Source: a virus. Taken from it: a stretch of DNA of 31,868 nt. The notes below the pieces were generated by a model that saw only the letters and a program-made list of their open reading frames with translations, made no database searches and was not told the origin of the DNA. Both the position numbers and the translations under genes were made by a program. Location: IMG/VR virus record IMGVR_UViG_3300043331_000537, positions 1 to 31,868 of that record. The stretch is one strand, 5' to 3'. Numbering within the stretch: position 1 is the stretch's first letter; each line of letters opens with the position of its first letter. Positions 1 through 31,868 of this stretch are shown piece by piece.

Positions 1-572
1 TACGCGCCCCGCGCCGCGCGGCGCCGCAACACCATCGCGACCCCCTCGCGCTCCGCGCGGTCGTTCTGCTCCCGGCGCTCGTCGATGATCGACCGGCGGC
101 GATGTGGGGGGGGAGGGGGGGCCCCCTTCTCTTCTTGGTACAGAACAGGATCAGGATCAGGATCAGGACAGGAGGGAAGCGTTACACCCCCCACTGTAAC
201 GCCGTTACCGTTGGCTCCGGTCGCATGCGCTTGGCGCCTCGCCCGCCACGCGCGGACCCGCGTTTTTCCTGCCTCCCGCTGCTTTCGCACGTCGTCCGCG
301 GAGTCCTGGTAGACGAGGAAGTCGTGCACGATGAGCGCACCGCGCTTGTGCTCCCAGGAGTGCGCTCTGAGTAGCGCATCTCGTGCGCGCGCGTAGCGGT
401 TGCGGTGCAGGTTGGGTAGCAGCTTGCGTGCGACCTGTTCCGAGATCACCCCGTCGGTGTTGTGCTCCCGGCAGTAGTCGACGCTCCGAACCCACAGCCA
501 GTTCGCGGTTTCGCTGCACTCCAGCCGCTTCGGGTGATGCGAGAACCCCGGATCGAAATGCACCCACGCCAT
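1..572 (-). CDS. Replication-type phage protein, N-terminal part (runs off the left edge)
   Basis: The gene starts at ATG 572, with GAGGAG about 9 bases upstream, and is open to the window edge, so the product is partial. The first ~110 residues begin MAWVHFDPGFSHHPKRLEC and contain W/Y/H-rich segments and VHDFLVYQ. This resembles the N-terminal winged-helix-like part of many phage replication initiator or DnaD-like proteins. A PDPDPDP stretch and basic linker follow. At 106-126 the gene crosses long C/G runs; beyond them a frame shifted by one reads a charged helical sequence (SIIDERREQNDRAEREG), which looks more protein-like than the continuing frame. A frameshift, phase-variable tract or sequencing slip is possible. 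The function is inferred from general resemblance and position. Confidence 0.6.
   Translation of the reverse strand, partial: MAWVHFDPGFSHHPKRLECSETANWLWVRSVDYCREHNTDGVISEQVARKLLPNLHRNRYARARDALLRAHSWEHKRGALIVHDFLVYQDSADDVRKQREAGKTRVRAWRARRQAHATGANGNGVTVGGVTLPSCPDPDPDPVLYQEEKGAPPPPPHRRRSIIDERREQNDRAEREGVAMVLRRRAARGA
106..126. repeat. Homopolymer G/C tract inside a coding region
   Basis: The plus strand reads eight G, one A, seven G, then five C. It lies inside the leftmost gene at the point where the plausible reading frame seems to change. Such tracts are prone to replication or sequencing slippage. Confidence 0.8.
147..170. repeat. Short tandem hexamer repeat (AGGATC)
   Basis: AGGATC occurs three times in tandem at 147-164, followed by the variant AGGACA. 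On the minus strand it encodes alternating Pro-Asp, a linker between the folded N-terminus and the following region of the leftmost gene. Confidence 0.8.
181..208. other. Cluster of GTTAC/GTAAC palindromes
   Basis: GTTACA (181-186) and TGTAAC (195-200) form an inverted repeat. GTAACG-C-CGTTAC (196-208) is a perfect 13-bp palindrome. The cluster lies inside the putative replication gene, so an internal origin or initiator-binding site is possible. This is inference only. Confidence 0.35.
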
Positions 573-607
573 GCGTCCACTCCTCGAACGGTTCGCTGCG
601 TTGTTGT

Positions 608-754
608 TCAGGCGGCGTGCTCGGCATGCCGCATCCGACAGGTCGGGCACGCGAGGAAGTCCGAGAGGGCATCGAGCGGTTCCGGCGCGGCGAGCCGGGC
701 CCGCAGATGCTCGAGCGCCCGCAGCGCCTCAGCGCGCGGGGTCGAGGGGGTCAT
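608..754 (-). CDS. Small protein of 48 aa, unknown function
   Basis: Starts at ATG 754, sharing ATGA with the stop of the nuclease gene (stop at 751-753), which supports translational coupling. The product is mostly helical and rich in Ala, Leu and Arg, and ends with CPTC followed by RMRHAEHAA. The two Cys and two nearby His could bind a metal as a half zinc finger. The next gene starts 35 bases downstream with its own ribosome binding site. No family was recognised; frame and coupling are the main support. Confidence 0.6.
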   Translation of the reverse strand: MTPSTPRAEALRALEHLRARLAAPEPLDALSDFLACPTCRMRHAEHAA

Positions 755-1740
755 GCCTGTGTCCGCCGGATGTCGTACCGAATATCGGTGCGGGCGGGCA
801 CCTTGTACTCACGGACTTCGACGGCCTTGCCCTCGATGGAGAACGCCCCGGCGACGGCGGCCTTGATGCCCTCGGCCTTGAGGCGCGCTTTCACGGCCTT
901 GTCGAGTTCGGCGAATTCCCGCGACGCCACGCTGAGCGTCTCGCGCCGTTCGAGCTGCGCGATGAATTCCGGATCGAGGATGACGCTCGCGCCATCGCCG
1001 AAGTCGCGCGGCGGGTAGCACTGTGCGAGAAATCCGCAACCGCCACAGACACTGAAATCGTACGGGATCGGGTCGGGGTCGATCGCCTGATCGATCATCG
1101 GCTGAAGCCGCTCGATGCGCTGGAGCAGCGCCTCGGCCATGCCGTAGTCAAGTTCATAGGGAATGACCTTGAGCATCCCCGTCGCCTTGCTCATGAGCGC
1201 GAAGACGCCCAGCGGCAGGTTCTCCAGGAGCGCGTAGAGCTGGCCCTGTGCGTAGTAGGCACGCGTCCAGTGCTTCGGGGAATGCCGGAGGTCATCGAGC
1301 GTGCTGATGCTGTCCCACTCGTAGCCGTTCATCGATTTCGCTTCGAGTAGGCGAGGCGGACGATACTTCGCTCCGTGGAAGGCAATGATCCGGCCGTCGG
1401 GCCGTCCGGAAATCCGGACGCCCGGCTTCGGCTGCCATTGCGTCGGTCGATCGGACTCGCGTACGACCTCGAAGCCGAGGCGCTCGAGCCGGCGGTAGAT
1501 GAGCGGCTGGTGGTCACGTCCATGATCGAAGATCGCTTGCAGCGTCGTGTCGTGCCGCGCCTTGGACTCCCAGCGCGTGAAGTTCCAGACGAGGGCGCGA
1601 TCGCACGGATGGCCGACGGATGACGGATACCATGAGCGCGCGGGGAAGATGCTGATCTCCGACTCGAGATCGGCTCGCAGTACCGCGTCGAAGCCGTCAC
1701 GCGTGAGCGCGCGCTCGGCATCGATCACCGGCGCGCTCAC
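751..1740 (-). CDS. Cas4/RecB-like PD-(D/E)XK nuclease with putative Fe-S cysteines
   Basis: 329 aa from GTG 1740, overlapping the upstream stop by GTGA. PD-(D/E)XK core: SGRPDG with Asp115, then LLEAKS with Glu133 and Lys135, followed by QGQLY (Gln165 to Tyr169), matching the QxxxY motif of RecB/Cas4 nucleases. Cys46 near the N-terminus and Cys232, Cys235 and Cys241 (CGGCGFLAQC) near the C-terminus have the layout of the 4Fe-4S cluster of Cas4 and AddB-type enzymes. The family cuts DNA ends, usually 5' to 3'. In phages such genes often pair with a single-strand annealing protein, and the 377-aa gene just upstream is a candidate partner. A C-terminal part of ~85 residues lies after the last Cys. 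Nuclease assignment is fairly firm; the exact role is inferred. Confidence 0.8.
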   Translation of the reverse strand: MSAPVIDAERALTRDGFDAVLRADLESEISIFPARSWYPSSVGHPCDRALVWNFTRWESKARHDTTLQAIFDHGRDHQPLIYRRLERLGFEVVRESDRPTQWQPKPGVRISGRPDGRIIAFHGAKYRPPRLLEAKSMNGYEWDSISTLDDLRHSPKHWTRAYYAQGQLYALLENLPLGVFALMSKATGMLKVIPYELDYGMAEALLQRIERLQPMIDQAIDPDPIPYDFSVCGGCGFLAQCYPPRDFGDGASVILDPEFIAQLERRETLSVASREFAELDKAVKARLKAEGIKAAVAGAFSIEGKAVEVREYKVPARTDIRYDIRRTQA

Positions 1741-2870
1741 ACCTTGCCTCCGTCGATCAGCGCGACAAGCCCTGCGAGAACGTCGTCGGGGACCGCATTC
1801 ATGCGATCGAGCTGCTCCTCCGAGAGATCCGACATCGCCGTGATCTCCGCGCCGAAGAGATCCTTGGTCATGAGCCGAAGGATCTTGGCTTGCTTCGCCC
1901 CCTGGCCCTTCGCGGCATCGCGAAGACGAGTGTGCAAGTCGCCGAGCTTCTGGCCGCGCCCTGCCTTCGTTCCGGTCTCGGCCTCGTGCGTGACCGCTTG
2001 CGCCCGCCGGGTCTTCTCGGCCGTGAGCGCATCGAGCACGCGCTGATTGGCTTTCGCAAAACGTGCCTTCGCGGGGTCGGCGATGTTCTCGCCGTACGCC
2101 TTGATGTACCAGTCGAGATCCTTCTCGACGAGGTCGGCCGGCTTCGCGCCCTTGCTGTTGCCGAACCCGACCACGACCTCGACGCTCCCGACTGATGCGC
2201 CTGCGGACTCGCCGCCCCTCGCGCCCTTGTCGTAGGAGACGTGCACGACCTTGGCGACGTCGAGCCCGGCTTGGCGCAGCGTGTCGAGCGGAACGCCGTT
2301 CATCCCGCCGAGTGCGCGCACGGCCCGGCCGTGAAGGTTCGCGTAGGACGACTTGCGGACATCGGTCGGGTCGATCTTGTCGCCCTCGGTCTTCACCTGG
2401 CGCGTGAAAAACGTATCGCCGCTCCATCGCGAGCCCTCGACGTAGTCCAGACGTTCGCCGGTCACCTTGCTCCACGCTTCGGCGATCATGTGGTAGCTGT
2501 ACGTGCCATCAGGGAAGTCCTCGCGCTCGATGGCCGGGTTGCCGACTTCGATGCCCCACACTTTGCCGGCACGCTCGGCGCCGGAATCCTGGAGATAGCC
2601 GACTTGCTTGGTGATCTCGCCGTCCTGCGTACGGGTCGTGTGAATGATCCAGTCGGTCGGATAGGTCGCGCGGATGGACGCGATGCGGAGCTGCTCCAGC
2701 ATCTTGACCATCGTTTCGACGCGCTCGATCGCCTGCTTCGGATCGGATTCCACCCAGCGATCCAGTAGTGACGCACCCGACCGGCGGGTCGGCACGAGGA
2801 ACTCCCTGCCGACGACGGGCGGGGAATCGCTCTCCATCACGGACTCCTTGTTGTTGGTGACTGCGCTCAT
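1737..2870 (-). CDS. 377-aa early protein, possible recombination partner of the nuclease
   Basis: Starts at ATG 2870, in an ATGA overlap with the preceding gene, and ends in a GTGA overlap with the nuclease gene, so the two are probably co-translated. The middle part (YHMIAEAWSKVTGERLDYVEG, then KSSYANLHGRAVRALGGMNG) looks like a folded phage domain with a conserved helical stretch. The C-terminal ~130 residues are charged and helical. I could not assign a family with certainty. Location beside a Cas4/RecB-like exonuclease suggests a single-strand annealing or DNA-binding role, but this is by context only. Confidence 0.75.
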   Translation of the reverse strand: MSAVTNNKESVMESDSPPVVGREFLVPTRRSGASLLDRWVESDPKQAIERVETMVKMLEQLRIASIRATYPTDWIIHTTRTQDGEITKQVGYLQDSGAERAGKVWGIEVGNPAIEREDFPDGTYSYHMIAEAWSKVTGERLDYVEGSRWSGDTFFTRQVKTEGDKIDPTDVRKSSYANLHGRAVRALGGMNGVPLDTLRQAGLDVAKVVHVSYDKGARGGESAGASVGSVEVVVGFGNSKGAKPADLVEKDLDWYIKAYGENIADPAKARFAKANQRVLDALTAEKTRRAQAVTHEAETGTKAGRGQKLGDLHTRLRDAAKGQGAKQAKILRLMTKDLFGAEITAMSDLSEEQLDRMNAVPDDVLAGLVALIDGGKV

Positions 2871-3145
2871 CCCCGCGTCTCCCGCCACTGCCGCGCACAG
2901 TCGATCAGCGCGTCGATCAGGTCCTCGACGGCCTCGGGCGTGCGAACGAACGCCACCGTGCGCGCGCTGGCCTCGGCGTTGTGCAGGATGTCGAGCCAGC
3001 ACACGCCGCGATCATCATCGCGAGCGAACTCGGCCGTCACCCGGGCGTCGTGGACGTGATAGGCCGTGACCGTGCGCGGCTGGACGACGCGCGCGCCCTC
3101 ATGGTCCGGCGCGGTGAAATGTGCTAGCGTATCGGCCGGTCGCAT
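2867..3145 (-). CDS. Small conserved-looking protein of 92 aa
   Basis: ATG 3145 is preceded by GGGAGAA. The gene ends in an ATGA overlap with the 377-aa gene. The N-terminal half is predicted beta-rich (VTAYHVHDARVTAEFARDD, with CWLDILHNAE), and the C-terminal part is helical (TPEAVEDLIDALIDCARQW). There is no membrane segment and no obvious catalytic motif. A GC-rich stem-loop separates it from the gene before it, so it may be the first gene of a sub-operon. Function unknown. Confidence 0.7.
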   Translation of the reverse strand: MRPADTLAHFTAPDHEGARVVQPRTVTAYHVHDARVTAEFARDDDRGVCWLDILHNAEASARTVAFVRTPEAVEDLIDALIDCARQWRETRG

Positions 3146-3174
3146 TTTTCGGGTTCTCCCATCGTCGTGCCCGG

Positions 3175-3195
3175 CCCCCGGCTCGCCACCGGGGG
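3175..3195 (-). other. GC-rich stem-loop between genes
   Basis: CCCCCGG and CCGGGGG form a perfect 7-bp stem with a 7-base loop. It lies in the only real gap of this operon, between the stop at 3206 and the start at 3145. No T-run follows on the minus strand, so it is not a textbook terminator. It could be an attenuator or a message-stability element. Confidence 0.5.
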
Positions 3196-3205
3196 TCGCG
3201 ACGTT

Positions 3206-3349
3206 TCAGCGCCCCGTGAGCATCGTCCAGAGCCGTGACCACCACGGCGCGCGGCGGCCGAGCAGCCGCCGGACGTCGAGCACGACCGGGCCGCGCCCGT
3301 AGACGCGCGCGTACTCCGGCCGGTGCGTGTAGTAGCCGAGATCGGTCAC
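3206..3349 (-). CDS. Small basic protein of 47 aa
   Basis: Starts at GTG 3349 in a GTGA overlap with the previous stop, the same coupling seen throughout this operon. The product begins VTDLGYYTHRPEYARVYGRG and ends in a basic, Trp-containing helix (RRAPWWSRLWTMLTGR). It has no cysteines and no clear membrane segment. The end could associate with membrane or nucleic acid. No family recognised; support comes from the junction and a protein-like composition. Confidence 0.5.
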   Translation of the reverse strand: MTDLGYYTHRPEYARVYGRGPVVLDVRRLLGRRAPWWSRLWTMLTGR

Positions 3350-3543
3350 CGCGGCACCTCCTCTATCTCGCGTTGATCGGGACACATGCCGTCATCGGCG
3401 TGCGTCGAGAGCATGTAGCCACAGGCCCAGCACTCCGCGGAGGGCGACAGCGCGCGCCGGCCCGGCTCCGGCGTGAACTTGCCGGGACCCATCGAGCCGC
3501 CGCGGATGCGGCTGACGAGCTGCGCGCGGAGAGCATCGAGCAT
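3346..3543 (-). CDS. Small Cys-containing protein of 65 aa
   Basis: ATG 3543 overlaps the preceding stop as TGATG, and the end overlaps the next start as GTGA. The product has a helical N-terminus, then ECWACGYMLSTHADDGMCPDQ. The CxxC, a His and a further Cys give a plausible zinc-binding site. Zinc-ribbon proteins of this size are frequent in phage early operons, where they often bind nucleic acid or host proteins. The actual role is unknown. Confidence 0.65.
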   Translation of the reverse strand: MLDALRAQLVSRIRGGSMGPGKFTPEPGRRALSPSAECWACGYMLSTHADDGMCPDQREIEEVPR

Positions 3544-3965
3544 CAGATCGTTCCCTCGCGGCCGAAGTCGGGCAAGCCGTCGCCATCCGGCTCCAGGCAC
3601 GTCCACAAGTGCAGGCAGTACGGGTGAATGTTCACGTGCCGCTCTCGGCGCGGGAAGACCTGCACGGCCTGATGCGCGTCGCCGACGAACGCGCGTTTGA
3701 CGTCCGCGAGGTCCTCGTACGAGGGGATGTACTTCACGCGCGAAACGGACACGTGCAGCCACCACCGACCGTCGTGCACGCCGACGCTGAGGACGCACGT
3801 GCGGCCGTCGCGGTGTCTCCACGCGCGCTGGCCCTCCAGTTCGGGCGCGATGTCGTGACGCACGGCGATCTCGACCCAGCCGTTCGGGATGGCGAGCCCG
3901 TCGACCCACTCATTTGTACGCCGGACGGATTTCTGCCACTCAGCTTCGCTGATGACGAGGCTCAT
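3543..3965 (-). CDS. Phage protein of 140 aa, resembles a DUF7694-type family
   Basis: ATG 3965 shares ATGA with the stop of the preceding 57-aa gene. The product is rich in aromatic residues. The C-terminal half (LHVSVSRVKYIPSYEDLADVKRAF, split here as VSVSRVKYIPSYEDL and ADVKRAFVG) is followed by HVNIHPYCLHLWTCLEPDG and ends LPDFGREGTI. That closing pattern, with the His/Cys/Trp segment, recurs in a widespread uncharacterised phage family. It is probably a cytoplasmic globular protein, and no enzymatic motif is evident. Family resemblance is from memory of the pattern. Confidence 0.75.
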   Translation of the reverse strand: MSLVISEAEWQKSVRRTNEWVDGLAIPNGWVEIAVRHDIAPELEGQRAWRHRDGRTCVLSVGVHDGRWWLHVSVSRVKYIPSYEDLADVKRAFVGDAHQAVQVFPRRERHVNIHPYCLHLWTCLEPDGDGLPDFGREGTI

Positions 3966-4135
3966 GACGGCCGCTCCGGCAGCGCGCTCCCGCATTCGCG
4001 CGCGCGGCGCTGATGCTGCTCGGTCGCCTCGTGCTGGATGCGCGCGAGCTGGATCGTGATCGGCGAGACGACCGCCAGCGGCCCCGACGCGAAGACCTCG
4101 CCGCACAGGCCGCAGGAGACGGAGACGGTCGCCAT
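3962..4135 (-). CDS. Small zinc-finger-like protein of 57 aa
   Basis: ATG 4135 overlaps the preceding stop as TGATG. The N-terminus contains CGLCGEVF, a CxxC pair. HEATEQHQ lies about 27 residues later, giving a CCHH arrangement that could hold one zinc ion. A short C-terminal tail follows. It may bind DNA or protein; nothing more specific can be said. Confidence 0.65.
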   Translation of the reverse strand: MATVSVSCGLCGEVFASGPLAVVSPITIQLARIQHEATEQHQRRARECGSALPERPS

Positions 4136-4314
4136 CAGTCCCCGGCCCTCATCGCGCGCACGCCGGCGGCCACTTCGAGGTCGCGCAGTAGCCACTCGAA
4201 ATCCGCGCCCGGGTCCACGCGGTCGGCCTCGAGGCGCGCACGCCACCAGCGCGCGTTGCGCGCGGCCTGATCGAGCCGCGTTTTAATGGAAGTCGCCGGC
4301 GCGTCGGTGCTCAT
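4135..4314 (-). CDS. Small helical protein of 59 aa
   Basis: ATG 4314 lies inside the end of the upstream gene (32-bp overlap), and the stop joins the next start as TGATG. The product starts MSTDAPATSIKTRLDQAARN, then has WWRARLEADRVDPGADFEWL and a short helix. It is charged and amphipathic, without cysteines. Its size and setting suggest a small regulatory or DNA-binding protein. The exact junctions on both sides support it as a real gene. Confidence 0.6.
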   Translation of the reverse strand: MSTDAPATSIKTRLDQAARNARWWRARLEADRVDPGADFEWLLRDLEVAAGVRAMRAGD

Positions 4315-4774
4315 GCTCGTGGATCAGGCATGCGTCGTCATGCACGGGGCACACGATCAGATGGCCGTTGACCGCGCGCGGCGTTCCGAGGTAGCAGCCG
4401 CGGCCCGGCCCGGCCTGCTCCCATGTGACGCCGAGCGACTCGCAGAGCTGGCGGGCTTGGGTCGACGACGCGGTGAGGAGGTACGTCGTCCCGTCCGCGT
4501 GGACGATCGTCGGTGGCGGGGCGGTGGCCGCGCAGCCGGTCGCGAACAGGAGCAGCGCGAGCGCGATCACGGAGCGCAGCGCGCGCGCGATCTCGCACCA
4601 CACGCGATCGGCCGTCTCGGTCGCGATCTCGGGATCACGCGCGAGCACGCGACTCACGACGGACTGATTCACGCCCGCGCGCTCGGCCACGTCGAGCTGC
4701 GTGATCCCGACCGCTTTCATGCGCGCGACGATTTGCCATCGCGGGCGTCGCTTGATTCGGATAATATCCGTCAT
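4283..4774 (-). CDS. Helix-turn-helix protein fused to a lipoprotein-like segment with an HExxH motif
   Basis: 163 aa from ATG 4774; GTG 4807 is an alternative. Residues ~12-60 form a Lac/Xre-like helix-turn-helix (GITQLDVAERAGVNQSVVSR). Residues 68-81 are SVIALALLLFATGC, which reads like a lipoprotein signal core with lipobox-like ATGC. A proline-rich stretch follows, then a Cys-rich domain ending CLIHEHEHRRAGDFH, which holds HExxH plus a later His. This could be one membrane-anchored regulator. It could also be two products in one frame, with a lipoprotein started internally, for example at GTG 4603 (residue 58). The divergent neighbour is another helix-turn-helix gene, so the pair probably forms a genetic switch. 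Confidence 0.65.
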   Translation of the reverse strand: MTDIIRIKRRPRWQIVARMKAVGITQLDVAERAGVNQSVVSRVLARDPEIATETADRVWCEIARALRSVIALALLLFATGCAATAPPPTIVHADGTTYLLTASSTQARQLCESLGVTWEQAGPGRGCYLGTPRAVNGHLIVCPVHDDACLIHEHEHRRAGDFH

Positions 4775-4814
4775 GAGCGGACACACCGTACTCCCGGTGC
4801 GATTCACTCGTCAA
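4758..4814. promoter_or_regulatory. Divergent control region with two inverted repeats and a leftward promoter
   Basis: CACCG-N6-CGGTG (4784-4799) lies between the two regulators. CGGAT-AAT-ATCCG (4758-4770) covers codons 2-6 of the leftward gene. On the minus strand, TTGACG (4809-4814), an 18-bp spacer and TACGGT (4785-4790) form a plausible sigma70 promoter. Its start point would fall only a few bases before ATG 4774, so the message would be nearly leaderless, as known for repressor-maintenance transcripts. The first repeat overlaps the -10. Operator function is inferred. Confidence 0.5.
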
Positions 4815-4838
4815 GAGAAATTCATGGAGGACACGCGC

Positions 4839-5228
4839 ATGGCGAAATGGCCGGGCATCGGCAAGCGGATTCGCGAACGGTTCCACGCACTTGGGTACGT
4901 CAAGGACGACGGACGGGCCGACGTGATCCGCTTCGCGCTGGATCACCGTTACGTGCACACGTACGTCTACAAATGGCTCGACGACACCACGCCGAGTCGC
5001 GACAACCTCTATCGACTCGCGCGCGATCTGGGCGTCTCGCCGGCGTGGCTGCTGTTCGGCGACGCGCCGGTGCATCCCCCGAAGCACCCGCGGCGACCGG
5101 TCGCGATCTCGGGCGCCTCGGCCCCCGCACCGTCTAAGGTGGACGATTCAGAAAGCAATGCACCTTATCGGAAGTTGAGGCGATTCTTTCTTACGCAGCC
5201 GGTCACTTTGTCCCTCGCCTGCGCGTAG
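4839..5228 (+). CDS. Xre-family helix-turn-helix regulator (Cro/CI-like)
   Basis: 129 aa. ATG 4839 is chosen because GGAGG sits about 8 bases upstream. Residues ~3-75 hold the helix-turn-helix: GKRIRERFHALGY, then YVYKWLDDTTPSRDNLYRLA and RDLGVSPAWLLFGD. This last pattern is typical of phage and prophage repressors that follow the HTH_3 fold. The C-terminal ~50 residues are a Pro/Ala linker and basic tail, with no peptidase domain of the CI/LexA type. It is divergent from another helix-turn-helix gene across palindromic sites, which suggests a lysis-lysogeny or early/late switch. Confidence 0.85.
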   Translation: MAKWPGIGKRIRERFHALGYVKDDGRADVIRFALDHRYVHTYVYKWLDDTTPSRDNLYRLARDLGVSPAWLLFGDAPVHPPKHPRRPVAISGASAPAPSKVDDSESNAPYRKLRRFFLTQPVTLSLACA

Positions 5229-5275
5229 CGCGGTCGTACTATGATCCGGCCCGCGTCCGGAGAGGAGCCCCCCCG

Positions 5276-5545
5276 ATGCTCGGCTTCGTCATCCGGTTCA
5301 CCGGTCGTGGATTGCAGCTCCCTCTCTCCCGCGGCGACACGATCGACGTCTACGATGAGCAGCATCACGTCATCGCTTCGCTCGCGGGGGATCTCGTGCT
5401 CGCCATGTTCCGGCAGTACCTCGATTCGCTCGCGCTCCAGGCGCTCGTGCGCGAGCAGGTGCACGCGCCCGCGCCCCTGCGCCGTCCCCTCGCGCCGTCG
5501 GCCCCCGTCCGGCCGGCGCCCCGGCGCGTGCCCCGACGCGGATAA
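5276..5545 (+). CDS. Small protein of 89 aa, unknown
   Basis: ATG 5276 follows GAGAGGAG at a good distance. The first ~60 residues look folded (FVIRFTGRGLQLPLSRGDTI, then DVYDEQHHVIASLAGDLVL and a helix). The last ~25 are a Pro/Arg-rich disordered tail. There is no membrane segment and no motif. It may be co-transcribed with the upstream regulator gene, which ends 47 bases before it. Function unknown. Confidence 0.7.
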   Translation: MLGFVIRFTGRGLQLPLSRGDTIDVYDEQHHVIASLAGDLVLAMFRQYLDSLALQALVREQVHAPAPLRRPLAPSAPVRPAPRRVPRRG

Positions 5546-5591
5546 CATTCTAACATTCGATTGACACCGGGGTCCTCATGGGGATTATTAT
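5543..5591 (+). promoter_or_regulatory. Strong sigma70-type promoter with a tandem direct repeat
   Basis: A consensus TTGACA (5561-5566) is followed by an AT-rich -10 (GATTAT at 5583-5588 with a 16-bp spacer, or overlapping ATTATT/TATTAT at 17-19 bp). Immediately upstream TAACATTC occurs twice in tandem (5543-5558), a likely activator or repressor site. This AT-rich island stands out in GC-rich DNA. It precedes the zinc-ribbon, beta-helix and Cas12-like genes. Confidence 0.6.
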
Positions 5592-5620
5592 GAGAACCAT
5601 GAAAACACAAGGGGGGCCCC

Positions 5621-5788
5621 ATGCCGGATGTGAAGGTGCCGAGCTTGACGTGCCTGCGCTGCGGTCACGCATGGACTCCGCGGAAGTCGACGGTCTACGA
5701 GTGCCCGCGGTGCAAGAGCCCGCGATGGAACGTTCGCCCCGGCCGGCGCGCGGCGGCGAAGCGACGGAAGGGACCGCGCGATGCCTGA
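5621..5788 (+). CDS. Zinc-ribbon protein of 55 aa
   Basis: ATG 5621 follows AAGGGGGG. The product is MPDVKVPSLTCLRCGHAW..., with a CxxC at residues 11-14 and a second CPRC at 28-31, followed by a basic Arg/Lys-rich tail. This is a classic four-cysteine zinc ribbon, and small ribbons of this kind are common in phages and archaea. It is likely to bind nucleic acid or a polymerase-type partner. It overlaps the next start by 8 bases and is the first gene behind the promoter at 5561. Confidence 0.75.
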   Translation: MPDVKVPSLTCLRCGHAWTPRKSTVYECPRCKSPRWNVRPGRRAAAKRRKGPRDA

Positions 5789-5900
5789 TTTCATCGCGCG
5801 GGTCGTCATCGGCGCCATCGCGGCCGCGCTCGTCGGCGGCCTGCTCGGGCTCGCCATCGAGGTGACCCGCACGCTGGCGCTGCGCCGGCAGAAGTGGTGA
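5781..5900 (+). CDS. Tiny membrane protein of 39 aa
   Basis: ATG 5781 has GGAAGGGACC upstream, inside the zinc-ribbon gene, and the two genes overlap by 8 bases. Residues ~5-27 are hydrophobic (FIARVVIGAIAAALVGGLLG), forming one transmembrane helix, followed by a basic tail (RTLALRRQKW). The tail suggests an N-out, C-in orientation. It could be a lysis accessory or a membrane-active moron. Function unknown. Confidence 0.6.
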   Translation: MPDFIARVVIGAIAAALVGGLLGLAIEVTRTLALRRQKW

Positions 5901-5948
5901 GCGGGCACGGGGCCCGCGCGTCCGACATCGCTGTAAACTGGAGACTCT

Positions 5949-6755
5949 ATGCGATTCCTCATCAGCACCGCACTCCTGTCGTCGCTGCTCGCGTTCGCTC
6001 TCCCTGCCCACGCCGCGCTGTGTGACGGCGTCCAGGACGACACCGCGGCCATCACAACGATGGCCCAAGCAGGGCGCGTCACGTTGCCTGCTGGTACGTG
6101 CCGCGTGCGCGATGTCGACGCGACCGGGCTCGTCGGCCTGATCATCGAGGGCGCCGGTCCGAGGACAGTGATCGTCCAGCTCGATCCGAGCCGGCCGGCG
6201 ATCGATCTGACGGGCTCGACGGATGTCGTGATCCGCGACGTCGCCTTGCGGACCGCCGCTCCGAACTCCGTCCCCGCGCTCTTGCTGATGACGATTCAGG
6301 ACCGGGAGCCGGAGACATGGTATGTGACCGTGGAGAGAATCCGCGCCCGCGGAGACTGGGCGATCGCGCCCCTGTACATGTTCGGCTGGGCGGGGATCAC
6401 GGTGAGGAACACGACGCTCGAGAACACCGCCCCGTGGGGCGCAGCGCTCGTGATCTCGTCCGATAACGGCTGGGGGCTGACCTCATCCTATCGTCAGGTG
6501 AGCGCCGGGCAGATGGGCGTCACGAACAGCTCATTCACCACGATCACGGATTCCCGCCTGCTCGCATGGGGCAGCGACAGCATCGCGCTCGTGCTGCGCT
6601 CGCTCGATCACGTGCGCGTGCGCAACGTGCAGACGATCGCGAGCGGAGTCTGTCAGGTGATGTTCCAGCAGGCGCCGACCTACAACCCCACGATCACGAC
6701 GACGCTCGAAACGATGGCGTTCGACGGCTCGGCGTTGCCGACCTGCGGGGAGTGA
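5949..6755 (+). CDS. Exported right-handed beta-helix (pectate-lyase-like) protein
   Basis: 268 aa, with GGAG upstream of ATG 5949. Residues 1-22 are a Sec signal peptide (MRFLISTALLSSLLAFALPAHA) with AHA-type cleavage. The mature start CDGVQDDTAAITTMAQAG, then LPAGTCRV, is the usual opening of Pectate_lyase_3/tailspike-like beta-helices (DGV-DDTAAI). Repeated short beta strands follow (VVIRDVAL, ITVRNTTLENT, TTITDSRLL, VRVRNVQT). Cysteines near each end could form a disulfide in the periplasm. A signal peptide is unusual for a virion tailspike, so an exported host-modifying or polysaccharide-acting protein is likely. No catalytic residues can be assigned. It lies directly before the Cas12-like gene. 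Confidence 0.8.
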   Translation: MRFLISTALLSSLLAFALPAHAALCDGVQDDTAAITTMAQAGRVTLPAGTCRVRDVDATGLVGLIIEGAGPRTVIVQLDPSRPAIDLTGSTDVVIRDVALRTAAPNSVPALLLMTIQDREPETWYVTVERIRARGDWAIAPLYMFGWAGITVRNTTLENTAPWGAALVISSDNGWGLTSSYRQVSAGQMGVTNSSFTTITDSRLLAWGSDSIALVLRSLDHVRVRNVQTIASGVCQVMFQQAPTYNPTITTTLETMAFDGSALPTCGE

Positions 6756-6793
6756 TCGCGCCGTGAGCCCTGCCCCCGGCCTTAACCCCACCC

Positions 6794-7945
6794 GTGGGCG
6801 ATGAGCCCACACCCCGAGGCGCTCTTCACGCGCCGCATGAGGTGCAGGGGGCAGGACTCACGATCACCGCGCAGCGTACGGTGCGTGTGCCGCTGGAGAT
6901 GATCGATGACGAGACGTGGCGGTCGCTGCGCCAGCTCGCATATCGCACGGCCGCCTTCGCCAATCATCTCCTCTCGGAGTCGTACATTCGCGCGAAAGGC
7001 GGGCCGAAACTCCCCACCTACACCGATGCGCGCGGCGAGCTCTCGGCCGCGATCCGTGATGCCGTGAGCCGCGAATGCATCGGCCTCTGGCGCCGGCTCG
7101 GCAAAAAGATTTTGCGCGGCGAGCAGACGCTGGCGCGGTTCAGCGCGGACCGCGCGCTGGTGATCCGCGACCGCGGCGTGCGCCTGTTGCGTGACGAGGC
7201 GGGCGCCTACACGATCACGCTGCGGCTCATCCCGCAGGACGTCGGCGAGGTCACCCGCCTCCCCGTCTGGATGCCGGCGCTCCGCAAGGACCGCTGGCTC
7301 GCCGACCTCCTCGCAACGCTACACGCAGGCGATTGGCCGATCACGAAGGCGACCATCCAGTTCGAGCGGCCTGGCCGCAAAGTGTTCGCGCGTCTGACGT
7401 ACGAGCGCCCGGTGCCGACTGCTGAGACGCGCGAGGGGCAGGCGACGCTCGGACCGGTCGAGGCTGATGGCGCGCTCTGGCTGCGCGCGAACGGTCGCAC
7501 GCTCTCGCTCTCCGATCGCGTCTATCATCTGCGCACGATGAAAGACCACTACGCCGGCATCCTCGCGCGGCTGCGACGCGACCTCGGCAAGCGCGGTCGA
7601 CGCCAAGATCATCGTCGCGCCGTGCTCCGCGCGGGGACCTTCGAGCGGTGGTCCGAAGGCCCGCTGCATGTCCTGTCGCGGATGATCGTCGACTGGTGCG
7701 TCAGGGAGCGCATAGCCACGCTGGTGTGGGCGATCGGCGAGGATGGCTCACTGCCGTGGGATCGGCTCTCGCGGCTCGTATGCTACAAGGCACAGGAGGC
7801 GGGGCTGGCGGTGTCGCAAATCACCCCATCCGCGGCGCCGACGGACGCGTTGCGAAACGGCGAAGACGGTGCCGCCTCGGAAGGGCGCACGAAACGCGGA
7901 CGCGTGAAGCCGTTGCAGGAGCTGACCGATCAGGGTGGGGCGTGA
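6794..7945 (+). CDS. Compact TnpB/Cas12-like protein with degenerate RuvC domain (putative RNA-guided DNA-binding effector)
   Basis: 383 aa, the usual size of TnpB and the smallest type V effectors. An N-terminal strand TAQRTVRVPL leads into a helical region (WRSLRQLAYRTAAFANHLLS, then SAAIRDAVSRECIGLWRRLG), like the WED/REC parts of the family. RuvC-like features follow. GQATLGPVEADGALWL fits the RuvC-I strand, with Thr218 where DLG has its Asp. LHVLSRMIVDWCVRERIATL leads to VWAIGED, with Ala313 where the catalytic Glu belongs. YKAQEAGLAV is the strand-helix before the zinc finger. The zinc-finger cysteines are missing, and EDGAA near the end may be the remnant of DxNAA (Glu357). The protein is therefore probably nuclease-dead and may bind targets to silence them, as Cas12m and TnpB-derived repressors do. 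GTG 6842 is an alternative start. Its last codons lie in the first CRISPR-like repeat. Confidence 0.65.
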   Translation: MGDEPTPRGALHAPHEVQGAGLTITAQRTVRVPLEMIDDETWRSLRQLAYRTAAFANHLLSESYIRAKGGPKLPTYTDARGELSAAIRDAVSRECIGLWRRLGKKILRGEQTLARFSADRALVIRDRGVRLLRDEAGAYTITLRLIPQDVGEVTRLPVWMPALRKDRWLADLLATLHAGDWPITKATIQFERPGRKVFARLTYERPVPTAETREGQATLGPVEADGALWLRANGRTLSLSDRVYHLRTMKDHYAGILARLRRDLGKRGRRQDHRRAVLRAGTFERWSEGPLHVLSRMIVDWCVRERIATLVWAIGEDGSLPWDRLSRLVCYKAQEAGLAVSQITPSAAPTDALRNGEDGAASEGRTKRGRVKPLQELTDQGGA

Positions 7946-8101
7946 AGGAGGTAGACCTGGGCGTCCTCTGCTGACAGTAGATCGTGTTGCAGGAGCTGAC
8001 CGATCAGGGTGGGGCGTGAAGGTGATGGACCGCGGCCGGACCGACCAGCTCCTCCTGTCGCACGAGTTGCAGGAGATGACCGATCAGGGTGGGCGTGAAG
8101 G
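7912..8101 (+). CRISPR. Three-repeat CRISPR-like mini-array beside the Cas12-like gene
   Basis: Repeats are at 7912-7948, 7986-8022 and 8066-8101. The first two are identical over 37 bp (GTTGCAGGAGCTGACC...GGGGCGTGAAGG). The third has a C-to-A change and loses one G, as is common for the repeat furthest from the leader. The intervening sequences are unrelated (37 and 43 bp). A weaker match continues past the repeat (ending GACC in the first two), so the true unit may be about 46 bp with 28- and 34-bp spacers. The repeat holds a small hairpin CTGA-CCGA-TCAG. Degeneration of the last copy suggests transcription rightwards, which puts the repeat 5' of the spacer as in type V crRNA. No cas1 or cas2 is seen. 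Confidence 0.75.
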
Positions 8102-8117
8102 TGCGACACTGACCTTG

Positions 8118-8136
8118 GGTACGGCGCTCACGTACC
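8118..8136 (+). other. Stem-loop after the array
   Basis: GGTACG and CGTACC form a perfect 6-bp stem with a 7-base loop. It sits between the third repeat and the Shine-Dalgarno (GGGAGG) of the next gene. It could mark the 3' end of the array RNA or control translation of the membrane protein downstream. No T-run follows. Confidence 0.4.
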
Positions 8137-8149
8137 GGGAGGCGCGCGC

Positions 8150-8356
8150 ATGGTGGTGCCGGCCGTCGTTCAGCCCCTCGTCTGGCTGCTCATCTTCGAC
8201 GTCGTGCTGGCCGTCATCTGGTGGATCCTCTCGATGTTTGGCTTCTCGATCCCCGAGCCGCGGCTGCGCCAGGTGATCGTGGCGCTGATCATCATCATCA
8301 ACGTGGTCGTTGTGCTGGTCTGGCTGCTCGGGTTCCTCGGCGTGCGGTTCGCCTGA
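8150..8356 (+). CDS. Small holin-like membrane protein (68 aa)
   Basis: ATG 8150 follows GGGAGG by about 8 bases. Two long hydrophobic segments (LVWLLIFDVVLAVIWWILS and VIVALIIIINVVVVLVWLLG) are separated by IPEPRLRQ, giving a two-helix hairpin. The arrangement VxWILxxxxF..IPEP...V..VI....VL..LLG is frequent in small phage and bacterial proteins often labelled holin-like or Thivi_2564-type. It could form lysis pores, but no endolysin is beside it. It ends 9 bases before the converging late operon. Confidence 0.7.
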   Translation: MVVPAVVQPLVWLLIFDVVLAVIWWILSMFGFSIPEPRLRQVIVALIIIINVVVVLVWLLGFLGVRFA

Positions 8357-8365
8357 CGCGCGGTC

Positions 8366-8884
8366 TCACGGCGCCTCGAGCGCGGCCGGCGTCGCCGCCA
8401 TCGCGAGGTCGAAGCTCTCTGTGGCCGGCACGACGGCGGGTAGCGGCTCAGGGACCGGCGCCGTCGTCGGCGGGTCGGGGTCAGCGGCGCCGAGCGGCGA
8501 GGTAAGCCCCGTGCGATCCAGGGACATGCGCGGATCCCGGTAGCGCGGACTCGACACCGCGATGCTGTCGCAGATCACGCGCTCGGTCTCGTTCTGCGCC
8601 GTGTTCCGGCACGTCGCCGCCGCGAGGGCGACGAGCTGCTCGAGCAGCCGCGTCGTGGTCGCCTGGTGGCGCTCGATGTTCTGCGTGAGCTGCTCGTGGT
8701 CCTGCCGCACCGCGCGGATGTCGCGCTCCATCCCCGTCGCCATCTGATAGACGAGCCCTACCGCGATCACGCTCGGCACGCCCACCAGGGAAATCGCGCG
8801 GACCCACCACGGAGTGCCCGCCAGCACCGCCCCGCCCGTGCCCGTCTCGCCGTCGGTCGCCGTCGCCGTCATGCGCCGAGCCAT
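8366..8884 (-). CDS. Single-span membrane protein with coiled coil (172 aa)
   Basis: Starts at ATG 8884, one base after the previous stop; ATG 8872 is an alternative. A short cytoplasmic N-terminus precedes one membrane helix (AISLVGVPSVIAVGLVYQMA). A charged coiled coil follows (ERDIRAVRQDHEQLTQNIER, then HQATTTRLLEQLVALAAAT) and then a Pro/Ala/Thr-rich tail. This layout is seen in spanin-like and other late membrane proteins at the end of tail modules. It is the last gene of the leftward late operon and converges with the holin-like gene. Lysis function is only suggested by context. Confidence 0.7.
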   Translation of the reverse strand: MARRMTATATDGETGTGGAVLAGTPWWVRAISLVGVPSVIAVGLVYQMATGMERDIRAVRQDHEQLTQNIERHQATTTRLLEQLVALAAATCRNTAQNETERVICDSIAVSSPRYRDPRMSLDRTGLTSPLGAADPDPPTTAPVPEPLPAVVPATESFDLAMAATPAALEAP

Positions 8885-8885
8885 C

Positions 8886-9113
8886 TCAATCCGCCCCTCT
8901 TCCGCAATCCAAAGCGCGCCCCATCCGGCGCAGCGTCCCCCGGATGCCCGGGGGGCTCAGACGGATTAGTGTGGCATGCCGCGCGCAGAGTTCCCACAAT
9001 CGCACGTGGCCGACAATGAACACGTGCGTCGCCGGGATGGCCCCGCAGCGCTCCACTTCTTCGCCCGATTGCCAGGCGGTCGGATAGCGGCACGGCGCCG
9101 CGGCGGCGGGCAT
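8886..9113 (-). CDS. Small protein of 75 aa, unknown
   Basis: ATG 9113 lies 3 bases after the preceding stop. The product (RYPTAWQSGEEVERCGAIPA, then THVFIVGHVRLWELCARHA) has a balanced composition and a plausible alpha/beta pattern. A competing frame (8869-9120) begins in a perfect ATGA overlap but encodes a low-complexity Arg/Gly/Pro sequence, so I prefer this one. Three cysteines are scattered. No family recognised. Confidence 0.5.
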   Translation of the reverse strand: MPAAAAPCRYPTAWQSGEEVERCGAIPATHVFIVGHVRLWELCARHATLIRLSPPGIRGTLRRMGRALDCGRGAD

Positions 9114-9116
9114 GGC

Positions 9117-9641
9117 TCATGGCTCACGGATGGACACCAACAGCTCGTGCTGATAGACGAATCCCGTGGAGGCCGTCGCCACGTAGATCACGAGGTGCTG
9201 CTCGCCGTCCAGGCCGCCGGCGAGGTTCTGCGTCACCACGGGCGTCGCGACGGTCCGCTCGGCGTCGCAGAGATCGACTGTCGTGGCGCGATAGACGAGG
9301 TCGCCCGCGAGATGCGCCGCGGCGGCCGTCCCGTTCACGTGGCGCGTGCAGCCCGTGAAGGTGTCGCCGTCCTTCGGACCGAGCGTGATCTGCTCGGCGC
9401 CGACGTGGATCTCGTCGCCCTCCTCGAAGGCGAGGCCTACCGTCAGCACCACGGTCGTGGCGTCCGCGGCGAGCGCCGCCGCGAGCGTCGTCGCGTACTG
9501 CGCGTAGCGCGCGATCACGTACGTGGTCGCATCGCTCGCGAGGGTGGCGCTGTCGGTCAGATCCCCGGTGAAATCTGCGCTGTACGACAGATCATCCAGG
9601 GGGCGTTTCGTCACCGTGCCGATGATCGCCATCGGGGTCAC
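9117..9641 (-). CDS. Tail-region structural protein of ~171-174 aa
   Basis: GTG 9641 would couple to the fibre gene by GTGA. ATG 9632, with AGAGAGGA about 10 bases upstream, is at least as likely. The N-terminus (LDDLSYSADFTGDLTDSATL) resembles small phage Ig-like or structural segments. The middle (TTVVLTVGLAFEEGDEIHVG, then AEQITLGPKDGDTFTGCTR and HVNGTAAAAHLAGDLVY) is a short beta-domain seen in many phage tail proteins, and a related copy occurs in the hub protein at about 16130-16320. It is probably a virion component near the fibre. Confidence 0.7.
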   Translation of the reverse strand: MTPMAIIGTVTKRPLDDLSYSADFTGDLTDSATLASDATTYVIARYAQYATTLAAALAADATTVVLTVGLAFEEGDEIHVGAEQITLGPKDGDTFTGCTRHVNGTAAAAHLAGDLVYRATTVDLCDAERTVATPVVTQNLAGGLDGEQHLVIYVATASTGFVYQHELLVSIREP

Positions 9642-12532
9642 GTCCTCTCTGGCGCGTCGAAGGACACCGCTCGCACGGGCACCACGAAGGTCCCGCTCCG
9701 CGTCGGCACGGTGACGACCACGCCCTGTGGCGTGAGGATGACCGAGAACACCGCGTCGGCGCCGGTCAGCGTGTAGACGCCGGTCCCGGCCGTGAGCAGC
9801 GCGGTGCGGAGGAGCGCCGCGTCCTGCCCTGTCAGCGTGTAGGCGCCGGCCGCGGCGAGGATCGTCCGCGCGAGAGCGAACTGCGCGTCCTGGCCGGTGA
9901 GCGCGTACGCGCCCGCGCCCGCGGCGAGCTGGTGGGCAGCCAGGAGCCCGGCATCCTGCCCCGTCACCGTGTACGTCCCGACCTCGGCGCCGAGCAACCG
10001 GGTGACCAGCAGACTCACGGCCTGGCCTGCGAGCGTGTAGGCGCCGGCGTCAGCGGTCAGCGTGCGGCCCTTCCACAAGTTGACGACCTGGCCGTCCAGC
10101 GCGTAGGTCCCCGCCTCGGCGACGAGGAGGCGCGCTGCGGTGAGGCCGGCGGCCTGGCCGGTGAGCACGTAGCTCCCCGCGTCGGCCGTCAGGATCGCCG
10201 GGCCGCTCTCAAGCGTGATGCCGTACTTGTCCGCGAGGTAGGTCTCGACCTGGAGAATCTGCGCGCCGCTGAGCGCGACGTCGTAGGCGAGGATCTCGGC
10301 GATGTCGCCGGTGTAGGCGCCGCCCGCCCCATCGCGGAAGTTCCCGACGTTCACCTCGTCCTGCGTGAGCACGAGCGTGGCCGCCGCGTTCGTCTGCTGA
10401 TCGACGAGTGCGCCGTTGTGATAGAGCGCGTGCTCGTTCGATCCGAGCGAGGCGTCGAAGGTCGCGCGCGCCAGATGGGGCGCCCCATCCTCATACGCCA
10501 CCGCACCCGTCGCCAGCACCGGCGATGATCCGGTCGTGCTGTAGGACGCCAGCGCCGGGCCCGCGTCGACCTGGAGCGAGAATCCAACGTTCGACGTATC
10601 GCGCGGCGAGCTGACGAGATACTTCACGCTACCGGGCACGGTCGTCGTACGGAAGACGACGAAGATCGCGCCGCCCGTATCGCCGTTGAGCGGCGAGCCC
10701 GAGCGAAAGAGGCAATCGCCGCCATCAAAGCGCACGACCGGATGGCCGTTGACGATGTTGACCTTGTAGACGGGCTGGCGCGCGGCCAGCGTCTGCGCCA
10801 GCGCCACACCACCGGCGGCATCGGCCCACGACGTCACCGCCGCGCCATCGGCGAGCGCGAGGTCCCCGGCCTTGAACCACAGGTCCGGCGCCGCCAGCGC
10901 TGCGAGCATCGCCCCCTGCCCCGTGAGCACGTACGCACCCGCGCCGGCCGCGAGCAGGCGCGCCGCGAGGAGCCCGACCGCCTGCCCGTCCAGCGTGTAC
11001 GCGCCCGCGTCGGCGGCGACTTTCCGCGCGGCGAGCAGGCCCGCAGCTTGTCCCGTCAGCGCGTAGGATCCCGCCGCGGCCGCGACCTTGCGCGCGGCCA
11101 GGAGCCCCGCCGCTTGGCCCGTGAGCGTGTACGCGCCCGCAGCCGCCGTGAGCGCGTATGCCGTCGCGGCGCTGGGAACGAAGACCATGGCGGCGATGCC
11201 CGAGTAGCGCATCAGGTCCTGCGTCCACGAGGCCGCGATCGCGGCTGCGGTCGTCTGGACCTTGTAGCCGCCGCCGAGGTTGTTGGAGTCCCCGGCGTTC
11301 GCCATGTCGACGGTCTCGGTGCCCCACGACGAGGTCGGCGAGTAGATCGGCGCCGTCTGCGTCGAGCCGAGCGAGTGAATGCAGGAGAAGATGTACGCGC
11401 CGTCCTCGCTCGGCGTCACCGAGGGCATCGCGTGATCGCCGGGGTTGAAGTCGTCGAGCGAGGGCGACGGGCCGCCCACGCAACGCTCGAAGGTCGCCGC
11501 GCCGGCGAAGGTGTGCGTGACCTGGCCCTTCCAGCGTGTGTTCTGATCGAGCGTGACGGTGATCGTCTGCGGCGTCCCCGTGATCCCCATGCCGCAGTAC
11601 GCGATCCAGGTCTGGTTGTAGCCGTAGTAGTCCCACACGCCGATGATGTGCAACGGCGTGGCGCCCGCCGCAACGGCGGTCACGCGGGTGAAGTTGCTCG
11701 TCTCGAAGTACGTGTAGCCGGCGACGTTGTACCCGCTGTTAATCGTCGAGGGCATCGTCGTCGCCATCGTGGAGGCGTCGCCCGCGTCCTGATTGCCCGC
11801 GCTCTCGTCATGCGCGACGGTCCCGCTGCCTCCGGCCGGTGTGTCGATCTCGGCGAAGGTGCAGACGCCCCACCCGCCCGCGGTCCCCGTGCCCTGCGTG
11901 ATCGAGACGTCCCCGAGCGCGCTGGCCGTCGTCTGGATCTTGTAGGCGACGTAGACGCTGAGATCGGTGCCGGTCGTGTTGCGGAACTGGCCGAGTCCAG
12001 TCCACCCGCTACCAGAAAGGCTGCTCCAGGTCGTGGCCGTCGCGGACGTCGTGAACCACCACGCGATCGTGACGGTGCTCGCGTGCGTCGGCGTATACCC
12101 GGTGATGGTCTTGGTCGTGCCCGTCGCGGTGAATGTGCCGGTGCGAACCCAGCCGTTCGGGTCGACGACCCACGTTTTCCCCGCGCCGCTCGGAGCGAAC
12201 ACGGCGCCGACCGCCGACATGGCGGCCGTGCCCGAGCCGCCCTCGTCGACGAAGACGGGGTTCGCGGACCACGTGCCGTTGAACTGACACCAGCACGCCT
12301 TGACCATCGCCGTGAGTGCGGCGTTCGCCGTGCCCTTGTAGTGCCGCCAGTCCTGGCCGCCCGTCGTGAGGGTTTCGGGTAGCAGGAACGTGTCGCCGCG
12401 GTAGGCGTGCAGCACGACCGTGAGCATCCCCGCCGTCATAGAACCGGGCGGGGTCCAGGTAACGGCCGGCCCCGCCTCCGCGCCGTTGTCGGCCGGTTGC
12501 GAGGTCGGCGAGCCGTGCAGCGTGATCGCCAC
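9638..12532 (-). CDS. Large tail fibre or adhesin with lectin-like domain and 22-residue repeats
   Basis: 964 aa from GTG 12532, with TAGGAG upstream. Residues ~1-455 form two related-looking beta-rich virion domains (openings GSPTSQPADNG and DESAGNQDAGDAS; each contains PP/PS-SED-like loops and KIQTT or KVQTT before a C-terminal strand). Residues 463-550 contain four copies of a 22-residue repeat (AGAYTLTGQAAGLLAARKVA). Residues ~551-782 are a LamG/concanavalin-like domain (DLWFKAGDLALADGAAVTSW, then HPVVRFDGGDCLF and IAEILAYDVALSG). Residues 783-936 contain seven more repeats. The protein is probably the receptor-binding or glycan-binding tail appendage. The tip position of the lectin domain is inference. 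Confidence 0.85.
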   Translation of the reverse strand: MAITLHGSPTSQPADNGAEAGPAVTWTPPGSMTAGMLTVVLHAYRGDTFLLPETLTTGGQDWRHYKGTANAALTAMVKACWCQFNGTWSANPVFVDEGGSGTAAMSAVGAVFAPSGAGKTWVVDPNGWVRTGTFTATGTTKTITGYTPTHASTVTIAWWFTTSATATTWSSLSGSGWTGLGQFRNTTGTDLSVYVAYKIQTTASALGDVSITQGTGTAGGWGVCTFAEIDTPAGGSGTVAHDESAGNQDAGDASTMATTMPSTINSGYNVAGYTYFETSNFTRVTAVAAGATPLHIIGVWDYYGYNQTWIAYCGMGITGTPQTITVTLDQNTRWKGQVTHTFAGAATFERCVGGPSPSLDDFNPGDHAMPSVTPSEDGAYIFSCIHSLGSTQTAPIYSPTSSWGTETVDMANAGDSNNLGGGYKVQTTAAAIAASWTQDLMRYSGIAAMVFVPSAATAYALTAAAGAYTLTGQAAGLLAARKVAAAAGSYALTGQAAGLLAARKVAADAGAYTLDGQAVGLLAARLLAAGAGAYVLTGQGAMLAALAAPDLWFKAGDLALADGAAVTSWADAAGGVALAQTLAARQPVYKVNIVNGHPVVRFDGGDCLFRSGSPLNGDTGGAIFVVFRTTTVPGSVKYLVSSPRDTSNVGFSLQVDAGPALASYSTTGSSPVLATGAVAYEDGAPHLARATFDASLGSNEHALYHNGALVDQQTNAAATLVLTQDEVNVGNFRDGAGGAYTGDIAEILAYDVALSGAQILQVETYLADKYGITLESGPAILTADAGSYVLTGQAAGLTAARLLVAEAGTYALDGQVVNLWKGRTLTADAGAYTLAGQAVSLLVTRLLGAEVGTYTVTGQDAGLLAAHQLAAGAGAYALTGQDAQFALARTILAAAGAYTLTGQDAALLRTALLTAGTGVYTLTGADAVFSVILTPQGVVVTVPTRSGTFVVPVRAVSFDAPERT
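9725..10186 (-). repeat. Seven 66-bp units encoding the 22-residue fibre repeat (block B)
   Basis: Seven tandem in-frame units of 66 bp with core GxYxLxGQ, for example AGSYVLTGQAAGL and AGAYTLTGQDAALL. They are diverged from each other at DNA level, so the expansion is old or under selection for variety. Confidence 0.85.
10883..11146 (-). repeat. Four 66-bp units encoding the 22-residue fibre repeat (block A)
   Basis: Four tandem in-frame units before the lectin-like domain. The first two are nearly identical in protein (TGQAAGLLAARKVAA), which suggests recent duplication. Confidence 0.85.
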
Positions 12533-12561
12533 GCGGGCGCGCTCCTACGCGATCGCGCGCC

Positions 12562-12831
12562 TCATGCGGCCGGCGCGGCGTCGCTCATCGCGCGCCCGCC
12601 CATGCCGCGCGCGAGGGCGCCGAGCTGGTTGTCGATGTCGATGAGCGCGGGCCGCTCGATCGCCTTGATCTTGTCGTCGAGGTCGCGGATCTTCGTGCGC
12701 AGCGCGTGCATCTCGTTCGCGAGCGTGTCCCGCTCGGCGCGCAGCGGCTGCACCTTCGCGGTGATCGCCTGCTTCTCGCCCTGGAGCCGCAGGAAGATTG
12801 CCTTCAGCTCGGGGAACTTCTCCATGCCCAT
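12562..12831 (-). CDS. Small coiled-coil protein of 89 aa
   Basis: ATG 12831 follows GAGGGGAGAGAG. Almost the whole product is a charged heptad-like helix (LKAIFLRLQGEKQAITAKVQ, then PLRAERDTLANEMHALRTKI), with a short Gly/Ala tail. It sits in the tail module between two small structural genes and the fibre gene. It could be a trimerisation or assembly chaperone for the fibre. No family assignment. Confidence 0.7.
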   Translation of the reverse strand: MGMEKFPELKAIFLRLQGEKQAITAKVQPLRAERDTLANEMHALRTKIRDLDDKIKAIERPALIDIDNQLGALARGMGGRAMSDAAPAA

Positions 12832-12854
12832 CGTCGTCTCTCTCCCCTCTTTTC

Positions 12855-13106
12855 TCAGCCGCCGATCGTCGGCAGCGGAATGTCGGCGACGACGCGCGCG
12901 GTGACGTCGCGCGTGATCTCCCGTTGCACCATCGCGCGCGCGAGGAACTCGAACATCTGCGTCTTCTGTTCGGGCGTGAGGGCCGCGACGATCGCGGCGA
13001 CCCACACCTCGAGCGGGGCCGCGTGTGTCACGCCGCGGAACGTGCCTTCGAGCCGCACCGTCTTCGGCGTGCCGAGGATCTCGACGCCGTTCAGGTAGCT
13101 AGGCAT
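12855..13106 (-). CDS. Small tail-region protein of 83 aa
   Basis: ATG 13106 overlaps the preceding stop by 8 bases. The N-terminus (YLNGVEILGTPKTVRLEGTF) is beta-rich. The C-terminus (TPEQKTQMFEFLARAMVQRE) is helical and ends with ADIPLPTIGG. It is probably a minor virion or assembly protein. Function unknown. Confidence 0.7.
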   Translation of the reverse strand: MPSYLNGVEILGTPKTVRLEGTFRGVTHAAPLEVWVAAIVAALTPEQKTQMFEFLARAMVQREITRDVTARVVADIPLPTIGG

Positions 13107-13527
13107 GCGTGAGGATCCCGTTCGTCGCGTCGGCGTCCCACGTGAACGTCTCGCCCGTGTTGATCGAGATCGATGAGCCGTAGTTCCACCAGCCGATGAG
13201 CGGATCCGTCGGCGTGCCGGATGGCGTGTCGTCGTAGAGGTCGGCGTACTGGAACGGGCCGAAGCTGCCGCCGCTCGCGGTGAACACGACGTCGGCCAGC
13301 ACGAGCTTGTACGTGCCGCTCGTCTGCGTCGAGCTGCTGATGGTCGCCTGCGTGCCGCCCGCGCTGTAGCCGTTCTGCGCGGTGATGTCGGTCAGATCCG
13401 CCTTGACGCCGTTCGCCGTCGTCGGCGCGACGTTTGTCAGCATCACCTTGAGAGTGTCGCCGCCGAGGTTCATCACGCCTTCGTAGATGTATTCGGCGAA
13501 GGGGAAATGCTTGTTGTAAGTCGCCAT
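13099..13527 (-). CDS. Phage structural protein of 142 aa, tail-tip region
   Basis: ATG 13527 has AAAGGAC upstream. The product begins MATYNKHFPFAEYIYEGVMN, then LGGDTLKVMLTNVAPTTANG. It contains ADVVFTASGGSFGPFQYADL, then YDDTP and LIGWWNYGSSISINTGETFT. This pattern occurs in a common phage virion family of about 140 residues, encoded near tail-tip genes. It is predicted to be all-beta. A precise role (adhesin cap or minor tail) is not known to me. Confidence 0.8.
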   Translation of the reverse strand: MATYNKHFPFAEYIYEGVMNLGGDTLKVMLTNVAPTTANGVKADLTDITAQNGYSAGGTQATISSSTQTSGTYKLVLADVVFTASGGSFGPFQYADLYDDTPSGTPTDPLIGWWNYGSSISINTGETFTWDADATNGILTHA

Positions 13528-13554
13528 CCGGTCATCCCGTCCTTTCTCTCGTGC

Positions 13555-16500
13555 TCAGCCCCGCACCAGCGCGCTGATGGTGGTGCGCTGCCCCGCCGTC
13601 GATCCGCCCTCGATCGTGAGGGCGTTCGCGCTCGCTGCGGCGCACAGCGTCCCGTAGTGGTAGCCCTCGGTGAGCCGCGCCACGAGGTAGTTGGAGAACA
13701 TCCCCGCCGTCGTCGAGTCCCACCGCCCGCTCGTCTCCTCCGCGGTCGTGTCGTCGATCGCGATCGTCGTGCGCCCGATCCCGGCCCCGGTCATCACGCA
13801 CCCGCCGTGCGCCTGCAGCACCACATCGTCGTCGGCCCACGCCCAGAAGTGCACGCGAGCGCCGGACGCGATCTCGGCGAACGATGTGCCACTCGAGTTC
13901 TGGTTGGCGCCGAGGCTTGCGATCGATGATCTTCCGAGGCGGTTGTAGTAGGACGACACGAGCCGGAAGTTCACGGAGTCCGCGAACTGCGCTGAGGCGT
14001 TCGTGTAGACCGCTCCCACGAGCGAGCGCGTCGCATCGCCGGTCTTCACCGCGATCCCCGTTGACGCATCGCGGACCCAGGCGGTGCCCGCGGGCTCGAG
14101 CGTGAGCGTGCCGCTGTTCGACCAGAGATAGATGCGGTAGACGGTATCGGCCGCCATGCCCGCGTTGCTCAGCGAGATCCCCGCGTCGGGCACGGTGCCC
14201 ACTTGCCACGTGCTCCCGACCTTGATGCGCACCTGATTGCCACCGTACGGATCGAGCCGGATTTCCGTCGCGCTGACGTAGACCAGCCGGCAGTTGAAGA
14301 CCACGTCTTCGTCCTCCTCGGGATCGCGCGGCGGGGGCAGCGTGACCGTCTCGATGCCGCTGAGCCGGATGCGGCCCTCGGTGTCGGCCGCGAGCAGGCG
14401 GCTCATCGCCTGCGTGCGGAAGATCACGGCCTCGCCGCCGTGGGCATCGAGTACGGGATGATTCGCCACGCGGAAGTGATCAAGCGTCTCGACGCCGAGC
14501 GCGTTCCACCACGTTTCGAGCTCGACGATCAAGCGCGGGCGCTTCCATTGGCCGAGCCAGAACACGCCGAGCGCGTTCGCCGTGGCGGCGTCCTGCACGA
14601 GATCGAGCTCCAGCGTCCCCGGCAACCGGCTCGCGAGCCCGGGCTGCGTGAGGTCCTCGTGGAGCACGATCGAGCGATAGCGCGCGTCGCCGTAGTCGTA
14701 CGCCGACTTCACGGTCAGACTATTGACGACGTCGACCCGCGCGGTGCGTCGCACGACGGCCGGCAGCTCATTCGCCACGTCGCGCGTGTAGTCGAGCGTG
14801 AGATCAGCGGCGGGCAGCGCCGCGATGTACTCGTACTCCCACGTGCCCGCCGACAGATGCAGGATCGACCGCGCCTGCTCGCCGAGCTTGCGTCGCAATT
14901 CGGAGAACCGATGCGGGCCGAGCAGGAACGCCCAGTAGTAGCTTCCGAGTAAGAGCGCGCGCGTCGTGGCGAATGAGGTGCCGAGCGTGCCGGTGACCGC
15001 GTAGAGCTCCGTCATGATGAATCGCGCGACGTCCACCGGGTTGGTCAGGAGCGTGGAGGCGGCCCCGGTGATCGTGCCGGCCGAATCATCCTGGAGACCC
15101 TCGACGTCGCACCGGATATCGCCGATCGACGTGGGCCCGCCGCCGCCCATCACCGACGAGTGATCGACGACCTTGTAGAGATCGAAGATCATCTCAAAGG
15201 TGTCGCCGTCGGTCCCGGTGTGCGTGTACTCGAGCGTCACTACCTCATCGGCGGTCGATTCGTAGACGCGCGTGTCCACGACGGTCTGCGTCCCGCCGTC
15301 TTCGTTGCCGAAGGTCCCGGTGTCGATCGTGAGATCGCCCCCACCCGAGAGCCGGCGCTTGACCGTCCACGCCACGGTGCCGGTGAGGCTGGCGCCGCTC
15401 CTGACGATGCGCGCGTTGAGGATGCGATCCGTCGACGTCGTCCCGCCGCCGCACGAGGGCGCGACCGTGCGCGTCGTGGTGATGCTCGCGCTGTCGGCGA
15501 CGTAGTAGCTATCGGTGACGAACTCCAGCAGGGAATCGTTCGTGTTGTTGTACTGGTACTCGAAGGTCAGGATCTCGTCGGCGGTCGACGCGTAGACCTT
15601 GGTGTCCGAGATGTTCGTGGTGCCGCCAGCGCCCGAGCCGTAGCTGCCGGAAGCCACCTCGACGTCCGAGCCACCTGAGATGCGGCGCTTGAGCCGCCAG
15701 TAGTTGACCGTGCCCGTGAGGTTGGAGCCGCTGCGCACCACGCGCGCGGTGACGGTGCGGGCGGTCGACGTCGTGCCGGCGGCACAGGATGGGGACACCG
15801 TGCGCGTCTGCGAGTCCGTGGCGCCGCCGTTGAGCGTGACCGAGATCGTGCTGACCACGACCGTGCGCGTGCCGTCGAGCGTGTCGGTGATCGTCGAGAC
15901 GGCGACGTTGCGCTCGGCCGTGGCCTCGGTGGACTGGAAATACTTCGCCTGGCCGGGGAACGAGAGCACCGCGAAGTTGCGGCCGGTGACGAGGGTGGTG
16001 ACTTCCAGCTCGATGGACGGCGTCACGGTCGGCGTCGTGCCGTCCACCGTGACGTTCGTGACCGAACGGATCTTGTAGTCGCCCGCGTGCTCGCCGACGG
16101 CGAAGCGATACGCCTGCGTGCCGCTCCTGACTTCGTAGACCGCCGCGCCGTCCTGGTGATCCGCGGCCGCGGTCGAACTCTGCGCGCGCGTGAGGCCCGT
16201 CAGCGTGTGGCTCGTCTTCCCGCTGTAGGCGATGTGCTCGCTGTCGATCTGCACGGTGCCCGAGGTCGGGAAGTCGGTCGCGTCCTCGAGCGTGAGCGAG
16301 GTGCCGGCCGCGAGCAGAGCTTGCGCGAGCCGGTCGGTGGCGCTGTCGACGACTGCGACCACGGGGACGTTCTTCAGCGCGCCGAACGGGCGCGGGATCG
16401 TCGCGTCAGCCTGATCGCGTGGCGAGAGCGGGAAGAGCGCGCGTGTGACCGCCGTCACCGCCAGCCGATCCTCGATGACGAGCGACTCGTCCGTCATGCG

Positions 16501-16956
16501 AAGCGTCAGCACGTCTTCGGTCAGCTCGGTGGGATCCTCCAGGTAGAACACACCGAGCGTCACGAGATCGGCGACGGCTGCGGCCTCGACGACGTCCGGC
16601 ATCTGGTAGAACGTCGCGCGCGCGAACTCGAAGACCCACGCATCGCCCGCAGAGTTGTACGGCGTGTAGATGAGATCGGAGACGCGATCGCGGCCCTCGA
16701 CCGGCAGCGTGTTGAAGAGCGTGATGCTCGCGGTCGCCGGCCGGCCGCCCGTCGAGAGCGTGTCGAGCGCGGCGTCCAGATCGCCCCACGACTGCACGAG
16801 GGGCAGGCATTCGGTTCCGTCGGCGAGCGTGAGCGGACGATCCGCGAGCCAGACCGTTTTGGCCGTCGGCGCGGTGAACTCGATCTTGCCGAGGAACGCG
16901 GGCGCGGCCGTGGGCGTCTGCGTGACGAGCGTGGCCGCGGCGGTGAGCGTCTGCAT
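13555..16956 (-). CDS. Tail hub/baseplate protein of 1133 aa with inserted duplicated domains
   Basis: ATG 16956 overlaps the distal-tail gene as TGATG. The start (FLGKIEFTAPTAKTVWLADR) and the section around 15000-16700 are typical of tail hub proteins that follow the distal tail gene. Residues ~212-275 carry a small beta-domain with IDSEHIAYSG and LTGLTRA. Residues 385-495 and 496-602 are tandem copies of a ~110-residue beta domain (both contain PSC..GTTST, RSG.SLTGTV or RSGSNLTGTV, and YxSTADE). A helical part follows (FSELRRKLGEQARSILHLSA), and the C-terminal ~250 residues look like fibre-type beta modules. It is probably the central tail-tip component linking tube and fibres. Confidence 0.8.
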   Translation of the reverse strand: MQTLTAAATLVTQTPTAAPAFLGKIEFTAPTAKTVWLADRPLTLADGTECLPLVQSWGDLDAALDTLSTGGRPATASITLFNTLPVEGRDRVSDLIYTPYNSAGDAWVFEFARATFYQMPDVVEAAAVADLVTLGVFYLEDPTELTEDVLTLRMTDESLVIEDRLAVTAVTRALFPLSPRDQADATIPRPFGALKNVPVVAVVDSATDRLAQALLAAGTSLTLEDATDFPTSGTVQIDSEHIAYSGKTSHTLTGLTRAQSSTAAADHQDGAAVYEVRSGTQAYRFAVGEHAGDYKIRSVTNVTVDGTTPTVTPSIELEVTTLVTGRNFAVLSFPGQAKYFQSTEATAERNVAVSTITDTLDGTRTVVVSTISVTLNGGATDSQTRTVSPSCAAGTTSTARTVTARVVRSGSNLTGTVNYWRLKRRISGGSDVEVASGSYGSGAGGTTNISDTKVYASTADEILTFEYQYNNTNDSLLEFVTDSYYVADSASITTTRTVAPSCGGGTTSTDRILNARIVRSGASLTGTVAWTVKRRLSGGGDLTIDTGTFGNEDGGTQTVVDTRVYESTADEVVTLEYTHTGTDGDTFEMIFDLYKVVDHSSVMGGGGPTSIGDIRCDVEGLQDDSAGTITGAASTLLTNPVDVARFIMTELYAVTGTLGTSFATTRALLLGSYYWAFLLGPHRFSELRRKLGEQARSILHLSAGTWEYEYIAALPAADLTLDYTRDVANELPAVVRRTARVDVVNSLTVKSAYDYGDARYRSIVLHEDLTQPGLASRLPGTLELDLVQDAATANALGVFWLGQWKRPRLIVELETWWNALGVETLDHFRVANHPVLDAHGGEAVIFRTQAMSRLLAADTEGRIRLSGIETVTLPPPRDPEEDEDVVFNCRLVYVSATEIRLDPYGGNQVRIKVGSTWQVGTVPDAGISLSNAGMAADTVYRIYLWSNSGTLTLEPAGTAWVRDASTGIAVKTGDATRSLVGAVYTNASAQFADSVNFRLVSSYYNRLGRSSIASLGANQNSSGTSFAEIASGARVHFWAWADDDVVLQAHGGCVMTGAGIGRTTIAIDDTTAEETSGRWDSTTAGMFSNYLVARLTEGYHYGTLCAAASANALTIEGGSTAGQRTTISALVRG
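15151..15804 (-). repeat. Tandem duplication of ~111 codons inside the hub gene
   Basis: Copy 1 (15472-15804) starts RTVSPSCAAGTTSTA; copy 2 (15151-15471) starts RTVAPSCGGGTTSTD. The period is 333 bp. Shared landmarks are RIVRSGASLTGTV versus RVVRSGSNLTGTV, then KRRxSGGxD, and YxSTADExxTxEY. Confidence 0.85.
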
Positions 16957-17684
16957 CAGAGCGCCTGCTCGAAGGTCACCGAGACGTCGTAGAGCGCGCC
17001 GCCCAGCGGGATCGGCGCCTCGTAGGCGATCCAGTCGCACCAGTAGAGCGTGCCGGCCGGGAGCTGGACGAGGAGCTTCTTCGAGCCCTCGCGGCACTCG
17101 TCATAGGCGGCGTCGAGCGTCGCCAAGTCGGCCTCGCTCATCCCGCGCCACGTGAGCGGCAGCGTCGCCCGCGGCTCCCCGCGCCGGACGGACCACGAGT
17201 AGCCGCCGGGCGAGAGGTCGCGCCGCACGTTCCCGACGGCGTGCGGTCGACCGGACGGCAGGGTCGGATTCTGCGTGATCGTCCGCGGCACCCCGAGCAG
17301 CAGCTCTCCGAGCGTCGCCGCGGATGCCATCGTAGGCATGCGGATGCGCCAGTACCGGAGCGTCTGGCTTCCGAACGTCACGAGCACGTCGTCCCCGTCG
17401 GGGACGGACGTCGCGCGCAAGGTCGTGGCCGGCGAGGAGGAATCGCCGTAGAGCGTGACGCCCGAGGCGCCGGTGACGTTGTGCGCCAGGAGCCCGAGCG
17501 CGCTCACGGCCGTGGCGGCGCCGAGGTCCACATCGATGTCCATCTGCGCCGCGCTGCCGCCTTCCCAGCGGAGCGCGCGGTCGCGGTCGTACACGCGCGT
17601 GATCGGCTTGTTGGTCGCGCTCGACGTAACGGTGACCGTCGTGGCGGACTCGAGGAGGTTGGCGGCGAAGAGCGTGAGGCTCAC
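16956..17684 (-). CDS. Distal tail-type protein of 242 aa
   Basis: GTG 17684 couples to the preceding stop by GTGA. The first ~130 residues look like a beta-sandwich (DVDLGAATAVSALGLLAHNV, then GVTLYGDSS and RYWRIRMP), similar to discoidin-like modules. The C-terminal part (RRDLSPGGYSWSVRRGEPRA, then YWCDWIAYEAPIPLGGALYD and VSVTFEQAL) ends as distal tail and tail-completion proteins do. It lies directly before the hub gene, as expected for a distal tail protein. Confidence 0.75.
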   Translation of the reverse strand: MSLTLFAANLLESATTVTVTSSATNKPITRVYDRDRALRWEGGSAAQMDIDVDLGAATAVSALGLLAHNVTGASGVTLYGDSSSPATTLRATSVPDGDDVLVTFGSQTLRYWRIRMPTMASAATLGELLLGVPRTITQNPTLPSGRPHAVGNVRRDLSPGGYSWSVRRGEPRATLPLTWRGMSEADLATLDAAYDECREGSKKLLVQLPAGTLYWCDWIAYEAPIPLGGALYDVSVTFEQAL

Positions 17685-17869
17685 AGGCGCTTTCGGAGGG
17701 CCTCGAGAAGCTCGGGGGTGAGGCCGCGCTTGATCGCGTCTTCGAGGGCCTTGGCCGTGTCGGCGCCGGCGCGCGTGCTGCTGCCGGCAACCTTACTCAG
17801 CTTCGCCGCGAGCTGATCGGCGGCGCCAGCCGCCTCACGCAGTGACGTCGCGAGATCGCGAAGCGCCAT
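17681..17869 (-). CDS. Small helical tail protein of 62 aa
   Basis: ATG 17869 overlaps the preceding stop as TGATG, and the end overlaps the next start as GTGA. The sequence is a single amphipathic helix region (LATSLREAAGAADQLAAKLS), then LTPELLEALRKRL. The N-terminus resembles that of the 106-aa gene just upstream, so the two may be related by duplication. It is probably a minor tail or tape-measure-associated protein. Confidence 0.65.
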   Translation of the reverse strand: MALRDLATSLREAAGAADQLAAKLSKVAGSSTRAGADTAKALEDAIKRGLTPELLEALRKRL

Positions 17870-18189
17870 CAGCCGATCCTCCGAAGATTCGTGCGGGCCT
17901 GAATGTTGCGCGGCGCCTGAACGTTGACGCCGCCGCCGACTCGCGGACGGTTCAGCGTCCCCATGGCGTTCGGTCCGAGGGCTACCGTGTTGATCGGCGC
18001 GTACGTCTGCCCACCGATGTCGAGATCCACATTGAATGACGCGGGGGTGAACGTGACCGTCTGCCCACCCCTCAACCGACTCGTCGCCTTTCCAGCGGCA
18101 TGCGAGACGCCAGCGAGCGACGCGCGCAGGGCTTGCACGCTGGCCGTCGCGTCTCGCAACGCTGCCGTCAGTTCCTCCAGCGCGCTCAC
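17869..18189 (-). CDS. Tail protein of 106 aa, follows the tape measure
   Basis: GTG 18189 couples to the tape measure stop by GTGA. Residues 1-35 are an amphipathic helix (LEELTAALRDATASVQALRA). The rest is beta- and loop-rich (GGQTVTFTPASFNVDLDIGG, then VALGPNAMGTLNRP). It could be part of the tail tip contacting the tape measure. Unknown family. Confidence 0.65.
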   Translation of the reverse strand: MSALEELTAALRDATASVQALRASLAGVSHAAGKATSRLRGGQTVTFTPASFNVDLDIGGQTYAPINTVALGPNAMGTLNRPRVGGGVNVQAPRNIQARTNLRRIG

Positions 18190-19784
18190 ACGATCACCGT
18201 GAGCGGCCCTGAGGATTCGGAGGGCCCCTGGACCGAGCCTCCTGAGGCGACTGACGCGAGCGCTCTAAATGATGCGATCGCGGCATCGGTCCAGGCCTTG
18301 AGCAAATACATCTCGTTCGTCAGCTTCTGGATCTCGGGCGCCGCCGCACTCACGCCGGCGGGCAGATCGACCGTCAGCCGCTGCTTGAGATCCCAGATGC
18401 GCCACGCCAGTTCGTTGGTGGTGATGACGTTCGCTCGGAGCCACTGCTGCGCGTCGCTCATGCCACGAATGAAGCCGTCCATACTGCCGATGCCGTCGAT
18501 CGCCCGGTCGGCAGCCTCGACGACGGGCACCGCATCCTTGAATTCGGTCTTCACGCCGGCGACGACCTTGCGGTAGGCGTCCATCGCCTTTTCGTTCTCG
18601 CGCACGGCATCAGGACGTGCGATCAGCCCCTCGCGCTGGAAGTGGGCGATGTCGCGCTGCTCCCTGATGAGATTCTGGCGCGCCTCGATCAGCCTGCGGA
18701 GCCCGGACGTCGCAGAGTCCTTGATGCCGAGGCCAGCCGCGCCCGTGCCGATCTGCGATTCGAACTGTTGCCGCGCCTGCTGTTGCGCCTTCAGATTCGC
18801 GACGAGTGTTTGCGTCTCCGCGATCCATGCCTTCGCCCGTTCCTGGCGCGCCGCCTCCTCGGCCTTGGCGGTCTGATCGATCGCCTTGGCCGCCTCCTCC
18901 TGGTATTGCCGCCAGAACTCCGTCGTTTCTGCGGCGGCGATGGCGTCACTCGACGCGAATGCAGCGTTGCGGCGCTCGACGTCCTGAATCGATTGCTCGA
19001 TGCCCCGCTTGCGGGCCGCATTCTCAGCGTCGATCAGACGGAGCTTGTCGCCGCTGGCGCGGACGGCGTCGAGGCGCAGGCGCTCGGTGAGGTCGATCTC
19101 GGCGCGCGTCGCCTTCTCGATCTCGTCGCGCTTCTTGCGCTCGTCCTCGATCTCCTTCTGGATCCCCTCGGCGAGCTTGGCCTCGTAGTCGTCGCGCAGC
19201 TTCTTGCGTTCGAGATACGTGATCTGCTCGGACTTGGCGAGCGCCTTGTTGCGCTCCTCGCCCATCTTCACCGTCGCGATGATCTGCGCTTGGCGCTCGC
19301 GTTCGCTGATCGCGATGGTGTCACGGCCTTCGAGCTGCGCGATCTGCTTGTCGAGGCCGAGCTGCACCGCACGCGCTTTCTCTCGCTCGGCGGCGAACTT
19401 CTTCTCTTCTTCGAGGTGCTTCTTCAACCGCTCGGTCGTCTGCTCGATCGTCTCGCCGTACTTCCGCCAGTGCTGCGCCTGCTGGACGACCTCGGCGACG
19501 GCCATGATGCCGGCGACGGCGATGAAGCCCTTCGCGAAGATCTGCAACGCCGCGGCGCCCTTCTGCGTCCCGCCGACGAGGTCGATCATGGCGTCGCCGA
19601 CCTGGCTGCTGACAGGAAGGATCTTCGCCAACCCCTCCTCTGCAAAGTTCTCCGCTTTTCGCGAGGCCAACCCAAACTCGTTCTTCGTCTTCCCGAGATC
19701 CTTGCGGACGGCCTCGGAGTTTCGGAGGAACGCGGAGCCGTCAAGCCCGAGCGTGGCCTTGAGCGAGCCAATGATGGTAGACAT
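18186..19784 (-). CDS. Tail tape measure protein (532 aa)
   Basis: ATG 19784 overlaps the preceding stop as TGATG. It begins MSTIIGSLKATLGLDGSAFL, the usual tape measure start. A hydrophobic segment at about residues 76-100 (AAALQIFAKGFIAVAGIMAV) is followed by a long charged coiled coil (about 100-420). In siphophages this protein sets tail length at roughly 1.5 angstrom per residue, so the tail should be short (about 80 nm). There is no peptidase or lysozyme domain. Its position after the frameshifted chaperones fits, except that a gp10-like gene lies between. Confidence 0.85.
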   Translation of the reverse strand: MSTIIGSLKATLGLDGSAFLRNSEAVRKDLGKTKNEFGLASRKAENFAEEGLAKILPVSSQVGDAMIDLVGGTQKGAAALQIFAKGFIAVAGIMAVAEVVQQAQHWRKYGETIEQTTERLKKHLEEEKKFAAEREKARAVQLGLDKQIAQLEGRDTIAISERERQAQIIATVKMGEERNKALAKSEQITYLERKKLRDDYEAKLAEGIQKEIEDERKKRDEIEKATRAEIDLTERLRLDAVRASGDKLRLIDAENAARKRGIEQSIQDVERRNAAFASSDAIAAAETTEFWRQYQEEAAKAIDQTAKAEEAARQERAKAWIAETQTLVANLKAQQQARQQFESQIGTGAAGLGIKDSATSGLRRLIEARQNLIREQRDIAHFQREGLIARPDAVRENEKAMDAYRKVVAGVKTEFKDAVPVVEAADRAIDGIGSMDGFIRGMSDAQQWLRANVITTNELAWRIWDLKQRLTVDLPAGVSAAAPEIQKLTNEMYLLKAWTDAAIASFRALASVASGGSVQGPSESSGPLTVIV

Positions 19785-20374
19785 CAGCGGTTCCGCCGGC
19801 TGGCGGCGTCGCGAATGCCCGCCCACATCACGCGTCCAATCTCCTGGAGCGCCCGCGGGGCGGCATCGATGAACGCCGACACCGCGAACGGACGCGGCGC
19901 CATGCCGGGATGGTTCTCGACGGCCGCCACCGGGCCGAATCCCGTACCGGCGAGGGCCTTCTTGTACTTGCCGCCGCGGGCGACGAACGCCGCGGCCGCT
20001 TTCTTCTTCGCGTGGCGGAAGGGCGTGATGGCGTGCGGCTTCGTACCCCATTCGGCCCAGTACCCAAGGTGCTGGACCTTGTAATGCGGCCCGACCTCAG
20101 CGCGTGCCGTGGCCAGCTTTGTGACTTCCATGAGCGGCGCGACGATGCCGGCCGCGAGCCGGCGGCTGAACCGCCGCGCGTTTTCGGCCATGCGGTTGCG
20201 GACAATCTCGGCGCCAGCCGCGAGCCCGGCCTTGATGATCTTGGTGCGGCTGGATTCCTCCAGCGCCCGGAGCGTCGCCTCCAGCTCGTCGGCGCCTTCG
20301 AGCCTCCAGCCATGGACGCGTTGCTGGACAGTGCGCCGGTCGAGACGGGTCTGTGTGACGTCACCGAGAGCCAT
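19784..20374 (-). CDS. HK97 gp10-like tail completion / head-tail joining protein (196 aa)
   Basis: ATG 20374 overlaps the stop of the frameshifted chaperone by one base arrangement (TGA AT...). The pattern WRLEGADELEATLRALEESS, then IIKAGLAAGAEIVRNRMAEN, with YWAEWGTKPHAI and HPGMAPRPFAVSAF, is that of the HK97 gp10 family, which joins tail to head. Here it carries an extra basic Lys/Ala-rich stretch (HAKKKAAAAFVARGGKYKKA) compared with the usual ~130-150 residues. The gene normally lies before the tail tube, so its place between chaperones and tape measure is unusual. Confidence 0.8.
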   Translation of the reverse strand: MALGDVTQTRLDRRTVQQRVHGWRLEGADELEATLRALEESSRTKIIKAGLAAGAEIVRNRMAENARRFSRRLAAGIVAPLMEVTKLATARAEVGPHYKVQHLGYWAEWGTKPHAITPFRHAKKKAAAAFVARGGKYKKALAGTGFGPVAAVENHPGMAPRPFAVSAFIDAAPRALQEIGRVMWAGIRDAASRRNR

Positions 20375-20970
20375 TCAGGCCCGCCTCGCCGGCGTGCGCG
20401 CGATCCAGCGCCGCAGCTTGTGATCGAGCGCGTCGGGCGGCGGCGGCGTCCGCGGGGCGGCGGTCACGCCGCGTTCCTCGGCCTCGATCAAGGCGAGAGC
20501 CTGCCACTCGGAGAACTCACGGCTACTCATGCGGGCGAGCATCTCGGTCGCGGTCATGCCGCCCAGCGCACGCGCTAGCTCGAGTGCGAAGCGCCGTTGC
20601 GGGCGGCTGCGGAGTTTCCCGCGAGCTCCTCCACGTCCTGCGACCCGATGCCGCTGAGCCGCTGCGCCGCCGCGAACACGCGATCCATCGGCGCCGCGCT
20701 CTTGCCGCCGAGCGCCTCCACGTCGGCGTCGGTGAAGAGCCGCGCGCCGGCGTCGTCGACCACGCACAGAGCGACCAAGCGCGCGCGAAGGTTCGCGTAA
20801 TTGGTCTGACGATCCTTGCCCTTGCCGGTGTAGCAGCCTTCCTCGAAGGCGTCGCGCTCGGCCGCCGTGAGCCCGCGGACGAGTACCTCGCCGCCCCACT
20901 CGGGCACGGCCACCGCCTCGGTCCTGATGTCCGCGATCGCGAGCACCGCGGCCCGCGTCAGGGGGGCCAT
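20375..20970 (-). CDS. Tail assembly chaperone GT fusion made by -1 frameshift
   Basis: After 119 residues of the G frame, slippage by -1 at 20614-20620 continues for 79 residues to the stop at 20375, giving about 198 aa. The added part (RRFALELARALGGMTATEML, then ARMSSREFSEWQALALIEAE) is what a T domain looks like (helix pair ending in SSREFSEWQAL). It has no start of its own with a good ribosome binding site. As in lambda G/GT, the rare fusion probably binds tube subunits while G binds the tape measure. Confidence 0.8.
20575..20970 (-). CDS. Tail assembly chaperone G-like protein (131 aa, zero-frame product)
   Basis: ATG 20970 is 2 bases after the tail tube stop. It contains VLVRGLTAAERDAFEEGCYT, then TNYANLRARLVALCVVDDAG and FTDADVEALGGKSAAPMDRV. 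This is the pattern of phage tail assembly chaperones, which coat the tape measure during tail assembly. A slippery heptamer GGGAAAC in the correct frame lies 39 bases before the end, so a longer product is also expected. Confidence 0.85.
   Translation of the reverse strand: MAPLTRAAVLAIADIRTEAVAVPEWGGEVLVRGLTAAERDAFEEGCYTGKGKDRQTNYANLRARLVALCVVDDAGARLFTDADVEALGGKSAAPMDRVFAAAQRLSGIGSQDVEELAGNSAAARNGASHSS
20614..20620 (-). promoter_or_regulatory. Slippery heptamer for -1 ribosomal frameshifting
   Basis: The minus strand reads G GGA AAC in the zero frame (X XXY YYZ), the same type as lambda's GGGAAAG. It lies 13 codons before the zero-frame stop, and the shifted frame gives a typical T domain. 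Confidence 0.85.
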
Positions 20971-20972
20971 GA

Positions 20973-21671
20973 CTACGCCAGCCGCGCCGGGACGGTCGTG
21001 AGCCGCAGCACCGCGACGGCCTGCGGGTCGCCGTCGAGCGCGAACGTCGAGCGCTTGAACGACTGGACCCACGCGGAGAAGCTGATGCCGTTGGTCGTGT
21101 CCGGCAGCACGATCCGGTAGCTGCGTACGGTGCCGGCGATCACGTCGTCCTCGAGCTGCTCCTGGCCCGCATTGCCCACGACGAACTGGAACGTGACGGT
21201 CACCGATCCGGGATCGGGCAGCTTGCCCGACTTCGTCGCGCGCACGCTCGACGTCAGGTGCACGTCGGGGATCTCGACGACGGAGACCTCGGGCGGGTCG
21301 ATGTCGATGACGTTGGCGATGGCCGCGAACGTCTCGGAGCCGAGCGAGGTCACCGTGATCGTGAACGAGTCGCCGGCGACGAAGTCGGTGCTGCCGTCGG
21401 CCAGCGTGAACGCGAGCCCGCCCTTCGAGAACGCAGCCGCCACGGTCCCGACGCCCACGAGGGACCCGTCCGGCTTCTCGAGCAGGAACGTCCCCGCGTT
21501 CGTCGCCGCCGCGATGATCTGGAGCGTGTAGGCGCCCAGCACCGCGCCGGCGCTGACGGTGATCGCGCCCATCGTCCCGTTGCCGGTGTTGCCGCCAGCC
21601 GCGGCGGCCGAGGCCGCGCCGGGCCCGCTGCCACCGTCGCCGACCTGGAGCGTGGTGCCGTTCGTGATCAT
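20973..21671 (-). CDS. Major tail tube protein with an inserted extra domain (232 aa)
   Basis: ATG 21671 follows GAGGAG. The tube signature is split. ITNGTTLQVGDGG at the N-terminus normally runs straight into ETFAAIANVIDIDPPEVSVV, with VTFQFVVGNAGQEQLEDDVI and RSYRIVLPDTTNGISFSAWV following. Here residues ~17-110 are inserted between them (GGNTGNGTMGAITVSAGAVL, then LADGSTDFVAGDSFTITVTS). The insert resembles a small beta module often attached to phage head decoration proteins. It probably forms the tube of the tail, with the insert exposed on its outside. Confidence 0.85.
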   Translation of the reverse strand: MITNGTTLQVGDGGSGPGAASAAAAGGNTGNGTMGAITVSAGAVLGAYTLQIIAAATNAGTFLLEKPDGSLVGVGTVAAAFSKGGLAFTLADGSTDFVAGDSFTITVTSLGSETFAAIANVIDIDPPEVSVVEIPDVHLTSSVRATKSGKLPDPGSVTVTFQFVVGNAGQEQLEDDVIAGTVRSYRIVLPDTTNGISFSAWVQSFKRSTFALDGDPQAVAVLRLTTVPARLA

Positions 21672-21684
21672 GCGCCGTGTCTCC

Positions 21685-22026
21685 TCATGCCGGCCACGCC
21701 TCGATGCGATGCACGCCGGTCTGTAGCTGCGGGGTTTCGACGATCACGCGCGCCGCGATCAGATGTGTCTCGACGCGCCGCTCCACCTCGATGACGTCCT
21801 CCACCGCGAGCGCCTGCCCCCCGTAGAGCACGCGCACGGCCGGCGCGAGATCGGCCTTGGCGCGCAGATCGCTGCGGTCGCGGATGCGGATGCGGTAGCG
21901 ACCGTCGCCGAGTGCTTGGACGTCGGCCCACACGGTCGTGGCGGTCGGAAAGTTGGCGAAGGCGCCGGTGTCGTCATCGAGCCGCTGGAGCGTGATGCGG
22001 TCGCGGAGGTCGCCGGCGCGGATCAT
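21685..22026 (-). CDS. Head closure / head-tail adaptor (113 aa)
   Basis: ATG 22026 couples to the connector stop by ATGA. It begins MIRAGDLRDRITLQRLDDDT, then VWADVQALGDGRYRIRIRDR, with VRVLYGGQALAVEDVIEVER. This is the Phage_H_T_join (SPP1 gp16-like) family, which seals the connector after DNA packaging. Its length is usual (about 110). Confidence 0.85.
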   Translation of the reverse strand: MIRAGDLRDRITLQRLDDDTGAFANFPTATTVWADVQALGDGRYRIRIRDRSDLRAKADLAPAVRVLYGGQALAVEDVIEVERRVETHLIAARVIVETPQLQTGVHRIEAWPA

Positions 22027-22634
22027 GTCGTCCAGCTCCATGTCCGGTAGTTCGCGAGCAGATGATCCACGTGCATCGGCATCGCCACCGGCGAGCCCAC
22101 CCCGCCCGTCAGGATGACCGGCTCGCGGTTGGCGTAGAGGTGCGCCACGAGTGCCTGGATCGCCCAGCGGATCGGAGGCGGCACCGTCGCCGGGCTCGTG
22201 CCGAAGCCGGCCGTGAAGCGGACGGTCACCGCGTTCACGACGTCGCGCGTGGACGGCCAGGAAACCCCGTAGGCCGGGAGGATCCGGCCCGGCGTCGGCG
22301 GCTCTGACCTCGTCGCGTCGACCGTGTACTGATCCGTCGCCCACGTCTGCGTGTCGCCGTCGGCATCGAGGTAGGTGATGCTGAGGACCGCTTGCAGCGG
22401 CGGCAGGGGCACGCGCAGCGCCGTCGTGGAGGCGTCGGGGAACCGATCGAGGCGCCAGTCCCACGTCTGCGTGACGAGCGCGAGCCCGTAGGCCGATTCG
22501 ATGTGCTGGCGCGCCGCCGCCACCAGCAGCGCGAGGATCGTGTCGTCCGCCGTCCCGTCCTGCCGCACGTACGCGCGCGCCTCCTCGACGGTGACGAGCT
22601 CATGCGGCGGCGAGACGAGGGTGAGCGAGGTCAT
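22023..22634 (-). CDS. Head-tail connector, gp6-like (203 aa)
   Basis: ATG 22634 lies one base after the preceding stop. VTVEEARAYVRQDGTADDTI, then LALLVAAARQHIESAYGLAL, with TWDWRLDRFPD and RFTAGFGTSPATVPPPIRWA, form the pattern of gp6-like/phiE125 gp8-type connectors, which extend the portal. A small C-terminal extension follows (HVDHLLANYRTWSW). Confidence 0.85.
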   Translation of the reverse strand: MTSLTLVSPPHELVTVEEARAYVRQDGTADDTILALLVAAARQHIESAYGLALVTQTWDWRLDRFPDASTTALRVPLPPLQAVLSITYLDADGDTQTWATDQYTVDATRSEPPTPGRILPAYGVSWPSTRDVVNAVTVRFTAGFGTSPATVPPPIRWAIQALVAHLYANREPVILTGGVGSPVAMPMHVDHLLANYRTWSWTT

Positions 22635-22635
22635 G

Positions 22636-23004
22636 TCAGCCCACGACCACGTGAAACGCGCCGGTTTTTGTGTCGCCGCCGGAGGCGATCACGATCTTGA
22701 CGCGATCCTGCACCGCCACGACGTAGTCGGTGACGGCGGTGCCGCCGGCGGCGTAGAGCAGAGCGGCCCCGGCGGTCGAATGCGTCGCCTGCCTCGGCGC
22801 GACCGTCGCCGAGGCGTTGACGTTGTCCTGATCCCACACGACTTCGCCCGTCGCCTCGAGCGTGACATCCACGTCCACGCCATCGGCGAAGTCGGTCTTC
22901 ACGTAGCGCACGGTCAGAATCCGCCCGGTGACGACGGGCGTGTAGCCCGTCGCCGCGCCATCCCCGTCGGTCGTCAGCGTGACGGTGTACTGCTCGGCGT
23001 ACAC
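22636..23004 (-). CDS. Phage structural protein of 122 aa, unknown
   Basis: GTG 23004 lies 3 bases after the stop of the preceding gene. It is all-beta: YTVTLTTDGDGAATGYTPVV, then GRILTVRYVKTDFADGVDVD, with RVKIVIASGGDTKTGAFHVV. It corresponds to a common phage protein type found between the capsid and connector genes. It is probably a head-decorating or minor head protein, but this is unproven. Confidence 0.75.
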   Translation of the reverse strand: MYAEQYTVTLTTDGDGAATGYTPVVTGRILTVRYVKTDFADGVDVDVTLEATGEVVWDQDNVNASATVAPRQATHSTAGAALLYAAGGTAVTDYVVAVQDRVKIVIASGGDTKTGAFHVVVG

Positions 23005-23007
23005 GGC

Positions 23008-23502
23008 CTAGGCCGCCTCGGTGGCGTAGAGCAGCACGACGTCGAAGTGCGTTGCCGTGGTCACGGCCGATCCGGTTTTGCCGATCGTGATGGCCGTGTT
23101 CGCGTCGTTCAGCGTGAACGAGGCGCCGGCGGCGAGGATCGTGCCGCCCGTGCCGTTGGCGCGGATCATCGTGTTCTGCGTGAGGTTCGCTTGCGCGAAC
23201 GCCACCAGCTTGGCCGCGCTCGACTGCGTGCCGAGGATGTCGACGGTCGTGACCGCGCCCGCCGCGCCGCCGATCGCCGTGATGTGGCAGTCGATCATCC
23301 GGTGCTTGTAGCCCGCGATGGCCGGGACGAGCGTGTACCCGGCATTCACGTCCGCGATGGCGACGCGCGCGCGGAGGTTCTGCGTCAGCGGCGCCAGCAG
23401 CGCCGCGCCCGACTCGGCCGTGACCTTGCCGCCGCTGGCGATGACGAGCTCGTTGCCGCCCTGCTTGCGATAGACGAGCGGCTCGTACGTCGCGTCAGGC
23501 AT
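23008..23502 (-). CDS. Head-associated structural protein of 164 aa
   Basis: ATG 23502 follows AAGGGGG. It is predicted all-beta: NELVIASGGKVTAESGAALL, then HRMIDCHITAIGGAAGAVTT, with TILAAGASFTLNDANTAITI. Location just after the major capsid suggests a decoration or head fibre protein. Family not named. Confidence 0.75.
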   Translation of the reverse strand: MPDATYEPLVYRKQGGNELVIASGGKVTAESGAALLAPLTQNLRARVAIADVNAGYTLVPAIAGYKHRMIDCHITAIGGAAGAVTTVDILGTQSSAAKLVAFAQANLTQNTMIRANGTGGTILAAGASFTLNDANTAITIGKTGSAVTTATHFDVVLLYATEAA

Positions 23503-23599
23503 CGTCGTGTCCCCCTTGGTTGCCCCCGAGCGGCCCGGCCTGGTCCGAGCCGCTCGGAGTAGTCACGTGGACGCGGGGTGACCGCGTGGGATCGTTGCG

Positions 23600-24043
23600 T
23601 TACGCTTCGGCCGCGCCCGTGAGGGTCGTCGACTTCAGCACGGTGGCGCCCGCCGTGACGGGCGCCTTGCGGCCCTTGTACTTGATCGCGACGATGCCGA
23701 GGATGACGGCGTTCGCCGCCGCCGGGGTGATGTTGCACTGGAGGTAACGCTCTTGCGGTCGGAAGACGTCGACGACGATGCACGACTGCGACAGGAGCGC
23801 GTCGGCGGCCGTGGCGGTGTAGGCGGTCGTGGTCGCGAGACGCGCCATGCCGCTGGTCTGGTTCGCGGTGTTCTGTTCCACGAACACGTCGAGCGTGCCG
23901 TTCTCGAGCAGCGTGCCGAGGCCGGCGACGAAGACGACGCCTTCCCAGCCCGACATGTCGAGGATCGAACTCGTGCGCTTCGTCGTGCCCGCCGCGAAGT
24001 AGCCGAGCACCTGGCTGACGTCGAGCTCTTCGAGCATGCCCAT
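23600..24043 (-). CDS. Probable head decoration-like protein of 147 aa
   Basis: ATG 24043 has GGAAGGAG at ideal distance. It begins MGMLEELDVSQVLGYFAAGT, then SSILDMSGWEGVVFVAGLGT, and ends YLQCNITPAAANAVILGIVA, then IKYKGRKAPV. It is the first gene after the capsid gene, where decoration or auxiliary capsid proteins are common. The tail of the sequence is typical of a recurrent but uncharacterised phage family. Confidence 0.75.
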   Translation of the reverse strand: MGMLEELDVSQVLGYFAAGTTKRTSSILDMSGWEGVVFVAGLGTLLENGTLDVFVEQNTANQTSGMARLATTTAYTATAADALLSQSCIVVDVFRPQERYLQCNITPAAANAVILGIVAIKYKGRKAPVTAGATVLKSTTLTGAAEA

Positions 24044-24071
24044 CAGGGGATCTCCTTCCTCTCTCTCTCGA

Positions 24072-25316
24072 TCAGGCCAGCTTGACGCGGACGAACGCCT
24101 CGGCGAGCACCGGCGCGCCGTCGACCTCGGCGCGACCGATGAACCCCGTCTGGTTCGTCGCGGCGTAGAGCTCGACGAGCCGCTGGACGGTGAGCGTGAG
24201 CGCGTCGACGATCCAGTACTTCGACAGGTCACCAATCAGGCCGACGTAGAGCCCGGTGGTGAACGTGGCCGGCGCGTACTCGCTGACCGAGTACGGCACA
24301 TCGAGGATCGTGTCGGGCGTGCCGCCGGCGAGGCCGGGCGCCCACAGGTACTGGCCGTTGCCGTCCTTGAGCTTGCGCACGTTCTTGACGGCGGTCGTGG
24401 AGAAGATCCAGCGCGCACGCGGCCAGTAGGCAGCCTTGAGCGTGTACTTCGCCTCGATCAGCCCGTCGGCCGTGATCGCGGTGGCGGTGTTCCCCGTCGA
24501 GACGTCGCGCGACGTCGGGACGCCGTCTGCCGAGGCCGTGAACAGGCCGAGCGGCTGCTGGTTGCCGGAGCCGGTCAGGAACGTCTTCTCCTCGGTCACC
24601 GCGAACTTGTACGCGAGGCGGTCGCGCACGAGCGCCTCCGGTCCGATCGCGGAGGCGCGCAGCAGCTTGTTGCTCGCCTTCACCTGCTTGGCGAGCGGGT
24701 GCGGCTTCAGCTCGCGCTTGCCGAACGCCATCGTCGTGTCGAGCGAGCCCGTCGCCAGCTCGGAGGTCCAGTCGGCGTCGGCCGGATCCGCGTCGAGCGT
24801 GGGGACGCCCATCGCCTCGGCCGAGGTGACCGTGTACTTCGTCGCGAACTGACGGATGAAGACGAGGTCGTCGACCGCCTTGATGAGCGTCGCGTTGAAC
24901 TCCTCCGGGGCCACGAGGGCGCCGCCCTTCGCGAGAATGTCCATCTGCAGGTTGCGTTGCTCGGCGATGGGCATGGTGAGGATCGCCGCCGGGCCGTCGA
25001 GCAAGTAGTTGCGGAACGCGGCCTGGTACGCCGGGGTCGCGCGCGGGTTCGCGATCGGCGCGCCGCCGCGATGCTCGTCGCCGGGCATGGGGCGCAGCGG
25101 CTCGGAGGTCGGACGGTTGAGATCGAGCCGGATGGCCTCCATCCGCTCGTCGCGGATGATCCGCTTGCCGAGCGCATCCTGCTCGGCGTCGATCCGGTCG
25201 AACTCCTGGCCTTCCTCGGCCGTGAGGTCGCGGTTCTCGAGCGTCGCGCGCTCTTGCAGCTTCCGCATCTGCTCGACGAGCGCGCCGCGCTGCTGACGCA
25301 TCTCCACCAGGGTCAT
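24072..25316 (-). CDS. Major capsid protein, HK97 fold (414 aa)
   Basis: ATG 25316 follows TAGGAG. Residues 1-~70 form a charged coiled coil (RQQRGALVEQMRKLQERATL), the delta/scaffold region removed by the protease. The mature part begins around residue 100. It contains LAKGGALVAPEEFNATLIKA, then WTSELATGSLDTTMAFGKRE, with FLTGSGNQQPLGLFT and RARWIFSTTAVKNVRKLKDG, the standard HK97-type layout. The GSGNQQPLG loop is characteristic. It has its own promoter and structured leader. Confidence 0.95.
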   Translation of the reverse strand: MTLVEMRQQRGALVEQMRKLQERATLENRDLTAEEGQEFDRIDAEQDALGKRIIRDERMEAIRLDLNRPTSEPLRPMPGDEHRGGAPIANPRATPAYQAAFRNYLLDGPAAILTMPIAEQRNLQMDILAKGGALVAPEEFNATLIKAVDDLVFIRQFATKYTVTSAEAMGVPTLDADPADADWTSELATGSLDTTMAFGKRELKPHPLAKQVKASNKLLRASAIGPEALVRDRLAYKFAVTEEKTFLTGSGNQQPLGLFTASADGVPTSRDVSTGNTATAITADGLIEAKYTLKAAYWPRARWIFSTTAVKNVRKLKDGNGQYLWAPGLAGGTPDTILDVPYSVSEYAPATFTTGLYVGLIGDLSKYWIVDALTLTVQRLVELYAATNQTGFIGRAEVDGAPVLAEAFVRVKLA

Positions 25317-25385
25317 CGGGGGCTCCTATTCCGGTGACCCGGTGTCGCGCGCGAGGAATCAGCCCGTGGAACGCGGAGAAACGAA

Positions 25386-25449
25386 AGGCGCGTGCCGAGG
25401 TCACCACGGGGGTCTTTGGAAGATCCGTGGAACCTACAGGCACGCGCCT
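25386..25449 (-). other. Nested inverted repeat in the capsid gene leader
   Basis: AGGCGCGTGCC (25386-25396) pairs perfectly with GGCACGCGCCT (25439-25449). Inside, CCACGG (25404-25409) pairs with CCGTGG (25425-25430), and GGT with ACC (25399-25401 with 25432-25434). This gives a long stem with a bulge in the 5' leader of the capsid message. It may stabilise the message, attenuate transcription or bind a protein. Confidence 0.6.
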
Positions 25450-25537
25450 CGATGGAGTCGCGTGGCTCTGTGTCGCTCGCAGCCCGTCGTGGCCATCGGG
25501 CCCGACCTGGCGGCTGGAACCGTCTGCGATCGGGGTT

Positions 25538-25567
25538 ACGCTACCGCGCGCGGATTCGGGATGTCAA
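25538..25567 (-). promoter_or_regulatory. Promoter for the capsid gene
   Basis: On the minus strand, TTGACA (25562-25567) is an exact -35, followed by an 18-bp spacer and TAGCGT (25538-25543). It overlaps the stop of the upstream gene. Predicted start is near 25531, giving a leader of ~215 bases with the nested inverted repeat. The rest of the 247-bp gap has no gene that I can see. Confidence 0.6.
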
Positions 25568-25776
25568 GATTCTCGCGTCTCGGGTTGGTGACCGGACCCC
25601 GCGCCCGGCCACTTCTCGGGCGGCGCCTCGGGCTCGGGGATGCGCGCGCCGACGGCGTCGAGCGCGCCGTCATCGTAGACGCCATGCGGGGTCAGCCAGC
25701 CGGCCGCGGTCCATTCCGCGACGAGCCAGCGGCCGTCCTGCTTGACCCAGTAGAACCCGCCCGGCCGGGAGGTCAT
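25564..25776 (-). CDS. Small protein of 70 aa, unknown
   Basis: ATG 25776 couples to the previous stop by ATGA. The product starts MTSRPGGFYWVKQDGRWLVA, then EWTAAGWLTPHGVYDDGALD. It resembles small phage proteins built as Y-V-x(4)-W-x-V-A-x-W...D-x-I-G. Probably one compact beta domain. It lies between the protease and capsid genes. Function unknown. Confidence 0.65.
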   Translation of the reverse strand: MTSRPGGFYWVKQDGRWLVAEWTAAGWLTPHGVYDDGALDAVGARIPEPEAPPEKWPGAGSGHQPETRES

Positions 25777-25979
25777 CGCCGGACCGGTCGCTTCCCTGAT
25801 GGCGGTGGAGGAATCGGCGGCATCGGTGGCAGCGGCCTGTACAGGAACGGATAGGACGAGCCGTATCGCGGTTGCTGGCGGCGCTGATGGCGAACACGGA
25901 ACCGCCGGATGGCCTCGGCGCCGATGACGCCGGAAAGGACGCCGACGACGAGCGCGAGCCACTCGATCATCCCATTCAT
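25773..25979 (-). CDS. Small single-span membrane protein of 68 aa
   Basis: ATG 25979 couples to the protease stop by ATGA. Residues 4-22 are hydrophobic (MIEWLALVVGVLSGVIGAEA) and form one membrane helix. A basic stretch follows (RRFRVRHQRRQQPR), then a Pro-rich tail. Function unknown. Confidence 0.65.
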   Translation of the reverse strand: MNGMIEWLALVVGVLSGVIGAEAIRRFRVRHQRRQQPRYGSSYPFLYRPLPPMPPIPPPPSGKRPVRR

Positions 25980-26557
25980 CGCCGCGCGATCGCCGCCTCG
26001 GCCGCCGCCAGCCGCCGGCGCCGCGCCTCCGCGATCTTCCACGCCTGCCGTTCCTGACCGAACGCGCGCACGGCGACGTCCGTCTTCAGGTACGCGGGAT
26101 AGACGACCGGGGACACGTCGATGAGGTCGACGCTCACCAGCTCGCGCAGCGGCGGGTCCGCGCCCATGACCCAGCGGTCGCCGCCGAGGGGCGTGAAGAA
26201 CGCGAACGACATGCCGTCGATGTTGCCGGCGCGCACGTCCTTGACGATGTCGACGCCCGCCTGCGTGTCAATCGGCGTGATCTCCACGCGGAGGCCGCGC
26301 TCATCCTCGGCGACCTTGAGCGAGCCGTTCGTCGTGCGGCCGATGATCCGGTTGCGGTCGTGGTTCACGAGCGCGCGGATGTCCGGCTTCGCCGCGAGCG
26401 TCCGCGAGAACGCGCCCGGTCGGATGATCTCGACGAAGCCGCCCAGGTCCTGGCTCCGCGAGTTGAAGACGGCGGCGTAGCCGATCAGCCGTGGCGGCTG
26501 GCCCGCCTCCGCGCGCAGCTCGATCCCTTCGACCGCTCGCACTTCCATCTCGGGCAT
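25976..26557 (-). CDS. HK97-family prohead protease (193 aa)
   Basis: ATG 26557 follows AAAGGAT. It begins VEGIELRAEAGQPPRLIGYA, then AVFNSRSQDLGGFVEIIRPG AF in the usual way for Peptidase_S78. His66 (ALVNHDRNRIIGRT) and Ser117 (GMSFAF) fit the catalytic pair. It cuts the N-terminus of the capsid protein during maturation. Gene order portal-protease-capsid is classical. Confidence 0.93.
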   Translation of the reverse strand: MPEMEVRAVEGIELRAEAGQPPRLIGYAAVFNSRSQDLGGFVEIIRPGAFSRTLAAKPDIRALVNHDRNRIIGRTTNGSLKVAEDERGLRVEITPIDTQAGVDIVKDVRAGNIDGMSFAFFTPLGGDRWVMGADPPLRELVSVDLIDVSPVVYPAYLKTDVAVRAFGQERQAWKIAEARRRRLAAAEAAIARR

Positions 26558-26562
26558 GTCGT

Positions 26563-28188
26563 CTATCCTTTCCCGCGGCCGAGGGCCAGCGCGATCAGGG
26601 CCTGCTCCGCGTCGCCGTTCCACGACTCGAGCGCGCCGACGCCGTCGGCGAGCAGGCGCGCGCGATGGTCTGCCGTGTACGTGCGCGCGGCGTCGAGCGA
26701 GACGTGTAGCAGCTCAGCGATGTACGCCGCATGCCGCGCGTAGAACTGATCGACGGCCGTGCGCCATGCCTCGGCATCCGCGGCCTCGCGCTCGGCGAGC
26801 TTGCGCACCGTCTCGACTTCGCGGCGCACGACGCGGGCGGCGTTGTCGCGCGAGAGCAGGCCGCCAAGCTCGATCATGCGCCGCACGTCATCCGGCATCT
26901 CGTCGGGGGTCATCGGCTGCACCGGCGGCGGCTCGGGCGCGGACGGTGGCGGCTTCGGCGGCGTGTCGAGCGGCATCAGATTCGCCTGAATCCACAGCTT
27001 GTCCGCGTTCGGATCAGCACTCGGGTTGCGGCCTTCCAGCCGGCGCCACTCGTTCGGCGTGATCGTCGCGTGCAGGAACTGCGTGCGGAGCGACTCGGCG
27101 CGGGCCTGCGGGTCGGCGCGCAGCAAGCTATCGATGTTGTGGCGGATGAAATGCGTCTTCCGCTCGAGCGGGGTCAACAGCGAGACCTCGAGCGCCTGAT
27201 CCCACCGCACGACCCACGGGCGCACCGTGTGCCCCTCGTACGCTTGCCAGAACTCCTTCGCGCTCGCGTAGGTCGCGGTCTTGTCGTCGTGCCCGATCAC
27301 GACGCCCGGCACGCGGAAGCCGCGCGCCATCTCACCGAGCTGATACTGCCGCGTCTGGAGGAACTGTGCCTTTTCGTTCTCGACCGAGATCTCGTGGAAC
27401 TTCATGCCCTCTTCGAGAATCGCGAGCCGGTGGCGATTGCTGAGGCCGTTGCCGTGCAGCTCCTCCCACGACTGGCGCAGATTCGCGCGCCCCTGCGGAC
27501 CAAGCCGAGCGGGATGCTCGAGCACGCCGCCGGGCGTCGCGTCGTTGCCGAAGAAGCGCGCGCCGTACTCCTCGAGGTCCTGCGTGTGGCCGATGGCGTC
27601 GCGCAAGAGCCGCACGCGATGCACGCCGAGCAGACCGTCCAGGGAGAGGCCGCGCAGATGCAGGATCTTGTACGCCGGCATCGCGATCTCGTCGACGGCC
27701 GTGGCGCCTCGGAGGCCCTGGACGTTCACGATGTAGACGAGCTGGCCCGCGCGCCGCTCGATGCGCACGCGGTCGGGGAAGATCGGCCAGATGGCGGTGA
27801 CACGGCCGTCCGTGTCGTTACGCTGGATCTCGGAGTACGCGTTGCCCCACAGCATCGCGTGCGCCTGGAGCATCTCGCGCCACGTCATCGCGGTCTGCTC
27901 GGGGTTCGGTTGCGTGTGCAGGAGGTCGAAGAGCGGATGATCCGGGTCCTCGCGCTTGCCGCCGTCGGGCAGGCGGCGGAACACATCGAGCGAGAGCGAG
28001 CCGATCGTCTCCGAGACGGCGGCCACGGCGCTAAAGACGGACGGCGCCTCGATCGCCGTGGCAGGCGTGACGGTGCGGCCCGTGGCCGTCGCCCGGCCGC
28101 CGAACATCGCGACGAGCCACGCGGCCGGGTCGGAGATCAGACTGCGCTCATACGATCGCCGCTCGAGGAGTCGGTCCACCAGCGCCAT
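26563..28188 (-). CDS. Portal protein, HK97 type (541 aa)
   Basis: ATG 28188 overlaps the preceding stop as TGATG. It contains VFSAVAAVSETIGSLSLDVF, then MTWREMLQAHAMLWGNAYSE, with KEFWQAYEGHTVRPWVVRWD and TITPNEWRRLEGRNPS. This is the Phage_portal (HK97 gp3-like) pattern. The C-terminal ~110 residues are charged and helical beyond the core. It forms the dodecameric ring at one capsid vertex. Confidence 0.93.
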   Translation of the reverse strand: MALVDRLLERRSYERSLISDPAAWLVAMFGGRATATGRTVTPATAIEAPSVFSAVAAVSETIGSLSLDVFRRLPDGGKREDPDHPLFDLLHTQPNPEQTAMTWREMLQAHAMLWGNAYSEIQRNDTDGRVTAIWPIFPDRVRIERRAGQLVYIVNVQGLRGATAVDEIAMPAYKILHLRGLSLDGLLGVHRVRLLRDAIGHTQDLEEYGARFFGNDATPGGVLEHPARLGPQGRANLRQSWEELHGNGLSNRHRLAILEEGMKFHEISVENEKAQFLQTRQYQLGEMARGFRVPGVVIGHDDKTATYASAKEFWQAYEGHTVRPWVVRWDQALEVSLLTPLERKTHFIRHNIDSLLRADPQARAESLRTQFLHATITPNEWRRLEGRNPSADPNADKLWIQANLMPLDTPPKPPPSAPEPPPVQPMTPDEMPDDVRRMIELGGLLSRDNAARVVRREVETVRKLAEREAADAEAWRTAVDQFYARHAAYIAELLHVSLDAARTYTADHRARLLADGVGALESWNGDAEQALIALALGRGKG

Positions 28189-28340
28189 CAGCGAGACCTC
28201 CCGAGGATGCCAAGCGCCATCATCGCGCACCCCATGACGATCAGCGCCGACGGCGGGTGCAGCCACCAGAGTCCCGTGCCCGTCGTCGCCAGACCGCCGA
28301 ACACGAGGGCGTCGCGGAGGACCTCGATCGCGATCTTCAT
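28188..28340 (-). CDS. Small membrane protein of 50 aa between terminase and portal
   Basis: ATG 28340 couples to the terminase stop by ATGA and ends in TGATG with portal. A helix (VLRDALVFGGLATTGTGLWW) and a second hydrophobic helix (ALIVMGCAMMALGILG) suggest two membrane spans. Small membrane proteins at this place are common in HK97-like phages. Role unknown. Confidence 0.7.
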   Translation of the reverse strand: MKIAIEVLRDALVFGGLATTGTGLWWLHPPSALIVMGCAMMALGILGRSR

Positions 28341-30109
28341 ACCGAGGCGAGCCCCTGGTGCTCGTAGATACTCCCGCCCTCCGGCTGCACGATGACGCGC
28401 GTCATCGCGATCACGAGCGCCACGATGCCGTCCACGCGCTCCGTCCGCGTGTCCTTGATCGGCCGGATCATCTCCTGCCGGCCATGCTCGATGACGGCGT
28501 TGCGCACGCACCACGCCATCACCGGGTTGCCGTCATGGCGGAACCGCTTCGCCGCCACCATCGCCTCCACCGCCTTGGCGGCCGGGCTCATGTTCTCGAA
28601 GCTCTGGCGGATCGGGACCGGCGTGAGGCCCGCGGCCGTGAGGCGCGTCATCACCGCACTCGCATTCGACGGATCGAGCGGGATCTCGACGAGCTCGACG
28701 CCGTGCGTGTCCACGAGCGCCGTGATGTAGTCCACGATCGCGTCGTGATCGATCGCATTCCCGCGCGTCGCGGTGAGGTGGCCCGCGTCGCGCCAGCGAT
28801 CGTACGGCACGCGATCCCGCGTCACGCGCTGGAGGATGTTGTCGCCCGGGATCCAGAAGTGCGTGAACACCTCGCGCGGCTCGTCGAGCGTGACGAGCAC
28901 GAGCGCCGAGAGGTCGCTGGTGGACGACAGATCGAGGCCCGCGATGCAGCGCCGCCCGCGCAGCGAGGCGAGCGTGACCGGCCCCGCACACGCGAGCCAG
29001 TCGTCGATCGAGATCCACCGCGTCACGTTCTCCGTCCAGATGCAAAAGTTCAGGCGCTTGGTGATGTTCTGCGCCGCCGGCATGCCGAGCGCCTCGGCAA
29101 CCGTCTCGCGCAGATAGCGGCGCGTGATCGAGACATCGAGATTCGGGTTCGCCTTGATCCACGTGCGCTCGTCCGTCCAGTCGTCGCACGCCGCGCAGCC
29201 GTCGACCGGCGACGGCTTGCCCTCCGCGCGGTGCACGTCGCACACGTCGAGCTGGCAGACATAAGCGAACCAGGCATCGTTCTCCATGACGCCGTCCAGC
29301 ACCTTGAGCGAGTAATCGTGATGCTGGTAGCAGATCGAGTGCCGATCGAAGCCGCTATTGGTGATCTCCAGGATGAGCGCTTGCCGGCGCCCTTTCGTGC
29401 CGAGGCGCAGCTTGTTGACCACGATCTCCGTCGGGTGCTCGTGGATCTCATCGATGAGCGCCATATGCACGCGCTTGGCGTCGAGCGAGCGCCCTTCGGA
29501 CGAGACCGGGCGGATGAAGGAGCCCGACGCGAGGTGCGCGATGTTGTGCTCGGTCACGTCGAGCTGCGCCGCCAGGTCGGGCGACGTCGCCACCATGCTC
29601 TTCACGTCGTCGAACATGATGTGCGCCTGCTCGCGCGTGACCGCGGCACAGAACACCTGCGCGCCCGGCTCGTCGTCGAACATGATGCCGCCGATGGCGA
29701 GGCCCGCAAGTTGGGGGGTCTTACCGTTTCCCTTCCCCGCTTCGATGTACGCGGTGCGGAAGCGCCGGAACCCGTCGGCGCCGAGCCAGCCGAAGAGCGA
29801 GCCGACGATGAACTGCTGCCACGGCTGGAGCTGGAACGGCTGCCCGGCGTGCGCGCCTTCGCGGAACTTGAGCATCGTCGGAAAGAAGTCGATCCACGCC
29901 TGCGCGAGCCCGGCGTTGAACCGCAGCCCGCGCGTATGACCGGTCTCGAGGTCTGCGAGATGACGGGCGCCGGCGAGACGGACGGCGCGACCCGCCGGGA
30001 TGTCGCCCGCGACCACGGCCCGCGCGTACGCGGTGACCGGATCGTCAGGCGCGCGTCGCCGCCGCGGATTTCTTCGCCTTGAGGGCCGTGAGCGGGTTGT
30101 GGGGCTCAC
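28337..30109 (-). CDS. terL: Terminase large subunit (590 aa)
   Basis: ATG 30109 overlaps the small subunit gene by 65 bases. Walker A is EAGKGNGKT (residues 123-131); Walker B is MALIDE (Asp220, Glu221). The C-terminal nuclease has IAGLDLSSTSDLSA (first Asp), IPLDPSNASAVM, and RTERVDGIVALVIA (last Asp). This is the HK97-type Terminase_1 family. It pumps DNA into the head at the portal and cuts it. The N-terminal Arg-rich stretch of ~20 residues may mean the real start is slightly later, but no better start codon with a ribosome binding site was seen. Confidence 0.95.
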   Translation of the reverse strand: MSPTTRSRPSRRRNPRRRRAPDDPVTAYARAVVAGDIPAGRAVRLAGARHLADLETGHTRGLRFNAGLAQAWIDFFPTMLKFREGAHAGQPFQLQPWQQFIVGSLFGWLGADGFRRFRTAYIEAGKGNGKTPQLAGLAIGGIMFDDEPGAQVFCAAVTREQAHIMFDDVKSMVATSPDLAAQLDVTEHNIAHLASGSFIRPVSSEGRSLDAKRVHMALIDEIHEHPTEIVVNKLRLGTKGRRQALILEITNSGFDRHSICYQHHDYSLKVLDGVMENDAWFAYVCQLDVCDVHRAEGKPSPVDGCAACDDWTDERTWIKANPNLDVSITRRYLRETVAEALGMPAAQNITKRLNFCIWTENVTRWISIDDWLACAGPVTLASLRGRRCIAGLDLSSTSDLSALVLVTLDEPREVFTHFWIPGDNILQRVTRDRVPYDRWRDAGHLTATRGNAIDHDAIVDYITALVDTHGVELVEIPLDPSNASAVMTRLTAAGLTPVPIRQSFENMSPAAKAVEAMVAAKRFRHDGNPVMAWCVRNAVIEHGRQEMIRPIKDTRTERVDGIVALVIAMTRVIVQPEGGSIYEHQGLASV

Positions 30110-30533
30110 TCGGTGGAGTCGTCTCCAGACCGTGACGTGCCTGCGGGCTCATGCCGAACTCGACGAGAAAGTCGCGCATCTGCTTGAGCGCCGTGTTCGC
30201 GATCGACAGATACGGGCTCATGATCGGGTAGCCGTTCGGCGACTTGATGATGGTGCCGAACTCCTTCAGCTTCGCCTCCGCGCCGATCCAGCGCGACCAC
30301 GCGTGGCAGTAGGCCGCGAGCGCCGCGCGGTCGAGCGTCGTCACCAAGCCGAGACGCGACAGCTCGCCGATGACGCGGTTCCATTCGCGACGCGCTTCGT
30401 CGTCGAGGTGGTCCGGGCACGCGGGCGGGGTCGCGTCGGGCTGGACTTCGCGGTCCGGCAAGCGTCGCCGGCCGGGGTTGCCGCGGAGGATGCGGAGGTT
30501 CGTCGGCTCCGGCTTCGGTCCGCGACGGCCCAT
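30045..30533 (-). CDS. terS: Terminase small subunit, P27 type (162 aa)
   Basis: ATG 30533. It starts MGRRGPKPEPTNLRILRGNP, then GRRRLPDREVQPDATPPACP, with WNRVIGELSRLGLVTTLDRA and IIKSPNGYPIMSPYLSIANT, the exact layout of Terminase_4/P27 family small subunits. It recognises the packaging site and regulates the large subunit. The gene before it overlaps by TGATG. Confidence 0.92.
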   Translation of the reverse strand: MGRRGPKPEPTNLRILRGNPGRRRLPDREVQPDATPPACPDHLDDEARREWNRVIGELSRLGLVTTLDRAALAAYCHAWSRWIGAEAKLKEFGTIIKSPNGYPIMSPYLSIANTALKQMRDFLVEFGMSPQARHGLETTPPSEPHNPLTALKAKKSAAATRA

Positions 30534-30637
30534 CAGCGCACCACCGTCCGGGTCGTGGCAAATCCCCAGCGCGGAAACCTGCGACCGCGACAAGAGCGGG
30601 CCGGCGCGGTCTCGCTCGCGATGCTCCAGAGATTCAC
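30533..30637 (-). CDS. Very small basic protein of 34 aa (or leader peptide)
   Basis: GTG 30637 overlaps the preceding stop as GTGA, with a G-rich GGGGAGGGGGGA sequence upstream, and the stop overlaps the terS start as TGATG. The product (NLWSIASETAPARSCRGRRF, then PRWGFATTRTVVR) is basic. It may be a real small protein, or a leader whose translation opens the terS start. Confidence 0.4.
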   Translation of the reverse strand: MNLWSIASETAPARSCRGRRFPRWGFATTRTVVR

Positions 30638-30948
30638 TCCCCCCTCCCCGTCGCCGCGCGCACGCATGGTCGCTCGCCGCAGCGCGCGCCGAGCAGAGCG
30701 AGCCCGGACGCGATCGTGCGCATCGTGATCGGATCGCCGTCGCGTCGCGCGTGCTGCACGGCACAGGAGGTGGCGTACGGCGTGCCGATCGTCCCCGTCA
30801 CGACGAGGTGCTCGCACCGCACGCGCACGACTTGGCCGAGGAGCAGTGTCGTCGTCTGGCAGCACGCGCCGCACTGCACGCAGGGGTTATTGCGGGGGAT
30901 GCCGAGGTGGAGCCACCCGTAGGCGTCCTGATCATCGGCCGCCGTCAC
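30634..30948 (-). CDS. CxxCxxCC protein, YkgJ-like (104 aa)
   Basis: GTG 30948 couples to the previous stop by GTGA. It contains NPCVQCGACCQTT (Cys23, 26, 29, 30), then RCEHLVV (Cys45) and TSCAVQH (Cys62). The CxxCxxCC motif followed by further cysteines is that of the YkgJ-type putative zinc- or iron-chelating domain (PF03692-like). Cys90 and Cys95 are additional. Function in the phage is unknown; a metal-binding or Fe-S role is likely. Confidence 0.65.
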   Translation of the reverse strand: MTAADDQDAYGWLHLGIPRNNPCVQCGACCQTTTLLLGQVVRVRCEHLVVTGTIGTPYATSCAVQHARRDGDPITMRTIASGLALLGARCGERPCVRAATGRGE

Positions 30949-31121
30949 CGCCACACCACGGTGCCGAGCTCGGTGATCAGCGAGCGGCACGTCACGCACT
31001 CCACGACCCGCTCGTCCGTGAGCGCGTGCGTCGTCATCACGAGCGCATGCCCGTCGTGCGCGTCGAGCCACTGCTCGATCGCTGACCAGAGGACGGGCAC
31101 GTACGTCGCCGGCGTCGTCAT
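30945..31121 (-). CDS. Small protein of 58 aa
   Basis: ATG 31121 couples to the previous stop by ATGA, and the end couples by GTGA. It begins MTTPATYVPVLWSAIEQWLD, then AHDGHALVMTTHALTDERVV and ECVTCRSLITELGTVVW. A CxxC and two His could bind zinc. Function unknown. Confidence 0.65.
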   Translation of the reverse strand: MTTPATYVPVLWSAIEQWLDAHDGHALVMTTHALTDERVVECVTCRSLITELGTVVWR

Positions 31122-31288
31122 CGCCCAAGGTCGCCGCGCAGCCATCGCGCCCCGCGCTCGATCGCGGCGAGACAGTCGCGGGCCTCGCGCCCACCCGCTC
31201 GGCACTCGGCGTAGAGCACGAAGGCGAGGATCAGGCTGATGGTCAGGGCCATCAGGAAAAGCAGGGTGGCGGTCTCGCGGTCGATCAT
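31118..31288 (-). CDS. Small membrane protein of 56 aa
   Basis: ATG 31288 couples to the HNH gene stop by ATGA. Residues 7-27 are hydrophobic (ATLLFLMALTISLILAFVLY), one membrane helix, followed by ECRAGGREARDCLAAIERGA. Function unknown. Confidence 0.65.
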   Translation of the reverse strand: MIDRETATLLFLMALTISLILAFVLYAECRAGGREARDCLAAIERGARWLRGDLGR

Positions 31289-31743
31289 CGCTTCGCCGCT
31301 GTCCTCGTGACCGCTAGCTCGCGCGCGGTCTTCTCGCGCGCGGTCTTCGCGTTGTGGCACCAGACACACAGACCCTGGCCATTGTCCAAGGACCACGCGT
31401 CCAGGCAGTCCCAGGCTCGGCCCCGGTCGGTGAGGACCTTAGCCAGCCGCCTCCGGGCCCCCACGGGATCCTGGCTCCACTCGGCGAGCGGGATGACGTG
31501 ATCGGCCACCGTCGCCGACTCGACGCGACCCTGAGCCAAGCACGGCACGCACAGCGGGCCGTGGGCGAGGACCAGCAGGCGCCACCTCCGGTGGCGGGCG
31601 TCGTAGCCTCGCCGGGCGGCCGTCCCGCGGATCGCCTGAGCACGGCGGTGGCTCGCCTGGCGGTGCTGCGGGCACCGCGGCCCGACGTCCACGAGGACCG
31701 GGCACCCCGGCTCAGCGCACGGGTGCAGCGGTCGGGTCGGCAT
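31285..31743 (-). CDS. HNH endonuclease (152 aa)
   Basis: ATG 31743 is the first gene of the late operon. CAEPGCPVLVDVGPRCPQH, then ESATVADHVIPLAEWSQDP and NGQGLCVWCHNAKTARE, show the HNH core (DHVIPL, then N and H of CHNAKT) with CxxC zinc pairs (CVPC and CVWC). Phage HNH proteins next to terminase genes often help cut DNA for packaging, and that role is likely here. Confidence 0.92.
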   Translation of the reverse strand: MPTRPLHPCAEPGCPVLVDVGPRCPQHRQASHRRAQAIRGTAARRGYDARHRRWRLLVLAHGPLCVPCLAQGRVESATVADHVIPLAEWSQDPVGARRRLAKVLTDRGRAWDCLDAWSLDNGQGLCVWCHNAKTAREKTARELAVTRTAAKR

Positions 31744-31752
31744 TTCCGGGCA

Positions 31753-31791
31753 ATCCTATCGGAAAGCGCGAGATGTGCGCAAGAATTGCGC
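31753..31791 (-). promoter_or_regulatory. Promoter with palindrome ahead of the late operon
   Basis: On the minus strand, TTGCGC (31777-31782), an 18-bp spacer and TAGGAT (31753-31758) make a plausible promoter whose start would lie nearly at ATG 31743. GCGCAA-GAA-TTGCGC (31777-31791) is a perfect inverted repeat overlapping the -35, a possible operator for late-gene control. Confidence 0.45.
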
Positions 31792-31868
31792 TCAGACACC
31801 ACACGTAGGGGTCGGATGGCTCATCGGGGGTAGCGCGATGCGAAAAATCCGCTTGACGCCAGTGGTGG

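Follow-up and report, generated by a model that had tools for sequence, protein, structure and literature searches.

In Listeria, the genes for an exported metzincin and for a lipoprotein are governed by the CI/Cro switch of the cI/cro-mtz-tim locus; the products modify the cell wall and promote lysis (PMC8235301). In mobile elements, the ImmR/ImmA repressor–protease pairs place an HTH repressor beside an HExxH protein (PMC10233336). Phage Cro-type HTH proteins are small; their gene opens the early operon and diverges from that of a CI-like repressor. In addition, phrog_27783 and the wider phage set of exported HExxH-x3-GD[FWY]H proteins possess a signal sequence or lipobox, a length of about 90–120 aa, a conserved Cys, and a C-terminal HExxH-x3-GD-x-H. 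The virus record described here has 31,868 bases (the whole stretch analysed, hereafter the window), and its minus strand carries HK97-type head genes and tail genes. Within it, an HTH gene in the cro position runs straight into the gene for a small phage lipoprotein, and the two modules likely act as two proteins, with a probability of roughly 0.68.

Compared with these systems, the locus shows likenesses and significant differences. The Listeria locus also sets a CI/Cro switch beside genes for an exported HExxH metalloprotease and a lipoprotein (PMC8235301), but the genes are separate there, and the lipoprotein, Tim, is the partner of the HExxH protein rather than the HExxH protein itself. 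A metzincin identity was considered for the window motif and rejected, since its spacing, HExxHxxxGxxH, holds one residue more than HExxHxxGxxH; the Listeria motif, HExxHxxGxxH/D with a Met-turn, is shorter by that same residue. Because the motif spacing differs, the Listeria locus may be regarded as a functional analogue, with no membership claimed. In the case of ImmR/ImmA, the likeness lies in an HTH repressor adjoining an HExxH protein, but ImmA belongs to the ImmA/IrrE family, whereas the HExxH half in the window has no such match and carries an export signal.

The open frame (4283–4774, minus strand) extends from ATG 4774 to the TAA at 4283–4285, encoding 163 aa (coding part 4286–4774) without an internal stop. 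The preliminary description, which gave no strand, had claimed a single frame joining a DNA-binding domain to a membrane segment; this is borne out by the open frame, the Pfam HTH matches, and ATGC at residues 78–81. The HTH (Cro-like) module occupies residues 1–65 (4580–4774, minus), with the domain itself at residues 12–58, and exceeds the curated cut-offs of both PF00356 LacI (1.9e-06, 28 bits against 27) and PF01381 HTH_3 (4.3e-05, 23.9 bits against 23). The 163-aa ORF heads a leftward operon that further on encodes, among others, a DUF7694 protein and an exonuclease with a Cas4 domain, and it diverges from a CI-like repressor (4839–5228, plus; phrog_4 match, 2e-07); hence, it lies in the cro position, an arrangement repeated in the syntenic phage L095. 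Unlike the phage Cro-type HTH proteins, the HTH module in the window record has no stop codon after it. The next operon ORF, of 59 aa (4135–4314, minus), starts within the end of the lipoprotein module.

In front of ATG 4774 lies a Shine-Dalgarno-like CGGGAGUAC of moderate strength (−6.9 kcal/mol) with a long spacing of 13 nt, while GTG 4807, a possible in-frame upstream start, is without a Shine-Dalgarno. The minus-strand ATG of the HTH ORF (4774) overlaps a plus-strand ATG (4773) within the CATG at 4772–4775, so that the divergent frames almost touch. For the repressor, ATG 4839, with its best Shine-Dalgarno (−9.3), is a more likely start than the plus-strand ATG 4773. No operator repeat or sigma-70 promoter was recognised between the divergent genes, and the Rfam search gave no match.

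The second half of the frame forms an HExxH lipoprotein module (residues 66–163; 4286–4579, minus), which begins with a signal segment and lipobox (residues 66–81; 4532–4579, minus) and reads LRSVIALALLLFATGC from residue 66. Within the protein, hydrophobicity is highest over residues 69–80, and Cys81, which closes the ATGC at 78–81, stands in an acceptable lipobox. Further Cys residues are situated at 111, 127, 142, and 149. The putative metal-binding end, HEHEHRRAGDFH (residues 152–163; 4286–4321, minus), contains H152, E153, H156, G160, D161, and H163, all of which are invariant in alignment A2, and HExxHxxxGDxH occurs only once among all six frames of the window. From these features, residues 66–163 look like a complete small lipoprotein. 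The lipoprotein half was not recognised in database searches; tblastn with the whole ORF or the second half against phages and plasmids gave no significant match, and the PDB sequence search gave no match.

Relatives were found by motif scans of viral contigs. The pattern HExxHCxxGD[FWY]H yielded 70 stretches, almost all of which encode small proteins that bear a signal sequence or lipobox and end at or soon after the motif. A scan for CxxHExxHxxxGDxH revealed a closer subgroup, e.g., MRALILAALLLAGCDQ...CLTHEIRHVFEGDWH, and two additional scans added a few more members. The relatives found by the scans number about 60 and are small exported proteins with HExxH-x3-GD[FWY]H at the end, most of them stopping at the motif or shortly behind it. 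A pattern with a spacing off by one residue (HExxHxxGDxH) returned seven unrelated stretches, none of them a small exported protein of this kind, and serves as a negative control. In bacterial genomes, a peptide-pattern search found no relative, and the six stretches from a motif scan, on Clostridia or Bacteroidales contigs, look unrelated and were set aside.

When a family profile of 55 members was run against the 503 window ORFs, the 163-aa ORF ranked first (E 3e-4; runner-up 7.3), with the match beginning at the signal segment, at residue 69 (80 when the ORF is read from the upstream stop). Since the family was gathered by its motif, the motif is not independent evidence for membership. When the motif and signal were kept and the middle alone was shuffled, the real score was reached in 3 of 1000 shuffles, so the middle supports membership independently of the collecting motif. 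Furthermore, Cys127 aligns with a Cys that is invariant in 48 of 48 sequences. Nine of the 13 tested members (alignment A1) match phrog_27783, of unknown function, but the window protein does not match this model at E 0.01. Taken with the profile match, the shuffle control, and Cys127, this makes the window protein a divergent family member, and the lipoprotein-like signal and HExxH domain named in the preliminary description have thus found their place in a phage protein family. The window protein differs from the phrog_27783-like set in three ways: its second His is not followed by the Cys found in most members, additional residues separate the motif from the aligned invariant Cys, and an HTH domain is read in the same frame. 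The family (loci L013–L089 and L108–L113) is broad and uncharacterised; in several of the loci, the gene sits after large tail or structural-looking genes. For one A1 member, Pfam gives a weak, tentative hit (E 0.0055) to Spackle, the superinfection protein of T4.

The predicted structure of the family representative L029 (pLDDT 84, pTM 0.70) shows a strand-helix-strand-strand-helix arrangement with the HExxH on the last helix. When it was compared with solved structures for a zincin-type fold, only weak rows came out, with a Z of 4.0 for AQ_1354 (1oz9) and of 2.6 for a DPC-repair protease (6mdw) among them; the best rows of the fold search are glyoxalase-like or AQ_1354. As the best rows have Z ≤ 4, no fold is claimed, and these rows serve as a lead only. 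In the AlphaFold2 model of the window ORF (overall pTM 0.35), a single helix spans residues 48–80 across the junction and the second half is poorly predicted; this helix may merely reflect the hydrophobic signal segment. A fold search with the P0001 model gave nothing meaningful.

Separate homologues of the two halves, for which the preliminary description had proposed a search, exist as separate genes in relatives. An HTH in frame with the lipoprotein was not recognised in any inspected member, and most of the open frames begin only shortly before the Met. In L015, a separate 55-aa gene ends in a 4-nt overlap (ATGA) with the lipoprotein ATG; this 55-aa gene is HTH-like by eye only, and Pfam and PHROGs give no match. 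At least 18 members start within the end of an upstream ORF, 12 of them with an overlap of 4 nt and L044 with one of 13 nt, the upstream ORFs in this count being mechanical calls. In L095, whose recombination-region protein is 62% identical, the cro position is taken by a stand-alone HTH protein about 70 residues long, and such a lipoprotein is absent. The join of HTH and lipoprotein was seen once; the sole near-identical record, IMGVR_UViG_3300036842_000014, ends within the last 20 codons of the ORF.

At the junction, the 163-aa frame scores highest in codon preference at all tested positions, which indicates that both halves are coding, with no compositional frame change between them. GC by codon position is coding-like in the HTH half and in the lipoprotein half, and the RNA around the junction folds less strongly than shuffled sequences do. 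A CG dinucleotide run of 11 nt (4579–4589) is located here, the longest of the 151 runs of at least 6 nt in the window. With one CG more or one base fewer, the HTH would run into the frame ending at the TGA at 4567–4569 (minus, +1 frame), which overlaps GTG 4570 as GTGA and would end the HTH gene. Such a stop alone is not significant, as out-of-frame stops are frequent (seven in about 164 codons of the TGA frame), and the frame arithmetic is no evidence of a sequence error.

Three in-frame codons are candidate internal starts of the lipoprotein. The start near 4603 suggested in the preliminary description corresponds to an in-frame GTG at residue 58 (4601–4603, minus). CTG is a rare start codon; the in-frame CTG at residue 66 (4577–4579, minus) would yield MRSVIALALLLFATGC, the start form found in relatives, many of which begin MRxxI...LL..GC with ATG where the window has CTG. 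The classic lipoprotein rule, with the lipobox Cys at 15–35 from the start and K or R within the first seven residues, holds from GTG 4603 and CTG 4579 and fails from GTG 4570 and ATG 4774. GTG 4603, CTG 4579, and GTG 4570 are all without a good Shine-Dalgarno (−3.0, −3.0, and 0 kcal/mol, respectively), as are a few other candidate starts in the window, many others ranging from −6 to −11 kcal/mol. The alignment to complete relatives starts from residue 66–68, so the lipoprotein module seems complete, without a linker to the HTH.

The preliminary description left two options, a membrane-anchored sensor/repressor or two products from one frame. The second is favoured, because the halves are apart in relatives, the module is complete from residue 66–68, and none of the inspected members is fused; the sequence as such admits one protein or two. 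On this reading, the HTH part would be a cytoplasmic Cro-like repressor of about 65 aa, opposing the divergent CI-like repressor. The second part would leave the cytoplasm by way of its signal sequence, be lipidated at Cys81, and be retained on the outside of the cytoplasmic membrane; there, its HExxH-x3-GD-x-H end probably binds metal, and a role in the envelope may be expected. The two products could arise from an in-frame internal start at GTG 4603, CTG 4579, or GTG 4570; alternatively, the CG run may be slightly longer or shorter in the true or ancestral sequence, a small indel that would lead to the usual short gene overlap. Counted against two proteins are the missing stop between the modules in the assembled sequence and the internal starts without a good Shine-Dalgarno.

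Alternatively, the modules could form a true fusion, one protein from ATG 4774 that would place the HTH in the cytoplasm and, across a membrane segment, the lipidated HExxH domain on the outside; signal peptidase II or an outside signal might release or re-set such a membrane-tethered Cro. The frame is open and coding-like all along, the best Shine-Dalgarno-like site precedes ATG 4774, and the predicted helix 48–80 crosses the junction; yet that helix, in a model with a pTM of 0.35, may come from the signal segment only, the modules have no linker, cleavage at Cys81 would split the halves, and the single join contrasts with the separate state of all inspected relatives. Such a fusion is therefore unlikely. 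A single occurrence and unrecognisable internal start signals would also fit a recent mutational fusion, by a lost stop or an indel, that harms one or both products and represents a passing mutant of one phage lineage; the key residues and codon bias kept in both modules speak against it, and it is considered quite improbable.

Two further alternatives concern the second half itself. An HTH joined to a cytoplasmic HExxH protease of the ImmA/IrrE type, cleaving a repressor, would suit an HTH and an HExxH beside a phage repressor, and ImmR/ImmA pairs are known (PMC10233336). But the Pfam protease models of that family give no match even at E 1, and the HExxH part is preceded by an export signal and falls into a different family, making this type very improbable. 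Long spurious ORFs are common in the window, so the second half might encode no protein and be open by chance alone, the genome being GC-rich, but such a view is hardly credible given the family match, the codon bias, the unique motif, and the shuffle control. More speculatively, and only as a long shot, the protein could be a genuine membrane-tethered Cro, an early regulator in which the signal segment of the lipoprotein half keeps the DNA-binding half at the membrane and lipoprotein processing or an outside signal shifts the lysis–lysogeny decision, or slippage at the CG run could switch between fused and separate forms. Were the fusion real, envelope processing would be linked to the phage genetic switch. 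With two proteins, as preferred here, the locus illustrates that a striking domain fusion can arise where two common phage genes adjoin or overlap. The more useful lead is the family of small exported phage proteins that invariably end in HExxH-x3-GD-x-H, a family both widespread and uncharacterised.

Several minor features were observed around the locus and in the syntenic phage. A small ORF of the same operon (3349–3540, minus) contains Cys pairs (ECWACGYML...CPDQ) and is zinc-ribbon-like, without a significant family match. A 268-aa ORF (5949–6755, plus), on the strand opposite the tail genes and without a Pfam or PHROG match, has an apparent signal sequence. In L095, a different small lipoprotein (MMRLLVLVLTLGLAAGC; 5661–5939, plus), without a family match, follows a small membrane-protein-like ORF and is possibly the product of a lysis gene.
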